A DNA stretch of 64,000 nt, taken from Myroides profundi (GTDB lineage Bacteria; Bacteroidota; Bacteroidia; Flavobacteriales; Flavobacteriaceae). The stretch's first letter is position 1, and each line of letters starts with the position of its first letter. Below, in pieces: positions 1 through 64,000 of this stretch. Below the pieces are notes generated by a model, which ran no database searches, was not told the DNA's origin, and saw only the letters and a list, made by a program, of their open reading frames with translations. Position numbers and translations under genes: made by a program. The DNA lies in contig NZ_CP010817.1 in the NCBI RefSeq assembly GCF_000833025.1, positions 4,000,535-4,064,534 of the forward strand. The letters are read 5' to 3'.

Positions 1-669
1 CTAGGAGAACAAAAGAACCTAATGTCTATCGTACAAAAAGATCAGCAAAAGTACAACCAACATATCAAGCAAAAGCAAGAGGAGACAAAGGCAATCGATA
101 GAAAAATCAAGCAATTGATCAAAGAAGCGATTGAAGAAGCGAACCGTATCGCTAGAGAAAAAGCAGCTAAAGAAGGTAAGAAGACGACGAAGTCTACTGC
201 TTCTACGAAGTCCGCTACTGCCTTTGAGCTTACTCCTGAAGGGAAAATCGTAGCAGATAACTTTAGAGCAAATCAAGGTAAGCTTCCTTGGCCAGTAGCT
301 AAAGGATATATCTCTCTACCTTATGGAGATCAGCCTCACCCTGTACAGACTCAGCTGACGATACACAATAGTGGTGTAGAGATCACTACTGAGGCAGGCT
401 CTAGAGCTAGAGCGGTATTCGGAGGGGATGTGCTTCAGGTACAGGTATTACCTGGTGGTAATAAAGCTGTATTAATACAACATGGAGATTATATAACTGT
501 TTATCAAAACTTAGGTGAGGTATCTGTGAAAAAAGGAGATAAAGTAAGTCTAAAACAAGACATCGGGTCTATCAGTACTAATAGTAATGGTCAGACGGTG
601 TTGAAGTTCTTACTGTCTCGAAATACTGATATCTATAACCCACAAAGTTGGTTGAGCAGAAGTAATTAA
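1..669 (+). CDS. EnvC-like murein hydrolase activator, C-terminal part (5' end outside window)
   Basis: The reading frame is open from base 1, so this is the 3' part of a longer gene; the Met at 22 is probably internal. The visible part starts with a charged Lys/Glu/Gln-rich coiled coil (about 60 residues), then a linker and a C-terminal LytM/M23-type domain (roughly residues 90-215 from Met22). The domain lacks the metallopeptidase ligands: HxxxD reads HNSGVE, and the final HxH is replaced by VLKFLL. Coiled coil plus inactive LytM domain is the EnvC/NlpD-type architecture that activates cell-wall amidases during division. Amidase activation is inferred from the family. The next gene starts 15 bases downstream. 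Confidence 0.8.
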   Translation, partial: LGEQKNLMSIVQKDQQKYNQHIKQKQEETKAIDRKIKQLIKEAIEEANRIAREKAAKEGKKTTKSTASTKSATAFELTPEGKIVADNFRANQGKLPWPVAKGYISLPYGDQPHPVQTQLTIHNSGVEITTEAGSRARAVFGGDVLQVQVLPGGNKAVLIQHGDYITVYQNLGEVSVKKGDKVSLKQDIGSISTNSNGQTVLKFLLSRNTDIYNPQSWLSRSN

Positions 670-684
670 TTCATATATCATACT

Positions 685-1218
685 ATGAGTACACAGTCAT
701 CATTCAATATATTTAAATGGGTAAAAGAGAATAAAGATTTATTAAAACCACCTGTTGGCAATAAAAACATTTACCCTGAAGCGTCTGATTATATCATTAT
801 GGTCGTAGGTGGCCCTAATGCTAGAAAGGATTTTCACTATAATGAAGCTGAAGAATTCTTCTTTCAACTAGAGGGAACTATCTATATCGATATACAAGAG
901 AATAACGAACGCAAGCGCATTACCTTAAACGAAGGTGACATCTATCTACTACCTGCTAAGGTACCTCACTCACCTATCCGTACAGAGAACTCTGTAGGTC
1001 TAGTGGTAGAGAAAAAGAGAAAAGACCCTGGTGCAAAAGATGGATTAATGTGGTTCTGCGAAAATTGTAATCATAAACTATATGAAGTCTATTTTGAATT
1101 GACAGATATAGAGAAAGATTTCTTACCTCATTTTAAACATTTCTACTCATCTGAAGAACTGAGAACCTGTAAGTGTTGTCAGACTGTGATGCCTACTAAT
1201 ACAAAATTCGTAGAGTAG
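685..1218 (+). CDS. nbaC: 3-hydroxyanthranilate 3,4-dioxygenase
   Basis: This 177-residue cupin opens the ring of 3-hydroxyanthranilate to 2-amino-3-carboxymuconate semialdehyde in the kynurenine pathway (tryptophan breakdown or quinolinate/NAD synthesis). Catalytic iron ligands appear at His51, Glu57 and His95, and substrate-binding Arg at 47 and 99, the same positions as in the characterised bacterial enzyme as I remember it. The C-terminal rubredoxin-like site is intact (Cys125, Cys128, Cys162, Cys165), typical of the bacterial form. No other kynurenine gene is visible nearby except possibly the aldehyde dehydrogenase 86 bases downstream. Confidence 0.93.
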   Translation: MSTQSSFNIFKWVKENKDLLKPPVGNKNIYPEASDYIIMVVGGPNARKDFHYNEAEEFFFQLEGTIYIDIQENNERKRITLNEGDIYLLPAKVPHSPIRTENSVGLVVEKKRKDPGAKDGLMWFCENCNHKLYEVYFELTDIEKDFLPHFKHFYSSEELRTCKCCQTVMPTNTKFVE

Positions 1219-1304
1219 TAGATTACTGTACATTACATTCCCTGTCATATTTTTTTTTATATTAGCAAGTAACAATCAATTACAAACTATAAATAAAAAA
1301 ACAA

Positions 1305-2852
1305 ATGACGACATCTAATAACCAATTTGGTATTTCGGAAGTATTAGAAAAATTAGGTCTTGTGGCAGAGAACAATGGTTCTTCTACAGGTCTTAACTCT
1401 TTTTCTAATGGTAGGATTATAGAATCTTATTCTCCTGTAGACGGTCAACTTATCGGAAAAGTAAAAGCTTCTACAAAAGAAGATTACCAAAAAGTAATGG
1501 CTACTGCAGAGGAGGCTTTTAAAAGCTGGAGACTAGTGCCTGCTCCTAAACGAGGCGAAATCGTAAGACAAATAGGTGAAGAACTTCGAAATAAAAAAGA
1601 ATACTTAGGTAAGCTAGTATCATACGAGATGGGAAAAAGCCTTCAAGAAGGTCAAGGTGAGGTACAGGAGATGATCGACATCTGTGACTTCGCAGTAGGT
1701 CTATCTCGTCAGTTATACGGATTGACGATGCACTCTGAGCGTCCTATGCACCGTATGTTTGAACAGTGGCACCCTATCGGAGTGGTAGGTGTTATCTCTG
1801 CATTTAACTTCCCGGTAGCAGTATGGAGTTGGAATACCATGATCGCATGGGTATGTGGTGATGTGTGTATCTGGAAACCTAGTTCTAAAACACCATTATG
1901 TGGTGTAGCTTGTCAAAATATCGTAGCAGGCGTATTCAAGAAAAACAATATCCCTGAAGGTGTATGTAACCTAGTTATCGGTAATGAATGTGGTGATCTA
2001 ATCAACACGGATCCTAGAATCCCGCTAGTGTCATTCACAGGGTCTACTCGTATTGGAAGACATGTATCTAAAACTGTAGCAGAACGCTTTGGTAATACTA
2101 TCCTAGAACTTGGAGGTAATAATGCTATCATCGTATCTGAGCATGCTGATATCAACATGGTATTAGTAGGGGCTGTATTCGGAGCTGTAGGTACTGCAGG
2201 ACAGCGCTGTACTAGTACGAGAAGGCTGATCGTACACGAGAGCGTATATGATAAAACAGTAGATGTACTACAAAAAGCATATGCTCAATTAAAAATAGGG
2301 AACCCATTAGACGCTACTAATCACGTAGGACCACTTATCGATAAAGCAGCTGTAAAAGATTACTTAGACGCTATCGAAAAGGCAAAAGCTGAAGGTGGTA
2401 AGGTCATCGTAGAAGGCGGTGTACTAGAAGGTGCTGGGTATGAGAGTGGATGTTATGTAAAACCATGTATCATAGAAGGTAAGAATACTTACGAAATTAT
2501 ACAGGCTGAGACATTCGCACCTATCTTATACATCATGAAGTACAAAGATATCGAAGAAGCTATCGCTATGCAAAACGGAGTGCCTCAAGGGCTATCTTCA
2601 TCTATCTTCACGAATAGTATGAGAGAAATGGAGTTATTCTTATCTCATGCAGGCTCTGACTGTGGTATCGCTAATGTGAATATAGGTACATCTGGTGCTG
2701 AGATTGGTGGAGCATTCGGTGGTGAGAAAGAGACTGGTGGAGGAAGAGAGTCTGGATCAGACGCATGGAAAGCTTATATGAGAAGACAGACGAATACAAT
2801 CAACTATGGTACAGAGCTACCATTAGCACAAGGTATTAAATTTGACTTCTAG
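1305..2852 (+). CDS. Aldehyde dehydrogenase, ALDH7/aminoadipate-semialdehyde type
   Basis: A full-length (515-residue) NAD(P)-dependent aldehyde dehydrogenase. The [11 protein letters not shown] segment, FTGSTRIG cofactor motif, LELGGNNA (general-base Glu) and GQRCTSTRR (catalytic Cys) are all present. FNFPVAVW and the GGNNA variant point to the ALDH7 (antiquitin/piperideine-6-carboxylate dehydrogenase) branch, usually acting on 2-aminoadipate semialdehyde in lysine breakdown. Its place just downstream of 3-hydroxyanthranilate dioxygenase raises the alternative that it handles a kynurenine-pathway semialdehyde, though that activity normally belongs to another ALDH family. A strong bidirectional hairpin terminator follows. 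Confidence 0.85.
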
Positions 2853-2864
2853 TCTATACTTATA

Positions 2865-2905
2865 AAAATAGAGGGTGCTTACTAACTGTAAGCACCCTCT
2901 ATTTT
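2865..2905. terminator. Bidirectional hairpin terminator
   Basis: An 18-bp perfect inverted repeat (AAAATAGAGGGTGCTTAC and its complement, 5-base loop) begins with A's and ends with T's, so it can stop transcription of the aldehyde dehydrogenase (plus) and of the converging outer-membrane protein gene (minus). Confidence 0.85.
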
Positions 2906-2923
2906 ATTCTATAATCTAGGTGT

Positions 2924-3481
2924 TTAGAATCTATATCCTAAGTTAATCCCTGCATTAAACTCAATAGCAGAGAATCTGTCATTCACTTCACTACTAAAGT
3001 TTCTCGCGATATCTGCAAAAGGATGAATCGTGAATGAATCTCCTAAAGCCCACTTATACCCGAAGCCTACTCCAAAGATGAAGCTATTCATATCTACTTT
3101 AGTTCTGATAGATGTATCAGCTGCTTCTGACCATAGGTTTTCTTTAAAATCTCCAAAGCGGTATTTCAAGAAAGGAGATACTACATAACCACTGCCATGT
3201 GCATCATTCCCTGACCCAAAATAGTAGTTATAGTTAACAACTAAACTGTTGGTATTAAACTTTTGGTTCTTTCCTCCTTTTTCTTTGTGGTAAGAAAAAC
3301 GGTCGTTGATATTAAAATTAGCTCCTATCGACTGGTTGTGCCCAATAAAGTGCTCATACCCAATCTCTACTGATGCTAGTGCAAGTGTATTAAACACATT
3401 CACTTTTACTTCATTAACAGCCTGTGCTCTAGCTCCTACTGTACCTACTAAGAGTAATAGTACTAAATATATTTTCTTCAT
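2924..3481 (-). CDS. Outer-membrane beta-barrel protein, unknown function
   Basis: A 185-residue exported protein with a Sec signal (MKKIYLVLLLLVGTVGARAQ), alternating hydrophobic/polar strands rich in Tyr, Phe and Gly, and a C-terminal aromatic residue (GINLGYRF) as in beta-barrels of about eight strands. It resembles the OmpA-barrel/OmpW-like 'outer membrane beta-barrel' group common in Bacteroidota; no ligand can be inferred. The frame is open further upstream to 3547, but I start at 3481 because the signal peptide begins there and a TATATTTG promoter box lies at 3501-3508, inside the longer version. Confidence 0.8.
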   Translation of the reverse strand: MKKIYLVLLLLVGTVGARAQAVNEVKVNVFNTLALASVEIGYEHFIGHNQSIGANFNINDRFSYHKEKGGKNQKFNTNSLVVNYNYYFGSGNDAHGSGYVVSPFLKYRFGDFKENLWSEAADTSIRTKVDMNSFIFGVGFGYKWALGDSFTIHPFADIARNFSSEVNDRFSAIEFNAGINLGYRF

Positions 3482-3500
3482 ATAACAAGATTGTGTGTGA

Positions 3501-3508
3501 CAAATATA
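3501..3508 (-). promoter_or_regulatory. Putative -7 promoter box (TATATTTG)
   Basis: Perfect match to the flavobacterial TAnnTTTG element on the minus strand, 19 bases before the ATG of the beta-barrel gene at 3481. No clear TTG at the -33 spacing. Confidence 0.55.
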
Positions 3509-3521
3509 ATAAAAGTGTTTT

Positions 3522-4262
3522 TTATTTATGGTTCCTTCCCTCCTCATCTGGGTATAGCTCAGCGACTACATCACTCTGCCAATACTCCTTCGTCTCTATA
3601 TCTAGAATAGAAATACGCCCTAAAAATGCTGCTCCTGTATCTATGTTCCAGACATTAGCAAAGTTCATAGGATACTTAAAACCATAATTAGTAACAGGTG
3701 TATGTCCTATAAAGATTTCATGATAATGTAATAATCTCTTCGGATATCTAATGTCTTCCTTACTAATCGTTGTATCCATAGATAATACCATCTCCCATAA
3801 CGTTCTATCCCAATAAAAGCCTTCTTCAATATACTCGTCCTTCACTCCTCTTAAATTGGTAAAGCCTGCATGAACGAAAAGTCTATTGCTCTCATCGATA
3901 TAATAGTTCTGTAAGTTTCTAAAGAAATGGAGATGTTTCTCTCTCATTTCTTTTGTGATATTGTCTAAAGAATAAGACTTAACAGAGGCGTCTCCTCCAT
4001 TGCCTTCCCATAGTTTATTCTCCTTACCTGTTTCTAACCAATTCACTAAAAGCGTCTCATGGTTACCTCTTAAGAAAGTACAATTATGTGTCTCCTTCAA
4101 AGCTAATAAATACTCTACTACCTTCTCAGATTCACTCCACCCATCTACATAATCTCCTAAAAAAATTAATTTATCTGAAGGGGTTACTTTTGCGCGTTCC
4201 ATTACTTGTAATAGCGCCTTATAACCACCGTGTATATCTCCTATAACTAGTGTTCTACTCAT
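3522..4262 (-). CDS. Calcineurin-like metallophosphoesterase (PPP-type Ser/Thr phosphatase or Ap4A hydrolase-like)
   Basis: A 246-residue cytosolic protein with the dinuclear metal signature motifs in order: GDIHGG near residue 8, GDYVDG near 37, and GNHE near 66, plus later histidines (VHAGF, GHTP). This is the bacterial PPP/PrpE/ApaH branch, acting on phosphoproteins or diadenosine tetraphosphate; sequence alone does not decide. Its ATG lies inside the 3' end of the preceding AlbA_2-domain gene (8-base overlap), so the two are probably translated together and may be functionally linked. Confidence 0.85.
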   Translation of the reverse strand: MSRTLVIGDIHGGYKALLQVMERAKVTPSDKLIFLGDYVDGWSESEKVVEYLLALKETHNCTFLRGNHETLLVNWLETGKENKLWEGNGGDASVKSYSLDNITKEMREKHLHFFRNLQNYYIDESNRLFVHAGFTNLRGVKDEYIEEGFYWDRTLWEMVLSMDTTISKEDIRYPKRLLHYHEIFIGHTPVTNYGFKYPMNFANVWNIDTGAAFLGRISILDIETKEYWQSDVVAELYPDEEGRNHK

Positions 4263-5403
4263 CTATTTCTGTTTCGTATTTCAGTTTACGCAAGATACGC
4301 ATTACTTCTTTAAAGGCTATAAAGAGCTGAGGGTCATTCGAATATTTTAGATAATCTTTAACGGAGATTAGTTCATCTTTAGCATCTTCAAAACCGTTTA
4401 GGTAGCACAACATCATATTAAAACATAGTTTACCTAATACACGTTCTTCCTTAGAAGTCAGTTTAAGGTTGTTCTGAAGTTTATAAATAACATTAAGACT
4501 AGATCCGTAGATATGTCCAAGGATATTCCTATTATAGGATGGTGCTTTAAATAAGACTGTGTTGGTCATAGAATAAGTCCCGTTCTCTGAGAAAGAGATC
4601 ATCACTTCTTCGAATGGGTAATAACTCGTCTTATCATTCAACCCTAGATTTAAATACTCAGTTATCACAAACTTATGCCCATTATACGCAATCGTGACAG
4701 AATCTAGATCTGAATAAAACAACTTAATCTGCTCATTGACGAACTCTATATCTACTCTAGAATAAAAAGGCATTCCCCTAACCATCTTTTTATTACCTGC
4801 CCAACAGATGATAAATTGTTCTCTAAAGACATTATACCTCGGCTTCATATCTCGATGTGTATCTGTCATAAAGGTGATAACACTATCTAAGATACTCGCT
4901 AGATCATTCTGAGAGTTCTTCTCTATGCTTTTTACTATTTCCCTATTTGTGCTACGAGGTACTACTGCATCAGGAACAGAGGTACTGCCTATTCTTACAA
5001 AATAACTTCCTTCTGCTATCTCACTGATAGATCGCTTAAACGTCGTTAGTCCGATACCTGATCGAATGGACACAAGTCCTACTACCCTATCTTTAGGTAA
5101 GTCATTAAAAGCCACATTATCATAGGTAATAAGCGGAGGATTATCTAAATAAGCGTTGACTAAGTTCTGAATCTTACTGTCATCATAGAAGTCTACACCT
5201 ACTATTTCGTTATCTTCATCTTCTATCCCTACTAATAAATAGGAGCTATTGTCTGGATTTGAATTCGCTAAAGCACAGATATGTTTTAAAAACTTAGCTT
5301 TGCCCGATTTACTGTGCAGATTGAGTTGCCTCTTCTTATCATAAAAGCTATTCTCATCATAATGCGCTAGTAAATTTTTAATAAGTAATCGCTTATTAAT
5401 CAC
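4255..5403 (-). CDS. AlbA_2 (Schlafen-like) domain protein
   Basis: A 382-residue protein with an N-terminal AlbA_2/Schlafen-type putative nucleic-acid-binding domain: the core KFLKHICALANSN...YLLVGIEDEDNEIVG spans about residues 36-70. The C-terminal two thirds has no domain I recognise. The start is GTG at 5403; there is no earlier in-frame ATG. It is the first gene of a two-gene unit with the overlapping metallophosphoesterase. AlbA_2 proteins occur as transcription regulators and in accessory/defence settings; the role here is unknown. Confidence 0.75.
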   Translation of the reverse strand: MINKRLLIKNLLAHYDENSFYDKKRQLNLHSKSGKAKFLKHICALANSNPDNSSYLLVGIEDEDNEIVGVDFYDDSKIQNLVNAYLDNPPLITYDNVAFNDLPKDRVVGLVSIRSGIGLTTFKRSISEIAEGSYFVRIGSTSVPDAVVPRSTNREIVKSIEKNSQNDLASILDSVITFMTDTHRDMKPRYNVFREQFIICWAGNKKMVRGMPFYSRVDIEFVNEQIKLFYSDLDSVTIAYNGHKFVITEYLNLGLNDKTSYYPFEEVMISFSENGTYSMTNTVLFKAPSYNRNILGHIYGSSLNVIYKLQNNLKLTSKEERVLGKLCFNMMLCYLNGFEDAKDELISVKDYLKYSNDPQLFIAFKEVMRILRKLKYETEIDE

Positions 5404-5572
5404 AACATTCTTGTTTTGTTCTTAAAATTATAAAAAGAAACTCACAATTCAGACCTAAATCAGAAACTCCATTGTTATATTTAACCATACATTAACAACT
5501 TAATAGAGAATATTTTTTGAATTTGCGGTAAGAATCAGAAAAGTATATTACTTTAGAAAAAAAACTATAGAT

Positions 5573-6577
5573 ATGGACACAACAGGATCTAATTATGATA
5601 TCCGTGAACTAAACGAATTAATAGAAAGAGAGAGTGCATTTATCGATATCCTAACCATGGAGATGAATAAAGTTATTGTTGGTCAGAAACATATGATCGA
5701 TAGACTTTTAATTGGTTTGTTAGGACAGGGGCATATTCTTCTAGAAGGAGTACCTGGATTAGCAAAGACTTTAGCCATTAATACTTTATCTAAAGCAGTA
5801 CATGGATCATTTAACCGTATCCAGTTTACGCCTGACTTATTACCAGCAGACGTTATCGGTACAATGATCTATAACGTAAAAGAAAATGACTTTTCAATCA
5901 GAAAAGGACCTATATTCGCTAACTTCATTCTAGCGGATGAGATTAACCGTGCTCCTGCTAAGGTACAATCTGCATTACTAGAAGCGATGCAAGAGAAACA
6001 AGTTACTATCAGTGACGACACATTCAAACTAGACAAGCCATTCTTAGTTATGGCTACTCAAAACCCAGTGGAGCAAGAAGGTACTTACCCTCTACCAGAG
6101 GCACAGATGGACCGTTTTATGCTTAAGACAGTTATTGATTATCCTAAATTAGAGGATGAAAGACTTGTTATCCGTCAAAACTTAGCTGGTGAGAAACCTC
6201 AAGTTAATGCTGTAGTAACTCTAGAACAAATACAACGAGCTCAAGAAGCTGTTAAGAAAGTATATATGGATGAAAAAATAGAGAAGTATATCTTAGATAT
6301 TATCTTCGCTACTCGTTATCCAGAACAATTTAAATTAGAGAAGTTAAAACCTATGATTAGCTTCGGTGCCTCTCCTCGTGGAAGTATCAACTTAGCTCTA
6401 GCAGCTAAATGTTATGCGTTTATCAAAAAGAGAGGGTATGTAATTCCAGAAGATGTAAGAGCAGTAGTAATAGATGTATTACGCCATAGAATCGGGGTTA
6501 CTTATGAAGCAGAGGCTGAGAATATTACTTCTGTAGATATTATTAACCAAATCGTAAATGAAATAGAAGTTCCTTAG
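5573..6577 (+). CDS. moxR: MoxR-family AAA+ ATPase
   Basis: A 334-residue AAA+ ATPase with Walker A GVPGLAKT (residues 59-66), Walker B ILADE (119-123), sensor 1 in the MATQNP segment and an arginine-rich lid region (SFGASPRGS). MoxR proteins act as chaperone-like factors that mature or assemble VWA-domain partners. It opens the bat (Bacteroides aerotolerance) cluster; DUF58 and two VWA proteins follow on the same strand. The 92-base gap to the next gene is the largest in the cluster. Related forms are also annotated BatR-associated or RavA-like. Confidence 0.93.
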   Translation: MDTTGSNYDIRELNELIERESAFIDILTMEMNKVIVGQKHMIDRLLIGLLGQGHILLEGVPGLAKTLAINTLSKAVHGSFNRIQFTPDLLPADVIGTMIYNVKENDFSIRKGPIFANFILADEINRAPAKVQSALLEAMQEKQVTISDDTFKLDKPFLVMATQNPVEQEGTYPLPEAQMDRFMLKTVIDYPKLEDERLVIRQNLAGEKPQVNAVVTLEQIQRAQEAVKKVYMDEKIEKYILDIIFATRYPEQFKLEKLKPMISFGASPRGSINLALAAKCYAFIKKRGYVIPEDVRAVVIDVLRHRIGVTYEAEAENITSVDIINQIVNEIEVP

Positions 6578-6669
6578 TAGAATAAGGATAACTTTTAATA
6601 TACAAAACCTATTTATAGTTAAGTGTAGATAGGTTTTGATGATTTCGTTAATTTGAAAGCTGTATAGTC

Positions 6670-7533
6670 ATGGAAACCAAAGATATCTTAAAGAAGGTCA
6701 AGAAGATCGAAATAAAAACAAAGCGATTAAGTGACCATATTTTTTCGGGAGAGTATCACACTTCTTTTAAAGGGAAAGGTATGACCTTCTCAGAGGTGCG
6801 TCAATATCAGTTTGGCGATGATGTAAGGGCTATAGACTGGAATGTCACTGCGCGCTATAATGAGCCTTATATCAAGGTATTCGAAGAAGAGCGTGAGCTA
6901 ACAATGATGCTCTTAGTGGATGTAAGTGGTTCGGAAGCCTTCGGGTCTACTGATCAGTTTAAAGAGGATATTGTACTCGAAATAGCTGCGACACTTGCCT
7001 TCTCTGCTACTCAGAACAATGATAAAATAGGTCTAATACTGTTCTCTGATCAGATAGAGTTATTCATTCCTCCTAAAAAGGGAAAAACACATGTACTGAG
7101 AATCATTAGAGAACTTATTGACTTCAAACCTAAAAGTCTAAAGACAGATGTAGGCTTTGCTCTTGAGTATCTTTCGAAGGTAGTCAAGAAGAAAGCTATT
7201 GTCTTTGTGCTTTCAGACTTCATTACACACTCTTTTGAACAGACTTTAAAGATATCGGCAAAAAAACACGATATTACAGGCATAAGAATCTATGACAAAA
7301 GAGAAAAAGAGCTACCTAATGTAGGTCTTATCAATGTATTCGATGCAGAGACTCATACAGAACAGTTAATCAATACTTCTGATGCTAGTGTAAGAAAAGC
7401 CTATGCTTCTCACTTCCACAAGCAAGAAGAAAACTTTACCAAAGTATTTCAAAAATGTGGAGCAGGAACTATCAATATTGAAGTAAATGATAGTTATGTC
7501 AAAAAATTACTAGGATACTTTAAATCGAGATAA
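6670..7533 (+). CDS. DUF58 family protein
   Basis: A 287-residue soluble protein with the DUF58 signature (YQFGDDVRAIDWNVTAR, residues about 46-62) followed by a VWA-like fold with a MIDAS-type motif (LVDVSGS). DUF58 proteins are always found beside MoxR ATPases and are thought to be MoxR-dependent partners in envelope stress or metalloprotein assembly. The gene is 5 bases before the next reading frame, so it is part of the bat operon. Confidence 0.9.
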   Translation: METKDILKKVKKIEIKTKRLSDHIFSGEYHTSFKGKGMTFSEVRQYQFGDDVRAIDWNVTARYNEPYIKVFEEERELTMMLLVDVSGSEAFGSTDQFKEDIVLEIAATLAFSATQNNDKIGLILFSDQIELFIPPKKGKTHVLRIIRELIDFKPKSLKTDVGFALEYLSKVVKKKAIVFVLSDFITHSFEQTLKISAKKHDITGIRIYDKREKELPNVGLINVFDAETHTEQLINTSDASVRKAYASHFHKQEENFTKVFQKCGAGTINIEVNDSYVKKLLGYFKSR

Positions 7534-7538
7534 GGACA

Positions 7539-9161
7539 ATGAAATCTAATTTTCTACATATCGCTATTATTTTTTTAGTTGCTACTTTCTCTACTCTAGC
7601 TCAAAATAGAATAGAAACACAAGTAGATACTACTGCTATAAAAATAGGAGACACCTTTCTATACACCATAAAGGCCCATTCTAACACAGGAAGTTTAATT
7701 ACATTCCCTGCAACAGAACAAATAGGGAACTTTGATGTAGTAGAGTCATTCCCTATTGATACGATTAAGAATGATAATACACAGGAGCTTATTAAGAAAT
7801 ATCACTTGACTCAGTTTGATGCAGGTGATTTTAGTATTCCTGCTGTACCTGTTATTGTAGATGCTAAGCTATTTCATACAGATTCTATACAGATACATGT
7901 ACAAGATGTAGCAGTAGATACATTAAAACAACCTCTTTATGAGATAAAGTCAATCTCTAAAGAAGGAGCTTCTTTCTCTACAGATTGGTATTATCTATTG
8001 TTTATCTTCATCGCTGTACTAGCAGGGATAGGTATATATATCTATATCAGAAGACAACAAGAAAAGAACCTTACAGAGGATGATAAGTACAAAACTCCTT
8101 ATGAGAAAGCAGTTAAAAAACTTAAGAAACTAGAAGAAAAGAAAAACTGGAATAGAGGTGATGCTAAACCATACTATTCTGACATGAGTATTATCACTAG
8201 AGGGTTTATAGAAGATACTTTTGGAATCTCAGCAAAAGAATTGACGACTTTCGAAATTATCACTATTCTTAAGGCTACTTTAAATGATAAGAAGGTAAAG
8301 CTAGATCCTGTGGTGATTAAAGAATTAAAACGAGTTCTAGAATCTGCAGACTTAGTTAAGTTCGCTAAGTCTCAACCTACTGAAGGTGAAATAACAGCAG
8401 ATACTTCTAAGATACAGAATGTTATAGACAGTATCAATACAGCTTATCCTATCTCTGCTGCAACACAAACAGAGTTAATCAGAAGAAGAGAGGAAAATAA
8501 AAAGAAAAAGAAAAGAATACGTATATGGATTCCTACAGCCATCACAGCATTCTTAGTTGTTGTGACTGGGATAGTGTATATTATCAATACTTCTGCTAAA
8601 GAAGATTATCATTGGTTTACATTCAACAATACAAAGAAACTGATGAATAAAGAATGGATTACTAGTACATATGGTACTGCTCCAGGACTGACTATCTCTA
8701 CTCCTGAAGTTCTAATCCGTAAGAATGAACCTTTATTGCAAGAAGGAAAACCTGATGGTATATCATCACTTAATCAATTTAAATATGGTGTACTAGAAGA
8801 CCCTATTCACATTGTATTAAATAATGTAGTTACCACTAAGGAATATAAATATACTGATAAGGAATTGATTACTTATTCTATTTCATTGCTGACACAAAAC
8901 AATAAAATAGAAAACTTAGAGTATAAAGATGAACGCTTTGAGAATGCAAATGGTATTCTTGGGACACTTGTTTATGGCGAGTTTGCATTCAAGAATCCAA
9001 CTAATCAAGTAGAAGAGAAAGTAATGTTCGAAGGAGTATTAACAGACAATGGTGCTAACAAAGATCAAGTATGGATATTCTATCTAGCAGAAGATGAGAT
9101 AGCTCCTAAGCTAGTAGAACGTATGTTTGATTCAATACAGTATAAAAAAGAGGAGAAATAA
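7539..9161 (+). CDS. Two-TM bat-operon membrane protein (BatD-like extracytoplasmic N-terminus)
   Basis: A 540-residue protein with a signal peptide (ending ...STLAQ), an extracytoplasmic beta-rich region to about residue 145, a TM helix at about 151-170, a charged cytoplasmic segment rich in Lys/Glu (about 171-328) and a second TM helix at about 329-350. The C-terminal region (about 351-540) would then be outside the membrane. Position between DUF58 and BatA is where flavobacterial bat operons carry an extra BatD-like/DUF4381-type protein. I do not recognise the C-terminal domain. The next gene starts 2 bases after the stop. Confidence 0.7.
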   Translation: MKSNFLHIAIIFLVATFSTLAQNRIETQVDTTAIKIGDTFLYTIKAHSNTGSLITFPATEQIGNFDVVESFPIDTIKNDNTQELIKKYHLTQFDAGDFSIPAVPVIVDAKLFHTDSIQIHVQDVAVDTLKQPLYEIKSISKEGASFSTDWYYLLFIFIAVLAGIGIYIYIRRQQEKNLTEDDKYKTPYEKAVKKLKKLEEKKNWNRGDAKPYYSDMSIITRGFIEDTFGISAKELTTFEIITILKATLNDKKVKLDPVVIKELKRVLESADLVKFAKSQPTEGEITADTSKIQNVIDSINTAYPISAATQTELIRRREENKKKKKRIRIWIPTAITAFLVVVTGIVYIINTSAKEDYHWFTFNNTKKLMNKEWITSTYGTAPGLTISTPEVLIRKNEPLLQEGKPDGISSLNQFKYGVLEDPIHIVLNNVVTTKEYKYTDKELITYSISLLTQNNKIENLEYKDERFENANGILGTLVYGEFAFKNPTNQVEEKVMFEGVLTDNGANKDQVWIFYLAEDEIAPKLVERMFDSIQYKKEEK

Positions 9162-9163
9162 CA

Positions 9164-10168
9164 ATGATACAGAATATAACTTTTGCCAATCCTGAGTTCT
9201 TCTGGCTATTTATACTATTACCAATAGTCTTATTTGTATGGTATAAAAACAGAAAGAAACAGCGTGCTACTGTCAAGCTAAGCACTATACAAGGTGTACA
9301 AGAGCATACTTCACTATTAGTAAAGTTATTGCCTATTTCTATTATCTTACGAGTACTAGCTCTTAGTGCTATTATAGTAGGTATGGCTAGACCTCAAATC
9401 GTGAATGTAGATTCACAGATACATTCTACTCATGGTATTGATATCGTGATGGCTATGGACGTATCAGGAAGTATGTTAGCACGAGATCTAAAACCAAACC
9501 GTTTAGAAGCGTTAAAAACTGTAGCAGCAGACTTCGTATCACAGCGTGTGACAGATCGTATAGGATTAGTTATTTATGCAGCTGAAGCATATACTAAGAC
9601 GCCAGTGACTAGTGATAAATTACTGATACTAAATGACCTTAAGAGTATAAAATATGACAATGTCCTAAGAGATGGTACTGCTATAGGTGTAGGTTTAGCT
9701 ACATCAGTAAACAGATTAAAAGACAGCCCTGCCAAAAGTAAGATTATCATACTTCTTACAGATGGTGTCAATAATACAGGTACAGTAGACCCTACATTAG
9801 CTGCTGAGATCTCTAAAGAGTACAATATTAAAGTATATACTATCGGTATTGGTACTAATGGGTTAGCAGAATCTCCAGTAGGAATAAGAGAGAACGGTGA
9901 AATAGTATATGAGAAAGTACCTGTAGAACTAGATGAAGAGCTTATGAAGTCTATCGCTAAAACAACAGGAGGTAAATACTTTAGAGCAACAGATACTAGT
10001 AAGCTTAAAGCAATTTATGAAGAAATCAATCAATTAGAGAAAACGAAGATTGACGAACAAAAGTTCGTTAAATCTGATGACAAGTTTCAATTCTTAGTGT
10101 TACTTGCTTTTATTCTATTGTGTATTGATTTCACATTACAAAAAACATTATTCAGAGGATTCATATAA
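9164..10168 (+). CDS. batA: BatA, VWA-domain membrane protein
   Basis: A 334-residue inner-membrane protein: two N-terminal TM helices (about residues 10-25 and 55-75), a VWA domain with the MIDAS motif DVSGSM (near residue 96) and TDGVNN, and a C-terminal TM helix. This is the Aer/BatA arrangement first described in Bacteroides fragilis, linked to aerotolerance. It probably forms a complex with BatB and partners at the inner membrane. Translationally coupled within the operon. Confidence 0.92.
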   Translation: MIQNITFANPEFFWLFILLPIVLFVWYKNRKKQRATVKLSTIQGVQEHTSLLVKLLPISIILRVLALSAIIVGMARPQIVNVDSQIHSTHGIDIVMAMDVSGSMLARDLKPNRLEALKTVAADFVSQRVTDRIGLVIYAAEAYTKTPVTSDKLLILNDLKSIKYDNVLRDGTAIGVGLATSVNRLKDSPAKSKIIILLTDGVNNTGTVDPTLAAEISKEYNIKVYTIGIGTNGLAESPVGIRENGEIVYEKVPVELDEELMKSIAKTTGGKYFRATDTSKLKAIYEEINQLEKTKIDEQKFVKSDDKFQFLVLLAFILLCIDFTLQKTLFRGFI

Positions 10169-10174
10169 TAGATT

Positions 10175-11206
10175 ATGTGGGAGTTAGACAATAAACAATA
10201 TCTTTTTCTATTTTCAATCATAGCAATATTGATCTTAATCTTTATTGGGGACATCTTGTGGAAGAAAAAGAAGCAACAATCATTTGCTACAGCTAAAGCA
10301 ATTAAAACTTTGGCACCTAATCAATCTAAGAATAAACCAATCATTAAAGCTTCTATTTATCTAGTAGCTCTAATATCTATTGTAATCGCTTTAATCAATC
10401 CTAAGATAGGAACAAAGGTAGTTACTGTCAAAAGACAAGGTGTTGATATCGTATTCACATTAGACGTATCTAAGAGTATGTTAGCTCAAGATATGGCTCC
10501 TGATAGATTGGCAAAGATGAAACAACTAGTCTCTCAGATTATCAATAATCTAGGACCAGATAGAATAGGTATAGTAGGATATGCAGGTACGGCATTCCCG
10601 ATGTTACCTATCACTACAGATCATTATGTTGCTAAGATGTATCTTCAGACGATGAACACGGATATGGTCTCTTCACAAGGTACAGCATTTGAGGACGCTA
10701 TCTATGTAGCTTCTAATTTCTATGACAATCCCAATACAAGCAAAGTCATGATCCTTATCTCTGATGGAGAAGACCACGGAGAAGAAATGGAGAATGCTAT
10801 CAAAATAGCAAAAGAAAAGAAAGTAAAGATTATCACCATTGGTGTAGGAACAGAGGCAGGAGGACCTATCCCTATTAAGACACCTAAAGGCGTGGAATAT
10901 AAAAGAGATTGGAACAATGAGATCGTTACTACAAAGCTCAATCCATCTACGCTTAAATATATAGCTGATGCTACTGGAGGAAAGTATTATTACGGCTCGA
11001 ATACACAAGAGATTGTAGACCTTATTAAAAACGACCTTAGCAAAATAGAAAAAACAGATTTTGAAGATCAACAAATCGCAGAGTACCAATCTCAATATCA
11101 ATGGTTCTTAGGATTTGCTTTCTTACTGATCTTTATCGATTTATTCATCCTAGAAAGAAAAACTATCTGGATGAAGAAACTTAATTTGTTCAATGAAAAA
11201 GAATAG
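10175..11206 (+). CDS. batB: BatB, VWA-domain membrane protein
   Basis: A 343-residue paralogue of the preceding BatA: two N-terminal TM segments, a VWA domain with MIDAS motif DVSKSM and SDGEDHGEEM, and a C-terminal TM helix followed by a short basic tail. The DxSxS residues are retained, so metal binding is expected. Order BatA-BatB-BatC-BatD-BatE matches the canonical locus. Confidence 0.92.
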   Translation: MWELDNKQYLFLFSIIAILILIFIGDILWKKKKQQSFATAKAIKTLAPNQSKNKPIIKASIYLVALISIVIALINPKIGTKVVTVKRQGVDIVFTLDVSKSMLAQDMAPDRLAKMKQLVSQIINNLGPDRIGIVGYAGTAFPMLPITTDHYVAKMYLQTMNTDMVSSQGTAFEDAIYVASNFYDNPNTSKVMILISDGEDHGEEMENAIKIAKEKKVKIITIGVGTEAGGPIPIKTPKGVEYKRDWNNEIVTTKLNPSTLKYIADATGGKYYYGSNTQEIVDLIKNDLSKIEKTDFEDQQIAEYQSQYQWFLGFAFLLIFIDLFILERKTIWMKKLNLFNEKE

Positions 11207-11219
11207 CATGCGATTAATT

Positions 11220-12065
11220 ATGAAAAACTCATTCTACATCACGATATTTTTATTGTTTACTGCTTACTCATTTGCACAGTCTGCTGGGAGAGCGCTGAGC
11301 ACAGGTAATGAAGTATTCGAGAACAAACATTATACTCATGCAGAATCTTCTTATAGAATAGCTAATTCTAAAGACAGTAAGTCTGTAGCTGATTATAACT
11401 TAGGAAACTCTTTATACAAACAACAATTAACCAAAGAAGCAGAAGCTGCCTACCTTAGAGCCATACAAAAAGCAACAACCAAAGAAGCTAAGCACCAAGC
11501 CTACCATAACTTGGGGAATGCTTATATGAAATCTAAGAATTATCAAGCAGCAGAACAGGCTTACAAAAAGGCTTTATTAAACAATCCTAAAGATGATGAG
11601 ACTCGTTATAACTACGCTGTAGCGAAGAAAATGAACAAAGAGAATCCTCAAGACAATCAAGACAACAAGGATAATCAAGATCAAAACAAAGACCAAAATA
11701 AGGATAATCAGGATCAGAATAAAGACCAAAACAAGGACAACAAAGATCAAGACCAAAATAAAGATAAAGGAGACCAAGACAAGAAAGATCAAGATCAAAA
11801 TGATAAAGGAGATCAGGATGACAAGAACAAAGATGGTCAGAATGATAAAGATAAAGACGATAAAGGAGACCAAGACAAGAAAGATCAACCTAAACAGAAT
11901 AACCCTAAAACGCCTAATCAAGATCAGATGGATCGAATATTAGATGCGATGAATAAAAATGAAAAAGATGTACAGCAGAGACTAATTAATAGAGGTCCTA
12001 AAGGTGGTAAACCAGAGAAAGGACAACCTGCTGGACAAAATGAACAAAGAAAAAAAGACTGGTAG
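11220..12065 (+). CDS. batC: BatC, TPR protein with long Asp/Gln/Lys/Asn-rich tail
   Basis: Starting at the ATG at 11220, which begins the signal peptide (MKNSFYITIFLLFTAYSFAQ), the product has 281 residues. Two to three TPR repeats (e.g. KHQAYHNLGNAYMKSKNY) are followed by an extreme low-complexity stretch coded by about 11642-11905, made of D, N, Q and K repeats such as NQDQNKDQNKD, and then a short end. Earlier Met codons (11193, 11208) give overlap with batB but place charged residues before the signal. TPR BatC probably mediates protein contacts in the Bat complex; the tail is likely disordered. Confidence 0.87.
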   Translation: MKNSFYITIFLLFTAYSFAQSAGRALSTGNEVFENKHYTHAESSYRIANSKDSKSVADYNLGNSLYKQQLTKEAEAAYLRAIQKATTKEAKHQAYHNLGNAYMKSKNYQAAEQAYKKALLNNPKDDETRYNYAVAKKMNKENPQDNQDNKDNQDQNKDQNKDNQDQNKDQNKDNKDQDQNKDKGDQDKKDQDQNDKGDQDDKNKDGQNDKDKDDKGDQDKKDQPKQNNPKTPNQDQMDRILDAMNKNEKDVQQRLINRGPKGGKPEKGQPAGQNEQRKKDW

Positions 12066-12071
12066 AATACA

Positions 12072-13832
12072 ATGAAAACACTGCGTTACTACATATTATT
12101 ATTCGCTCTGATTTGCACTCAAGCAATCTTAGCTCAAATCAGCTTTGAAGCAACAGTAAGTAGAGATAACATACCGCTTAATGACAATGTTCGCGTTGAC
12201 TTTGCTATGAACCAAGATGGAGATAACTTCTCTCCACCTCGTTTTGACAATTTCACTGTAGTTGGAGGGCCTAACCAATCTGTTAGCTACGCTTGGACAA
12301 ATGGTAAAAAGTCTTTTAATAAAACCTATTCGTACTTCTTACAACCGAAGAAGAAAGGAACTTTATCTATAGGTTCCGCATCTATAGAAATAGAAGGACA
12401 GGTCTATAAAACCAAGCCGATTACTATTACGGTATCTGATGCTGTAGCAAAGCAAGACCCTAGACAGCAATATAATCAGGTACAGCAGAAAGCTCTAGAT
12501 GAAATACATCTAGTCGCTGAAGTAACGAATCAGAATCCTTATATCAACGAACCTGTAACGATAACGTATAAACTGTACTTTAATACCAATATCGCAGGAT
12601 ATACAGGAAGAAAAATACCTACTTATGAGAAGTTCTGGGTACACAATGTAGATATCCCTAGACGACCTGAAGTGAAGCTAGGTAAGTATAAAGGGACAGA
12701 TTATAACTATATTGTATTAAAGCAAGATGTATTAATGGCCCAAGAAGCAGGCAATCTTAGTATAGATCCTCTTGAGTTAATGATACAGGCAGAAGTTCCT
12801 ACAGGTAGACGTGACTTCTTTGGATATCCTGAGTTTGGGTATATGGAGAAAGAATACAGTACTGGTAGAGTAACTATTAAGGCGAAAGACCTTCCTGAAG
12901 CAGGTAAACCTGACAACTTCTCTGGAGGTGTTGGGACATTTACATTTAAAGTAACTCCTACTAAGACAAGCCTTAAATCAGGTGAACAACTAAACCTAAA
13001 AGTTGAAGTTGCAGGTAAGGGTAACTTGAATTTATTGACTATACCTACCCCTACTGCACACTCAGCTCTAGAGATGTATGACCCTACTAGTTCAGATAAG
13101 ATTACTTCTGGAGTACACGGTATGCAAGGTAGCAGAGTGAACGATTACATCATTATCCCTCAGTATAAAGGGGATTATATGATTGATCCTATGGAGTTCT
13201 CGTATTTTGACTTAAGCACTAAGAAGTATAAGACTATTCATATTGACAGTTTAGCGATTAATGTACTAGAGGGACCTACCCTGCCAACTAATACAGAAGC
13301 AAAAGACACAGACGTAGTAGATAAGAGCGAATTGTTCCAACCGAATAAAGCTACACCTACAGTAGTAGAAGCTTCTACTAGCACATATTGGGACACTACG
13401 TTATTCTACGTCCTTACAGTACTGCCATTCGCAGCTATACCGCTATTCTTACTTGTCGTGATACAGCGTCGTAAATATGCATCAGACACAGATGGTATCC
13501 GATTGAGAAACAACAATAGACTAGCTAGAAAATACTTAGGAGAAGCAAAGAAAAATATCAATAACAAAGAATTGTTCTATGAAGCACTAGAGCGCTGTCT
13601 ACACAACTTCCTTAAAGCGAAGCTAGACATGGTGACTAGTGAGATGAGCAATGAAAACATTACAGAGATTCTAACAGATAGAAATATTACTGAAGACGCT
13701 ATTAAGAACTTTATGGATATTAAGAACGCTTGTGAATGGGCTCGTTACGCTCCGACTGATCAGGTTAATATCAATAAGGATTATGACAATGCGATTACAG
13801 TAATCTCTGAACTAGAAAAACAATTCAAATAG
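12072..13832 (+). CDS. batD: BatD, oxygen-tolerance family membrane protein
   Basis: A 586-residue protein with a signal peptide (ending ...TQAILAQ), a long extracytoplasmic region of beta-sandwich type characteristic of the BatD family, one TM helix at about residues 440-465 and a cytoplasmic C-terminal domain of about 115 residues. It sits 6 bases after batC and 6 before batE. Function is known only by association with Bat-mediated envelope integrity/aerotolerance. Confidence 0.9.
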   Translation: MKTLRYYILLFALICTQAILAQISFEATVSRDNIPLNDNVRVDFAMNQDGDNFSPPRFDNFTVVGGPNQSVSYAWTNGKKSFNKTYSYFLQPKKKGTLSIGSASIEIEGQVYKTKPITITVSDAVAKQDPRQQYNQVQQKALDEIHLVAEVTNQNPYINEPVTITYKLYFNTNIAGYTGRKIPTYEKFWVHNVDIPRRPEVKLGKYKGTDYNYIVLKQDVLMAQEAGNLSIDPLELMIQAEVPTGRRDFFGYPEFGYMEKEYSTGRVTIKAKDLPEAGKPDNFSGGVGTFTFKVTPTKTSLKSGEQLNLKVEVAGKGNLNLLTIPTPTAHSALEMYDPTSSDKITSGVHGMQGSRVNDYIIIPQYKGDYMIDPMEFSYFDLSTKKYKTIHIDSLAINVLEGPTLPTNTEAKDTDVVDKSELFQPNKATPTVVEASTSTYWDTTLFYVLTVLPFAAIPLFLLVVIQRRKYASDTDGIRLRNNNRLARKYLGEAKKNINNKELFYEALERCLHNFLKAKLDMVTSEMSNENITEILTDRNITEDAIKNFMDIKNACEWARYAPTDQVNINKDYDNAITVISELEKQFK

Positions 13833-13838
13833 ACCAAC

Positions 13839-14597
13839 ATGAAACACATCATCACTCTTTTTATATTTGTTTTGAGCTTTCATACATGGGCACAAACGGA
13901 TTCTTGGAAACAACAATTTGACAAGGGGAATGCCTTGTATCAAAAAGAAAAATATAGTGAAGCAATCACGGCCTTTAAAGCCATAGAGAAACAAGAAGCT
14001 TCTTCACCAGAAGTATTCTTTAATCTAGCGAATGCTTATTATAAAACACGTGATTATGTCAATGCTGTTTATTACTATGAGAAGGCCTTAAAGCTTAATC
14101 CTAGTGACACCGCTATAGAGACGAATCTAAACTATGCACGCAAAGAGCTTATAGACGATATTACGATAGTGAAGCAATATGATAACGAAGACATACTACA
14201 TCAGACATTAGGGAAGCTATCCGTTGACCAATGGGCTACATTAGCCACAGTAATGGCCTTTGTAGTACTATTATGTTTTGTGGTATACTATCTGAATCAC
14301 AGCAGTACTATTAAGCGTATTAGCTTTGTATTGATGCTTGTTTCTATCCTAGTGATAGGAGGTAGCGTATACGCTGCTACTTTTGAGCAGAAGTATGCTT
14401 CTAAGACTACAGCTGCTATCCTATTTACAGAAAAAGTAAACCTTAAAGAAGAAGCGAAGAACACCTCTCGTACACTAAAAGAACTACACGAGGGTACTAA
14501 AGTGTATATCTTAGAGAAAAAAGCATTGTGGATCAGAGTGAAACTAGATGATCAACAAGAAGGATGGATAGAAGAGAATACGATTAAGTATATCTAG
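13839..14597 (+). CDS. batE: BatE, TPR and SH3-like protein
   Basis: A 252-residue protein: signal peptide (ending ...HTWAQ), TPR repeats (about residues 25-100, e.g. EVFFNLANAYYKTRDYVNAVYYYEKAL), two TM helices (about 130-180) and a C-terminal bacterial SH3-like domain (KVNLKEEAKNTSRTLKELHEG...WIRVKL...GWIEE). This is the last gene of the bat operon. Its stop codon overlaps by 4 bases with the stop of the converging cvpA gene, and I see no hairpin between them. Confidence 0.88.
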   Translation: MKHIITLFIFVLSFHTWAQTDSWKQQFDKGNALYQKEKYSEAITAFKAIEKQEASSPEVFFNLANAYYKTRDYVNAVYYYEKALKLNPSDTAIETNLNYARKELIDDITIVKQYDNEDILHQTLGKLSVDQWATLATVMAFVVLLCFVVYYLNHSSTIKRISFVLMLVSILVIGGSVYAATFEQKYASKTTAAILFTEKVNLKEEAKNTSRTLKELHEGTKVYILEKKALWIRVKLDDQQEGWIEENTIKYI

Positions 14598-15136
14598 ATC
14601 GTTTCCGGTTCTTTTATATCTTGTATCATATCAATACTCTTAGAGAACAGAGATTTAACTAAGTCATATAAGCTAGGCAATAATGACTCAGACAGAGATA
14701 CATATATTTTATAACTAGTTGAGTTCATTAATGTCTCATGACTGACGAACTTAAATATTGTGTTCACCTCATCGAATATAGAGAGAAAGATACTTCCTAC
14801 TAGTATCACGATCAAGATCTGAAATACAGCCCCAAAAAGTCTGTTGAACAGTCCTAAGAATACTGCTTGTACAAACTTAGTTGCTAACTGAGCGATGAAG
14901 CGTGCAGCTAATACTGCCAACACAAAAGCCAATATAAAAGCAAGTAAAGGAATAGAAGGTGACTCCCATCCTAGAGAATTCATCAGAAATTCTTTGATAA
15001 TATTTGAGAATTTCAATGCTCCTATTATTCCGATAAATAGAGATAGAAAAGAAACTACTGAAATAAAAAAACCATCTCTAGCTCCTTTTATAATAGCAAA
15101 AATAACGGCGATAAGGCATATAATATCTAAAAACAT
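14594..15136 (-). CDS. cvpA: CvpA family membrane protein
   Basis: A 180-residue protein with about four TM helices and the N-terminal signature of the CvpA/colicin V production family (DIICLIAVIFAIIKGARDGF). Family members affect envelope homeostasis and colicin export in Escherichia coli; the biochemical role is unclear. The minus-strand promoter is unusually well defined and very close to the ATG (see 15144-15172). Confidence 0.85.
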   Translation of the reverse strand: MFLDIICLIAVIFAIIKGARDGFFISVVSFLSLFIGIIGALKFSNIIKEFLMNSLGWESPSIPLLAFILAFVLAVLAARFIAQLATKFVQAVFLGLFNRLFGAVFQILIVILVGSIFLSIFDEVNTIFKFVSHETLMNSTSYKIYVSLSESLLPSLYDLVKSLFSKSIDMIQDIKEPETI

Positions 15137-15143
15137 AAATACT

Positions 15144-15172
15144 CAAATATATTCTGTGCGAAGATATTACAA
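15144..15172 (-). promoter_or_regulatory. Promoter of cvpA, TTG-N18-TATATTTG
   Basis: On the minus strand, TTG (15172-15170) is separated by 18 bases from TATATTTG (15151-15144), a full match to the flavobacterial consensus TTG-N17-23-TAnnTTTG. The ATG follows only 7 bases after the box, which leaves almost no 5' leader. Confidence 0.7.
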
Positions 15173-15203
15173 TTCTATTAATTACAATAGAGCAGAACTG
15201 TAG

Positions 15204-15211
15204 TATATTTG
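15204..15211 (+). promoter_or_regulatory. Putative -7 promoter box (TATATTTG)
   Basis: A TAnnTTTG match 20 bases before the ATG of the 118-residue protein at 15232; together with the cvpA promoter it makes this a divergent promoter region. Confidence 0.55.
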
Positions 15212-15231
15212 TCACCATTACAACTAACAAT

Positions 15232-15588
15232 ATGGCAAGAGATGAACAATTAAAAGCTAGATGGGACGCTGTCGTTCAGAAAGTATCTGACCGATTCGGA
15301 GACGGAGAGACACTAGACTTAGAAGCTATCATATATTTAATCGGAGTACAAGAACTAGGTAAAATCAAAAAGAGATATAAAAAAGATGACAAAGTGAACT
15401 TAATGCATATCGCTATCTGTCGTCTATTAGAACCTTATGGTTATTACGAGTTTGATCACTTTGACCAAGACGGATGGCCACACTATAATGTAAAAGAAAA
15501 CCTACCTAGCCTTAAAGCAGGTGAACAATCGGTTTTAATGAAAGAAGCGATAGTCAATTACTTCTTAGAAAGTAAGTTTATTGACTAA
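15232..15588 (+). CDS. Conserved hypothetical protein of Flavobacteriia (118 aa)
   Basis: A small, acidic, soluble protein with no signal peptide or TM segment and no catalytic motif I can recognise. The sequence is regular and well codon-adapted (e.g. DLEAIIYLIGVQELGKIKKRYKKDDKVNLMHI), and I recall similar short proteins as conserved hypotheticals in Flavobacteriaceae. It is monocistronic, between the divergent cvpA and pheS, each with its own promoter box. Function unknown. Confidence 0.75.
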   Translation: MARDEQLKARWDAVVQKVSDRFGDGETLDLEAIIYLIGVQELGKIKKRYKKDDKVNLMHIAICRLLEPYGYYEFDHFDQDGWPHYNVKENLPSLKAGEQSVLMKEAIVNYFLESKFID

Positions 15589-15648
15589 CATAAGAAACAA
15601 TTATAAAAATTATAGCTGTTTATAATTTTATGTCTAATTGAAAAGCAG

Positions 15649-15656
15649 TAAATTTG
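15649..15656 (+). promoter_or_regulatory. Putative -7 promoter box (TAAATTTG) of pheS
   Basis: TAnnTTTG match 18 bases before the ATG at 15675. It overlaps an in-frame TTG at 15654, which argues against that TTG as the start codon. Confidence 0.5.
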
Positions 15657-15674
15657 CTTTTTACTTTACTTAAG

Positions 15675-16691
15675 ATGATAGATAAAATAAAAGAATACAT
15701 CGGTGAAGCGGAACACTTTAACACCGATAACAAAGAGACGCTTGAAACATTTAGAATTAAATTCTTATCTAAAAAAGGAATTTTAAACGACTTATTTGCA
15801 CACTTTAAAACGGTGCCTAATGAGCAGAAAAAAGAGTTTGGTCAAGCTATCAATCTATTAAAAAGCACTGTCGAGAATAAAGTAAAATCTATTCAAGATG
15901 AACTAGAATCTAAAGATGTGCAAGGTCTTTATGGAGACTTAACACGTCCAGGTTACCCTCTAGAGATCGGGTCTAGACACCCTATTTCATTAGTGAAGAA
16001 CCAAATCGTTGATATCTTTAATAACATTGGTTTTAATATCTCTGAAGGTCCTGAGATTGAAGATGATTGGCATAACTTCTCTGCGTTGAACTTCCCAGAG
16101 TATCACCCAGCTCGTGATATGCAAGATACATTCTTCGTTCAGACAAATCCAGAACAACTATTACGTACACATACTTCATCTGTACAGACTCGTTATATGG
16201 AGAAGAATACACCACCACTGAGAACTATATCTCCAGGGCGTGTATTTAGAAACGAAGCTATATCATCTCGTTCACACTGTATATTCCACCAAGTTGAAGG
16301 TCTTTACATTGATAAAGATGTTTCTTTTGCTGACTTAAAACAGACTTTGTTATACTTCACTAAAGAGATGTTTGGTAAATCTAAGATTAGATTACGTCCA
16401 TCATACTTCCCATTTACTGAGCCTAGTGCTGAGGTAGATATCTATTGGGGATTAAAGACTGAGACAGACTACCGTATTACTAAAGGTACAGGGTGGTTAG
16501 AGATCATGGGATGTGGTATGGTTGACCCTAACGTTCTTAAGAACTGTAATATCGACCCTACTGAGTACAGTGGTTTCGCCTTTGGTATGGGGATAGAGCG
16601 TATTGCTATGCTATTATACCAAATCGGAGATATCCGTATGTTCTTTGAGAACGATGTACGTTTCTTAGAACAATTTAAATCGAACTTCTAA
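15675..16691 (+). CDS. pheS: Phenylalanine--tRNA ligase alpha subunit
   Basis: A 338-residue class II aminoacyl-tRNA synthetase subunit: N-terminal coiled coil, then the catalytic core with motif 2 ([19 protein letters not shown]) and motif 3 ([14 protein letters not shown]). It charges tRNA-Phe together with PheT, which is not in this window. I start at ATG 15675 ([16 protein letters not shown]); the in-frame TTG at 15654 lies inside the promoter box. A strong hairpin terminator follows, so pheS is transcribed alone. Confidence 0.97.
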
Positions 16692-16711
16692 TAAGAAAAC
16701 GATATATATTA

Positions 16712-16748
16712 AAAACACCTCATCTGATCTAGATGAGGTGTTTTTTTA
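16712..16748 (+). terminator. Rho-independent terminator after pheS
   Basis: A 12-bp stem (AACACCTCATCT and its complement, 5-base loop) followed by seven or more T's. Confidence 0.9.
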
Positions 16749-16761
16749 TATCCCTTTACAT

Positions 16762-16800
16762 ATAGCCCCTTATAATCACTACATGGATTATAAGGGCTAT
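16762..16800. terminator. Second hairpin between pheS and the DUF5686 gene
   Basis: Inverted repeat ATAGCCCCTTATAATC / GATTATAAGGGCTAT with one bulged C and an 8-base loop. It lies 28 bases past the stop of the converging minus-strand gene and probably ends that transcript, although no T tract follows on that strand. Confidence 0.6.
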
Positions 16801-16827
16801 TTATATCTAACAATACTGAATGATTAA

Positions 16828-19314
16828 CTAGAAGCTCTTCTTCACTCCTATCATAATACCGTCTTTAGCAAACGTCCCTCCTTGATAAGAGCGTACATAG
16901 TCTATACGGAAGAAATTAATCTTACCAAATCCGAAATTAGACAGACCTGCTGTAAACTCGTGATATGGCTTTATATCGCTTACCATCGCATTGTGGTAGC
17001 CCAATACTACATTCCATCCAGTCTCTCTTAATAATGGAACCTTATTAATCAAGAATCCCTTAAAATCATACTCAAAATGACTCTCTACATAAGACTTATT
17101 CGTACTCAGAGCATAATATGGCAATAAGTTAAACGAGGTCAATCTATCATTCGTTATATTCAGATGAGTCTCGTTACCTGTGAAGTGTTTTCTATCCACA
17201 TAAGAGATACCATCAGCTCCAAAATATTTACCCATCAATACATTATACTCGAATCTCCCTTTATTGCTCACCGTTAGTCCTTGACTAAACCTAGCTTCTA
17301 GTTTATCATACTCTAATCCTTTCTCACTACCACTGAATCCCTTTTCATAGTTCATCTCTATCAGAGGATAACTAGGATTGCGCATATAGATACGCTTGTC
17401 AGGATAGCTTACATAGTTCATGCCTAAGGATAGCGTAGTACCTACTCTAAACTTGTATAGATGATGATTCGTGATCGGGCTACTGTTCATATCTAGAGGA
17501 GCTAACGGATCATTAGAGGTATAAGCTCTACTACCCTTATAAAATGAGCCATTCGCATTATTATACAGCGGACTTCTATCCTCATACCCTATGGCACTGT
17601 GTACTTTTAGAGCTTCATTGAAGAACTGACCGTAATACCCCACATACACATCATTGTGATTATAGTACTTCGCATAGTTCTTTCTCATTAATAGGGAGAA
17701 TGCAGTATTCAGTAGCTCAGGTATATTCTCCTTATTATACTGTTCTATCTTACTTCCTCCTTCTATATATACCGCTGACTTAGATGCTCCCTTAAACTGA
17801 CGCAATAGCTTTCCATACACTCTCAACCTATCAGAGGCAAACCCGTAGTCAAAACTAGCTTTACCATACGTATACCCTATCTTATCCTTATCGTAAATAG
17901 AACCATACATATCCGTCTTCATATTGAACCCCTGCACAGTATTAAATCCAGGTTTATCCATCCCTATTAATCCTGTGTAGCCGATACTATACTTATTATC
18001 TTCTCCTCTATAGTTATATCCCCCAAACACATCACCTACTTTAAATCTATTGTGCTTTTTGCGGATACTATCTTTATACACAGGAGACTCTTTCACTAAT
18101 CTTATACTATCCTTCACGCGATAATCATTCAACTCCTCTTCTGACAAAGCAAATAATCTATTCTCTTTCCAGAAATCATCCCCTTTCTTATTCACATCCT
18201 TCGCAAAGGATAAAATCTCTTTATCAAAGCTCGCTCTAGTGAAATTAGGTGTGAAGTTATAGTTGTTAAACACACTTAAGAAAACCGCTTGTATCCTTAC
18301 TCCTAATGCTCCAAAGACTAAGTCAAGGTTCTGCGAGCGCTTCACCCAGCTCTTATTCTCCTCATTATAACTAAAGTTCTGACTCACATTGATCTCTTCT
18401 ATTAGTGGCTGCTGTACACTTACTCCTGTTACTTTTAAGTCTATACCATAGATAGCCCCTATCCCATCTACTAAGTAGAGATCACCTGAGAACACAGGCT
18501 GAACTGATGACTTAGGCGTTACCTTGATTTTATTAATCAATACCCCTTGATCTCTGAAGGTAGCCGCTAGCGTGTACTTATAGTATGAGAACGCTACATC
18601 TGCTATCGGAGAAATTAGTTTAGTATCCATATCTCCGATCACGATATGATTATCATAGAAGTCATAGAAGGACTCATCCGCAGTATTAAAGCTATATCCA
18701 CTATTACTCCCACTCACCTTAGACGCGATGATATGCTCCTTTAGTTTATGTGGTTTTTGGTACTTTAGGCTAGACACTGTTTCTGACAGATACACTATCC
18801 CTCTACCTAGTGAATCCACACCAGATAATCCACTGCCATTCACCTGTACCTTCTTTTGAAAAAACTTAGACATCTTCAGCGTCTTCAGCATCCCTTTAGA
18901 GTAAAAATCTGCAGTGAAAGCAGACATTCCCTCTGTATTCTTCTGCTTGTTCTTTATCGCTAGACGGATCAGATCATCTGCAGGATTCTTACCTGCTGTG
19001 ATCACGATATCTTCTAGTATGAAGTCTTCAGACTCTAGCACTACATTTACCTCTTGGGCAGCACCAGTATAGGTAATATTCTTTCGCAGCGTCTTATAGC
19101 CTAAGAATTGATATACGATTGTATACTCCCCCTTCTGAGGTAAGCTCAACTCATATAGTCCTTGTTCATTACTTATTGTATTCTGTTGGCTTTTTTCTAG
19201 ATACACCGTAGTATAACTAATGGGCTTACCCTCTGTGTCTTTTATACTCCCTTTTAGTTGGCCAAATACAGTCAAGCCAACTAGAAGCATAAAAAGTGTA
19301 ACAAATTGTTTCAT
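16828..19314 (-). CDS. DUF5686 family outer-membrane protein with carboxypeptidase-like regulatory domain
   Basis: An 828-residue exported protein: signal peptide (MKQFVTLFMLLVGLTVFGQ), an N-terminal CarboxypepD_reg-like beta-sandwich (about residues 20-95, GSIKDTEGKPISYTTVYLEKS), then a long DUF5686 region that ends in beta-barrel-like strands with terminal Phe (GVKKSF). Architecture resembles TonB-dependent receptors, but no plug domain or TonB box is evident. Bacteroidota carry several such proteins of unknown transport role. It is monocistronic. Confidence 0.85.
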   Translation of the reverse strand: MKQFVTLFMLLVGLTVFGQLKGSIKDTEGKPISYTTVYLEKSQQNTISNEQGLYELSLPQKGEYTIVYQFLGYKTLRKNITYTGAAQEVNVVLESEDFILEDIVITAGKNPADDLIRLAIKNKQKNTEGMSAFTADFYSKGMLKTLKMSKFFQKKVQVNGSGLSGVDSLGRGIVYLSETVSSLKYQKPHKLKEHIIASKVSGSNSGYSFNTADESFYDFYDNHIVIGDMDTKLISPIADVAFSYYKYTLAATFRDQGVLINKIKVTPKSSVQPVFSGDLYLVDGIGAIYGIDLKVTGVSVQQPLIEEINVSQNFSYNEENKSWVKRSQNLDLVFGALGVRIQAVFLSVFNNYNFTPNFTRASFDKEILSFAKDVNKKGDDFWKENRLFALSEEELNDYRVKDSIRLVKESPVYKDSIRKKHNRFKVGDVFGGYNYRGEDNKYSIGYTGLIGMDKPGFNTVQGFNMKTDMYGSIYDKDKIGYTYGKASFDYGFASDRLRVYGKLLRQFKGASKSAVYIEGGSKIEQYNKENIPELLNTAFSLLMRKNYAKYYNHNDVYVGYYGQFFNEALKVHSAIGYEDRSPLYNNANGSFYKGSRAYTSNDPLAPLDMNSSPITNHHLYKFRVGTTLSLGMNYVSYPDKRIYMRNPSYPLIEMNYEKGFSGSEKGLEYDKLEARFSQGLTVSNKGRFEYNVLMGKYFGADGISYVDRKHFTGNETHLNITNDRLTSFNLLPYYALSTNKSYVESHFEYDFKGFLINKVPLLRETGWNVVLGYHNAMVSDIKPYHEFTAGLSNFGFGKINFFRIDYVRSYQGGTFAKDGIMIGVKKSF

Positions 19315-19611
19315 TGGTTAGGTTTTGTTTAATAGTAACTATTAGACATTGTATTTATTACATTGTTACACCTTGACCATGATATTATACTAAATAACAG
19401 AACACCTCATACAGTCTTCATACCTCATCACATCGCTAACCTTCATATTCATTGACTTCATACCACTATATCCTCTCACAGAATAAGACAATACCTAAGT
19501 AGAGAAAGTTCTAAAGCGTTAATTAACTGTAAAAGAATTAGTCATTATAACATTAAATACACCTTTAACTCATTCTCTTTTGTATTTTTGTCAGTTCAAA
19601 CTAAACTACCT
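19315..19611. other. Intergenic region, divergent starts
   Basis: About 300 bases between the divergent DUF5686 and reductase genes. Apart from the TATTTTTG box at its right end it is AT-rich, with a few repeated CTTCATAcC-type words around 19420-19475. I see no gene, RNA or strong hairpin. Confidence 0.6.
19583..19590 (+). promoter_or_regulatory. Putative -7 promoter box (TATTTTTG)
   Basis: TAnnTTTG match 21 bases upstream of the ATG at 19612. It covers the in-frame TTG at 19588, so that codon is unlikely to be the start. Confidence 0.5.
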
Positions 19612-20664
19612 ATGTCAAGATTCAACCTATTAACTGTAAAAGAAGTTCGCAGAGAAACTCCTAATGCAGTATCAATAGCATTTGATATTCCTGCCAACCT
19701 AAAAGAGGAATTTGCATTCACAGCAGGTCAATATCTTAATATTAAACACCAACACGAAGGGAAAGAGATCCGTAGAGCTTACTCTATCTGCTCTACTCCT
19801 ACTAGTGGAGAAGTACGTGTAGCAGTAAAAAAAGTAGAACACGGTGTGTTCTCTACTTTTGCAAACGAAACACTGAAAGCAGGTGACCAACTAGAAGTAG
19901 AGAATCCAGAAGGAAGATTCACTTTTGAGCCTAGCGCTTCAGTAGCTAATAACTATGCAGCCTTTGCAGCTGGTAGTGGTATCACTCCTGTGATGTCTAT
20001 ACTAAAAACAGTATTAGAGCAAGAGCCTAACAGCAAGTTCGTACTAGTATACGGTAATAAAAATGCGGAAGAGACTATCTTCCACGACGAATTATACAAA
20101 CTACAAGAACAATACGCAGAGCGTCTATTCATCCACTTCGTTTACTCTCGTATTAGAGAGAACGATTCTATCTTCGGACGTATAGATAAAGCAGCGATCA
20201 ACTTCGTAGTAAACAACAAACACAAAGAAAAAGAGTTCGCTCGTTTCTTCTTATGTGGTCCAGAAGACATGATCGATACTGTAAGTGCTACTCTACAAGA
20301 TAGAGGTGTTGCAAAAGACAAAATCGCTTTTGAGATCTTCACTCCTAACACAGATGGTGTAAACCCTGTACAGGCAGAAGGAGGTACTACTAAGGTGACT
20401 GCGCTAGTAGATGATGAAGAAGCTAGCTTCGAGATGCCGAAGAGTGAAGTATTACTAAACGGTGTACTTAAAGCAGGTATAGATGCTCCATACTCATGTC
20501 AGGGAGGTATCTGTAGCTCATGTATGTGTAAGATCGTTAAAGGATCTGCTGTGATGAAGAAGAACAGCATCCTTACAGATGATGAGATAGCAGACGGACT
20601 TATCCTATCATGTCAAGCTATCGTTACATCAGACGAAATCTATGTAGACTACGACGATATATAA
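19612..20664 (+). CDS. PaaE-type FAD/2Fe-2S oxidoreductase
   Basis: A 350-residue class IA-like electron-transfer reductase: FAD domain (RAYSICSTP near residue 54), NAD(P)H domain (AAGSGITPVMS and CGPEDMID) and a C-terminal plant-type 2Fe-2S ferredoxin domain with CQGGICSSCMC and a later Cys (LSCQA). Domain order matches PaaE of the phenylacetyl-CoA epoxidase and related ferredoxin-NADP reductases. No paa genes are adjacent, so the electron acceptor is unknown. It is monocistronic with its own promoter box and terminator. Confidence 0.88.
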   Translation: MSRFNLLTVKEVRRETPNAVSIAFDIPANLKEEFAFTAGQYLNIKHQHEGKEIRRAYSICSTPTSGEVRVAVKKVEHGVFSTFANETLKAGDQLEVENPEGRFTFEPSASVANNYAAFAAGSGITPVMSILKTVLEQEPNSKFVLVYGNKNAEETIFHDELYKLQEQYAERLFIHFVYSRIRENDSIFGRIDKAAINFVVNNKHKEKEFARFFLCGPEDMIDTVSATLQDRGVAKDKIAFEIFTPNTDGVNPVQAEGGTTKVTALVDDEEASFEMPKSEVLLNGVLKAGIDAPYSCQGGICSSCMCKIVKGSAVMKKNSILTDDEIADGLILSCQAIVTSDEIYVDYDDI

Positions 20665-20683
20665 TAGATATACGATATAATCT

Positions 20684-20713
20684 AAGCTCTCCCACAGTGG
20701 AGAGCTTTTTTTT
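20684..20713 (+). terminator. Rho-independent terminator after the PaaE-type gene
   Basis: Stem AAGCTCTCC/GGAGAGCTT with a 6-base loop, followed by a T8 tract. Confidence 0.9.
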
Positions 20714-20728
20714 GCGATAATACTCCGA

Positions 20729-20835
20729 GGTGATAGCCTATTGCTCCCTATATGATAGGCTAGTGATAGGCTATTTTTGGTACTTTTAAGCCGACCAAAT
20801 GCCCATCACTAGCCGACCACATGCCGACCATCCCA
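20729..20835. repeat. Hairpin repeat, copy A (second copy at 59157-59240)
   Basis: The core contains GGCTAGTGATAGGC (20758-20771) and its near-perfect complement GCCCATCACTAGCC (20801-20814), so it can fold into a 14-bp stem with one G-U pair. The loop and the 3' flank carry three GCCGACC words. Copy B at 59157-59240 shares the stem, the TTTTAAGCCGA.CAAATGCCC segment and the GCCGACC words. Only these two copies are visible. It resembles a REP-type or structured intergenic repeat; I cannot name a family. Confidence 0.7.
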
Positions 20836-20931
20836 TAAAAAAAGGTAATAAAAGCACATTTAATATTTTAGAAATAACACGCAGATTGCAAATCCGTACC
20901 GAGATATAAAACACATTACAATAACACAATA

Positions 20932-20971
20932 AAAAAGAGCTGTACGAAGCATTATACTTCATACAGCCCTA
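20932..20971 (-). terminator. Terminator of the arginine operon
   Basis: On the minus strand, AGGGCTGTATGAAG pairs with CTTCGTACAGCTCT (G-U pairs allowed) across a 7-base loop, followed by six T's; it lies 80 bases beyond the argH stop. Confidence 0.8.
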
Positions 20972-21050
20972 AATCAATTATAGTTAACAGTGATAAATTA
21001 ATAAATAGCAAGAGGCTCTCCCACCGCGTGGAAAAGCCTCTTTCAATCTA

Positions 21051-22382
21051 TCACAACACTAAACTTACTAGTTTCTCATTTACTTGGTCAAAGTTGAATG
21101 ACGTGTATACACGGTCAAACTCTCCTTCGATTGCTTCATTCATCAGGTTACCTACACTACCTTCGTGTGTATGGTTTACCTCTTTTGACGGTTGATAAGT
21201 ACCTGCCTCTATCGACAGCCCTATCTCTTTATATGCTTCTCTAAAAGGTATCCCCTTTAGTACATAGTCATTCACTACCTCAACGCTAAACAAATAGTCG
21301 TATTTCGGATCGCTTAATATCTCTTTATTCACCTCTATATTGTCCAACATCAATTTCAGAATATCTAAACATTCTTTCAATGAAGTGAAAGCTGGGAACA
21401 AGTTCTCTTTTAACAACTGAAGATCTCTGTGGTACCCAGAAGGCAAATTAGTAGTCATTAAGGCTATTTCGTTAGGCAAGGCTTGTATCTTATTACATCT
21501 TGAACGAATAAGCTCTAGAACGTCTGGATTCTTCTTATGTGGCATAATGCTCGAACCTGTAGTCAAATGATCTGGGAATTTGATAAAGCCCATGTTCTGA
21601 CTCATATACAAGCATCCATCCATCGCGAACTTAGCTAAAGTAGCTGCAATAGCACTTAACCCTTGTGCTAAGATACGCTCTGTCTTCCCCCTGCCCATCT
21701 GTGCATAGACTACATTATAATTCATAGACTGAAAGCCTAATAAGTCTGTAGTCATCTGTCTGTTTAGTGGAAATGATGAACCATAACCTGCAGCTGAACC
21801 CAATGGGTTCTTATTCGTAACCTTCCACGCAGCTAGCATCATCTCTAAATCGTCTACAAGGCTCTCTGCATACGCCCCAAACCACAAGCCAAATGACGAA
21901 GGCATTGCGATTTGTAAATGCGTATAGCCAGGCAGTAAAACATCTTTATACTGATTACTCAATTGCTGTAGTGTATCAAATACTTCCTTCGTCTTAGTGA
22001 CTATCTCCTCTATCTCATGGCGAAAATAAAGTTTAAGATCTACTAATACTTGGTCGTTTCTAGAACGTCCTGAATGTATCTTCTTACCAGCCTCACCTAT
22101 TCTCCTAGTCAATAATAACTCTACTTGAGAGTGTATGTCTTCTACATCATCTTCTATCTCGAATTGACCAGCTAATATCTCTTGGTATATCTGTTTTAAT
22201 TCTTTTTGAATAAGGACTAAGTCTTCTGACTCTAATAATCCTATACTTTCTAACATCTGTGTATGTGCTAGTGACCCCATAACGTCAAATGCCGCTAGGT
22301 TCATATCTAACACTCTATCTTGTCCTACTGTGAAGGTATCTACATTACTATCTACAGTAGTGTTTTTTTGCCATAATTTCAT
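21051..22382 (-). CDS. argH: Argininosuccinate lyase
   Basis: A 443-residue member of the fumarase/aspartase superfamily, splitting argininosuccinate to arginine and fumarate. It shows the family signature GSSIMPHKKNPD (catalytic Ser loop), SGRSRNDQV and TVGQDR. It is slightly shorter than the typical ~460 residues at the C-terminus, as in other Bacteroidota. It is the last gene of the arginine operon, 3 bases after the deacylase gene. Confidence 0.96.
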   Translation of the reverse strand: MKLWQKNTTVDSNVDTFTVGQDRVLDMNLAAFDVMGSLAHTQMLESIGLLESEDLVLIQKELKQIYQEILAGQFEIEDDVEDIHSQVELLLTRRIGEAGKKIHSGRSRNDQVLVDLKLYFRHEIEEIVTKTKEVFDTLQQLSNQYKDVLLPGYTHLQIAMPSSFGLWFGAYAESLVDDLEMMLAAWKVTNKNPLGSAAGYGSSFPLNRQMTTDLLGFQSMNYNVVYAQMGRGKTERILAQGLSAIAATLAKFAMDGCLYMSQNMGFIKFPDHLTTGSSIMPHKKNPDVLELIRSRCNKIQALPNEIALMTTNLPSGYHRDLQLLKENLFPAFTSLKECLDILKLMLDNIEVNKEILSDPKYDYLFSVEVVNDYVLKGIPFREAYKEIGLSIEAGTYQPSKEVNHTHEGSVGNLMNEAIEGEFDRVYTSFNFDQVNEKLVSLVL

Positions 22383-22385
22383 TTG

Positions 22386-23444
22386 CTACACGATTTGCGT
22401 TAACATCTCTATATACAAGGCTATTCCCTCTTCTATCTCCTTTACATAGACGAATTCGTCTGCTGTATGTGAGCGAGCAGAGTCGCCAGGTCCACACTTA
22501 AGCGATGGAATACTTAACAAGGCTTGGTCACTCGTAGTAGGTGAGCCATAGGTCTCTCTACCTAGTGCTATACCCGCCTGTACGATAGGGTGATCTTTAG
22601 CTATAGACGAAGGCTTTAATCGAGTAGAGCGCGCATTGACCTCACAATCTACATGCTGTCTCACCATCTCTAATACTTCTTCGTTTGTATAAGCATCTGT
22701 CACACGTACATCTACTACAAAATCACAAGTAGAAGGCACCACATTATGCTGTGTACCAGCATTGATCATCGTTACACTCATCTTGATCGGTCCAAACTCC
22801 TCAGATACCTTAGGGAACTGATAGGTATTAAACCACTCTATATCTTTTATTGCTTTAAATATCGCATTGTCTCCTTCATTACGCGCTGCATGTCCTGAGC
22901 GCCCATGAGCTACACAATCGAGTACCATTAGTCCACGTTCTGCTACAGCTAAGTGCATTTGTGTAGGTTCTCCTACGATAGCGAATTCTAATTCACCTAA
23001 TTTAGGTATTACAAATTCTAAGCCATCATTCCCTGATATCTCTTCTTCTGCCGTAGCAGCGATACAGAAGTTATACTTCATCCCCTCTTTCTCATAGAAG
23101 TGAAGAAATGTAGCGATTAAAGAGACCAAGCACCCTCCAGCATCATTACTCCCCAATCCGAACAACTTGCCATCTATAATCTCAGGCTTAAACGGGTCAC
23201 GAGTATAGTCTTTATTTGGTCTCACGGTATCGTGGTGAGAGTTCAATAAGATTGTAGGCTTACTCGGATCATAGTGCTTATTAAACGCCCATACATTAAA
23301 AAGCTCTCGGTGAATAGCTACTCCATGAGACTCTAAAAAGTTAGCGATTAGATCAGAAGTCAAGTGCTCTTCTTTACTAAAAGATGGAGATGCTATAAGG
23401 CTTTCTAATAAAGCTATTGCCTGTTGTGATAAGTTGTCTTTCAT
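22386..23444 (-). CDS. argE: M20 family N-acyl-ornithine/citrulline deacylase
   Basis: A 352-residue dizinc peptidase-family M20 amidohydrolase: metal ligands in NSHHDTV (His) and GSNDAGG (bridging Asp), catalytic Glu pair ATAEEE, and GEPT. In a pathway that uses an acylornithine transcarbamylase, the substrate is expected to be N-acylcitrulline (acetyl or succinyl) and not acetylornithine. Which acyl group is used cannot be read from this protein. It lies between argB and argH with tight spacing. Confidence 0.9.
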   Translation of the reverse strand: MKDNLSQQAIALLESLIASPSFSKEEHLTSDLIANFLESHGVAIHRELFNVWAFNKHYDPSKPTILLNSHHDTVRPNKDYTRDPFKPEIIDGKLFGLGSNDAGGCLVSLIATFLHFYEKEGMKYNFCIAATAEEEISGNDGLEFVIPKLGELEFAIVGEPTQMHLAVAERGLMVLDCVAHGRSGHAARNEGDNAIFKAIKDIEWFNTYQFPKVSEEFGPIKMSVTMINAGTQHNVVPSTCDFVVDVRVTDAYTNEEVLEMVRQHVDCEVNARSTRLKPSSIAKDHPIVQAGIALGRETYGSPTTSDQALLSIPSLKCGPGDSARSHTADEFVYVKEIEEGIALYIEMLTQIV

Positions 23445-23487
23445 TGTGGTTTTATATAGTTATGGGTAGTTGTCTTGTTATATTATA

Positions 23488-24267
23488 TTAGAGTTGAATC
23501 GTAGTACCAGCTTTTATATCTAATAGATCTTCTGCTTTCTTGATACATACCTTATCTACTCCTTGGTTGACAGCCGCCAAAGCATTCTCTATCTTTGGCA
23601 ACATACCATCAGCTATCACCCCTTGTTGTTTTAGTTGTGTAAAGTTCTCTTGATTAATGGTATTGATCACAGAGTTCTCATCGTTAATGTCTTGCAGTAC
23701 CCCTTTGCGCTCAAAGCAATATACTAAGGCTACTTTATACTTAGTAGCGAGAGCAACGGCTATATTAGAGGTAATAGTATCTGCATTGGTATTTAGTAGT
23801 TGGCCTTCCTTATCAGCCGTAATCGCAGAGAAAACAAGATTAATCCCTATCTCTAACAATTGTTGTAATCGAACCACATTCACATCGCTTGCTTCAAAGT
23901 CCCCTACATAACCATAGTCTATCGGCTCAGTAGGGCGTTTATGACTCTGTATCAGCTTAGCGTCTGCTCCTGAGATTCCCATCGCATCACAACCTCTTGC
24001 TTGAAGTTGAGCTGTGATTTGTTTGTTTATTAAACCCGCATACACCATTACAGCTATAGGCAACATCGCTTCGTCAGTGATACGACGCCCATTGACCATC
24101 TGAGTTTCTATCCCTAACTGCGCAGCCATACGCGTAGCTAATTTACCTCCACCATGTACTAAGACCTTAGGGCCTTCTATACGAGCATAGATGTCTAAAA
24201 AAGCGTTTAACGCAGACTCGTCATCGACGATATTACCTCCTATCTTAATAACTGTAAGGCTTTGCAT
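23488..24267 (-). CDS. argB: Acetylglutamate kinase (N-acylglutamate kinase)
   Basis: A 259-residue amino-acid-kinase family protein: KIGGNIVD at the N-terminus, VHGGGKLATRMA, and NADTITSNIAVALA near the nucleotide site. It phosphorylates the gamma carboxyl of N-acetylglutamate (or its succinyl counterpart in this phylum). I do not see the extra N-terminal helix that typically goes with arginine feedback inhibition, which fits control at the level of expression. It sits 3 bases after argF'. Confidence 0.94.
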   Translation of the reverse strand: MQSLTVIKIGGNIVDDESALNAFLDIYARIEGPKVLVHGGGKLATRMAAQLGIETQMVNGRRITDEAMLPIAVMVYAGLINKQITAQLQARGCDAMGISGADAKLIQSHKRPTEPIDYGYVGDFEASDVNVVRLQQLLEIGINLVFSAITADKEGQLLNTNADTITSNIAVALATKYKVALVYCFERKGVLQDINDENSVINTINQENFTQLKQQGVIADGMLPKIENALAAVNQGVDKVCIKKAEDLLDIKAGTTIQL

Positions 24268-24270
24268 ATT

Positions 24271-25269
24271 TTATTGGTTTTTAAGCATTTCTTTTAATAC
24301 AGCTTGTGCTGCCCATACTCTGTTTCCTGCTTCTTGGATCACGATAGCATGCTCGCTATCTAATACTTCTGACGAGATCACTAAATCACGTCTAACAGGT
24401 AGGCAGTGCATTACTTTAGCTTGGTTGGTTGCTTCTAATTTATCAAGAGTTAACATCCAAGACTTATCTGTACACGTTATCTGTCCGTAGTCTTCATAAC
24501 TCGACCAGTTCTTTACATATACGAAGTCAGCATCTGCTAAAGCTTCATCCTGATTAGTAGTCACTGTAGCTCCTGCTGTAAACTCCTCTTTCAGCGTATA
24601 ACCTTCTGGATGAGTCACTACAAAGTCTACAAGACCTTCTGCCTGAGCTCTACACATCCACTCTGCGAAAGAGTTCGGTACTGCCTGTGGAAGTGCCTTA
24701 ACGTGCGGTGCCCATGTCAATACTACTTTAGGTTTTTTGCCTTGAGGTACTAATTTATCTTGTGCAGCATCATAATTATAATCGAAGTGCTCTACTATGG
24801 TGATTAAGTCTGTGAAGCTCTGTAGAGGATGTCTTGTCGCGCTCTCTAAGCTCACTACAGGTTTGCCACAGTACTTAGCGAACTTGCTAAACAATTCTTC
24901 GCTATAGTCTTCCTCAGCATCTTTTAGTCCAGGGAACGAACGAAGTCCTAATATATCACAGTACTCTCCCATCACAGCTGCAGCTTCTCTAATATGCTCT
25001 GCTGTATTTCCGTCCATCACTACGCCGTCTTTAGTCTCTAAAGCCCAACCGTCTGATGTCATATTCATCACCATTACATTCATCCCTAAGTTAGCAGCAG
25101 CCTTCTGAGTACTCATCCTTGTACGCAAACTTGGATTTAAGAATACTAAACCTATTGTTTTGTGCTTGCCAAGAGTTTCTTCTGCAAAAGGGTTTGCCTT
25201 ACACGCTAATGCGCTGTTTACTGCTTTAGATAGAGAAGGTATATCGTTAACGGAAAAAAATTGTTTCAT
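24271..25269 (-). CDS. argF': N-acylornithine carbamoyltransferase
   Basis: A 332-residue transcarbamylase of the acetyl/succinylornithine type: carbamoyl-phosphate motif SLRTR (47-51), MDGN loop, HPLQS, HCLPVRR. It is clearly closer to the Bacteroides succinylornithine enzyme than to classical ArgF. At position 90, where the Bacteroides fragilis enzyme has Pro and the Xanthomonas acetylornithine enzyme has Glu, this protein has Ala (DGNTAEH). The acyl specificity is therefore undecided. I start at ATG 25269 (MKQFFSVNDI); the upstream extension overlaps argD and is unlikely. Confidence 0.93.
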   Translation of the reverse strand: MKQFFSVNDIPSLSKAVNSALACKANPFAEETLGKHKTIGLVFLNPSLRTRMSTQKAAANLGMNVMVMNMTSDGWALETKDGVVMDGNTAEHIREAAAVMGEYCDILGLRSFPGLKDAEEDYSEELFSKFAKYCGKPVVSLESATRHPLQSFTDLITIVEHFDYNYDAAQDKLVPQGKKPKVVLTWAPHVKALPQAVPNSFAEWMCRAQAEGLVDFVVTHPEGYTLKEEFTAGATVTTNQDEALADADFVYVKNWSSYEDYGQITCTDKSWMLTLDKLEATNQAKVMHCLPVRRDLVISSEVLDSEHAIVIQEAGNRVWAAQAVLKEMLKNQ

Positions 25270-25282
25270 TGTAATTGTCTTT

Positions 25283-26422
25283 TTAGAATTGTTGTAATCT
25301 GTTGTTGAATTTATCCAAGAATAAATCTGCATCAGCTTGAGTCAGATTTAATGCTGGTAACAACCGAATTACATTAGGGCTTGCATTACCCGTGAAGATG
25401 TGGTCTTTCACTAATAGTTCTTTACGAACCTCTTTTAACTCAGGAGCAAGGTCTATTCCAATCATCAGTCCTTTTCCTCTTACTTCCTGTATCTTGTCTA
25501 ATTTCTTTAATTCATTGATTAAGTAGTTCCCTACTTGTGCTGTATTTGCCATTAGATTGTCTTGCTTCATAACCTCTAATACAGATAGGGCTGCTGCACA
25601 AGCTAAGTGGTTTCCTCCAAAAGTAGTTCCTAACTGTCCATGCCAAGGCTTAAACTGCTCTCCTATCGCTATCGCTCCGATAGGGAATCCATTCCCCATT
25701 CCTTTCGCCATCGTATAGATATCAGCACTCACTCCTCCGTCATTCACTGCGTAGAAAGAACCTGTACGTCCATATCCACACTGTACTTCGTCTGCGATAA
25801 ACACCGCATCGTACTGCGTAGTAAGACTTCTGATTTTCGCTAAGAAGCTATCTGTAGCTACTTGTATTCCTCCTACACCTTGTATTCCTTCAATAATCAC
25901 TGCTGTAACTTCATCACCGTAAGACGCGAAAGCTTGTTCAAGAGCTTGCTCATCGTTAAAAGGCAAGAACACAATGTTCTCTGTTTGATTGACTGGGGCA
26001 ACTATCTTTGGGTTATCAGTAGCAGAAACGGCAAGAGAAGTTCTCCCGTGAAAAGCTTTATCAAAAGCGATAACTTTCTTTTTACCATTATAAAAAGAAG
26101 CTAATTTTAAAGCGTTTTCATTTGCTTCTGCTCCTGAATTACACAAAAACAATTGATAATTGTCCAACCCAGCTACTTCCCCTAATAAGGCAGCTAATTG
26201 CTGCTGAAGAGGGATTTCTATAGAATTAGAATAAAATCCGATTTTGTTTAATTGGTCCGTTAATCTCGCTACATAGTGCGGATGAGTATGACCGATAGAG
26301 ATCACAGCGTGCCCTCCATATAAGTCTAAATACTCTTGACCCTTGCTGTCATATACTCTACTCCCTAATCCTTTTACAATCTCGATAGGGTTAAGTGGGT
26401 ATACATCATATAATTTCATCAT
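25283..26422 (-). CDS. argD: Acetylornithine aminotransferase (PLP)
   Basis: A 379-residue class III aminotransferase: glycine-rich GAEANENALK for PLP phosphate, IIEGIQGVGG, DEVQCGYGRTG with the PLP-contacting Asp, and MAKGMGNGFP with the Schiff-base Lys. It converts N-acylglutamate semialdehyde to N-acylornithine. Two adjacent ATG codons (26422 and 26419) are possible starts. It sits between argC and argF' in the operon. Confidence 0.94.
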   Translation of the reverse strand: MMKLYDVYPLNPIEIVKGLGSRVYDSKGQEYLDLYGGHAVISIGHTHPHYVARLTDQLNKIGFYSNSIEIPLQQQLAALLGEVAGLDNYQLFLCNSGAEANENALKLASFYNGKKKVIAFDKAFHGRTSLAVSATDNPKIVAPVNQTENIVFLPFNDEQALEQAFASYGDEVTAVIIEGIQGVGGIQVATDSFLAKIRSLTTQYDAVFIADEVQCGYGRTGSFYAVNDGGVSADIYTMAKGMGNGFPIGAIAIGEQFKPWHGQLGTTFGGNHLACAAALSVLEVMKQDNLMANTAQVGNYLINELKKLDKIQEVRGKGLMIGIDLAPELKEVRKELLVKDHIFTGNASPNVIRLLPALNLTQADADLFLDKFNNRLQQF

Positions 26423-26434
26423 AATAAATCGTTG

Positions 26435-27406
26435 TTAGAAAGCCGAAGCTTTTAGTTGTAAACCTGTTTTTTCGTCTAATCCGAATAGCAGGTTCATGTT
26501 TTGAACAGCTTGACCGCTTGCTCCTTTTAGTAGGTTATCTATCGCACTAGTCACTAATACATCATCTCCGTTCTTCACGATAGACACCAAGCATTTATTC
26601 GTATTTACCACTTGCTTTAGGTCAATCCCCTTTTTGCTTACGTGTGTAAATGGATGCGATGCATAATATGTGCTGTACATCGTATAAAGCTCTTCTTCTG
26701 TCAAAGCCGATTCAAACATCACACTTGCAAAAATCCCTCTCGCAAAATCTCCTCTCTCTGGGATAAACTTAATGTTCTGTACATAGTCAGGTTGTAGTTG
26801 TACAAGGCTTTCTCCTATCTCGCTAAGGTGTTGATGAGTGAAAGCTTTATATACGGATATATTATTCGCTCTCCAACTAAAGTGAGATGTAGTAGATAGA
26901 CTCTGTCCAGCTCCTGTAGACCCTGTCAAAGCATTGATATAAATAGACTCAGGCATCTTAGCTGCATGTGCTAAAGGCAACAAGGCTAACTGTAATGCTG
27001 TAGCAAAACAACCTGGATTAGCTATATAATTCGCTTTCTTTATCTTCTCTTTATTCAACTCTGGCAAGCCGTAAACGAACTCTCCTGCTGTATCTTTTAA
27101 TCTAAAGTCTTGGCTGAGGTCTATAATCTTAATCTCCTTATCAATGTCATTCTCTGCTAAAAATACTTTAGAATCTCCATGCCCCATACACAAAAACAAT
27201 ACATCAATATCCTCCATCAACACATTCGTAAAATGTAAGTCTGTATCTCCGAATAGGTCACTGTGAATCTCATATACTGGCTTACCAGCGCTACTGTTAG
27301 AGTGTACAAAGGTGATCTCTACTGCGGGATGAGGTAAGAGAAGTCTCAACAACTCTCCTCCCGTATAGCCAGCACCTCCAACTATTCCTGCTTTTATTGT
27401 CTGCAT
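26435..27406 (-). CDS. argC: N-acetyl-gamma-glutamyl-phosphate reductase
   Basis: A 323-residue NAD(P)-dependent reductase: GGAGYTGGELLRLLL dinucleotide site at the N-terminus and the active-site Cys in ANPGCFATALQLAL. It reduces N-acylglutamyl phosphate to the semialdehyde. It lies 4 bases after argG. Confidence 0.95.
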   Translation of the reverse strand: MQTIKAGIVGGAGYTGGELLRLLLPHPAVEITFVHSNSSAGKPVYEIHSDLFGDTDLHFTNVLMEDIDVLFLCMGHGDSKVFLAENDIDKEIKIIDLSQDFRLKDTAGEFVYGLPELNKEKIKKANYIANPGCFATALQLALLPLAHAAKMPESIYINALTGSTGAGQSLSTTSHFSWRANNISVYKAFTHQHLSEIGESLVQLQPDYVQNIKFIPERGDFARGIFASVMFESALTEEELYTMYSTYYASHPFTHVSKKGIDLKQVVNTNKCLVSIVKNGDDVLVTSAIDNLLKGASGQAVQNMNLLFGLDEKTGLQLKASAF

Positions 27407-27410
27407 AGTT

Positions 27411-28607
27411 CTATTGGTCTTGGTTATTAACTTTGTGCCAAATCATGACTTGGTTACCAAAGATCTTAGAGAACCCTTTTACATCTTCGCCTGTCCATGC
27501 ATTGTTCATCTCTCCATAGCTACCAAACTTATTAGACATTAGGTCATGCTCTGACTCTATACCTATCACTACAAAACGATGTGGGTGTAACTCTACGATT
27601 ACTTTACCACTTACGGTCTGCTGTGTACTACTCAAGAATGCTTCCATATCTCTCATTACTGGATCATGGAACTGTCCTTCGTGTAGGTAGTTACCATAGA
27701 ATGATGCTAACTGCTCTTTCCAGCTCAATTGCCACTTCGTCAACGTATGTTTCTCTAAAGTGTGGTGTGCTTTCACTAAAATAATAGGCCCTGCTGCTTC
27801 AAAACCAACTCTCCCTTTGATACCAATGATTGTGTCTCCTACGTGGATATCTCTACCGATACCGAATGGTTGAGCTAAGTCTTGTAACTGTTGGATAACC
27901 TCAGTAGGTTTTAGTTGCTTACCATTTAAAGCTACTGGCTCACCCTTCTCAAAAGTAATCTCCACTGTCTCAGGAGTCGCTTTAGTCACTGGTGTAGGCC
28001 ATGCCTCTTCTGGTAAATATAGATTAGAGGTTAGGGTTTCTTTTCCACCTACTGAAGTTCCCCATAAACCTTTATTAATTGAATATTTCGCTTTCTCTGC
28101 ATTGATTTCGACACCGTGTTTTTGTAAGAACTCAATCTCTTCTTCTCTGCTTAATTTTAGATCTCTAATAGGTGTAATAATCTGTATACTAGGCACCAAT
28201 ATATTAAAGATCATATCAAAACGCACTTGGTCATTCCCTGCCCCTGTACTACCGTGAGCAACCGCTTCGGCACCAATCTTCTTAGCGTAATTAGCAATAG
28301 CTGTAGCCTGACATACACGTTCAGCACTTACTGATAATGGATAAGTAGCATTCTTCAATACGTTACCAAAAATCAAGTACTTCACACTGTCATTATAGTA
28401 GTCCTCTGTCTCATCGATAGTCGTGTGAGAAGCAACTCCTAAAGCATACGCTTTCTCTTCGATAGCCTTCACTTCTGCTGCATCAAATCCACCTGTGTTT
28501 ACCACTACAGAGTGTACTTCATACCCTAACTCTTCTTTTAAATAAATTACACAGAAGCTAGTGTCTAATCCTCCGCTAAATGCTAATACAACTTTCTTAT
28601 TATTCAT
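27411..28607 (-). CDS. argG: Argininosuccinate synthase
   Basis: A 398-residue ATP-dependent ligase joining citrulline and aspartate. It has the PP-loop AFSGGLDTS at the N-terminus and conserved HGSTGAGNDQVRF. It is an early gene in the operon, unlike the order in Escherichia coli, and is preceded by the GNAT gene. Confidence 0.95.
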   Translation of the reverse strand: MNNKKVVLAFSGGLDTSFCVIYLKEELGYEVHSVVVNTGGFDAAEVKAIEEKAYALGVASHTTIDETEDYYNDSVKYLIFGNVLKNATYPLSVSAERVCQATAIANYAKKIGAEAVAHGSTGAGNDQVRFDMIFNILVPSIQIITPIRDLKLSREEEIEFLQKHGVEINAEKAKYSINKGLWGTSVGGKETLTSNLYLPEEAWPTPVTKATPETVEITFEKGEPVALNGKQLKPTEVIQQLQDLAQPFGIGRDIHVGDTIIGIKGRVGFEAAGPIILVKAHHTLEKHTLTKWQLSWKEQLASFYGNYLHEGQFHDPVMRDMEAFLSSTQQTVSGKVIVELHPHRFVVIGIESEHDLMSNKFGSYGEMNNAWTGEDVKGFSKIFGNQVMIWHKVNNQDQ

Positions 28608-28625
28608 GATTGATGTGTTTTAAAA

Positions 28626-29306
28626 TTAAAATAGATGTGTTTTTTTGACTGTTTTCTTCAATTGCATTTGCAATCGTTTCAGCAATGAGTACTTTTTCTG
28701 CATATTTTTAAGTCTCTCTTTTGCTTTGGTCTTTTGGTCTATTTTATTCCGAAGCTCTTTTTCTTTATCTTCTGGGTTCCAAAGCATGGCTGTACAAAGA
28801 CAGTTCTTCTTCTCTTTGCTCTGTAAGATTTGGAAGTTTACACAACTCTCACACCCTTTCCAGAACATCTCATCCTGAGTAAGTTCTGAGTAAGGCACAG
28901 GCTCATAGCCTAAATCTGAGTTGATCTTCATAACAGCAAACCCTGTAGTTAGACCGAATATTTTAGCCTTTGGATATTTCTTTCTAGATAATTCAAAAAC
29001 ACATTTTTTAATAGCTTTTGCCAGTCCCTCTTTTCTAAAAACAGGATTAACAATCAGTCCAGAATTGGCTACATAATCACCGTGACTCCAAGTCTCTATG
29101 TAACAAAAACCAGCCCAAGTACCATCAATATGTAGGGCGATAACAGCCTTACCTTCAACCATTTTATTGGCAACGTACTCTGGTTTTCTTCTAGCAATAC
29201 CAGTCCCTCTAGCAAGAGCTGACTGAGCCATTTCTTCACAAATTTGTTCCGCATATCCTACGTGTGTTTCATTCGCAGGAATTACGATAAACTGATTTGA
29301 ATTCAT
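28626..29306 (-). CDS. GNAT acetyltransferase, probable N-acylglutamate synthase of the arginine operon
   Basis: A 226-residue protein with a GNAT fold: NPVFRKEGLAKAIKKCVFE is the acetyl-CoA pyrophosphate-binding segment. The C-terminal part has a cysteine cluster (GCESCVNF, KKNCLC) and a long Lys-rich helix. As first structural gene of the arginine operon, with no argJ or classical argA present, it most likely makes N-acetylglutamate (or the succinyl equivalent). The assignment rests on position more than on motif. The operon's leader region lies directly upstream. Confidence 0.75.
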   Translation of the reverse strand: MNSNQFIVIPANETHVGYAEQICEEMAQSALARGTGIARRKPEYVANKMVEGKAVIALHIDGTWAGFCYIETWSHGDYVANSGLIVNPVFRKEGLAKAIKKCVFELSRKKYPKAKIFGLTTGFAVMKINSDLGYEPVPYSELTQDEMFWKGCESCVNFQILQSKEKKNCLCTAMLWNPEDKEKELRNKIDQKTKAKERLKNMQKKYSLLKRLQMQLKKTVKKTHLF

Positions 29307-29415
29307 TTCAAAACAAGTGATTAAGAATCAAACGAGCCAAGATATTGATACCGAATAGGTACAATCATCCTCAGACTGTCTGAAAAGCATTAAAAATCAA
29401 TGATATATGTACAGA

Positions 29416-29439
29416 TATAATGCCAAAAAAGGCATTATA
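29416..29439 (-). promoter_or_regulatory. Leader hairpin (TATAATGCC-T6-GGCATTATA)
   Basis: A perfect 9-bp stem with a T6 loop, 22 bases past the leader-peptide stop on the minus strand. Just before it is a shorter G/AGGCT-AGCC stem overlapping the stop codon followed by T7 (about 29440-29468), which could act as the attenuator terminator, with the larger hairpin as a competing or second structure. Pairing partners are my inference. Confidence 0.5.
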
Positions 29440-29460
29440 CTAAAAAAAGGCTAAAAAAGA

Positions 29461-29568
29461 TTAAGCCCGGGCGCGAGATGACCGCGATGTAGACAATGAG
29501 AAAACCGCAACAGTTGCTAAGGCAATGTTGTTAGAGATAAAAGTAATATTTAAATCGGTTCTCTTCAT
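29461..29568 (-). CDS. Arginine-operon leader peptide (35 codons)
   Basis: A short frame ATG (29568-29566) to TAA (29463-29461), 35 residues. The end reads SRSSRARA, with Arg at 29, 32 and 34 coded CGG, CGC and CGG, rare codons in this AT-rich genome, where AGA/CGT/CGA prevail. It lies downstream of a plausible promoter and upstream of hairpins, 155 bases before the first structural gene. This is the arrangement of ribosome-mediated attenuation, in which stalling at Arg codons under arginine shortage permits transcription of the operon. No larger gene fits here. Confidence 0.7.
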   Translation of the reverse strand: MKRTDLNITFISNNIALATVAVFSLSTSRSSRARA

Positions 29569-29598
29569 AAGTTTTATAACTGCTTAAATAAGCATGAA

Positions 29599-29630
29599 CA
29601 AAGTTTTCTAATTAAAATTGGATTATGCAA
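29599..29630 (-). promoter_or_regulatory. Putative promoter of the arginine operon
   Basis: On the minus strand, TTG (29630-29628), a 21-base spacer, then AAACTTTG (29606-29599), one mismatch from TAnnTTTG. The spacing is in the flavobacterial range and the leader peptide starts 30 bases further on. Confidence 0.45.
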
Positions 29631-29921
29631 GGTTTTTATTAAAAAAATAAAACATCGCTCAATACCTTATATACTAAGAGTTTGACAGTATTTGAATCAA
29701 AATATTTTTAGTTCATTTTACCTAATAGTTCATTTTGAACGTCATTTCTGCACTCTCCCTTTATTTAAAATAGGATATAAACCACCATTAAAAAGGGTGT
29801 TTTATTCTCTAAATAAACGCTATAAAAACATTGTTTTCACCTCTAATATTGAACTCAATTATCCTATAATAACGGTGATAAAATGGATTAAAAAAGAGGA
29901 ATTATTCTCTCCTTAGACAAT

Positions 29922-29970
29922 AAAAAAAGCCCTATTCAATGTCTCTTATAATAAGACACTGAATAGGGCT
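29922..29970 (-). terminator. Terminator after apt
   Basis: Long stem AGCCCTATTCAGTGTCT... pairing with its complement (one mismatch), followed on the minus strand by seven T's, 22 bases beyond the apt stop. Confidence 0.88.
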
Positions 29971-29991
29971 ATAAGTATGTTTTTTACTGTA

Positions 29992-30504
29992 TTAGTAGCT
30001 AATTAAGCTTTTCACGTCATAATTAGATAACTTATCTCTTCCGTGTAAGAATGATAGTTCCATTAAGAAGTTTACTTGTACTATCTCACCTCCTAAACGC
30101 TCTACAAGCTTACATACAGCCTCTGCTGTACCTCCTGTAGCTAATACGTCATCATGGATTAATACCTTCTCTCCTGGCTTAATCGAATCAGTATGTATCT
30201 CTAGGATATCTGTTCCGTACTCTAATCCATACGCTTCAGATATCGTGTCAAAAGGAAGTTTACCTGGTTTACGCACAGGAATAAATCCTGCTCCAAGCTT
30301 CTCTGCTAACAAAGTAGCAAAAAAGTAACCTCTACTCTCCATCCCTACTACTCTATCAATCTTCTTATCACCTACTAATGCTAATAACTGATTAGTAGCT
30401 TCTACCATAGCTGCATGGTCATTTAATAATGGAGTGATATCTTTAAAACCAATACCTTCCTTCGGAAAATCTTGAATATCTCTAATATAATCTGCTATGT
30501 TCAT
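29992..30504 (-). CDS. apt: Adenine phosphoribosyltransferase
   Basis: A 170-residue purine-salvage enzyme converting adenine and PRPP to AMP. The PRPP loop HDDVLATGGTAEA, GMESRGYFF and FKDITPL motifs are present. I start at ATG 30504 (MNIADYIRDIQDFPKEG); the frame extends two codons further to a TTG that is unlikely to be used. Last gene of a short minus-strand pair with the GT9 gene. Confidence 0.95.
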   Translation of the reverse strand: MNIADYIRDIQDFPKEGIGFKDITPLLNDHAAMVEATNQLLALVGDKKIDRVVGMESRGYFFATLLAEKLGAGFIPVRKPGKLPFDTISEAYGLEYGTDILEIHTDSIKPGEKVLIHDDVLATGGTAEAVCKLVERLGGEIVQVNFLMELSFLHGRDKLSNYDVKSLISY

Positions 30505-30533
30505 AGTCAATATTTTATACTGTAAAAATACAA

Positions 30534-31580
30534 TTATTTATCTGATTTTATTACTTCTATAACCTTGTCACACACTACTTGTGGATCTATTGTATGCATG
30601 GCGTTTTCATACCCTTCTACAATCTTATTTCCATACACAGACGTAGGTAATAATGGATACTGTGACCTATCCGCAGTGATACAATAGTCTGCAGGTTGAT
30701 TAAACGGCGCAAAGCCCGCATAAGGGTGTGTCGCTCCCCACAGAGTCACAACTTTCTTACCAAGCATGGCTGCTATATGTGCATTTCCTGAATCCATTGA
30801 TAGCATTACATCTAAATGCTGTATAAGATTAATCTCTATATCAAACTTCACCTTACCTGCCATCACGATTACATTATAGTTATCGCGTTTTAGCTGATTC
30901 AATAAAGCTATTTCCTTTTCTCCTCCACCAAATAAGAATATAATAGACTTCTCACGTTCTGCTAAGGAGTCTACCACTTGTTGCATCAAGTTAAGAGGAT
31001 ACACTTTCGTATCATACTGTGCGAAAGGAGCAATCCCAATCCATATGGTATCTTTCTCCTTTACATATTGTAATAACTCAGGAGCTAACTCTGGTACAGC
31101 GGGGAATTGAGGATTAGTTAAATCCACTTTAAAACCAAGTTTAGCTAATGTATTCTGATGATTAGAAAACATCGTAGGCAACTGTTTAAAGACTTTGTTC
31201 TCTGCTCGAGTAAGTTCTTTCTTTCCTTCTCTTCCTTTGTCTAATGCGGCAACTTTAGTACCACTTAAACTAAATAAAGTTCTGATAATCTGCGCTCGTA
31301 GTACATTGTGAAAATCAGCAAAATAATCAACCTTAAGCTTCTTTAAGTCACTAAATAATCTTATCAAACCTAAGAATCCTTTGTGTCGTTTCTTTACGTC
31401 AATTGCAAAGAAATCAACCCTGTCTATATCTTTAAAAAAAGGTTTGAAAAAAGGACGAGATACTACAGTCACTCGTACATCTGGATGCTGTGCTACTAAA
31501 GCACGCACTACAGGCACTGTCATAGCGACATCCCCCATAGCAGACAATCTAAATACCAATATATGTTTCAACTGTGCCAC
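30534..31580 (-). CDS. Glycosyltransferase family 9 (heptosyltransferase-like)
   Basis: A 348-residue GT-B enzyme of the GT9/ADP-heptose:LPS heptosyltransferase family: N-terminal ILVFRLSAMGDVAMTVPVVRAL and C-terminal MDSGNAHIAAMLGKKVVTLWGATHP. It adds a sugar, usually heptose, to lipopolysaccharide core. The likely start is GTG at 31580, because an in-frame stop lies three codons upstream and no ATG precedes the conserved N-terminus. It is 29 bases before apt. Confidence 0.88.
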   Translation of the reverse strand: MAQLKHILVFRLSAMGDVAMTVPVVRALVAQHPDVRVTVVSRPFFKPFFKDIDRVDFFAIDVKKRHKGFLGLIRLFSDLKKLKVDYFADFHNVLRAQIIRTLFSLSGTKVAALDKGREGKKELTRAENKVFKQLPTMFSNHQNTLAKLGFKVDLTNPQFPAVPELAPELLQYVKEKDTIWIGIAPFAQYDTKVYPLNLMQQVVDSLAEREKSIIFLFGGGEKEIALLNQLKRDNYNVIVMAGKVKFDIEINLIQHLDVMLSMDSGNAHIAAMLGKKVVTLWGATHPYAGFAPFNQPADYCITADRSQYPLLPTSVYGNKIVEGYENAMHTIDPQVVCDKVIEVIKSDK

Positions 31581-31608
31581 AACTAGTTAAATTAGGTTAT
31601 GAACAAGA

Positions 31609-31630
31609 AAAGCGTGAATACTCACGCTTT
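31609..31630 (-). terminator. Terminator after the DUF4254 gene
   Basis: Perfect 9-bp stem AAAGCGTGA/TCACGCTTT with a 4-base loop, flanked by an A-rich and a T-rich side, 26 bases past the DUF4254 stop and upstream of the GT9 gene. Confidence 0.7.
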
Positions 31631-31655
31631 CTATATTTTTTTATCAAAGATATGA

Positions 31656-32261
31656 TTATTTCTTGTTTTGGTACAATACAGGGTTTAATTCCTCATCATT
31701 GTACATTTTCATTTGCTTGTATACTTTCATATACTTATCTCCGTTAGCGATATCATTTAATAAATCATCGATAGCAGTAGTTAAGTCTTTCTTTTGTTCT
31801 AAAAGTACATCCAATTTAGCTTGACATTTATCTCTGTGATCTTGAGTAGCTTCAGGTCTAGTAGCTTCTTCATTCATGTGATAAATCTTAAGAGATAAGA
31901 TAGATAGTCTGTCAATAGCCCAAGCTGGACTCTCAGAGTTAATCTTAGCAGTTGCTTTTACTTGAACATCTTTGTGTTTTTGTAAGAAATAGCTATCAAT
32001 ATATTCTACCATATCTGTACGCTCTTGATTCGAAGCATCAATTCTTCTTTTCAAAGTTAATGCAGCTACAGGATCGATCTGTGGATCGCGGATAATATCT
32101 TCGAAATGCCATTGAACAGTGTCAATCCAGTTCTTTAAATACAATAAATGTTTAATATCATCTTTTGGATATGGGTTGTTGATTGGCTGGTCAACATTAT
32201 CAAATTTATGATAGTCACGAATACTCTCTTCGAATATTGGAAATGCTAATTCTGAAAACAT
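31656..32261 (-). CDS. DUF4254 domain protein
   Basis: A 201-residue, helix-rich soluble protein with the DUF4254 pattern (LLYLKNWIDTVQWHFEDIIRDP near residues 40-60, and DRLSILSLKIYHM). Function unknown. In Bacteroidota it commonly neighbours a GT9 glycosyltransferase gene, as here, which suggests a link with LPS core synthesis. It has its own TATATTTG promoter box. Confidence 0.85.
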   Translation of the reverse strand: MFSELAFPIFEESIRDYHKFDNVDQPINNPYPKDDIKHLLYLKNWIDTVQWHFEDIIRDPQIDPVAALTLKRRIDASNQERTDMVEYIDSYFLQKHKDVQVKATAKINSESPAWAIDRLSILSLKIYHMNEEATRPEATQDHRDKCQAKLDVLLEQKKDLTTAIDDLLNDIANGDKYMKVYKQMKMYNDEELNPVLYQNKK

Positions 32262-32278
32262 ACTAATTATTTTATTTA

Positions 32279-32286
32279 CAAATATA
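32279..32286 (-). promoter_or_regulatory. Putative -7 promoter box (TATATTTG)
   Basis: TAnnTTTG match 17 bases before the DUF4254 ATG on the minus strand, in the divergent region shared with upp. Confidence 0.5.
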
Positions 32287-32320
32287 GTTTTTATACCTTT
32301 ATCGTACTAATTATACCGAG

Positions 32321-32974
32321 ATGAAAATTCATTATATTTCAGCAGAAAACAGTATCCTAAACCACTTTTTAGCACAACTTAGAGACGTTAATATCCAAAA
32401 AGATAGCATGCGATTTAGAAAAAATATCGAGCGAATCGGAGAGATTATGTCTTATGAGTTAAGTAAGAAGTTACCTTATAAAGATATTGCTGTACAAACT
32501 CCTCTAGGAGTAAAACACACAACATGCATTGAAGACAATGTAGTATTATGTTCTATCCTACGTGCTGGTTTAGCACTACACACAGGATTTATGAACTTCT
32601 TTGACAACGCTGAGAATGGATTCGTATCTGCTTATCGCCGTCATGGAAAACACGGTGAAGCTAGTGAGATCTTAGTTGAGTATCAAGCGGCACCTTCATT
32701 CCAAGACAAAATATTGATCCTTATTGACCCTATGTTAGCTACAGGACAATCTCTAGTAGCCGTAATCAATAAGCTAATGGCTGAAGAAAAGCCAAAAGAA
32801 CTACATATAGCTGTAGTTATCGCTGCTCCTGAAGGAGTACAATACTTAGAAGAAAACCTTCCTGATAATGTAAATCTATGGGTAGCTACTCTAGATGAGA
32901 AATTAGACGATCACAATTATATCGTACCAGGACTTGGTGATGCTGGAGATTTAGCATACGGACATAAACTATAA
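32321..32974 (+). CDS. upp: Uracil phosphoribosyltransferase
   Basis: A 217-residue pyrimidine-salvage enzyme making UMP from uracil and PRPP. The PRPP loop reads DPMLATGQSL, and the C-terminal uracil-binding region GLGDAGDLAYG is intact. Its 3' end overlaps by 6 bases with the end of the converging DUF6427 gene. Confidence 0.95.
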   Translation: MKIHYISAENSILNHFLAQLRDVNIQKDSMRFRKNIERIGEIMSYELSKKLPYKDIAVQTPLGVKHTTCIEDNVVLCSILRAGLALHTGFMNFFDNAENGFVSAYRRHGKHGEASEILVEYQAAPSFQDKILILIDPMLATGQSLVAVINKLMAEEKPKELHIAVVIAAPEGVQYLEENLPDNVNLWVATLDEKLDDHNYIVPGLGDAGDLAYGHKL

Positions 32975-33907
32975 TACTAACTGCATGAAGTAGAAGAATA
33001 CCCCTAGTCCAAATACGCTGTATACTATGGCTTCTCTTCTCCACTTCTGTGGAATATCTTCTATATAATTAGCTCCTAAAACAGCTAATGGGAAGAAAGT
33101 AAATATTAAAGTTCCGTTGTTCTTTTCAGCAGAAATCACATAAATAGCAACGCCTATAAGGAAAGATAATAGTATTTTCTTATAGGTGCTTTGCATATTA
33201 AAAGGCTTCGAAGAAATACTCGCTGCTTGGCTAACAAAGAACAATAAAGCGATAGGTACATAGACTGCCAAAGCTATATTCTGATATACGTTCTCAAAAT
33301 ACATAAAGTCAAAGCTCACTCTGCACTTCTCCCAGAACCAGTCATAATAACTACCGTCTGTGATCACTAAGTACAATTCTAAAAATATAGAAACACAGAA
33401 AAAAGCAATGATTGGAATAAACCAGTTTCTATAATCTTTTGCTCCAAAATAAGTTATCGCAAAGAACAATAGAAGTAAAAATAATACACTCCAAAAGTGA
33501 AATAACCCTGCTACAAAAATCCATAAAGAGGTATCAAACATCTTCTCCTTAGACTGCTTCAATGAATGTAATGAGAATATCCTTCTCAATGCTAACATGA
33601 TAAAGTAGTTGGTTATAATAACCTTACTATGTACTAAAACTGTAGGGAATAGCATTAAAAAAGATACAAATAAAAGAGGTACATAAGCATTGTCCCTTAC
33701 TAATCGATTACGAGTAGCAATAAACTGTGATAAATACATCATCACCATTAGCAAAGCTAGTAAAACAGTTCTTTTACCAAACTCATAAGTAGTCCAAACC
33801 AACTGATCTTGGTCTATAAATAAGTACAAAACACTGATTAATAGAATTAAGATGGTCAGTATAATGTAATTAATTGGTTTTGTTTTACTAAAAATACTTG
33901 CTAACAT
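32969..33907 (-). CDS. DUF6427 family membrane protein
   Basis: A 312-residue protein with about nine or ten TM helices and short loops; no catalytic motif seen. I recognise it as the flavobacterial DUF6427 family, which typically sits between upp and DUF6341/purD, the same order as here. Function unknown. Confidence 0.75.
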   Translation of the reverse strand: MLASIFSKTKPINYIILTILILLISVLYLFIDQDQLVWTTYEFGKRTVLLALLMVMMYLSQFIATRNRLVRDNAYVPLLFVSFLMLFPTVLVHSKVIITNYFIMLALRRIFSLHSLKQSKEKMFDTSLWIFVAGLFHFWSVLFLLLLFFAITYFGAKDYRNWFIPIIAFFCVSIFLELYLVITDGSYYDWFWEKCRVSFDFMYFENVYQNIALAVYVPIALLFFVSQAASISSKPFNMQSTYKKILLSFLIGVAIYVISAEKNNGTLIFTFFPLAVLGANYIEDIPQKWRREAIVYSVFGLGVFFYFMQLVL

Positions 33908-33919
33908 TTATATATTTTA

Positions 33920-33927
33920 TATTTTTG
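33920..33927 (+). promoter_or_regulatory. Putative -7 promoter box (TATTTTTG)
   Basis: TAnnTTTG match 91 bases upstream of the DUF6341 gene; the long AT-rich leader makes the assignment tentative. Confidence 0.35.
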
Positions 33928-34018
33928 TACATATTAAGCCTATACTTCCATTTTATCGGTTGAATAAGTTTAGTAACGGATTAATAAAATAATTTTATTT
34001 AATTTAAAATAAAGTACA

Positions 34019-34249
34019 ATGACTTCATTTTTTCTTGGATTAGGATTCCTTTTTGAAAAAGTTCTATTTATTCCAATGGATCTTTTTGCAAAATTAGAAT
34101 TAACAAATTGGTGGACTGCAAATATTATTACTTGGGCGTTTATCCTTATTACTTGCTACTATTTTGCTTTTTGGTTAAAACAACTAAAAATCTTCAAAGC
34201 AAATAATGAAGATGACCAAGATACTACAGCCCACTCATTTTTAAAATAG
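34019..34249 (+). CDS. DUF6341 family small membrane protein
   Basis: A 76-residue protein with a hydrophobic N-terminal segment, one clear TM helix (WWTANIITWAFILITCYYFAFWL) and a charged acidic tail. It belongs, from memory, to the flavobacterial DUF6341 family adjacent to purD. Function unknown. Its stop codon is part of the terminator hairpin shared with purD. Confidence 0.75.
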   Translation: MTSFFLGLGFLFEKVLFIPMDLFAKLELTNWWTANIITWAFILITCYYFAFWLKQLKIFKANNEDDQDTTAHSFLK

Positions 34250-34272
34250 TTTCGATTTTTACAAATCGAAAC
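34249..34272. terminator. Bidirectional terminator overlapping both stop codons
   Basis: Perfect 10-bp stem GTTTCGATTT/AAATCGAAAC with a 4-base loop between the converging DUF6341 and purD genes; the stem takes in the purD stop and the last base of the DUF6341 stop. Confidence 0.7.
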
Positions 34273-35530
34273 CTATATCTGAACGGTAATAAATCTTATC
34301 GAAATTTAGCTTAGCTATGTTTTGATAAGATTTTTTTAATGCCTCATCGTAACTGTTTCCATAAGATGTAACAGCTAATACACGACCACCATTAGTCACT
34401 ACTTCTCCATCTTTTAGCGCTGTTCCAGCATGGAATACAATAGAATCTGTTACGTCATCTATACCTGTAATTACTTTTCCTTTCTCATAGTCTTCAGGAT
34501 AACCACCCGATACCAACATTACAGTAGTTGCTGTACGCTCATCTAACTCTATCTCAACTGTATCAAGTGTTTCATTAGCCACTGCTTCAAAAAGGTCTAC
34601 TAAATCAGTCTTTACTCTAGGCATCACCACTTCTGTCTCAGGGTCTCCCATACGTACATTATACTCAATCACGAATGGATCATCTCCAACCTTAATCAAT
34701 CCAATGAATACGAAACCTTTAAAGTCTAAGTTGTCTTCTTGTAATCCTCTTACAGTAGGAATAACTACTCTCTCTTCTACTTTCTTTAAAAAGTCATCAG
34801 TAGCAAAAGGAACTGGAGAAACTGCTCCCATACCTCCTGTATTTAACCCTTTATCTCCTTCTCCTATTCTCTTGTAGTCTTTTGCTGTTGGTAATAACTT
34901 ATATGATTTACCATCAGTTAATACAAAACAACTCAATTCTATACCAGACAAAAATTCTTCAATAACTACTTTAGAACTAGCATCACCAAACTTAGCATCT
35001 ACTAACATATTCTCTAACTCTGCCTTAGCTTCATTGATGTCTTCTAAAATAACTACACCTTTTCCTGCTGCTAATCCATCTGCTTTCAATACATAAGGAG
35101 CTTTTACTGTCTCTAAGAACTTCTTCCCTTCTTCTACAGTATCTTTTGTAAATGTAGCATAACCAGCTGTCGGTATATTATGTTTAAATAAAAACTCTTT
35201 AGCGAAGTCTTTACTTCCTTCTAATTGTGCTCCTTTCATTGAAGGGCCAATTACAGGAATATGATTTACTAGATCATCTCCTTTAAAGAAATCTACAATT
35301 CCTTTTACAAGAGGATCTTCAGGTCCTACCACCACCATATCAATCTTATGCTCTAAAACAGTCTTCTTTACTGCTTCAAAATCATTTGGATTGACCGCTA
35401 TATTCTTAGCAATTTTCGCTGTACCAGCATTTCCTGGTGCTACGAATAACTCTTCACATTTAGAACTTTGAAGCATTTTCCAAGCAAGTGCGTGCTCACG
35501 TCCTCCTGAACCTAATAGTAAAATTTTCAT
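34259..35530 (-). CDS. purD: Phosphoribosylamine--glycine ligase
   Basis: A 423-residue ATP-grasp enzyme of purine synthesis (GAR synthetase). Motifs: GSGGREHALAW at the N-terminus, LKADGLAAGKGV, GGMGAVSPVP and EYNVRMGDPETEVVMPR. It is monocistronic, with a TATTTTTG box at 35558-35565. Confidence 0.96.
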   Translation of the reverse strand: MKILLLGSGGREHALAWKMLQSSKCEELFVAPGNAGTAKIAKNIAVNPNDFEAVKKTVLEHKIDMVVVGPEDPLVKGIVDFFKGDDLVNHIPVIGPSMKGAQLEGSKDFAKEFLFKHNIPTAGYATFTKDTVEEGKKFLETVKAPYVLKADGLAAGKGVVILEDINEAKAELENMLVDAKFGDASSKVVIEEFLSGIELSCFVLTDGKSYKLLPTAKDYKRIGEGDKGLNTGGMGAVSPVPFATDDFLKKVEERVVIPTVRGLQEDNLDFKGFVFIGLIKVGDDPFVIEYNVRMGDPETEVVMPRVKTDLVDLFEAVANETLDTVEIELDERTATTVMLVSGGYPEDYEKGKVITGIDDVTDSIVFHAGTALKDGEVVTNGGRVLAVTSYGNSYDEALKKSYQNIAKLNFDKIYYRSDIGFDL

Positions 35531-35557
35531 TAATTGTGTTGTTTGTTATTAAACACC

Positions 35558-35565
35558 AAAAATAA
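35558..35565 (-). promoter_or_regulatory. Putative -7 promoter box of purD (TATTTTTG)
   Basis: TAnnTTTG match on the minus strand, 27 bases before the purD ATG. Confidence 0.5.
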
Positions 35566-35603
35566 ATATAAATAACACAATAACGAAAGTTACTCTAAAG
35601 AAA

Positions 35604-35631
35604 AAAGCATCTAATTTAGTTTAGATGCTTT
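35604..35631 (-). terminator. Terminator of the polysaccharide operon
   Basis: Stem AAAGCATCTAA/TTAGATGCTTT followed by T's on the minus strand, 5 bases after the stop of the last gene of the operon. Confidence 0.85.
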
Positions 35632-35635
35632 CCTA

Positions 35636-36985
35636 TTAATATGCTTTTTTTTCTCCTTTAAAAACATTGTAAACAGTAAGATACACAATCTTTAAATCTA
35701 AGAGTATAGACCAGTTCTCTAAATAAAACAAATCATACTTAAATCGATTAATAATATCTCTATCTGTTTCTATTTCTCCTCTATATCCGTGTGTCTGCGC
35801 CATCCCTGTAATTCCAGGTTTGATAAGATGGCGTAGCATGAACTTGTTTACTCTCTTTGAATATAACTTCGTATGAACCACCATATGAGGTCTAGGCCCA
35901 ACGATAGACATATCTCCTAAAAAGACATTAATAAACTGAGGAAACTCATCCAAACTAGTTTTACGAATAAAAGCTCCTATCTTAGTTACACGCATGTCAT
36001 TCTTAGTCGCTTGCTTCTGATCACAATCATCATTAACAGCCATAGACCTGAACTTATAACATACAAACTCTTCATCATTGACTCCTGTTCTCTTTTGTTT
36101 AAAGAATACAGGTCCTTTAGATTCTCTTTTAATCAAAATAGCGAGTAATGGAAATAACCAAGACAACACAAATACAATCACTAAAGATGAAAAGACAATA
36201 TCGAATAGTCTTTTTAATAGCTTATTATATGGTTTATCTAAAGGGATAACACGTCTAGGGACAATAGCTATCAAATCATAATAGTCTACCTTAAGATTAT
36301 GTGTAATAATTTGTTTCTGGGTAGGAACATACTTTAATGTTACTAGGTTATTATCTGCTAACTCTAATAGTCTATGATAATCCTCTCCTTGGATTATAGA
36401 GAACTGTATATAGATCTCATCTACCTTATTCTCCAAGATAAGTTGTTCTATCTCATCTACTTTTTCTAAACATAATACATCATCATAAGTAGCAATTATT
36501 CTATAACCAAGATCTCCTCTCTTTATAAACAGTTTATTTAATAAAGATATTTCCTTGCTCTTTCCTATTAGAATGATATTTCTAGAATTACCTCCTAATA
36601 CCCTTCTAAAATACTTTAAAGAAAAAAAGATAAAGAACTTCACACCTGTTATAATTCCAAAAGCGTATACACAGTATATAAATATCTCTAAAGGTTCTGC
36701 AAACCTAGCTGCAATCCCGTTAAATGAGGTAATCAATACTAAGATCAGAACAAACTGCTTTACTATTTTCTCTCCAATCTTAACTACTCGTGTATGTCTG
36801 AAGACTCCATAGAAGTCACTCATCCATGCTGCAATAATCCAACCAATAGTAATGACTAAATGAAATAGATATACTCCCTCTAAACTAGAGAAGTATAAAG
36901 CTGCCATTGTATTGATTAAAAATAAATCAATAGCTATAGTCAATGGTCTAATTAAATACGAATATCTACCTGAATTTTTACTCAC
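35636..36985 (-). CDS. Undecaprenyl-phosphate sugar phosphotransferase (WcaJ/WbaP-like)
   Basis: A 449-residue polyisoprenyl-phosphate hexose-1-phosphate transferase: four N-terminal TM helices, a central CoA-binding-like domain (NIILIGKSKEISLLNKL) and a C-terminal bacterial sugar transferase domain (RLFDIVFSSL, FFKQKRTG, KFRSM, SLDEFPQFINVFLGDMSIVGPRPH). It starts O-unit or capsule assembly by loading the first sugar on the lipid carrier. Start is GTG at 36985, overlapping the stop of the upstream gene (TAGTG). Confidence 0.9.
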   Translation of the reverse strand: MSKNSGRYSYLIRPLTIAIDLFLINTMAALYFSSLEGVYLFHLVITIGWIIAAWMSDFYGVFRHTRVVKIGEKIVKQFVLILVLITSFNGIAARFAEPLEIFIYCVYAFGIITGVKFFIFFSLKYFRRVLGGNSRNIILIGKSKEISLLNKLFIKRGDLGYRIIATYDDVLCLEKVDEIEQLILENKVDEIYIQFSIIQGEDYHRLLELADNNLVTLKYVPTQKQIITHNLKVDYYDLIAIVPRRVIPLDKPYNKLLKRLFDIVFSSLVIVFVLSWLFPLLAILIKRESKGPVFFKQKRTGVNDEEFVCYKFRSMAVNDDCDQKQATKNDMRVTKIGAFIRKTSLDEFPQFINVFLGDMSIVGPRPHMVVHTKLYSKRVNKFMLRHLIKPGITGMAQTHGYRGEIETDRDIINRFKYDLFYLENWSILLDLKIVYLTVYNVFKGEKKAY

Positions 36986-37968
36986 TAATATATATACTTT
37001 GAAAAATCTTTATGTTCTTCTCTTAATAAATCCTCGCTTGAATAGGCCTTAAAGTACTCATACGTCAACTTCATCCCTTCACTTCTACCAACTTTTGGTT
37101 CCCAACCTAATATTTTTTTAGCCTTCTCAATACTAGGACAACGTTGTAAAGGGTCATTTATTGGTAAATCTTTATAAATAATCTTTTGTTCTGACTGGGT
37201 AAGGGCAATAATCTCTTTAGCAAAGTCTAATATTGTAATCTCATCTGGGTTTCCAATATTAACTGGTAGGTGATAGTCTGATAACAGTAATCTATAGATA
37301 CCGTCAACTTGATCATCTACATAACAGAAAGATCTAGTCTGACTACCATCTCCAAAAACAGTTAGGTCTTCTCCTCTTAATGCTTGTCCAATAAACGCAG
37401 GTATAACACGTCCATCGTTAAGTCTCATACGAGGGCCATAAGTATTGAAAATACGTACTATTCTTGTTTCTACATTATGGAATGTATGATATGCCATTGT
37501 AATAGATTCTTGGAATCGCTTAGCTTCATCATATACTCCTCTTGGTCCTATCGTATTTACATTTCCGTAGTATTCTTCTGTCTGTGGATGTACTAATGGA
37601 TCTCCATATATCTCTGATGTAGATGCTATCAAAATACGTGCTCCTTTTACACGAGCTAAGCCAAGTAGATTATGTGTTCCCAATGAACCAACTTTTAGTG
37701 TCTGAATAGGTATCTTTAAATAATCTATTGGACTCGCTGGTGATGCGAAATGAAGTATATAATCTAATTCTCCAGGTATATGAACAAACTTCGTTACATC
37801 ATGATGGTAAAACTCGAAGTTCTCTAATTGAAATAGGTGTTGGATATTCTTTAAATCACCTGTGATTAAATTATCCATTCCTATTACATGAAAACCTTCA
37901 GCTATAAAACGATCACACAAATGCGACCCTAAAAAACCTGCTGCTCCTGTTATTAATATTTTTTTCAT
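36985..37968 (-). CDS. NAD-dependent epimerase/UDP-glucuronate decarboxylase-like protein
   Basis: A 327-residue extended SDR enzyme: [17 protein letters not shown] motif, TSEIYGDP with catalytic Thr/Ser, YDEAKR (YxxxK), [10 protein letters not shown] and [14 protein letters not shown]. This combination is characteristic of UDP-glucuronate decarboxylase, which yields UDP-xylose, though dTDP-glucose dehydratase-like relatives are close. It overlaps the WecG-type gene by 4 bases (ATGA). Confidence 0.85.
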
Positions 37969-38702
37969 CCTTTTCTAAACTTCTCTTTAACTACTAAAAA
38001 AATAAACTTACCATTGGTAATAAAGCTTCTTTTCCACATTCTCTTAGGTTCTTGAAGAAATCTATAAAACCATTCCATTCCACATTGTTGAACCCATAGA
38101 GGAGCGCGCTTTACCTTTCCTGAAACAACATCAAAACTTCCACCTACCCCCATAGTAAAACCTATTAAAGATAATTCCTCTTTGTATGTTGACAAGAATA
38201 TTTCTTTTTTTGGAGAGCTAATTGCTACAAATAAATAAGTAGCTTTACTATTCACAATATCTTGTACAATACTGGGTTCCTCTTCTTTTGTAAAGTATCC
38301 ATTACGATACCCTCCTATAACTTGATCACCATATTGTTCTTTAAACTTATCTGCTACCTTACTTACAACTTCTTCATTTGCACCTAACAAATAGACTGAT
38401 TCTCCTCTATTTGCAGCATTTTCTACAAGTTTGACGAACAAATCAACTCCTGATACTCGTTCTTTCAATGGTTTTTTTAAGAGTTTAGAGGCCCATACCA
38501 CAGCCATTCCGTCAGCATTAACTAGATCAGCATTCTTAATACTATCAAACAACTCTATATCACTTTGCATATTTACAAGTTTAGCAGCATTAACCACTAT
38601 ATGCATAATAGGCTCTTTAGTATCTATAGATTTATTAATAACATCTAATGTCTCATTCATAGTTAAATTATCTATACCTATATCAAACATTACTAGCTTC
38701 AT
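37965..38702 (-). CDS. WecG/TagA/CpsF family glycosyltransferase
   Basis: A 245-residue GT26 enzyme: [37 protein letters not shown] and the C-terminal [22 protein letters not shown]. Members transfer ManNAcA or ManNAc to lipid-linked intermediates. The first start (38702) overlaps the preceding gene by 20 bases; a second ATG at 38690 would reduce this to 8. Confidence 0.9.
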
Positions 38703-39984
38703 TCTTTCTTCTTTTTATATCCATAATTGTAAACAAGTTACAGTAAAAACCAACAAATATAACTACCATATTTCTATATAAAATAGAATCAAATAGAGAA
38801 CCTACAGCAACAATTATAAACATGAAGAGATAAAGAATATCTCTACTTGTAATTGCGTTCCTCAAATTATAAAACAAATAAAAAATAAAAATAGCTACAC
38901 CGAAAAGTCCATACTCAACGAAAAAGGACAAATATTGATTATGAGGTCCATATTCTTCTTTATACGCATACATCAGTTGATTTTCTTCATATGCTATTAG
39001 AACTACCTTATCTTCACTAGCTGCACCATGACCAAAAAAAGGTCTTTCACCCCCCTTAGAAGCAATAGCTTTCCATCTAGAAACTCTACTGTCATTAGAG
39101 TATACTCCATCATAAGATGTGCCTTTATTCTCTGTTAATTCCCAAACAATATGTTTTGAGAATCTCTGATATAAATAAGTGTCTTTTAAAAATATTATAG
39201 CACTAACAACTATCATAACAGTAAAGCCTAAAAATAAAAATAGTTGACCTAACCCCTTTTTATATTTGAAATAAATCAATACCCTTCTTATGAAAAAAAC
39301 AATGAAATAAATACATAGTAGTAATAGAGGACTACGAGCATTTAAAAACAATAAACACAACAATAAAGTAAATAAGGAAAATATTTTTAAGTAGTTATTA
39401 AATAGCCCCTTATATTCAATAAGAAAAACAATAGCAAGAACAATATAAAACCCCAGAAATACTGGATGGAAATTTAATTGGGACGCAAATTGATGATAAG
39501 TAAAATCATAACTTAAAATATCAGCCTGTAATTGTACTGTATTACCCTTAAACACATAATACCTAAAAAAAGTAATCGATATTAAAATCAAACTAGATAT
39601 AACACTCCCTATAATCAATCCTTTACAAGAAGTTTTTTTTATTTCATTTAAAAAACTAAATGGTAAAAAACTAAATATCAATGGAACAATAAAGTAAGAA
39701 GAGAAACGACCATAATACTTAAAAGCATTATTTACATCATCTGTAAAGAACAATCCTATTGTTAAGAGAACTAATACAAATACTGTAGTTGTCAAACCAT
39801 ACTTTATAAAGCTTTTCTTATTAAGGTTAATACCATCTTTAAATACCTTTATTATTACCGCTAAACCTAAAAGAATTAAACATACATTGGCCACCTTTGT
39901 ACTAAGAGGTAAAGAGGCAGAAAATATAAAAGCTAGATAAAAAATTATCTCTTTTTTCATTTTAGGTATATTATAATTTTTCAT
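38683..39984 (-). CDS. O-antigen ligase/polymerase-like membrane protein (Wzy_C family)
   Basis: A 433-residue protein with 10-12 TM helices and a periplasmic loop with the ligase-type signature (WKAIASKGGERPFFGHGAASEDKV...GPHNQYLSFFVEYGLFGV). The H-N-QYL segment is the conserved part of the WaaL/Wzy_C family. It either polymerises the repeat unit or attaches it to lipid A-core. Very AT-rich relative to housekeeping neighbours. Confidence 0.8.
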   Translation of the reverse strand: MKNYNIPKMKKEIIFYLAFIFSASLPLSTKVANVCLILLGLAVIIKVFKDGINLNKKSFIKYGLTTTVFVLVLLTIGLFFTDDVNNAFKYYGRFSSYFIVPLIFSFLPFSFLNEIKKTSCKGLIIGSVISSLILISITFFRYYVFKGNTVQLQADILSYDFTYHQFASQLNFHPVFLGFYIVLAIVFLIEYKGLFNNYLKIFSLFTLLLCLLFLNARSPLLLLCIYFIVFFIRRVLIYFKYKKGLGQLFLFLGFTVMIVVSAIIFLKDTYLYQRFSKHIVWELTENKGTSYDGVYSNDSRVSRWKAIASKGGERPFFGHGAASEDKVVLIAYEENQLMYAYKEEYGPHNQYLSFFVEYGLFGVAIFIFYLFYNLRNAITSRDILYLFMFIIVAVGSLFDSILYRNMVVIFVGFYCNLFTIMDIKRRKNEASNV

Positions 39985-40018
39985 TTTTAAAACTTACTTA
40001 TATAGTACACAAAATATT

Positions 40019-41269
40019 TTAATTATACTTTTCATATAGAGATGCTTTATTCTTTCTTTTAAACATAAGTGCAAACCCAAATCCAATGTAGATACCTGCT
40101 ATTCCTGAATTTAATATATGCCCTGATAAACAAGATAATAAAAGCAAAAAACATAAAATAATTAAAGATAAACGACCAAAAGGGAATTCCAATCTTTTAC
40201 TATGTAAAATAGATTCTTTTAATAGATTTCCATAAAATTGAATAAAAAGTAGAACCCCCATTATTCCATAAGAGAAAAAGATATCAATTATATCTATTTC
40301 TACAAACTTAGATGCCCATTCATAATATTGCGAGGGGCCAACTCCTATGAAATAATTAATTAAATTATATTTATCTTGTATAATTAACCAAGTCTCGTGG
40401 AAATACAAATTCCTGCTTGACAGAACAAAAGTTACAAAATCTAACTTATCCCAAAATAAAGTATATCTATCAAATATTGATGTATTTATTATAAAAAGAA
40501 CAATTATGATTAATATACTACTAATACCTAATAGTGCCTTACCTATTGTTGCTTTAGATATATTTTTCGAAAAATCATAAACACTTAAAAGAATTGCAAT
40601 ATAAACAAGAACAATTCCTAGCATCCCTGTTTTAGAGCTAATCAATAAACCTAAAACAAAACTAAAAATTCCATAAAAAATAAAAGCTAACTTATCCTTT
40701 TTAATACCCCAATAATAATAACCTATGATAGCAGATAGAACAATTAATAATGCTGATATTTCATTCCCTGCAATAAAATATCCTCTTGTCCCAATATTAC
40801 CAAACTCATACATTGGATACCCAAGACCTACCAACTTACTCAATAAATTGAATGCTAAAATCCAAAATGAGAATTTAATCCACCCCCATAAAACATTAAA
40901 ACTATTATTCTCAACAAAATAATACTTAAAATAATAAAAAGAGATGATAATAATTAGATATTTTGAAGTTCTAATAACATCCTGAAAAAGGAGACTAATA
41001 TCTGCATTATAAAAACAAAATTGAGTAATTGTAGGGATTAAAAAAATTAGCGTATACGACAAAATTATTTTAAGTACTTTAGGGTACACAATAAGCCTAA
41101 TACAAAATAGAAAAATAAGAACAAACTTATACAATTGGCTTAAGGAAAATATAAACTCAATATTATTTTCATATAGTATACCATTTATCATGTCCAAAAT
41201 CAATAATGGAAACAATAAATACCCTATAACAAAATCTATCTTTTTTACATTATCAAGTATTAATTTCAT
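40019..41269 (-). CDS. Wzy-type O-antigen/capsule polymerase-like membrane protein
   Basis: A 416-residue polytopic protein with about ten TM helices and a large loop (YTLFWDKLDFVTFVLSSRNLYF...). It looks like a repeat-unit polymerase, but such proteins have poor sequence conservation. I start at ATG 41269 (MKLILDNVKKIDF), which overlaps the glycosyltransferase stop as ATGA; the longer frame would run 55 bases into that gene. Confidence 0.7.
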   Translation of the reverse strand: MKLILDNVKKIDFVIGYLLFPLLILDMINGILYENNIEFIFSLSQLYKFVLIFLFCIRLIVYPKVLKIILSYTLIFLIPTITQFCFYNADISLLFQDVIRTSKYLIIIISFYYFKYYFVENNSFNVLWGWIKFSFWILAFNLLSKLVGLGYPMYEFGNIGTRGYFIAGNEISALLIVLSAIIGYYYWGIKKDKLAFIFYGIFSFVLGLLISSKTGMLGIVLVYIAILLSVYDFSKNISKATIGKALLGISSILIIIVLFIINTSIFDRYTLFWDKLDFVTFVLSSRNLYFHETWLIIQDKYNLINYFIGVGPSQYYEWASKFVEIDIIDIFFSYGIMGVLLFIQFYGNLLKESILHSKRLEFPFGRLSLIILCFLLLLSCLSGHILNSGIAGIYIGFGFALMFKRKNKASLYEKYN

Positions 41270-42390
41270 GTTACAATTTGCTTTAGTAAAGAAAGCTCTC
41301 TTTCTCCTTGTTTTCGCCAATTAATTTTCTTCATTCTACTCCTCCCTATTTCTACCATATTTTCCATTACATGAGAATTATTAGTAATTTCAATGATTCT
41401 ATGTGCAAGTTTTTCTAGATCATCATCAATTAACCCTCCTATTCCATCTTCAATAAATTCACTTATTGCAGAATTATTATTACTTATTGTTAATAATCTA
41501 CTTGCCATAGCCTCACACATAATAACTCCCTGAGAGTCAAATAAAGTAAAAGCACTAAAAATACCATATTTAGAAAATAGAACAGGTAATTTCTCTCGCT
41601 CTATAAAATCATCAACTATTTTTACTCTTTCTTGTAAATAGTATTTTTGTATCAAATCTTCATACTTTTCCATTAAATATCCTTTCCCATATATATCCAA
41701 AGTATATCGTTCTGGTAGAAAACGCATCAGCTCAATCGCTTTATCAACTCCATATTTAGGATCTGATAAAGGCCTTATCGTAAGTATTTTAAATCTATTA
41801 TTATAATCAAAAGGAACATCGAATAATTCTATATCAATACCATTCGCAACTGCATGAAAATTATTAAATGTATGATTCATAATTTTTTCAGCGTGACGTT
41901 TCATCCACATAGAAGGCGTCATAATAAGGTATTGATGAGACTTACTAATATTATTCAAGAAACTCTTCATTCTTAAATGATTCCATGTATTTACATATAA
42001 ATATTTAACCAAGCCTTTTAGACTCCATTCAAAATCATACAAATACTCAGGATATTTTAACACATCAGTCCCATGAATATAGATCGCTACAGGATATTTA
42101 TTCTTTAAAATAGCATTGTATATCCTAAAACCACCATTCTTTAATGGATACTGATTAAGTAAATGTAAATACAGTAAATCATACTGGGATAACAAAGGCA
42201 CTATTGAATTAGTTGTAGCCTCTATTACTTCTATTCCTTGATAATGATAAACACATTGTTCTTTAGCAGGCACCAAGATAGTCACATCTATTCCTTGAGA
42301 TTTAAAATACAATGCCCTAACGTGCACAAACATATGGTTATATGGCTGATTATCTTTAGGATATCTTGATGTTATAATAGCAATTCTCAT
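41266..42390 (-). CDS. GT4-family glycosyltransferase
   Basis: A 374-residue GT-B glycosyltransferase: N-terminal RIAIITSRYPKDNQPYNHMFVH, C-terminal ILTIRPLSDPKYGVDKAIELM and SQGVIMCEAMASRLLTISNNNSAISEFIEDG, corresponding to the nucleotide-sugar-binding EX7E-type region (residues from Glu in MCEAMA). Donor and acceptor unknown. Its ATG shares a base with the asnB stop (TAATG). Confidence 0.88.
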   Translation of the reverse strand: MRIAIITSRYPKDNQPYNHMFVHVRALYFKSQGIDVTILVPAKEQCVYHYQGIEVIEATTNSIVPLLSQYDLLYLHLLNQYPLKNGGFRIYNAILKNKYPVAIYIHGTDVLKYPEYLYDFEWSLKGLVKYLYVNTWNHLRMKSFLNNISKSHQYLIMTPSMWMKRHAEKIMNHTFNNFHAVANGIDIELFDVPFDYNNRFKILTIRPLSDPKYGVDKAIELMRFLPERYTLDIYGKGYLMEKYEDLIQKYYLQERVKIVDDFIEREKLPVLFSKYGIFSAFTLFDSQGVIMCEAMASRLLTISNNNSAISEFIEDGIGGLIDDDLEKLAHRIIEITNNSHVMENMVEIGRSRMKKINWRKQGERELSLLKQIVT

Positions 42391-44210
42391 TATTCATTAA
42401 ATAAGTAGTAAATCGATAGTAATGTAAAAATCTGTTTTTCTCTATTAAAACCTTTTTTGTGTTGTTCAAAAATATCCAATACTGCCTTTTTATTAAACAA
42501 TTCAAAGTATGAACTATCACTTTCTTTAATCATTTGTACATAATATTCACCTAAATCCCCTCTAAACCACTTTTCAGTAGGAGACATAAATCCTTTTTTA
42601 GGTCTATTAATTATTTCTGCTGGTAATACTTCTTTAGCAAAAAACTTATGAATTTTTTTTGTTTCCCCTTCACCTATTTTATATTCATAAGGCAACGATT
42701 CTAAAAATCGAATCAATTCCGTATCAAGCATAGGTACTCTAGTTTCAATAGTAAAATTCATTGATACCTTATCCGTATACATTAAAAGATCATCAGCTAA
42801 ATTCATTCTAAGATCTACCGCCATCATCCCTTCAACACCTCTCTTTTCTTTGCAATTCAACAAATTATAATAATATGCAATTCTTTCAAAACTCTTTTCA
42901 TCTATTGTATCTATCAAATCCCTTATCTCTAGATCTGTAAATAGAGAATAAATACTTTCCCAACGTTTAATATCATTTTTTATAGATAGTGATTGAGCTG
43001 CTCTAATCCACTTTTCTTTTTTACTATAATTAGCTATTGGTTTAGCTAATTGAAACATAAATGAAGGGTATTTATCTGCTAATATCTCTCCTTTATAGCG
43101 AGTATAACCACCTAGAGGTTCATCAGCTCCTTGACCTGTTAGAACTACTTTTAAATCTTTACTTACAGCCTCATTTAAATAAAACATTGGTAAGATTGAA
43201 GTTGTTCCCAAAGGTTCTTCTACAATGCGACATGTCTCTTCAAAAATCTCTTTAAAATTACTAGCTGATATAATAATATTATGATGATCTGTCTTTAAGA
43301 AATCAGCAGATTTTTGAGCATCTTCTATTTCATTAGCAAATTCATTCTCCTCAAAGCCTACTGTATATGTTTTAATCTTACTATCCGAATGTTTCTGAGC
43401 AAAATAAGTCACTAAAGCAGAATCAATACCTCCACTTAATAAAGCTCCTACTTCTACATCAGACATTAATTGTCTCTTAACAGCATCTTCAAAAAGCTGT
43501 CCATACTTATCCACTGCTTTATTAAAACTATAGTTCTTAGTAATCGATATTGCATCTATAAAATTATAAAGATCAATTGTATTACTTCCTAAATTATATT
43601 CTAGAATATTTCCTGGACGTAATTTTAAGATTCCTTGATATATTGTATCTGGCGATGGATTATATCTCAACTTAAGCAACTCTGCTACATTCTCTTTATC
43701 GATTTCTAATTTCCCTTTATAGTGTCTTAAAGGCCTTATTTCAGAAGAGAAAAGTAATTTATTAGATTCTTCTAACAAATAATACAACGGCTTAACCCCA
43801 AAATGGTCTCGAACCAAATATAATTTACTGTTTTTTTTATCTAATAAACAAAAACTAAAAATACCATTGAAATCCTTAACTGCTTTGATACCAAATTTAG
43901 CTAAGTAGTATAAAATAGTCTCAGTATCAGAATTCCCTTTAAAACTAATCTCAGGTAATTTCTTTCGAAGCTCTAAATGATTGTATATCTCACCGTTAAA
44001 AACAATTACAAAATTTTGATCTATAGATGTCATAGGTTGATATCCTGCTTCTGTTAACTCAACAATGGCTAATCTCCTATGTCCTAACAAAACAGTATTA
44101 TTCCCTATATCAAAACTTTCAATAGATCCACTATCTGGGCCTCTATGATATATTGTATTTAATGTTGCTTCACCAAATGGTAAATTTATACTTCCTAAAA
44201 TCCCACACAT
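42390..44210 (-). CDS. asnB: Asparagine synthase-like glutamine amidotransferase
   Basis: A 606-residue class II glutamine amidotransferase with Cys2 (MCGILGS) after Met removal, an N-terminal glutaminase domain and a C-terminal ATP-pyrophosphatase domain (LSGGIDSALVTYFA). AsnB homologues in polysaccharide loci commonly amidate uronic-acid carboxyls instead of making asparagine. Here it sits between Wzx and a glycosyltransferase and near a glucuronyl-epimerase-like gene, which supports that role. The sequence does not exclude free asparagine synthesis. Confidence 0.85.
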   Translation of the reverse strand: MCGILGSINLPFGEATLNTIYHRGPDSGSIESFDIGNNTVLLGHRRLAIVELTEAGYQPMTSIDQNFVIVFNGEIYNHLELRKKLPEISFKGNSDTETILYYLAKFGIKAVKDFNGIFSFCLLDKKNSKLYLVRDHFGVKPLYYLLEESNKLLFSSEIRPLRHYKGKLEIDKENVAELLKLRYNPSPDTIYQGILKLRPGNILEYNLGSNTIDLYNFIDAISITKNYSFNKAVDKYGQLFEDAVKRQLMSDVEVGALLSGGIDSALVTYFAQKHSDSKIKTYTVGFEENEFANEIEDAQKSADFLKTDHHNIIISASNFKEIFEETCRIVEEPLGTTSILPMFYLNEAVSKDLKVVLTGQGADEPLGGYTRYKGEILADKYPSFMFQLAKPIANYSKKEKWIRAAQSLSIKNDIKRWESIYSLFTDLEIRDLIDTIDEKSFERIAYYYNLLNCKEKRGVEGMMAVDLRMNLADDLLMYTDKVSMNFTIETRVPMLDTELIRFLESLPYEYKIGEGETKKIHKFFAKEVLPAEIINRPKKGFMSPTEKWFRGDLGEYYVQMIKESDSSYFELFNKKAVLDIFEQHKKGFNREKQIFTLLSIYYLFNE

Positions 44211-44213
44211 AAT

Positions 44214-45437
44214 TTAATATTTTTTTAATTGTTTCTCTCCACTCCATAGAATTAAAGCAAAAACAACAAATGTTGAAATCAAATTAGTTCCTATAGCTCC
44301 CACTATTCCATATCTAGGTAACAATGTAAATATGCTTATTAAATTAAATACAGCGCCTATAACCATAATTAAAAAACGTATTTTTTGTTTATTTAAAGCT
44401 ACTAATAACATTTCGTATCCTGAATAAATAAAACTGAAAAGTATAATCCCTAACACACCAATATACGCTTGATTTATTGTCTCTGTTAAAACTAACTTAG
44501 CTATTTTCTCTAAAACAAACTCTCTAAAAACATACATTACTCCTAAAATCAATACTAGAATAGGAACAGCTATTTTTTGCAGAGAATGAAATACTTTTCC
44601 TTTTTCTGCAAAAGAAACATTTTTAATTTGATTTAATAATACTTGTGAAAACGCAAGATTTAATAAAGCAAAAGGAGCCACAATTAGTAACAATCCTCTA
44701 TAAGTTCCATAAACATCTCCTTGAACTAAAAGTGGTAATAGTAACATTCCTCCCTGAACAAAAGAAGCTGTAACTATATCCTGCAGTCCATAATATTGTC
44801 TCGCTTTCCAAACAGTTAATAACTGCTTTTTAGTTAGAAGGCCTGTAATACCTTCAAACAAAGAAATACCTTTAGATAAATTAAGAAAAGTAACTGTAGT
44901 TAATAAATTAAATAAAATCAATAAGTAAAAAATTGTATTGATACCTAATGTTTCAACATAAATTAAATACCCCATTAGAGCAAAAATTAATAAAGAAAAA
45001 ACAACATTTATCTTTAATTCAAATCCAAACTGCCCTATCCCTTTTAAATAAGAAAACAGAATATTATTAATACTAAAAACTACTCCTAAAATCCAACCTA
45101 AATATATTACATAACCATAACTATTAACTCCTAGTAAATCTAAAACAAAAATTACTCCAAATACTAAAGATGATAATATAGCAAGTACAAGAATTGATGC
45201 CTGTAACTCCTTACTATTATCCTTATCTATATTTGCTTCTTTTATTAAATAAAACTGACTACCGAAGGGCAGAACTGATACCAAGATATTTGCCAACGAA
45301 TAAATAAATGAAAAAATTCCAAAAGGGATAATTCCTAATGTTGCCAATAAAACAATACTAAGCAACCATCTTGATCCAAACTGTAGCCCTAATGATAAAT
45401 TATTAATAATAATATTTTTTATAAATTCCCTATTCAT
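44214..45437 (-). CDS. Wzx-type lipid-linked oligosaccharide flippase
   Basis: A 407-residue MATE/MOP-superfamily protein with about twelve TM helices, consistent with the flippase that moves the lipid-linked repeat unit across the inner membrane. The start is ATG 45437, overlapping the previous stop by one base (TGATG); an upstream TTG adds one residue only. Confidence 0.8.
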   Translation of the reverse strand: MNREFIKNIIINNLSLGLQFGSRWLLSIVLLATLGIIPFGIFSFIYSLANILVSVLPFGSQFYLIKEANIDKDNSKELQASILVLAILSSLVFGVIFVLDLLGVNSYGYVIYLGWILGVVFSINNILFSYLKGIGQFGFELKINVVFSLLIFALMGYLIYVETLGINTIFYLLILFNLLTTVTFLNLSKGISLFEGITGLLTKKQLLTVWKARQYYGLQDIVTASFVQGGMLLLPLLVQGDVYGTYRGLLLIVAPFALLNLAFSQVLLNQIKNVSFAEKGKVFHSLQKIAVPILVLILGVMYVFREFVLEKIAKLVLTETINQAYIGVLGIILFSFIYSGYEMLLVALNKQKIRFLIMVIGAVFNLISIFTLLPRYGIVGAIGTNLISTFVVFALILWSGEKQLKKY

Positions 45438-46918
45438 CAATCAATTACATTTTTTCTAATCGAATTTAAAATATACTCTACTTTATCATCTTGGTCAAAT
45501 AATACATTTATTTCTCTTAAGCTCACATTGCCTCTAATACCGACATCGAAACTTATCTTTAACTTATTGGTGGCAAATGATACAGGAAAATAGTTTATAT
45601 CAATAAATGTATCGAACCCTCCTGTTTTATAATATTTTCTATTTTTATTATAGATATCTTTATTGGTATATATTTTTACCCAATTATCTTTTTCCCATGC
45701 ATAGATAGTATAATTTTGTGGTAAAGATTCTTCAGTAGGGCTATAAAAAACAATACCTTCTATATTTCTTCGATACTTATCAAACTCTATTATTAGTTCA
45801 TTATCTTTGTTTTTTGTACTCCAAAAATTCCCCCAACTCCAAAGTTCATCAGTTAACACATCAATATTTTCTTGTAATTTTAAAGAAGTAACTTTTTTAA
45901 ATTTATCGAAGTCATAATAGCTATCAATTTTTCCAGTATCATACTTAATAAACTTATGTGCATATTCTCGTAATATTGATTCATTAGTCCAATAATATAA
46001 AGTCAAAAGTTGATAAATCTCTAATTCATGATAATGATCTGGATCTTCATTAATTGCTGAAGCATATGTCTCATTCTTCATTTCTTCTACTCGTAATTTA
46101 TTGTAATTTGAAGTGAAGAAAGAATCATACATATGAATTTTTGCTTTTAAAGTATTTATACCTTGATCAAAAAGACGTTTTGCATCCTTATTGCCTGTAA
46201 CTCGATAACTATAATACAATCCTGCTAGAGAAAACATATACCCATTCAGAACATGTGATTTAGGATCTGCATATTCTTCATAAAAAGGATAGCCATCCCA
46301 AAAATTTAAAACTCCTCCTTTATCTATTGAATAATCAAATGATTTAAGAAACTTATTGGACATATCTAAATATCTATTATCTCTCGTTAAATTATAAGCT
46401 TGTAACATAATTACTACAGAGTATCCTTGTGACATAGCTGATGCCCATTTAGAAGGTAGTTGATAGTTTTCAACCTGTAATTCCGTCTGTAAAACTGCAA
46501 AGTCTTCTATCAAGACTGCCTCGTTTAAGATATGTGAAGATATTTTTAAAAACTCTTCTTTACTATTCTCTGATTTAGTTTCTAAAAAATTGGCATGATA
46601 TGCTAAAGCCACTTGACAAAAAGTAATTGGATAATAGTGATGCCCGCTATTATAATAAATTAGAGGAATTCCTGCTTCAGATCTTTCTAAATTATCATAC
46701 ATAGATATATTTGAACCAGAAAAGGGAAACTTAGGGTATAGACTATCATTATTAAAAACCTTTTTGTCTAAAAAATCAACTGCATTGAATCCTACTTTAA
46801 CTGTATCTTCAACATTAAAAACATTATTTTCGGTACTAATATAAGTACTCACTTTAACTTCTCTTTTACATGAATAAAACAAAAGAGTTATTAATAAAAT
46901 AAAATAAAAATTCTTCAT
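45437..46918 (-). CDS. Lipoprotein with D-glucuronyl C5-epimerase-like domain
   Basis: A 493-residue protein with a lipoprotein signal (LLFYSCKRE, lipid Cys17). The centre (about residues 155-260) shows the C5-epimerase C-terminal pattern: W.SAMSQG..V..L..AY..T....YL, then GGVLNFWDGYPFYEEY and SHVLNGYMFSLAGLYYSY. Such enzymes convert glucuronate to iduronate in polymers such as heparan. The C-terminal third, rich in beta strands, resembles a carbohydrate-binding module. A membrane-anchored periplasmic enzyme acting on a uronic-acid polymer is the likely role. Unusual placement inside a Wzx/Wzy operon. Confidence 0.7.
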   Translation of the reverse strand: MKNFYFILLITLLFYSCKREVKVSTYISTENNVFNVEDTVKVGFNAVDFLDKKVFNNDSLYPKFPFSGSNISMYDNLERSEAGIPLIYYNSGHHYYPITFCQVALAYHANFLETKSENSKEEFLKISSHILNEAVLIEDFAVLQTELQVENYQLPSKWASAMSQGYSVVIMLQAYNLTRDNRYLDMSNKFLKSFDYSIDKGGVLNFWDGYPFYEEYADPKSHVLNGYMFSLAGLYYSYRVTGNKDAKRLFDQGINTLKAKIHMYDSFFTSNYNKLRVEEMKNETYASAINEDPDHYHELEIYQLLTLYYWTNESILREYAHKFIKYDTGKIDSYYDFDKFKKVTSLKLQENIDVLTDELWSWGNFWSTKNKDNELIIEFDKYRRNIEGIVFYSPTEESLPQNYTIYAWEKDNWVKIYTNKDIYNKNRKYYKTGGFDTFIDINYFPVSFATNKLKISFDVGIRGNVSLREINVLFDQDDKVEYILNSIRKNVID

Positions 46919-47694
46919 ATATACATACCCAACACACTATACCTCGGTCTACTAGCCCTAGTAGGATATTCCTCAGTAGTGATTGGATTTACTTTTATAT
47001 TAATATTATTCTCTTTAAATATAGATACAGCAAAGTCGTACCAAGAGCAAATCACATCACCCCTATAATGATAAACCCCATAATCATGATTTCCTTGCAT
47101 CAGAGACATTAAAAAATGACATAATTCTATTGCATTAGTAGGACAACCTATTTGATCCATTACAACACTTACTTCACTTTTAGTCTCTGCTAATCTCAAC
47201 ATCGTCTTCTTAAAATTATGCCCAAAATCAGAGTACACCCATGAAGTACGCACGATATAGTAACGCTCCATATTCGCTTTTATGTATAATTCTCCCTTTA
47301 ATTTAGAAGCACCATACACATTAATAGGATTTGGGATATCAGAGACAGTATAAGGAGTCTGTTTATGACCATCAAATACAAAATCAGTAGACAGGTGCAC
47401 TAACGTAGTATTGTATTGATTACATGCTCTTGTTAAGTGCATTACTCCTTCAGCATTTACTTTATACGCTAATTCTTCCTCATCCTCTGCTCTATCTACA
47501 GCAGTATAAGCAGCTAAATTAAAACAATAATCAGGGCACAGTTTACTGAAAACCTCATCTATCGAAACTTCATTCGTTATATCTAACTGACTAGAATCAA
47601 AGAAAAAGAATTCCACTCCATCATATTCATGACTTATAGATTGTAAGCATTGTCCTACTTGTCCTTTAGCCCCTGTAACTAATATCTTGATCAT
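46915..47694 (-). CDS. rfbD: dTDP-4-dehydrorhamnose reductase (short C-terminus)
   Basis: A 259-residue SDR enzyme for the last step of dTDP-L-rhamnose synthesis: VTGAKGQVGQCL, STDFVFDG, YGASKLKGE and RTSWVY are all intact. The usual length is about 285 residues; the protein stops right after RPRYSVLGMYI, where relatives continue for about 25 more residues of the terminal helix. Its stop overlaps the next ATG by 4 bases. I see no remnant of the missing end in other frames. Confidence 0.88.
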   Translation of the reverse strand: MIKILVTGAKGQVGQCLQSISHEYDGVEFFFFDSSQLDITNEVSIDEVFSKLCPDYCFNLAAYTAVDRAEDEEELAYKVNAEGVMHLTRACNQYNTTLVHLSTDFVFDGHKQTPYTVSDIPNPINVYGASKLKGELYIKANMERYYIVRTSWVYSDFGHNFKKTMLRLAETKSEVSVVMDQIGCPTNAIELCHFLMSLMQGNHDYGVYHYRGDVICSWYDFAVSIFKENNINIKVNPITTEEYPTRASRPRYSVLGMYI

Positions 47695-48239
47695 ATAGGT
47701 AAAGCATTTTCGAATAGTGGTAATACCTTATCTTTATCAGAAACGATAACCTCATCAAGATTAAACTCCCAATCAATCCCTAAACTTGGATCATTATAGA
47801 TGATACCCCCTTCAGATTCTTTATTATAAACGTTATCGCACTTATAAGCGAATATTGCCGTCTCACTCTTTACTAAAAAACCATGTGCGCACCCTCTAGG
47901 GATAAACACCTGTTTAAAATTATCTGCTGATAGCACTTGAGTGAACTGCTGTCCATACGTACTAGAGTCCTTACGTAGATCTACCACTACATCTAATACT
48001 TCACCTTGTAATACTCTTACTAATTTAGCTTGTTGATAAGCTCCTCTTTGATAGTGAAGCCCTCTTAGAACGCCTTTAGAAGACTTAGATTGGTTGTCTT
48101 GAATAAAACGTACAGCTAACCCTGTCTCTTTCTCAAAAACAGCCTCATTAAAGCTCTCTAAGAAATATCCTCTCTCATCGAAGAATACCTTTGGTTCTAT
48201 GATAACACAATCTTGTATAGGAGTAATAAATACCTTCAT
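47691..48239 (-). CDS. rfbC: dTDP-4-dehydrorhamnose 3,5-epimerase
   Basis: A 182-residue RmlC-type cupin: FDERGYFLESFN, FIQDNQSKSSKGVLRGLHYQ (active-site His) and FIPRGCAHGFLV. First gene of the polysaccharide operon and coupled (4-base overlap) to rfbD. The dTDP-glucose steps (rfbA, rfbB) are not in this window and must be elsewhere. Confidence 0.95.
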   Translation of the reverse strand: MKVFITPIQDCVIIEPKVFFDERGYFLESFNEAVFEKETGLAVRFIQDNQSKSSKGVLRGLHYQRGAYQQAKLVRVLQGEVLDVVVDLRKDSSTYGQQFTQVLSADNFKQVFIPRGCAHGFLVKSETAIFAYKCDNVYNKESEGGIIYNDPSLGIDWEFNLDEVIVSDKDKVLPLFENALPI

Positions 48240-48310
48240 CTTTTCAACTAAATTCTAAGACTATAAAATTACACTTAAATTCACAATTTAACATATAAAT
48301 CAAAATAAAA

Positions 48311-48340
48311 AGCCACCACATATATTCTGTGATGGCTCAT
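48311..48340 (-). terminator. Terminator after the DUF6909 gene
   Basis: AGCCATCACA/TGTGGTGGCT stem (one mismatch), followed on the minus strand by TTTTTATTTT; 26 bases past the stop. Confidence 0.78.
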
Positions 48341-48365
48341 TTATCTTAAACTATTTAGAATTTAA

Positions 48366-50045
48366 TTACTTAATATTAAATATCTGCTCTAGTATTTTGA
48401 TGGTAATTAAGTAAGTAGGCTTTACTCCTGTCGTACCTAACCCTCCTGAAGCTAATGTACTACCTGTCTCTAATGGATTATCAGAAGCATAGTAAGCATA
48501 TCTTACTTTCACATCAGGATTAATACTTTTTCTGATCTTAGAAGCAGACTGTATTGCTTTTTGGTAGTGAGCACCTTCCATCTCTAGACCGATTACACCC
48601 CATGTAGAATCGTGGAAGAACTTTAATAAATCCTTATTTTGAAGTGATGTACCTAATACAGTAACCATTGTTCCTCCAAATACAGGGATATCATCATTCT
48701 TAAACATATCTACTGTCAATTCATTATCAAAAGGATAATTATCCCCTGTTCCCTCATTAATATGAGCGAATGGAATCATAATATCTCCTTTATCTCCTAC
48801 TAAGATACCTGCTTTCCCCATGATAGACACAGATTCCACATCTATCATCGTTGTCTTCTTATAAGGCTTTAAAAGCTCATCGATCGTCTCATAAGCCTGC
48901 TCACCGAAAGCATAATCCATAACGATAATCACAGGATACTCTCCTTCTATTTGCTGAGCCTTAAAGTTTGTAGTAGCAAAATCTATCTTAGCAGTATCGA
49001 ATATTTGAACATCAATGTTCGTTCCTGACTCATCTCTTAAGAAAGTCATTCCTTCATTTTCAGCGCGTTCATTAACTAAATCTCTAAGGTGTTTGTTCTC
49101 AGGCTTACTTAACTCTTCGTATACCTCTAGCTCAGAACTTACCTCTACTTCACTCTTTACAACTGAAGGGGCAAAGATAGAATTCATAACACTGTGCATA
49201 TTCGCACTGATGATATGGATTGGACGCTCTAATAATCCTTTCGTTGTAAGTACTTCTTTAATTCTATCAGACCACATTTCTCCATAGATATGGTGACCTA
49301 GACGTTCTCTAAGTAGTGGGCTAAAGGTTATTGTACGTTTATCGTTATACACATCCTCTTCTATCGCTAACTTTCCTAACCAATAAATCACGTCTAAGAA
49401 ACGGTCTGGATTCTCAGGAATAGCGAATTTCTCATATACATCTAGAACCTCAGCAAAAGAACGTCCTAATACATTAGCTAGGTGAGACATGATTACCTCT
49501 TTCTCCTCTAATTCTAAAAACTCTTCTTTTTTAGCTGCAGTTTCTATCTTTTTCCAATCGCGAGTTACCTTACCATCTTCTCCTATCAATACACGATCTT
49601 TAATTTTATGCGATTCGATGAATATAAATGTCAAGTGAGTCAAAACATCATAGATATCAGATCTACCTCTAGTGATCTCGATATTCATCTGTTCCTCATC
49701 TATTCGATAACAGTTTCTTCTTCTCTTAGGTGGTACGATAGCTGTAAAGTGAGAGAATGAATACCCCTCATCAGATGTCAAGTTAATATAACGACACTCC
49801 TCTATTCCGATCGGAAGGCGTTCGATAACATATAACAATCCGTTTAACTCTACTTTTTCTTCTGCGATAGTACCATATATTTCTGGACGCAATTCTAATA
49901 GCGCTTCTCTTAATGTATCTCCTGACACTCCCATCGGTTTATAAAAACCTCTGTTAAACAAATGGCGCATTGTAATATACATACGCTCCACAGCTGCAGA
50001 CGACACTTGCGCTCTCGTTCTAGATATATTCTTTATCTCTTTCAT
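48366..50045 (-). CDS. DUF6909 family protein, C-terminus nucleoside-phosphorylase-like
   Basis: A 559-residue soluble protein that I place in the flavobacterial DUF6909 family. The N-terminal half is helical with no known motif. The C-terminal ~200 residues contain YPVIIVMDYAFG, IMGKAGILVGDKGDIMIP and VIGLEMEGAHYQKAIQ, which recall the substrate and ribose sites of the PNP/AMP-nucleosidase fold (the MEG motif). A nucleosidase role is inference. A clear Shine-Dalgarno (GGAGA, 4 bases before ATG) precedes it, rare in this genome. It is last in an operon M23-GH3-DUF6909. Confidence 0.7.
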   Translation of the reverse strand: MKEIKNISRTRAQVSSAAVERMYITMRHLFNRGFYKPMGVSGDTLREALLELRPEIYGTIAEEKVELNGLLYVIERLPIGIEECRYINLTSDEGYSFSHFTAIVPPKRRRNCYRIDEEQMNIEITRGRSDIYDVLTHLTFIFIESHKIKDRVLIGEDGKVTRDWKKIETAAKKEEFLELEEKEVIMSHLANVLGRSFAEVLDVYEKFAIPENPDRFLDVIYWLGKLAIEEDVYNDKRTITFSPLLRERLGHHIYGEMWSDRIKEVLTTKGLLERPIHIISANMHSVMNSIFAPSVVKSEVEVSSELEVYEELSKPENKHLRDLVNERAENEGMTFLRDESGTNIDVQIFDTAKIDFATTNFKAQQIEGEYPVIIVMDYAFGEQAYETIDELLKPYKKTTMIDVESVSIMGKAGILVGDKGDIMIPFAHINEGTGDNYPFDNELTVDMFKNDDIPVFGGTMVTVLGTSLQNKDLLKFFHDSTWGVIGLEMEGAHYQKAIQSASKIRKSINPDVKVRYAYYASDNPLETGSTLASGGLGTTGVKPTYLITIKILEQIFNIK

Positions 50046-50081
50046 ATACTTCTCCTTTTTACGTCTTATTATTTCTTTTTA

Positions 50082-51569
50082 CTAATATAATTTTAATTGA
50101 TCAGCGATGATTCTATCATTGCTTAATCTAGGCAATTTATTTTGCCCTCCTAGCTTCCCTATACTTTTCATATAGTTATTAAAGCCTTCTTGTTTTACTT
50201 TAGAGATGACTAATGTCTTCAACACCTTTCCTACAATTAGATCATCATAATACATATTCTGCTTTCTTAGAGCATTATCTATCTTTAAAGCAAACGCTTC
50301 TAAATCCTCAGGTTCATTGCCGAACTCTATCAACCATTCATGGTAAGGCAATCCCTCTTCTGGACTAATCTGTGGCGCTACAGTAAACTCATTAACAGTT
50401 ACTGATGTACCCTCCATAGCTTCTTGTATAGCAGATTCTACCTCCTTACCGATTACATGTTCTCCGAATGCAGAGATAAAATGCTTTATACGCCCAGATA
50501 CCACTACTCTATAAGGCTTTAGATTAACGAATTGTACCGTATCACCGATATTGTACCCCCATAGTCCAGCGTTAGTAGAGATAATTAGTACATAATTCAC
50601 ACCTAGCTCTACCTCTCCTATCGTATATCTTCTAGCATTCTCATTAAAGAACTCCTCTACTTTTATAAACTCATAGAAGATACCTGCATTTAGCAGTAAT
50701 AACATTCCTTTCTCTGTCTGTGTATCTTGATAAGCGAAGAACCCTTCAGAAGCAGGGAACAACTCTATAGATGGCACCTTACGTCCTATCATTTGTTCAA
50801 ATTTACCTCTATAAGGCTCATAATTTACACCGCCATAAATGAACAAATTAAAGTTAGGAAATATATCCCCTACAGGTTTACCCTTTTTCTCCTTTAGTTT
50901 TTCGAAGTACATCTGTACCCAGCTCGGAATACCAGAGATCACACTCATATTCTGATCTACTGTTTCCTCTACTATAGCATCTACTTTGGTCTCCCAATCT
51001 TCTATACAGTTTGTTTCTAGACTAGGCAATCTATTCTTCTGTAAATAAGCAGGAACATAGTGAGCTACTATACCTGATAGTCTACCTAATTTTATACCAT
51101 TCTTCTCATCTAGTATCGGGCTCCCTTGTAAGAAGATCATTTTACCATCTACGAAGTCCGCTTTACCTGTCTCATGTACATAAGCTAATATTGCATTACG
51201 AGCAGCTTCTATATGATACGGCATAGACTCCTTGGTCAACGGGATATACTTAGCACCAGAAGTTGTACCCGAAGTCTTTGCAAAATAAAGAGGCTTCCCT
51301 TTCCACAGCACATCACTTTCTCCAGCTACTACTCTATCTACATAAGGCCTTAATCCTTCATAATCTCGAATAGGTACTTGTTGTACGAAATCTTCGTAGC
51401 TTTTAATATAAGCAAAATTATGGTCTTTTCCAAATGCAGTGTGCTTAGCATCCTCTAACAATTGTTGAAAAACCTTCTTTTGCGTATTAATAGGGTCATT
51501 GACCCACTTTTGTGTTTTCTTATGTATAATTGAAGCAAATACTTTAGCTCCAAATGATTTTATTGACAT
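50082..51569 (-). CDS. GH3 family (auxin-responsive promoter-type) acyl-adenylating protein
   Basis: A 495-residue member of the GH3 branch of adenylate-forming enzymes. The ATP loop FAKTSGTTSGAKYIPLT is near residue 88, and LYTIGEVELGVNY.../WGYNIGDTVQF resembles the second nucleotide motif. Plant members conjugate amino acids to acyl acids; bacterial substrates are unknown. It starts 6 bases after the M23 gene stop and is followed by DUF6909. Confidence 0.88.
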   Translation of the reverse strand: MSIKSFGAKVFASIIHKKTQKWVNDPINTQKKVFQQLLEDAKHTAFGKDHNFAYIKSYEDFVQQVPIRDYEGLRPYVDRVVAGESDVLWKGKPLYFAKTSGTTSGAKYIPLTKESMPYHIEAARNAILAYVHETGKADFVDGKMIFLQGSPILDEKNGIKLGRLSGIVAHYVPAYLQKNRLPSLETNCIEDWETKVDAIVEETVDQNMSVISGIPSWVQMYFEKLKEKKGKPVGDIFPNFNLFIYGGVNYEPYRGKFEQMIGRKVPSIELFPASEGFFAYQDTQTEKGMLLLLNAGIFYEFIKVEEFFNENARRYTIGEVELGVNYVLIISTNAGLWGYNIGDTVQFVNLKPYRVVVSGRIKHFISAFGEHVIGKEVESAIQEAMEGTSVTVNEFTVAPQISPEEGLPYHEWLIEFGNEPEDLEAFALKIDNALRKQNMYYDDLIVGKVLKTLVISKVKQEGFNNYMKSIGKLGGQNKLPRLSNDRIIADQLKLY

Positions 51570-51575
51570 ATTCTC

Positions 51576-52457
51576 TTATTCTAAATCTATAAATAATGAG
51601 CTATCTAATGGATAGGCATCCTTCCATAGTTCGAAGTGGAAGTATTTTGTAGAAGCATTTAATGCAGTAGCCTCACTACTTCCATCAAAAAGACCTATTA
51701 CTTCTCCTGACCTTACACTTTCATATTCTCCTTTAGTAATAGAAGTTAAGTGTTTATATACAGATATTAAACCTTCATCGTGTAACAAGATGATTGTATA
51801 ACCATCTTTTATAGTCCAGTCTACGAATAGCACAGTCCCTTTACTAATCGCTTTTACAGGTGTATTAGCTGGAGCTCTAAAGTCAATACCGAAGTGCATT
51901 GCTCTGCTATCGTACTTTCTAACTATTTCTGCATTAATTGGGCTAAACAGGACTTGGCTAACTTTAGGTTTGCTCTCTTCGAAGAGATTATACTTATCCT
52001 CCAGTCGAACCATTTCTCTTAGCTTCATATCTGTTTCACTAGGATCTTTATGTTCGATTTGATTCAATGGTTTCTGAGTCAGTTTTAAAGAATCTATACT
52101 AGCTTCTGTCACCTGTATTTCTCCTAACAGTGCGCTTTTGATTGCACTTAGATACTGTTGATTCTGTCTAGACTCATTCTCTAGCGAATCTACTTTCAGA
52201 GCTAACTCTACAGCCCTTTGTTTTAGCTCAGCAGAAGAGTATCCAGGTATATATTCCTTTAACGGAGTCAATACCAACATCAAAACAGTTGATAGAATAA
52301 ATAAAAATACCAACGTAGTACTGGCACCAAAAACATTAAGTAAATTAAGCTTAAAAGACTTTACGTCTTCAAACGTCTTATCATTAACGATAACAATACG
52401 GTATTTACTTAAAAGTGTACTTTTCCACTTTTTCCTTTTATGTCCCTTTCCTAACAT
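51576..52457 (-). CDS. M23/LytM-domain inner-membrane protein, catalytic His replaced
   Basis: A 293-residue protein: basic cytoplasmic N-terminus, TM helix about 43-65, coiled coil about 75-160 and a C-terminal LytM domain. HxxxD (His188, Asp192), His236 in YKHL and His274 are present. The last motif reads Y-F-H-F-E (272-276), so the first His of HxH is a Tyr. Either catalysis is impaired or the protein serves as a scaffold or activator for cell-wall hydrolases. First gene of the operon with GH3 and DUF6909. Confidence 0.85.
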   Translation of the reverse strand: MLGKGHKRKKWKSTLLSKYRIVIVNDKTFEDVKSFKLNLLNVFGASTTLVFLFILSTVLMLVLTPLKEYIPGYSSAELKQRAVELALKVDSLENESRQNQQYLSAIKSALLGEIQVTEASIDSLKLTQKPLNQIEHKDPSETDMKLREMVRLEDKYNLFEESKPKVSQVLFSPINAEIVRKYDSRAMHFGIDFRAPANTPVKAISKGTVLFVDWTIKDGYTIILLHDEGLISVYKHLTSITKGEYESVRSGEVIGLFDGSSEATALNASTKYFHFELWKDAYPLDSSLFIDLE

Positions 52458-52476
52458 TTGTACCTATTTTACTACA

Positions 52477-52484
52477 CAAATATA
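52477..52484 (-). promoter_or_regulatory. Putative -7 promoter box (TATATTTG)
   Basis: TAnnTTTG match on the minus strand, 19 bases before the M23 gene ATG. Confidence 0.5.
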
Positions 52485-52610
52485 ATAATTATAAAATTTG
52501 ACTCTGTCACTTTACCTAAATATTCACAGTTTTCAAGGAAATTCCTTACTACATAAACGTTAAAAGTTAAATAAAACCTATTACGAATAAACGTTTTACA
52601 TTTTTCTTAC

Positions 52611-52618
52611 TATATTTG
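52611..52618 (+). promoter_or_regulatory. Putative -7 promoter box (TATATTTG) of tatA
   Basis: TAnnTTTG match on the plus strand, 29 bases before the tatA ATG; divergent with the M23 promoter. Confidence 0.5.
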
Positions 52619-52647
52619 TCGCTACTTAATGTTTCAAAAAGATTATT

Positions 52648-52863
52648 ATGAACTCATTACACATATTTTTAGGAATGGTTGGGCCATGGCAAATTATAGT
52701 TATTGTAGCTATCATTCTATTGTTATTCGGAGGTAAAAAGATCCCTGAATTAATGAGAGGACTTGGTTCTGGTATCAAAGAATTTAAAGATGCTACTAGA
52801 GACGAAAACGCTCAACAGACAACTAAAAAAGAGAATACACAAGATAACTCTAAGACAGAATAA
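52648..52863 (+). CDS. tatA: Twin-arginine translocase subunit TatA/TatE
   Basis: A 71-residue single-TM protein: [34 protein letters not shown] is the diagnostic TM helix, FGG hinge and amphipathic helix of TatA, followed by a polar tail. It forms the oligomeric pore of Tat export. No tatC is adjacent. It has its own terminator. Confidence 0.93.
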
Positions 52864-52889
52864 TTCTGTTCTAAACTTATATATTTTAC

Positions 52890-52923
52890 GCGTTATATGG
52901 CTTGCCGTATAACGCTTTTTTTG
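52890..52923 (+). terminator. Terminator after tatA
   Basis: Stem GCGTTATATGGC/GCCGTATAACGC with a 2-base loop and one G-U pair, followed by seven or more T's. Confidence 0.88.
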
Positions 52924-52945
52924 TTTCTATACATCACTATAGCTC

Positions 52946-52985
52946 AAAAAAAAGTACCTATCTTGACAATAAAAGATAGGCACTT
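52946..52985 (-). terminator. Minus-strand terminator downstream of tex
   Basis: On the minus strand, AAGTGCCTATCTT pairs with AAGATAGGTACTT across an 8-base loop, followed by seven or more T's. It lies about 130 bases beyond the tex stop and would also end the candidate small RNA. Confidence 0.8.
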
Positions 52986-53068
52986 CACTTATAAAACATA
53001 ATAAAAACACTACTTACCTGCTTGTTTTCTTTTTCAATAACAACATTATTGTTTTCAAACTCAAGTAC
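52946..53068 (-). ncRNA. Candidate small RNA downstream of tex
   Basis: A 120-base segment bounded by a near-consensus sigma-54 promoter (53078-53094) and an intrinsic terminator, with no coding potential beyond a 10-codon frame. It contains an internal inverted repeat (CAATAA...TTATTG). Expression is an inference; it may instead be the 3' UTR of tex. Confidence 0.35.
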
Positions 53069-53077
53069 TAATTTAAA

Positions 53078-53094
53078 AACAAGTATCGTGCCAA
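53078..53094 (-). promoter_or_regulatory. Near-consensus sigma-54 (RpoN) promoter
   Basis: The minus strand reads TTGGCACGATACTTGTT, matching YTGGCACGRNNNTTGCW at all fixed positions except the C of the -12 element. It lies 23 bases after the tex stop codon, pointing away from tex. Confidence 0.5.
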
Positions 53095-53117
53095 AAACAA
53101 GATTTAGAAATGTTTTT

Positions 53118-55244
53118 TTAATCTAATATCATAGACAGTTGTATTCTCTTTTTAGCAACATCTACATCCGTCACCTTCACTTGTACATGCTGGTGTAACT
53201 TTACTACTTCATTCACATCTGATACAAAGCCTGCCTTAAGTTGAGAGATATGCACTAGACCACTCTCCTTAATCCCTACATCTACAAAACAACCAAAGTT
53301 GGTAATATTATTGATAATACCAGGTAATACTTGACCTATTTTTAAGTCTGTAATCTGTTTCACACTAGGATCAAACTCGAATACCTTAGCACTGCGTCTA
53401 GGATCTAGACCAGGCTTCTCTAATTCTTTTAAGATATCTTGAAGCGCTAATGCTCCTACCTCACCCGTAGTATATTTATTAGCATCTACTTTAGCGATAA
53501 GCTCTTTATTAGAGATCATATCCCCTATAGACACCTTCATATCTTTAGCAATCTTCTCTACCACACCATAAGCCTCTGGATGTACAGCAGAGTCGTCTAG
53601 TGGATTCTTAGCATTCTTAATACGCACAAATGCTGCTGCCTGTTGGAAGGCTTTATCTCCTAGTCGAGGTACTTTCTTAAGTTCTGTTCTACTCTCGAAT
53701 GGTCCATTCTCTGTTCTATATTGCACTATATTCTCAGCCATCTTCTCTCCTATCCCAGATACATAGCTCAGTAACGACTTACTAGCAGTATTTAGGTTAA
53801 CCCCTACTGAGTTTACACACTTCATCACCACATTATCTAGCTCTTTTTTAAGCATAGATTGATCTACATCGTGTTGATACTGTCCTACTCCGATAGACTT
53901 AGGATCTATCTTCACTAGCTCTGCTAATGGATCAGACAGACGACGCCCGATAGACACAGCACCTCTCACTGTCACATCATAAGTAGGAAACTCTTCTCTC
54001 GCTATCTTAGATGCAGAATATACAGATGCTCCAGCCTCATTCACTACGAATACTTGTACAGGCTTATCAAAAGCTATTTTCTTAATAAAGAACTCCGTTT
54101 CTCTAGAAGCTGTACCATTACCGATAGCGATAGCTTCTACATTGTATGCATTGACCATAGAGCGAATCTTCTTCATCGCCATAGTAGTATCCTTCTGAGG
54201 AGCATGAGGAAATATAGTCTCGTTGTATAACAAATCTCCTTGCTCATCTAAACAAACTACCTTACACCCAGTCTTAAACCCTGGGTCAATAGCCAATATA
54301 CGTTTCTCTCCTAATGGCGAACCTAATAACAACTGAGTAAGGTTATCCGCAAATACCTGTATAGAGTTTAAATCTGCCTTCTCCTTCGCCTCTACCAAGG
54401 CCTCATTAGACAATGCAGGTTCTAACAGACGTTTATAGCTATCCGCTACTGCCTTCTCTACTATCTTACCACACTCATTCTTACCTTTGACTACATTATC
54501 TTCTATGAAGCTAATAGCCTCACTCTTATCAATACCTACATTAAACTTGATATAACCTTCTTTCTCTGCTCTTAGAATAGCTAATAATCGATGTGCAGGT
54601 ATCTTATACACAGGTTCTGCCCAATCAAAATATTGCTCAAACTTCTGCGCATTCTCTTCTTCTTTTTTTGCCTTTACTACCTTAGTACTGATCACCCCAC
54701 TGCGTTGGAACTTTCTTCTCAGTGATTTTCTCACATACATATTTTCATTAATCCATTCTGCAATGATATCAGATGCCCCTTGTATAGCCTCTTCTTCACT
54801 TCCTACCTTATCATTAAGATATTTAGCAGCGATAGACTCTACATCATGAGCATTCTGAGCCATAATCACTTTAGCCAATGGCTCTAAACCGTTCTCTCTA
54901 GCCGTATCAGCTTTCGTCTTACGCGTCTTCTTATAGGGCAAGTATAAATCCTCTATCTCTGTTAGATCAAAGCTATTTGTAATCTTATTGCGCAATTCAT
55001 CTGTTAGCTTCCCCTGTTCTTCTATAGAACCTAATATAGACTCCTTTCTCTTCACTATCACTTCATACAGCTCACTATACTTCGCTATCTTTTCGATAAC
55101 CACCTCATCTAGATTACCTGTTCTATCTTTTCTATATCTAGCGATAAACGGTATAGTACATCCCTCTCCTAAAAGAGACAACGTATTCTCTATACTTTTT
55201 GCACTAGCACTCACAGCCTGTTGAATAAACTCTATCAACGTCAT
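53118..55244 (-). CDS. tex: Tex family RNA-binding transcription accessory protein
   Basis: A 708-residue protein with the full Tex layout: N-terminal helical domain, YqgF-type RNase H-like domain (ILAIDPGFKTGCKVVCLD near residue 320), helix-hairpin-helix domains (LNTASKSLLSYVSGIGEKMAENIV) and a C-terminal S1 RNA-binding domain (GIINNITNFGCFVDVGIKESGLVHISQL). Tex is a broadly conserved nucleic-acid-binding factor affecting transcription. Standalone gene. Confidence 0.94.
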   Translation of the reverse strand: MTLIEFIQQAVSASAKSIENTLSLLGEGCTIPFIARYRKDRTGNLDEVVIEKIAKYSELYEVIVKRKESILGSIEEQGKLTDELRNKITNSFDLTEIEDLYLPYKKTRKTKADTARENGLEPLAKVIMAQNAHDVESIAAKYLNDKVGSEEEAIQGASDIIAEWINENMYVRKSLRRKFQRSGVISTKVVKAKKEEENAQKFEQYFDWAEPVYKIPAHRLLAILRAEKEGYIKFNVGIDKSEAISFIEDNVVKGKNECGKIVEKAVADSYKRLLEPALSNEALVEAKEKADLNSIQVFADNLTQLLLGSPLGEKRILAIDPGFKTGCKVVCLDEQGDLLYNETIFPHAPQKDTTMAMKKIRSMVNAYNVEAIAIGNGTASRETEFFIKKIAFDKPVQVFVVNEAGASVYSASKIAREEFPTYDVTVRGAVSIGRRLSDPLAELVKIDPKSIGVGQYQHDVDQSMLKKELDNVVMKCVNSVGVNLNTASKSLLSYVSGIGEKMAENIVQYRTENGPFESRTELKKVPRLGDKAFQQAAAFVRIKNAKNPLDDSAVHPEAYGVVEKIAKDMKVSIGDMISNKELIAKVDANKYTTGEVGALALQDILKELEKPGLDPRRSAKVFEFDPSVKQITDLKIGQVLPGIINNITNFGCFVDVGIKESGLVHISQLKAGFVSDVNEVVKLHQHVQVKVTDVDVAKKRIQLSMILD

Positions 55245-55274
55245 ATTTTATTATTTTAAGAATAGCTAAAATAC

Positions 55275-55282
55275 TACCTTTG
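55275..55282 (+). promoter_or_regulatory. Putative -7 promoter box (TACCTTTG)
   Basis: TAnnTTTG match 18 bases before the DUF1294 ATG. Confidence 0.5.
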
Positions 55283-55300
55283 TCACAATAAATAAATCTC

Positions 55301-55564
55301 ATGAAGTTTTTATTCCTATATCTACTTATAATAAACTATTTAGCTTTCTCCATGTTTGCCTTTGACAAAGAACAAGCGATTAAAAACAAAAGACGTGTTT
55401 CTGAGAAGAACCTCTTGTCTCTTTGCTTTTTTGGAGGAACACTAGGTGCATGGATTGCGATGAAGAAACTTAGACATAAAATCTCTAAAGACTCTTTTAA
55501 ACTAAAGTTTTATGCCATCCTAGCTATTCAGGTAGCCTTATTCTTTATCGTCTTTAAACGATAA
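55301..55564 (+). CDS. DUF1294 family membrane protein
   Basis: An 87-residue protein with two TM helices and the DUF1294 pattern (NYLAFSMFAFDKEQAIKNKRRVSEKNLLSLCFFGGTLGAWIAMKKLRHK). Function unknown. It reads divergently from tex and is followed by a hairpin terminator. Confidence 0.88.
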   Translation: MKFLFLYLLIINYLAFSMFAFDKEQAIKNKRRVSEKNLLSLCFFGGTLGAWIAMKKLRHKISKDSFKLKFYAILAIQVALFFIVFKR

Positions 55565-55570
55565 TATCCA

Positions 55571-55605
55571 TAAAAAAAAGACTTATAACCGAAGTCATAA
55601 GTCTC
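55571..55605. terminator. Bidirectional terminator, first copy of a 36-bp direct repeat
   Basis: AGACTTAT...ATAAGTCT stem preceded by an A8 tract, serving the DUF1294 gene (plus) and the 55645 gene (minus). The block from about 55564 to 55600 recurs at about 55905-55940. Confidence 0.7.
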
Positions 55606-55644
55606 TTGTATATTACTCTTCTGCAGTTTTAAGCCAAAACAACT

Positions 55645-55872
55645 TCATATAGAGTATTTACTTCTCATATCATTTTGAGATTTATACTCTCCTCTTTCTA
55701 ATGACTCCATCCCTATTTGAATGCGTTCTTTCACTTCTTCAACAGTATATTGACAAGGTGATTCTACCTCCACCTTCTTTAAGTCCTTTACATACCTAAT
55801 TACTAAGTCAAGCAAATTCTCATCGTGATTAATCTCATTAATCAACTCTCTTTCTTTCATACTAATCCCCAT
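55645..55872 (-). CDS. Small acidic protein, antitoxin-like (75 aa)
   Basis: A 75-residue protein without TM or signal. The C-terminal half (YTVEEVKERIQIGMESLERGEYKSQNDMRSKY) resembles the C-terminus of putative addiction-module antitoxins, but no toxin gene is adjacent. The start may be the second ATG at 55860 (MKERELINE). It is bracketed by two near-identical 36-bp terminator segments, which suggests insertion or duplication. Function unproven. Confidence 0.6.
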   Translation of the reverse strand: MGISMKERELINEINHDENLLDLVIRYVKDLKKVEVESPCQYTVEEVKERIQIGMESLERGEYKSQNDMRSKYSI

Positions 55873-55904
55873 ACAATACTCATTTACTGTAATTTACAAT
55901 ACAA

Positions 55905-55945
55905 ATATCCATAAAAAAAGACTTATAACCGCAGTCATAATTCTT
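55905..55945 (-). terminator. Terminator, second copy of the 36-bp direct repeat
   Basis: Repeats the ATATCCATAAAAAAAGACTT... block seen at 55564-55600 with one base change (CCGAAG to CCGCAG) and a weaker stem. It lies 20 bases past the stop of the 55965 lipoprotein gene and gives seven T's on the minus strand. Confidence 0.65.
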
Positions 55946-55964
55946 CTTTTAAATATTTTATTGT

Positions 55965-56987
55965 TTAGTATCTTTTATCTGTATCTACAGATCTAATCTC
56001 TAAGTAAATAGGTTGTCCTATATAATTCGCAGATAAATTATTCTTAAGTACTGAGAACATATCGTCTTTAGAAGTACTCCACTTACCTAAGCTGTTTATC
56101 TTATCTTCAGTGCTTAGTATTGTAAAACTTGCATTACTCAAGATTTTACCATTCTTATCATTTAAATTTAAATTACCTTCTTTTCGATAATGTACTAATG
56201 CTGATCTTACAGCATCATTTAAGTCTGCATAATCGGCCTTACTCTCTATTGCCACATAAGTAACAGGAGTTCCTCTCATAATTCTCTTCACATAATACAA
56301 GTCCTTCTCATTCATAGGCTCTTTAAAGAAATTTTCATAATCTCCCTCAAACCACTCTCCATAGAATACCTTACCTACTCTCATTAGTAAAATAGACTTA
56401 TATCTACTATCACCTGCATTCATTTTCATATTTTTCGCAAAAACTTCTCCTAACTTCAGATTACCACTAAAAGCTTGAACAACATCTTTATAAGTATAAC
56501 ACTCTGTAATATATAAATCCTCAATACCATAAGCTCTATTTTTTACCTCTGATTGAAAAGCTTCACTGTCTAGAGCTTGATTAACGGCATCTAAATATGT
56601 TACCCTCTCTTTCTTAGTACTAATATCACTTAAAACAAAAGATTTATAGAACATAAACATTAAATCATAAGGATTCTTTTCTGCTTTTACCATAGCATCA
56701 AATGTCAATCTATCTATGCTATTCTTTGGAAATACAGCTCCAGGATATAAATCATTACTAGTAGAATAATGTTCTCCTGATGTACTTACAGAATAATTAA
56801 TGTCATCTATAAACAATAGATCATTCACTTCAGCACTTCCCTTCACATCCCAACTAAAAGGGCTTCTGTCAAAACGTCCCTCTCTCTCTTCTACAGGTTT
56901 ACTATCATTTAGATTATCATCATTGCTACACCCTATTGCTAAAGTTGTAATACACACTATAACCAAGCTATAAATACTCTTTCTCAT
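55965..56987 (-). CDS. Hypothetical lipoprotein (340 aa)
   Basis: Starting at ATG 56987 (MRKSIYSLVIVCITTLAIGCSNDD), the product has a type II signal with lipid Cys followed by SNDD, the acidic context used for surface-exposed lipoproteins in Bacteroidota. The mature part (about 320 residues) has mixed alpha/beta composition and no domain I can name, although the distribution of short segments recalls thiol-activated cytolysin-type proteins (FSGNLKLGEVFAKNMKMN...GKVFYGEWFEGDY...VKRIMRGTPVTYVAIESKADY). That resemblance is weak. An in-frame Met at 57011 is less likely to be the start. Confidence 0.7.
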   Translation of the reverse strand: MRKSIYSLVIVCITTLAIGCSNDDNLNDSKPVEEREGRFDRSPFSWDVKGSAEVNDLLFIDDINYSVSTSGEHYSTSNDLYPGAVFPKNSIDRLTFDAMVKAEKNPYDLMFMFYKSFVLSDISTKKERVTYLDAVNQALDSEAFQSEVKNRAYGIEDLYITECYTYKDVVQAFSGNLKLGEVFAKNMKMNAGDSRYKSILLMRVGKVFYGEWFEGDYENFFKEPMNEKDLYYVKRIMRGTPVTYVAIESKADYADLNDAVRSALVHYRKEGNLNLNDKNGKILSNASFTILSTEDKINSLGKWSTSKDDMFSVLKNNLSANYIGQPIYLEIRSVDTDKRY

Positions 56988-57100
56988 AAATTTTTTTATC
57001 AAATTTAACATTTATAATCTTAGCAATCAATTATAAAAAACACAATAAATAGTATAATTATCAAACATTAACAAGCTTATATACTTAAGATAATCATAAT

Positions 57101-57307
57101 CTACTTATTCTCAAATACTCTATATTTAGTTTTATACCTTATAGCTACTCTTCCCATCATAGCATCTATCTCTATATTTCCACACAGACAGCCATCTCTA
57201 TGTATCGGGTAACTATACACCACCACCTCACACTTAGTACACTCATAATAGATATACTCTCCTACTATGTGCCCTATTTGATTATTAATATCTAGATACT
57301 TTCTCAT
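57101..57307 (-). CDS. Small hypothetical protein with Cys clusters (68 aa)
   Basis: A 68-residue protein with CTKC and CLCG pairs 17 residues apart, a spacing compatible with a small zinc ribbon. No other domain. Not in an operon; the upstream 160 bases are AT-rich without a clear promoter box. Coding status is likely but not certain. Confidence 0.55.
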   Translation of the reverse strand: MRKYLDINNQIGHIVGEYIYYECTKCEVVVYSYPIHRDGCLCGNIEIDAMMGRVAIRYKTKYRVFENK

Positions 57308-57467
57308 TTTTATACTTTACAATATCGCCCTAAATTACCTAAAAAAGTTTACCACAACACTTATCCTTTTCGACGCACTATGGCCTCAACTATCTACGTT
57401 ATCATAGTATCATAAACAAATAATAATCTATAAGTTAGTCAACTAATCTATCACTAAAAGTAACCTT

Positions 57468-58268
57468 ATGAAACACCATATCGCCCTAGTCTTAAGTGTA
57501 TTGCTTTTCTCTTGTCAAAATAACAAAACTACTGCATCTGTAGAATCTATCACAGAACAATCAAAGATTAACTACATAAACACTACAGGTATGACAATAG
57601 GAGAGAGATATAACGTTCCAGAGGGTTATACACGCCTTAACTATACAGCTAAAGACTTCGGGTACCACTTACAACACTTACCTCTAAAGCCATACGGTGA
57701 GAAGGTAAAATACTTCAATGGTAAAGAGAAAAACAAAACACAAGTGTACTCATCTGTCATAGATCTCCCCATAGGCACTAAAGATCTACACCAGTGTGCT
57801 GATGCAACCATGTGTCTCAGAGCTGATTATTTATACAACCAAAAGAGGTATAGTGAGATCGCATTTAACTTTATTTCAGATGGTAAACCGAGATATTATA
57901 CCGATTATGTCAATGGTGATTATACATCACAAAAGTATTGGTCATACTTAGAACACATTTTTAACTATGCTAATACTGCATCATTAAAACAACAGCTAAA
58001 ATCCATTCCAAAACAAGAAGTACAGATAGGAGATATCTTAGTACAATCTGGAAATCCAATTGGGCATGCTGTCATCGTAGTAGATATAGCACAGAATGAA
58101 GTAGGAGAGAAGGTAGTGCTCTTAGCTCAGAGTTATATGCCTGCACAAGAATTGCAGGTATTAAAAAATCCTTATGCAAAAGACGACAATCCCTGGTATG
58201 ATATAAACCTTGATATCATCCAAACTCCTGAATGGAAATTTACTTCTAATGACTGGAAGACGTGGTAA
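57468..58268 (+). CDS. DUF4846 family lipoprotein
   Basis: A 266-residue protein with a lipoprotein signal (VLSVLLFSCQNN). The body matches the DUF4846 pattern: YNVPEGYTRLNYTAKDFGYHLQHLPLKP, KNKTQVYSSVIDLPIGTKDLHQCADATMCLRADYLYNQKRY, and a later GHAVIVVDIA block. The family is found in Bacteroidota cell envelopes; its activity is unknown. A hairpin terminator follows. Confidence 0.82.
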   Translation: MKHHIALVLSVLLFSCQNNKTTASVESITEQSKINYINTTGMTIGERYNVPEGYTRLNYTAKDFGYHLQHLPLKPYGEKVKYFNGKEKNKTQVYSSVIDLPIGTKDLHQCADATMCLRADYLYNQKRYSEIAFNFISDGKPRYYTDYVNGDYTSQKYWSYLEHIFNYANTASLKQQLKSIPKQEVQIGDILVQSGNPIGHAVIVVDIAQNEVGEKVVLLAQSYMPAQELQVLKNPYAKDDNPWYDINLDIIQTPEWKFTSNDWKTW

Positions 58269-58272
58269 TAAT

Positions 58273-58306
58273 AGAAAGAAGGTATCCCAAAAGTTACCCT
58301 CTTTCT
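58273..58306 (+). terminator. Terminator after the DUF4846 gene
   Basis: Stem AGAAAGAAGGTA/TACCCTCTTTCT with one mismatch and a T-rich 3' flank. Confidence 0.75.
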
Positions 58307-58345
58307 ATTTCTATTTTATAATTAAATCTTAAGCACCTTCAATAA

Positions 58346-59083
58346 TCACCTCCCCACATACACCACCACACTAGGATTAAAAGCCTTAGAGTTATACAGT
58401 GTCAGTTGATCAGGATTGTTATTAATCGGGTAGAAGAACTGTATCTCTGCCACCACCATCTTAAGACAATCTCGATGAGGTATCAGGACAGATAGCGGAT
58501 GAGGACTGACCACCTCATCACTCTTTTTGAAATCAATAGATAATGTGCTGGTTTGCTTACCGAGCATCTCATCTGTATCCGTCATAAAGAACCCTTCTAT
58601 GCGCAAACTAGCATGTGTACACATAGGAGGGAAGTCCACCTGTTCTATCGGGATAAATGGAGACACTGATACAGTTATCTCCTTATTTTCCAGCACATCT
58701 ACAGCTATATCGACTAAGAAGGTATCTGTAAATAGTTTGGCTGTATTCCATTCAAATCCGACTACCTCAGCAATAGAAGTATTGTACAGTGTAGTCTCTG
58801 CTATCGGCAGTACAGTATTCTTGCGCAAGGCCGTCATCACTAGTCCCATCAATCGCAGATGAGCAGTAGACTCATACCTCATCCCTAAGAAGTATTCGAC
58901 ATGCTTACGTATATATTTCATGCTTTGTGCAGTATGCTTAAACAGCTTAGCGGAAGGGTTCTTGCCCTTGTCTTGTTTTGAGCGATTAGGTCTACTTTGT
59001 ACGATCTGTACATTGTTTAAAGACCTAAAATACACAGGCCCACTTACTCCCGTAATTTTTCCTTTTGGTGACATCTTTGCCAT
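58346..59083 (-). CDS. Conserved hypothetical protein of Bacteroidota (245 aa)
   Basis: A soluble 245-residue protein that begins MAKMSPKGKITGVSGPVYFRSL and continues with a basic segment (QSRPNRSKQDKGKNPSAKLFKHTAQSM). This N-terminal pattern occurs in lineage-specific Bacteroidota proteins of the DUF6266-like kind, but I cannot confirm membership. No catalytic or membrane segment is seen. It is preceded by the second copy of the hairpin repeat (59157-59240). Confidence 0.6.
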   Translation of the reverse strand: MAKMSPKGKITGVSGPVYFRSLNNVQIVQSRPNRSKQDKGKNPSAKLFKHTAQSMKYIRKHVEYFLGMRYESTAHLRLMGLVMTALRKNTVLPIAETTLYNTSIAEVVGFEWNTAKLFTDTFLVDIAVDVLENKEITVSVSPFIPIEQVDFPPMCTHASLRIEGFFMTDTDEMLGKQTSTLSIDFKKSDEVVSPHPLSVLIPHRDCLKMVVAEIQFFYPINNNPDQLTLYNSKAFNPSVVVYVGR

Positions 59084-59419
59084 AACTTTTAATTTTATAG
59101 GTTGGTATTTTAAAGTTGCACAAAGACTATTCCACCTTATCGGTATATAATCAGTAGGTGATAGGGTAGTGATAGGCTATTTTGCGATGTTTTAAGCCGA
59201 TCAAATGCCCATCACTAGCCGACCAAAAGCCGACCACCCAAATAATAATAGCGCAAAAAAGAGAGGTAAACCCTAATTTAAGACAATCTGTACCTGTTCA
59301 GATTCTGAACACATCTGTTCATTTTAGTTGCTATTGAACTGATATTGACAGTGACAACCTTATGTAGTCAGCGACAGATAAATAACTCAATGTCAGTCAA
59401 TATTCAAATATTAAATCAC
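59084..59419. other. 336-base intergenic region with repeat copy B
   Basis: Contains the upstream region of the 58346-59083 gene, the hairpin repeat copy B at 59157-59240 and an AT-rich stretch to 59419. No coding sequence is visible. Confidence 0.65.
59157..59240. repeat. Hairpin repeat, copy B
   Basis: GGGTAGTGATAGGC (59164-59177) and GCCCATCACTAGCC (59207-59220) form a 14-base stem with two imperfect pairs. The segment TTTTAAGCCGATCAAATGCC and the flanking GCCGACC words are almost the same as in copy A at 20729-20835, about 38 kb away. Confidence 0.7.
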
Positions 59420-60049
59420 CTATCCTACCACATACCAAAAACCTAAATGCATACTACTCTCGTCGATTAAACCAAGAAGAGAAAGGCAAGCTTCATTCCC
59501 AAAATAACCATAACAAATCTCCTTCGTATTGCCTAAGGTTTGACCCAAAACTATTTCTGAGTATTCATTCTCATTACGCACAGAGATAAAGTGCCCTTGG
59601 GTGTTGTCAAAAGCATTTAGATAAGATTGTTCTACAGCATCCGAGGCAGATAATAGAGTAGAGGCTTGGGTAGTATCTTTAAGAGAAAACTTACCATTCT
59701 CTATACAACCAAAGTAGGAAGGCACTGTGAAGTTAGACTTACGTATCTTGTGATACTCCACCTGCACTGTACTCATATCTACCATACTGAAGAAGTCTTG
59801 GGTTTCTTTTGTGTTTCCTATCACTGCTTCTAATGTCTTAATCACCTCCATAGAAGTAGCGAACAGCACATTAGCATACTCATTATCATAGTTGCGAACC
59901 AAGGTATGATATACAATACCTTCTACTTGTAGCAATTGACGCTCAAATCGAGCTATTGCAAACAATAATTCGTCGTCACTTACTGTTGTTTTCTTTCTAA
60001 AACTGGTGAACTCCATCGCACACACTGGTGCATTACTTACTCGTATCAT
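59420..60049 (-). CDS. Hypothetical protein, monooxygenase-fold-like N-terminus (209 aa)
   Basis: A soluble 209-residue protein. The first ~95 residues (SNAPVCAMEFTSFRK...LLQVEGIVYHTLVRN...VLFATSMEVIKTLEA...) have the order and length of a dimeric alpha+beta barrel, as in antibiotic-biosynthesis-monooxygenase-like proteins; the rest is unrecognised. It has a TACTTTTG promoter box and an upstream inverted repeat, and it lies next to the AraC regulator, which may control it. Function unknown. Confidence 0.65.
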   Translation of the reverse strand: MIRVSNAPVCAMEFTSFRKKTTVSDDELLFAIARFERQLLQVEGIVYHTLVRNYDNEYANVLFATSMEVIKTLEAVIGNTKETQDFFSMVDMSTVQVEYHKIRKSNFTVPSYFGCIENGKFSLKDTTQASTLLSASDAVEQSYLNAFDNTQGHFISVRNENEYSEIVLGQTLGNTKEICYGYFGNEACLSLLGLIDESSMHLGFWYVVG

Positions 60050-60074
60050 CCTGTATATTGTTAAGATTATGGAG

Positions 60075-60082
60075 CAAAAGTA
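60075..60082 (-). promoter_or_regulatory. Putative -7 promoter box (TACTTTTG)
   Basis: TAnnTTTG match on the minus strand, 25 bases before the ATG at 60049. Confidence 0.5.
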
Positions 60083-60093
60083 GAGTAGGGTAA

Positions 60094-60109
60094 TGACAAC
60101 CTTTTGTCA
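60094..60109. promoter_or_regulatory. Inverted repeat TGACAA-N4-TTGTCA, candidate operator
   Basis: Perfect 6-bp inverted repeat just upstream of the TACTTTTG box of the 59420 gene and 13 bases after the end of the AraC gene. Placement suits a transcription-factor site; which regulator binds is unknown. Confidence 0.4.
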
Positions 60110-60122
60110 GAGGTGTATACGC

Positions 60123-60923
60123 TTATTTTTTAATTTTAGGATATACTTTCATGATATCAAAGTAGGAGTTTCTAAAGGCAACTAAGCTTTTATAACCTAC
60201 TTTAAAAGCGATTTCGCTCAAGGTAAATTCTCTTGTATCTACTAGCTCTATACTCTTCAAGATACGGATAATCTGAAGGTACTTCTGTAGAGTGATACCC
60301 GTCTCTAGTTTGAACAGGCGCTGTAGATTGCGCACAGACATGGTAGAGATACTGGCTAGTTCATCTAAGTCTAGCATTGAGGTAAAATGATCGTTGATAT
60401 AAGCACATACAGGTATTAGCCTATGATCTGTAGGGATAGGTAATTGAAGCGATTGATTCTCTTCACAGAACGATTTTAAACTAATGAGAATAGCCTGTAA
60501 GAACTGTTCTTTTTCTAGCTCTATTTGGATTACTCTATTCCACTTCGTCGCATACTGTAGCATCTCCCTCAGCACAGTAGGAGCAGGGAAGATATGTACT
60601 TGATTATAGAATGAGTCAGCTGGCACATCTTTATACAACAGTACTTTTAGGTTGATATCCTTCGCTGTAGAGGTAGTCGCGTGTTGCTGTCCTGAAGGTA
60701 TCCATGCTACGTGATACTGAGGGACTAGATAGATACAGTTATCTACGTGAAGGTACTGATAGCCCTGTTCTACATAGGTGAGCTGATATCGCTGATGAGC
60801 GTGCTGATACTCATCGTGAACGAAGTTGTCTTCATACCATACATACGCCTGTACCTCATTAGTATCATCATATACTCCTAAGAGCTTCTCGGTTAATCCA
60901 CATTTGATATTGGCGTTTTGCAT
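60123..60923 (-). CDS. AraC family transcriptional regulator
   Basis: A 266-residue regulator: N-terminal cupin-like sensor (HAHQRYQLTYVEQGYQYLHVDN, PSGQQHATT) and a C-terminal double helix-turn-helix (DLDELASISTMSVRNLQRLFKLETGITLQKYLQ...SEIAFKVGYKSLVAFRNSYFDIMKVYPK). I start at ATG 60923; the frame runs upstream to 60959, but the minus-strand promoter box at 60935-60942 would lie inside that version. Divergent from the flavodoxin-RidA gene, a likely target. Confidence 0.88.
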   Translation of the reverse strand: MQNANIKCGLTEKLLGVYDDTNEVQAYVWYEDNFVHDEYQHAHQRYQLTYVEQGYQYLHVDNCIYLVPQYHVAWIPSGQQHATTSTAKDINLKVLLYKDVPADSFYNQVHIFPAPTVLREMLQYATKWNRVIQIELEKEQFLQAILISLKSFCEENQSLQLPIPTDHRLIPVCAYINDHFTSMLDLDELASISTMSVRNLQRLFKLETGITLQKYLQIIRILKSIELVDTREFTLSEIAFKVGYKSLVAFRNSYFDIMKVYPKIKK

Positions 60924-60934
60924 ATATTTTTTGA

Positions 60935-60942
60935 CAAATATA
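60935..60942 (-). promoter_or_regulatory. Putative -7 promoter box (TATATTTG) of the AraC gene
   Basis: TAnnTTTG match on the minus strand, 11 bases from the ATG at 60923, giving a very short leader. It lies 17 bases from the plus-strand box at 60959, a compact divergent promoter. Confidence 0.5.
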
Positions 60943-60958
60943 ATATAAACTGCAAACA

Positions 60959-60966
60959 TACCTTTG
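60959..60966 (+). promoter_or_regulatory. Putative -7 promoter box (TACCTTTG)
   Basis: TAnnTTTG match on the plus strand, 23 bases before the ATG at 60990. Confidence 0.5.
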
Positions 60967-60989
60967 TGATTATACTTAAAATAAATAAT

Positions 60990-62135
60990 ATGAAAACATT
61001 ATATACTGCACTAATCACTTGTGCATTACTCTTCACAACAACACAGATTATGGCAAAAGATACCCTAACCAAAATATTAGTACTTATCCATTCTGATACG
61101 GGAGGTACATATAAAATGGCGCAAGAAATCGCTAAAGGAATAGAAAACAATCCTCACACAGAGGCGACTATAAAACTAGTACAGCCTTCAGAAAATGCAC
61201 TGTTACATGATCTACAGATAGCTACTCCTGAGGAGCTACCGACTTATGACGGAATCGTATGGGGATCTCCTGTATATTTTGGCAATATCAGTACTCCGAT
61301 GAGTGCCTTTCTTGCGAAGACAGTAGATCTATGGACAGCTCATGCTCTAGAGGGAATGCCTACAGCTGTATTTATGTCTGCTGGTAGCGGAGCAGGGAAG
61401 GAGCTAGCCTTACAGTCATTCTGGAATAGCCTAGCAGTACATGGGATGATACTCGTACCGAATGGCATCAGAGCTACGGAGAAGCTAGATAATAGCATCG
61501 CCCAAGGCAATAGTGTACTAGGAGCAAGTAGCCTTGCTTCAAACAAAACGGTGCAACGTCCTAGCGAAAGTGAACTGCTGATCGCCTATACGCAAGGTCA
61601 AAACTTCGCCAAAGTTGCCAAAGCCTTAAGAGGAACTTTTCAGAAGAAAGAGGAAAGTGCACCTAAACAAGTAGTCACTGATGTAGAAACTACGCTTAAA
61701 CAAAAGAACATCATACTACCTGTAGCCCCTAATCCTGTGGGGAACTACACGCCTTACTCACGCAGTGGAAATCTAGTATTCATCAATCAGGTAGCCTTAA
61801 AGGATGGAAAAATATTATATCCTGGTAAGGTAGGGGTAGACGTCTCTGAAGAACAAGCAAAGCAAGCAACTGAGCAGACGATGCTGAATGTAATCGCAGT
61901 GCTTAAACTAGCAGTGAATGGTGACCTCAACAGAGTAAAGAAAACAGTACAACTAACAGGTATATTCAACACCACTCCTGACTACTCTCAGCACGCTAAT
62001 CTAATGAATGTGGCATCAGATCTATCTGTAGCAATATTTGGAGAAAAAGGTAAACATGCTAGAGGTACTCTAGGTGCTACTTCTGTACCTGTCAACTCTG
62101 CAGTAGAGATACAAGCTATCTTCGAAATAGAGTAA
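60990..62135 (+). CDS. Exported flavodoxin-like/RidA-like fusion protein
   Basis: A 381-residue protein with a Sec-type signal (residues 1-22, MKTLYTALITCALLFTTTQIMA), a flavodoxin/WrbA-like domain (about 27-195; FMN phosphate loop HSDTGGTYKMA, WGSPVYFGNISTPMSAF) and a RidA/YjgF domain (about 245-381). The RidA arginine is present (HARGTLGA), but the usual VEIEA reads VEIQA, so the glutamate is Gln. Fusing these two folds with an export signal is unusual. Start chosen at the signal-peptide Met. The AraC gene is divergent. Confidence 0.85.
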   Translation: MKTLYTALITCALLFTTTQIMAKDTLTKILVLIHSDTGGTYKMAQEIAKGIENNPHTEATIKLVQPSENALLHDLQIATPEELPTYDGIVWGSPVYFGNISTPMSAFLAKTVDLWTAHALEGMPTAVFMSAGSGAGKELALQSFWNSLAVHGMILVPNGIRATEKLDNSIAQGNSVLGASSLASNKTVQRPSESELLIAYTQGQNFAKVAKALRGTFQKKEESAPKQVVTDVETTLKQKNIILPVAPNPVGNYTPYSRSGNLVFINQVALKDGKILYPGKVGVDVSEEQAKQATEQTMLNVIAVLKLAVNGDLNRVKKTVQLTGIFNTTPDYSQHANLMNVASDLSVAIFGEKGKHARGTLGATSVPVNSAVEIQAIFEIE

Positions 62136-62217
62136 TCAAAAAAGGTCTTTGAATACTGTTATTTCGTCTTATTGATAATCCCTAACTTGTCATTTCTAAC
62201 ACGCTAATAGGTTAGAT

Positions 62218-62688
62218 ATGCAGTATCCATCTTATTCATTTACAACAGATAGAGAAAACTCAATCTATGAATTTACAAGCATAGGTGAAAACCAAGCAAT
62301 CAAAAAATTAATTATCTTTACACCTGTCAAAGGTGAATATAAAGTTTATAACTTAAGCTTTGGAGATAGAACCAATTACGATGGTGATTTATTGCGTATA
62401 GATGATAGAATCGTAAGTAATAATGGTGATATGAATAAGGTTTTAGCTACTATATTTAGAGCTGTACTCAAATTTACGGAAGGCAAAGATTTTTATAAAA
62501 TATACTTTACTGGTAGTACTCCTTCACGCACACGATTATACAGAATGGCTATATCTAATAACTATAGTGAACTATCTAAACATTTCAGTATATACGGATT
62601 TGATATGGGAGGAAAAGTAGTATTCTTTGCTAAAAATAAAGAATATCAAGGTTTCTTAATCACACCTAATACGAACAGTATAAAATAA
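62218..62688 (+). CDS. DUF6934-like protein, unit 1 (156 aa)
   Basis: A 156-residue soluble protein. Motifs I recognise from the Bacteroidota DUF6934 family: YNLSFGD, IVSNNGDMNKVLATIFRAV, TGSTPSRTRLYRMAISNNY, and YGFDMGGKVVFFAKNKEYQGFLI. No catalytic site is known. The next gene starts 6 bases after its stop. It is the first gene of a unit that recurs at 63087 and 63945. Confidence 0.75.
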   Translation: MQYPSYSFTTDRENSIYEFTSIGENQAIKKLIIFTPVKGEYKVYNLSFGDRTNYDGDLLRIDDRIVSNNGDMNKVLATIFRAVLKFTEGKDFYKIYFTGSTPSRTRLYRMAISNNYSELSKHFSIYGFDMGGKVVFFAKNKEYQGFLITPNTNSIK

Positions 62689-62694
62689 GGCATT

Positions 62695-62910
62695 ATGAAA
62701 AAAAAGATTAATTCAAACGAAGTAAAGACTGATACTAATCCTAAAATCATCACTATTAATAAAAACCTAAGAGTCATTGACGAATCAGGTAAAATAGAAT
62801 ATGCAAATAATCTATTTGCACAGCTAAGAGCTTCAGGGGAGTTAGATATTTTCGAAGAGAGAGAAAGAAAGAAAAAAGAAGAATACGAAAAAGCACAAAA
62901 AGAATCTTAG
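62695..62910 (+). CDS. Small charged protein, unit 1 (71 aa)
   Basis: A 71-residue protein with a variable, beta-prone N-terminus and a very charged helical end (RASGELDIFEERERKKKEEYEKAQKES). The partner of the DUF6934-like gene, it probably acts with it; its 24-residue tail is almost the same in unit 2. It could be a small antitoxin- or adaptor-type partner, but nothing in the sequence decides. Confidence 0.75.
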   Translation: MKKKINSNEVKTDTNPKIITINKNLRVIDESGKIEYANNLFAQLRASGELDIFEERERKKKEEYEKAQKES

Positions 62911-63086
62911 TGCTCGTTCAACAATAACTAAAGGCTTTTAGTTCTCACTATTTCGCCTAGTAATACTTCTGATAACTAACGAATCTACTATCCATCTTCT
63001 TTGGATATAAACAGTCTTTGAATACTGTTATTTCGTCTTATAGATAATCCCTAACTTGTCATTTCTAACACGCTAAAAGGTTAGAT

Positions 63087-63557
63087 ATACAGTATCCATC
63101 TTATTCATTTACAACAGATAGAGAAAACTCAATCTATGAATTTACAAGCATAGGTAAAAACCAAGCAATCAAAAAATTAATTATCTTTGCTCCTATAAAA
63201 GCAGAAAAAAACTTGTATAATCTTAGCTTTGGCGATGCGAATGAATCAATAGATAAAAACGGTCTTATCAATGATACAATTACAAGTAATAATGGAGATA
63301 TGAAAAAGGTATTGGCTACTGTATTCAGAGCAGTATTGGCTTTTATACAGAATAAAAAAGAATGTAAAATAGTCTTTAGAGGTAGTACTCCTTCAAGAAC
63401 GCGATTATACAGAATAGCTTTATCTAATAACTATGATGAACTATCTAAATATTTTGATATCTATGGAATTAATCAAGACGGTAAACTCCTTTACTTTGAA
63501 AAAGACAAAGAATATATTGGTTTTCTAATTAATCCTCTCACTACTATTTTTAAATAA
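63087..63557 (+). pseudogene. DUF6934-like gene, unit 2, start codon ATG to ATA
   Basis: The frame is open and equal in length (157 codons with stop) to unit 1, but the codon at the start position is ATA (63087) instead of ATG. The first 35 codons are otherwise nearly the same as unit 1. A later start, e.g. TTG at 63213, would remove the first 42 residues, including the conserved N-terminus. It may be unexpressed, or ATA may be used at low level. From codon ~38 the protein diverges from unit 1 (PIKAEKNLYNLSFGDANESID). Confidence 0.6.
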
Positions 63558-63564
63558 AAACACA

Positions 63565-63780
63565 ATGAAAAAAGATATCTACTTAGGTGAAATCAAAGAG
63601 GGAGCTACTCCTACAGTAATATATTCGAATAACGAAGTTAATATTATAGATCGCTCAGGAAAGTTTGAAGAAATGACTGCTTTAGTAAAAAAGCTAAGAG
63701 CTTCAGGAGAGTTGGACATTTTCGAAGAGAGAGAAAGAAAGAGAAAAGAAGAATACGAGAAGGCACAAAAAGAATCTTAG
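63565..63780 (+). CDS. Small charged protein, unit 2 (71 aa)
   Basis: A 71-residue counterpart of the 62695 gene. The N-terminal half differs (IYLGEIKEGATPTVIYSNNEVNIIDRSGK), while the tail (RASGELDIFEERERKRKEEYEKAQKES) changes at one residue. It starts 7 bases after the end of the preceding frame. Confidence 0.75.
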   Translation: MKKDIYLGEIKEGATPTVIYSNNEVNIIDRSGKFEEMTALVKKLRASGELDIFEERERKRKEEYEKAQKES

Positions 63781-63944
63781 TGTTTATTCAACACTTTTAG
63801 TTCTCACTATTTCGCCTAAAATACTTCTGATCACTAACGAATCTACTATCCATCTTCTCTGGATATACACCGTCTTTGAATACTGTTATTTCGTCTTATA
63901 GATAATCCCTAACTTGTCATTTCTAACACGCTAATAGGTTAGAT

Positions 63945-64000
63945 ATGCAGTATCCATCTTATTCACTTACAACAGATAGAGAAAACTCAATCTATGAATT
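63945..64000 (+). CDS. DUF6934-like protein, unit 3 (cut by window edge)
   Basis: The 5' end of a third copy, with intact ATG and the same first 18 codons as unit 1 apart from Phe8 to Leu. It shows that the array continues beyond the window. Confidence 0.75.
   Translation, partial: MQYPSYSLTTDRENSIYE

Follow-up and report, generated by a model that had tools for sequence, protein, structure and literature searches.

Tandem DUF6934 and small-protein gene pairs in Myroides profundi as putative toxin-antitoxin units

At the end of the Myroides profundi contig, genes of DUF6934, a family of unknown function in Pfam's description, stand in tandem, each followed by a gene for a small protein. DUF6934 genes are paired in this way in nearly all the modules collected from other genomes, some partners are fused to further protein segments, and in the M. 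profundi array loss is asymmetric, striking the DUF6934 genes and sparing the small ones. Judged from its sequence, the anatomy of a unit is such that it would work like a type II toxin-antitoxin operon. We therefore consider it somewhat probable that each unit is an operon of this kind, encoding the DUF6934 toxin first and a small antitoxin second, within a tandem array under unequal exchange.

Layout of the array and the same site in other Myroides

The window, i.e., the whole stretch of DNA analysed here, makes up the final 64 kb of one contig of 4,064,534 bases. The array reaches its right edge and resumes in the first bases of the contig (L006 in Table 1). The original prediction had described at least three tandem units with a period of about 860 bases and had proposed to extend the sequence to the right and count them. 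Indeed, the unit starts recognised by the leader motif (62148, 63017, and 63875) go with direct repeats spaced by 869 and 858 bases, and the whole array, continued at the contig start, comprises three units of a DUF6934 gene and a 71-aa partner gene, followed by a fourth small gene (68 aa). Unit 1 alone has an ordinary DUF6934 gene. The DUF6934 of unit 2 has ATA at its start position, where no ATG, GTG, or TTG is found, and the reading frame of unit 3 is broken, while the small ORFs are intact in all four units. Just 5' of the fourth small gene the sequence reads YFVFLITPIHKNLNF*, in which 10 of 15 residues match by eye the C-terminus of P0013 (YLGFLITPIDENLKF), and the start of the common leader stands ahead of this remnant. 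Therefore, a fourth DUF6934 was deleted and its partner kept. A Pfam profile search retrieved no further DUF6934 in the M. profundi genome at E <= 10.

Table 1. Features of the array, in positions of the window or, where marked L006, of the locus at the start of the contig
Feature	Position	Strand	Remarks
Leader, unit 1	62148..62217	+	70 bases; inverted repeat TCTAAC/GTTAGA inside
DUF6934 gene, unit 1	62218..62688	+	156 aa; putative toxin; predicted GNAT-like fold; Pfam PF22028 E 8.9e-48
Small partner gene, unit 1	62695..62910	+	71 aa; putative antitoxin
Leader, unit 2	63017..63086	+	near-identical to leaders of units 1 and 3
DUF6934 gene, unit 2	63087..63557	+	156-codon open frame; PF22028 E 3.3e-46 over 63105-63554
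Small partner gene, unit 2	63565..63780	+	71 aa
Leader, unit 3	63875..63944	+	
DUF6934 gene, unit 3, 5' part	63945..64000	+	rest is contig bases 1 to ~415 (L006); frame broken
Small gene, unit 3	L006:423-638		71 aa
Tail of fourth DUF6934	L006:746-793		15 codons left
Fourth small gene	L006:797-1003		68 aa

The inverted repeat of the leader lies at 62195-62216, just 5' of the DUF6934 start, and at the equivalent position of the other two units, with additional CTAAC/CTAAT copies nearby; going by its sequence and position, it is possibly an operator. The leader RNA folds weakly better than shuffled sequences (z-scores of -0.8 to -2.1). Promoter-like sites were as frequent as by chance (9 found, 9.9 expected), and the same scan detected no terminator-like site.

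The closest named database relatives of the array proteins come from Myroides odoratimimus or Myroides sp. Three Myroides sites share an upstream YjgF/flavodoxin-type gene and a downstream gene that we take to be RpiB-like. The gene upstream of the M. profundi array (60918-62135) combines flavodoxin/FMN-reductase-like and YjgF/RidA-like parts within a single reading frame. At the same locus, M. odoratimimus CCUG 39352 (L039) carries two full units, its best DUF6934 stretch being 94% identical, and the partner of its second unit has 68 aa, like the fourth small gene of M. profundi. In Myroides sp. N17-2 (L040), a single DUF6934 gene accompanies a complete small gene, and a further small reading frame comes next, for which no ATG start was seen. 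The number of DUF6934 genes at the site therefore ranges from one to three in the three Myroides genomes examined. Such a site could be largely neutral debris, left by a mobile unit of two genes that was duplicated by chance and is now recombining and decaying, and two of the three DUF6934 genes do look impaired and a fourth is gone. Nevertheless, the four intact small ORFs, the presence of the module in all three Myroides genomes read, and core dN/dS values below 0.5 between units and strains make this decidedly unlikely.

Mosaic identity and exchange between units

The array is a mosaic. The original prediction had described conserved ends and divergent middles, and the identity profile across units, tested for smoothness, is not smooth. 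In successive windows of 60 columns, units 1 and 2 are 98, 97, 93, 57, 70, 62, 86, 67, 65, 58, 48, 77, 93, 72, and 92% identical, and units 2 and 3 are 100, 95, 95, 60, 72, 72, 82, 75, 62, 55, 57, 89, 100, 98, and 96% identical. The leader and about 36 codons (alignment columns 1-180) thus show 90-100% identity among the three units, the core windows of units 1 and 2 show 48-86%, and the end of the small gene with the intergenic stretch shows 72-93% (units 1/2) and 89-100% (units 2/3). The profile is non-uniform, as described, but patchy rather than simply divided into ends and middle, since units 1 and 3 share 88-92% identity in parts of the core too. The longest identical runs between units 2 and 3 (134 nt) and between units 1 and 2 (66 nt) were reached by none of 2000 site shuffles, and that between units 1 and 3 (65 nt) by 8 of 2000; the 105-nt run between unit 1 and its CCUG 39352 orthologue is less unusual (64 of 2000).

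Pairwise Nei-Gojobori estimates point the same way. Between units 1 and 2, codons 1-36 of the DUF6934 gene have a dN of 0.04 and a dS of 0.05, against 0.34 and 0.95 for codons 37-156, whereas between unit 1 and the CCUG 39352 orthologue dS is 0.15 and 0.21 for the same two segments. The first codons are closer between paralogues than between orthologues, which protein constraint does not explain; therefore, we infer recent exchange between the units. For the small genes of units 2 and 3, dS falls from 1.18 over codons 1-43 to 0.07 over the final 28 codons (0.42 over the final 28 between units 1 and 2). The DUF6934 cores have diverged jointly with the beginning of the partner, whose end is homogenised. 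The proposal of duplication followed by diversification with gene conversion at the ends is thus retained for the ends, homogenised as the low paralogue dS indicates, but not for a diversification driven by selection. Indeed, dN/dS is 0.14 to 0.36 in ten pairs for DUF6934 codons 37-156 (sub-segments up to 0.49), which argues against diversifying selection, and 0.28 to 0.45 in six pairs for codons 1-43 of the small gene; no sign of positive selection appeared in pairwise dN/dS. Units are probably gained and lost when near-identical leaders and tails recombine unequally; this would hold the control region uniform and move old, divergent toxin/antitoxin cores about. Since the exchange points flank both cores, cognate pairs would not be separated.

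Pairing of DUF6934 with a small partner across genomes

A genome scan with 58 DUF6934 queries gave 424 relatives, from which 79 loci were fetched; going by their record titles, these are nearly all from Bacteroidota, with exceptions that include two Ignavibacteria and one Limnohabitans bin. Genome samples, each including M. profundi itself, were examined at three ranks. DUF6934 occurs in 18 of the 395 genomes sampled from the phylum; for the family the figure is 16 of 249, with 7 above the Pfam cut-off, and for the genus it is 8 of 61, with 7 above it. We counted 110 distinct modules (loci L039-L117, L017-L020, L119, and L150-L175), identical genes being counted once, as some genomes stand in two collections; query-close relatives are over-represented among them because they were drawn from the best 80 of the 424 relatives and from the genome samples. 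The count leaves out L118, apparently the same locus as L045, the sub-cut-off rows L023 and L029-L038, and seven loci (L021, L022, and L024-L028), each of which has a small ORF downstream.

The search for a small partner co-occurring with DUF6934, suggested with the original prediction of a two-gene unit, found an adjacent co-directional small gene in 108 of the 110 modules. A match to the partner profile lies downstream of DUF6934 in 82 modules, at most 40 of which built the profile, and a 38-90 aa ORF without such a match occupies the partner position in 26. The remaining two (L082 and L020) have neither, and L020 is the sole DUF6934 gene of the 110 followed by no partner ORF or partner fusion; the pairing was thus not refuted by DUF6934 loci lacking any small gene, of which this is the single case. 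The ORF test alone was positive for 113 of 120 DUF6934 hits, duplicates and fragments included, vs 54 of 257 neighbouring genes taken as a control. In the reverse direction, the partner profile detected 6 of the 395 genomes, all with DUF6934, and eight of its nine matches touch a DUF6934 gene, the ninth (L183) standing alone; it misses 12 of the 18 DUF6934 genomes, where the partners are of other types. DUF6934 genes also lie close together in pairs elsewhere (L166/L175, L054, which equals L152/L167, L066, and L059). One genome (G403; L151, L166, L171, and L173-L175) has eight DUF6934 matches, two in tandem and one frame-broken with an intact partner.

The partners are 50-71 aa long in most cases (42-87 aa over all those seen), and the canonical type has the consensus MKxxxLNxxKxPIVxIDKxLxKxxxKxLFPEKLxKANEMLxKxGLPK. 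The 71-aa protein of unit 1 has no Pfam, NCBIfam, or PHROGs match at E <= 1 and a single PADLOC row, to a homing endonuclease model (E 0.017). Its relation to the canonical partner reached an hhalign score of 10.1, and homology is not claimed; one canonical partner weakly matched Epsilon_antitox (E 0.049), which was below cut-off and ignored. At L082 (5450-5779), a 110-aa gene downstream of DUF6934 consists of a partner-like segment, which the first partner profile detects at E 6e-4 and the second misses, and a C-terminal XRE/HTH_3 domain. L072 (5450-5791) is organised alike, its partner segment matching more strongly (E 5e-9), and two related database proteins share this arrangement; the two records are from Cytophagales and Cytophagia. 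In Pfam searches, no XRE domain was seen in two canonical partners or in the unit 1 and unit 2 small proteins, and none of six partner proteins matched DUF1778; for units 3 and 4, the searches with the small protein covered PADLOC, NCBIfam, and PHROGs only. On domain content, the XRE-fused partners are natural candidates for autoregulation. Finally, in one genome (L164/L172/L181, contig C6) the C-terminal half of DUF6934 and a partner segment stand in one frame behind a frame break.

These arrangements bear on the nature of the pair. DUF6934 and the small protein could be subunits of one stable enzyme or regulator, free of antagonism, with the small protein as folding partner or lid; near-constant pairing and the in-frame arrangement of L164 would suit any obligate complex, and both genes are under purifying selection. 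We hold this to be unlikely, though worth weighing, because small genes without DUF6934 exist (unit 4 of the array and L183), patchy presence and array turnover would be odd for a housekeeping enzyme, and fusion to an XRE domain is typical of antitoxins. The tandem layout and the extra small gene also recall immunity arrays, in which DUF6934 would be the cargo of a contact-dependent or secreted polymorphic toxin. This seems very improbable in view of the one-to-one pairing in nearly all modules and of the 156-aa protein, in which Pfam finds DUF6934 alone. The toxin-antitoxin hypothesis, raised with the original prediction, is instead backed by the partner-XRE fusions (L072 and L082), the partner segment that follows a broken DUF6934 in frame (L164), the orphan small gene (L183), and the loss of DUF6934 beside a retained small gene in unit 4.

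An anti-phage role had been raised as well. In that case the units would be abortive infection modules, which is compatible with a toxin-antitoxin function, and the array would hold several specificities turned over under phage pressure. The patchy distribution and two IMG/VR contigs carrying a DUF6934 module are in its favour. Up to four neighbours per locus at 80 loci gave 265 proteins, of which 262 were compared with Pfam (two batches of 131) and one batch with PADLOC; HamA, AbiTii, and PD-Lambda-2_B were each matched by one protein of the 131 scanned, scattered matches without a baseline and all that this role could draw from the neighbourhoods. No neighbour family dominated in this baseline-free scan, and we make no claim of defence islands. 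Moreover, the listed neighbour families (25 of 134 and 25 of 129) are mostly housekeeping, the Myroides site lies between YjgF/flavodoxin-type and presumably RpiB-like genes, and the six array proteins scanned (two DUF6934 and four small proteins) matched nothing in PADLOC, NCBIfam, or PHROGs at E <= 0.001. Therefore, we regard an anti-phage role as unlikely.

DUF6934 as a putative toxin and relation to known systems

The proteins of units 1 and 2 belong to DUF6934 (PF22028) with 162.4 and 157.3 bits, vs a gathering score of 27 bits; the literature searched makes no mention of DUF6934 or PF22028. Pfam gives no GNAT match for the 156-aa protein. Its AlphaFold model (unit 1, pLDDT 88.7) appears to resemble AtaT, KacT, TacT, and GmvT in structure comparison. 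GNAT membership by sequence was rejected, hhalign scoring 13.3 for the DUF6934 alignment vs 28 GNAT proteins of the same genome and up to 22.2 for column shuffles, and a PAL/OmpA match among PDB sequences (E 0.075) is at chance level. A fold search of viral models with the unit 1 protein (62218-62688) retrieved DUF6934-like regions in large phage proteins, mostly uncharacterised (E 4.7e-6 to 1e-2), one of them named Zeta toxin domain-containing and two ParB/Sulfiredoxin. The residues conserved across the family (Asn69, Asp71, Arg104, Arg106, Leu107, and Tyr108 in unit 1 numbering) are predicted to lie before helix alpha-3 and at the beta-5/alpha-4 junction of the GNAT-fold frame. In the model they would surround the GNAT acetyl-CoA site, from which we infer that DUF6934 may be a group-transfer toxin acting on a translation component.

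In the toxin-antitoxin mechanism that we favour, the DUF6934 protein (~150 aa) would be a toxin with a GNAT-like fold, and the small downstream protein would bind it and block its active cleft, so that the two products of one operon would assemble into an inactive complex. Without its antitoxin, DUF6934 would be free to modify a cellular target, and the XRE-bearing antitoxins of a few lineages could repress the operon as well. Decay or disappearance of toxin genes while antitoxins stay would be expected if antitoxin loss is costly. A bolder proposal, which we find rather doubtful, is that DUF6934 defines a new superfamily of toxins, found mainly in Bacteroidota, with a GNAT-like scaffold devoid of the ordinary acetyl-CoA loop, an Asn-Asp/Arg-x-Arg-Leu-Tyr site, and another transfer reaction; its fast-diverging mini-antitoxins would gain XRE by fusion, and arrays would shuffle cognate pairs under an invariant leader. 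As far as the excerpt consulted goes, PMC9177977 describes acetyltransferase genes in toxin-antitoxin-like two-gene loci with divergent short ORFs lacking predictable DNA-binding domains, and suggests that such acetyltransferases may pair with unidentified antitoxins. By analogy, a mini-antitoxin without a DNA-binding domain would fit the loci of that excerpt.

If right, the toxin-antitoxin interpretation would provide a function for a protein family that numbers several hundred in sequenced species (one scan gave 424 relatives), and it predicts the antitoxin gene and the location of the active site, both testable. It would also make the Myroides array a natural experiment on toxin-antitoxin duplication, exchange of ends, and toxin loss with the antitoxin kept.

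HigBA-type operons have the "reverse order", toxin first, and XRE antitoxins. The DUF6934 unit shares with them the position of the toxin gene and, in L072 and L082, the XRE-domain partner, and differs in that DUF6934 has no RelE/HigB-type Pfam match and the other partners scanned have no XRE domain. With the GNAT-DUF1778 systems (TacAT, AtaRT, and KacAT) it has in common the two-gene unit, the small protein partner, and possibly the toxin fold, predicted to be like that of AtaT, KacT, TacT, and GmvT. In contrast to these systems, DUF6934 shows no Pfam GNAT match or profile similarity, the partners scanned have no DUF1778, and the putative toxin gene comes first. Therefore, as the sequence and antitoxin comparisons with GNAT-DUF1778 failed and the anatomy is type II-like, we set the DUF6934 unit apart from the GNAT-DUF1778 systems.
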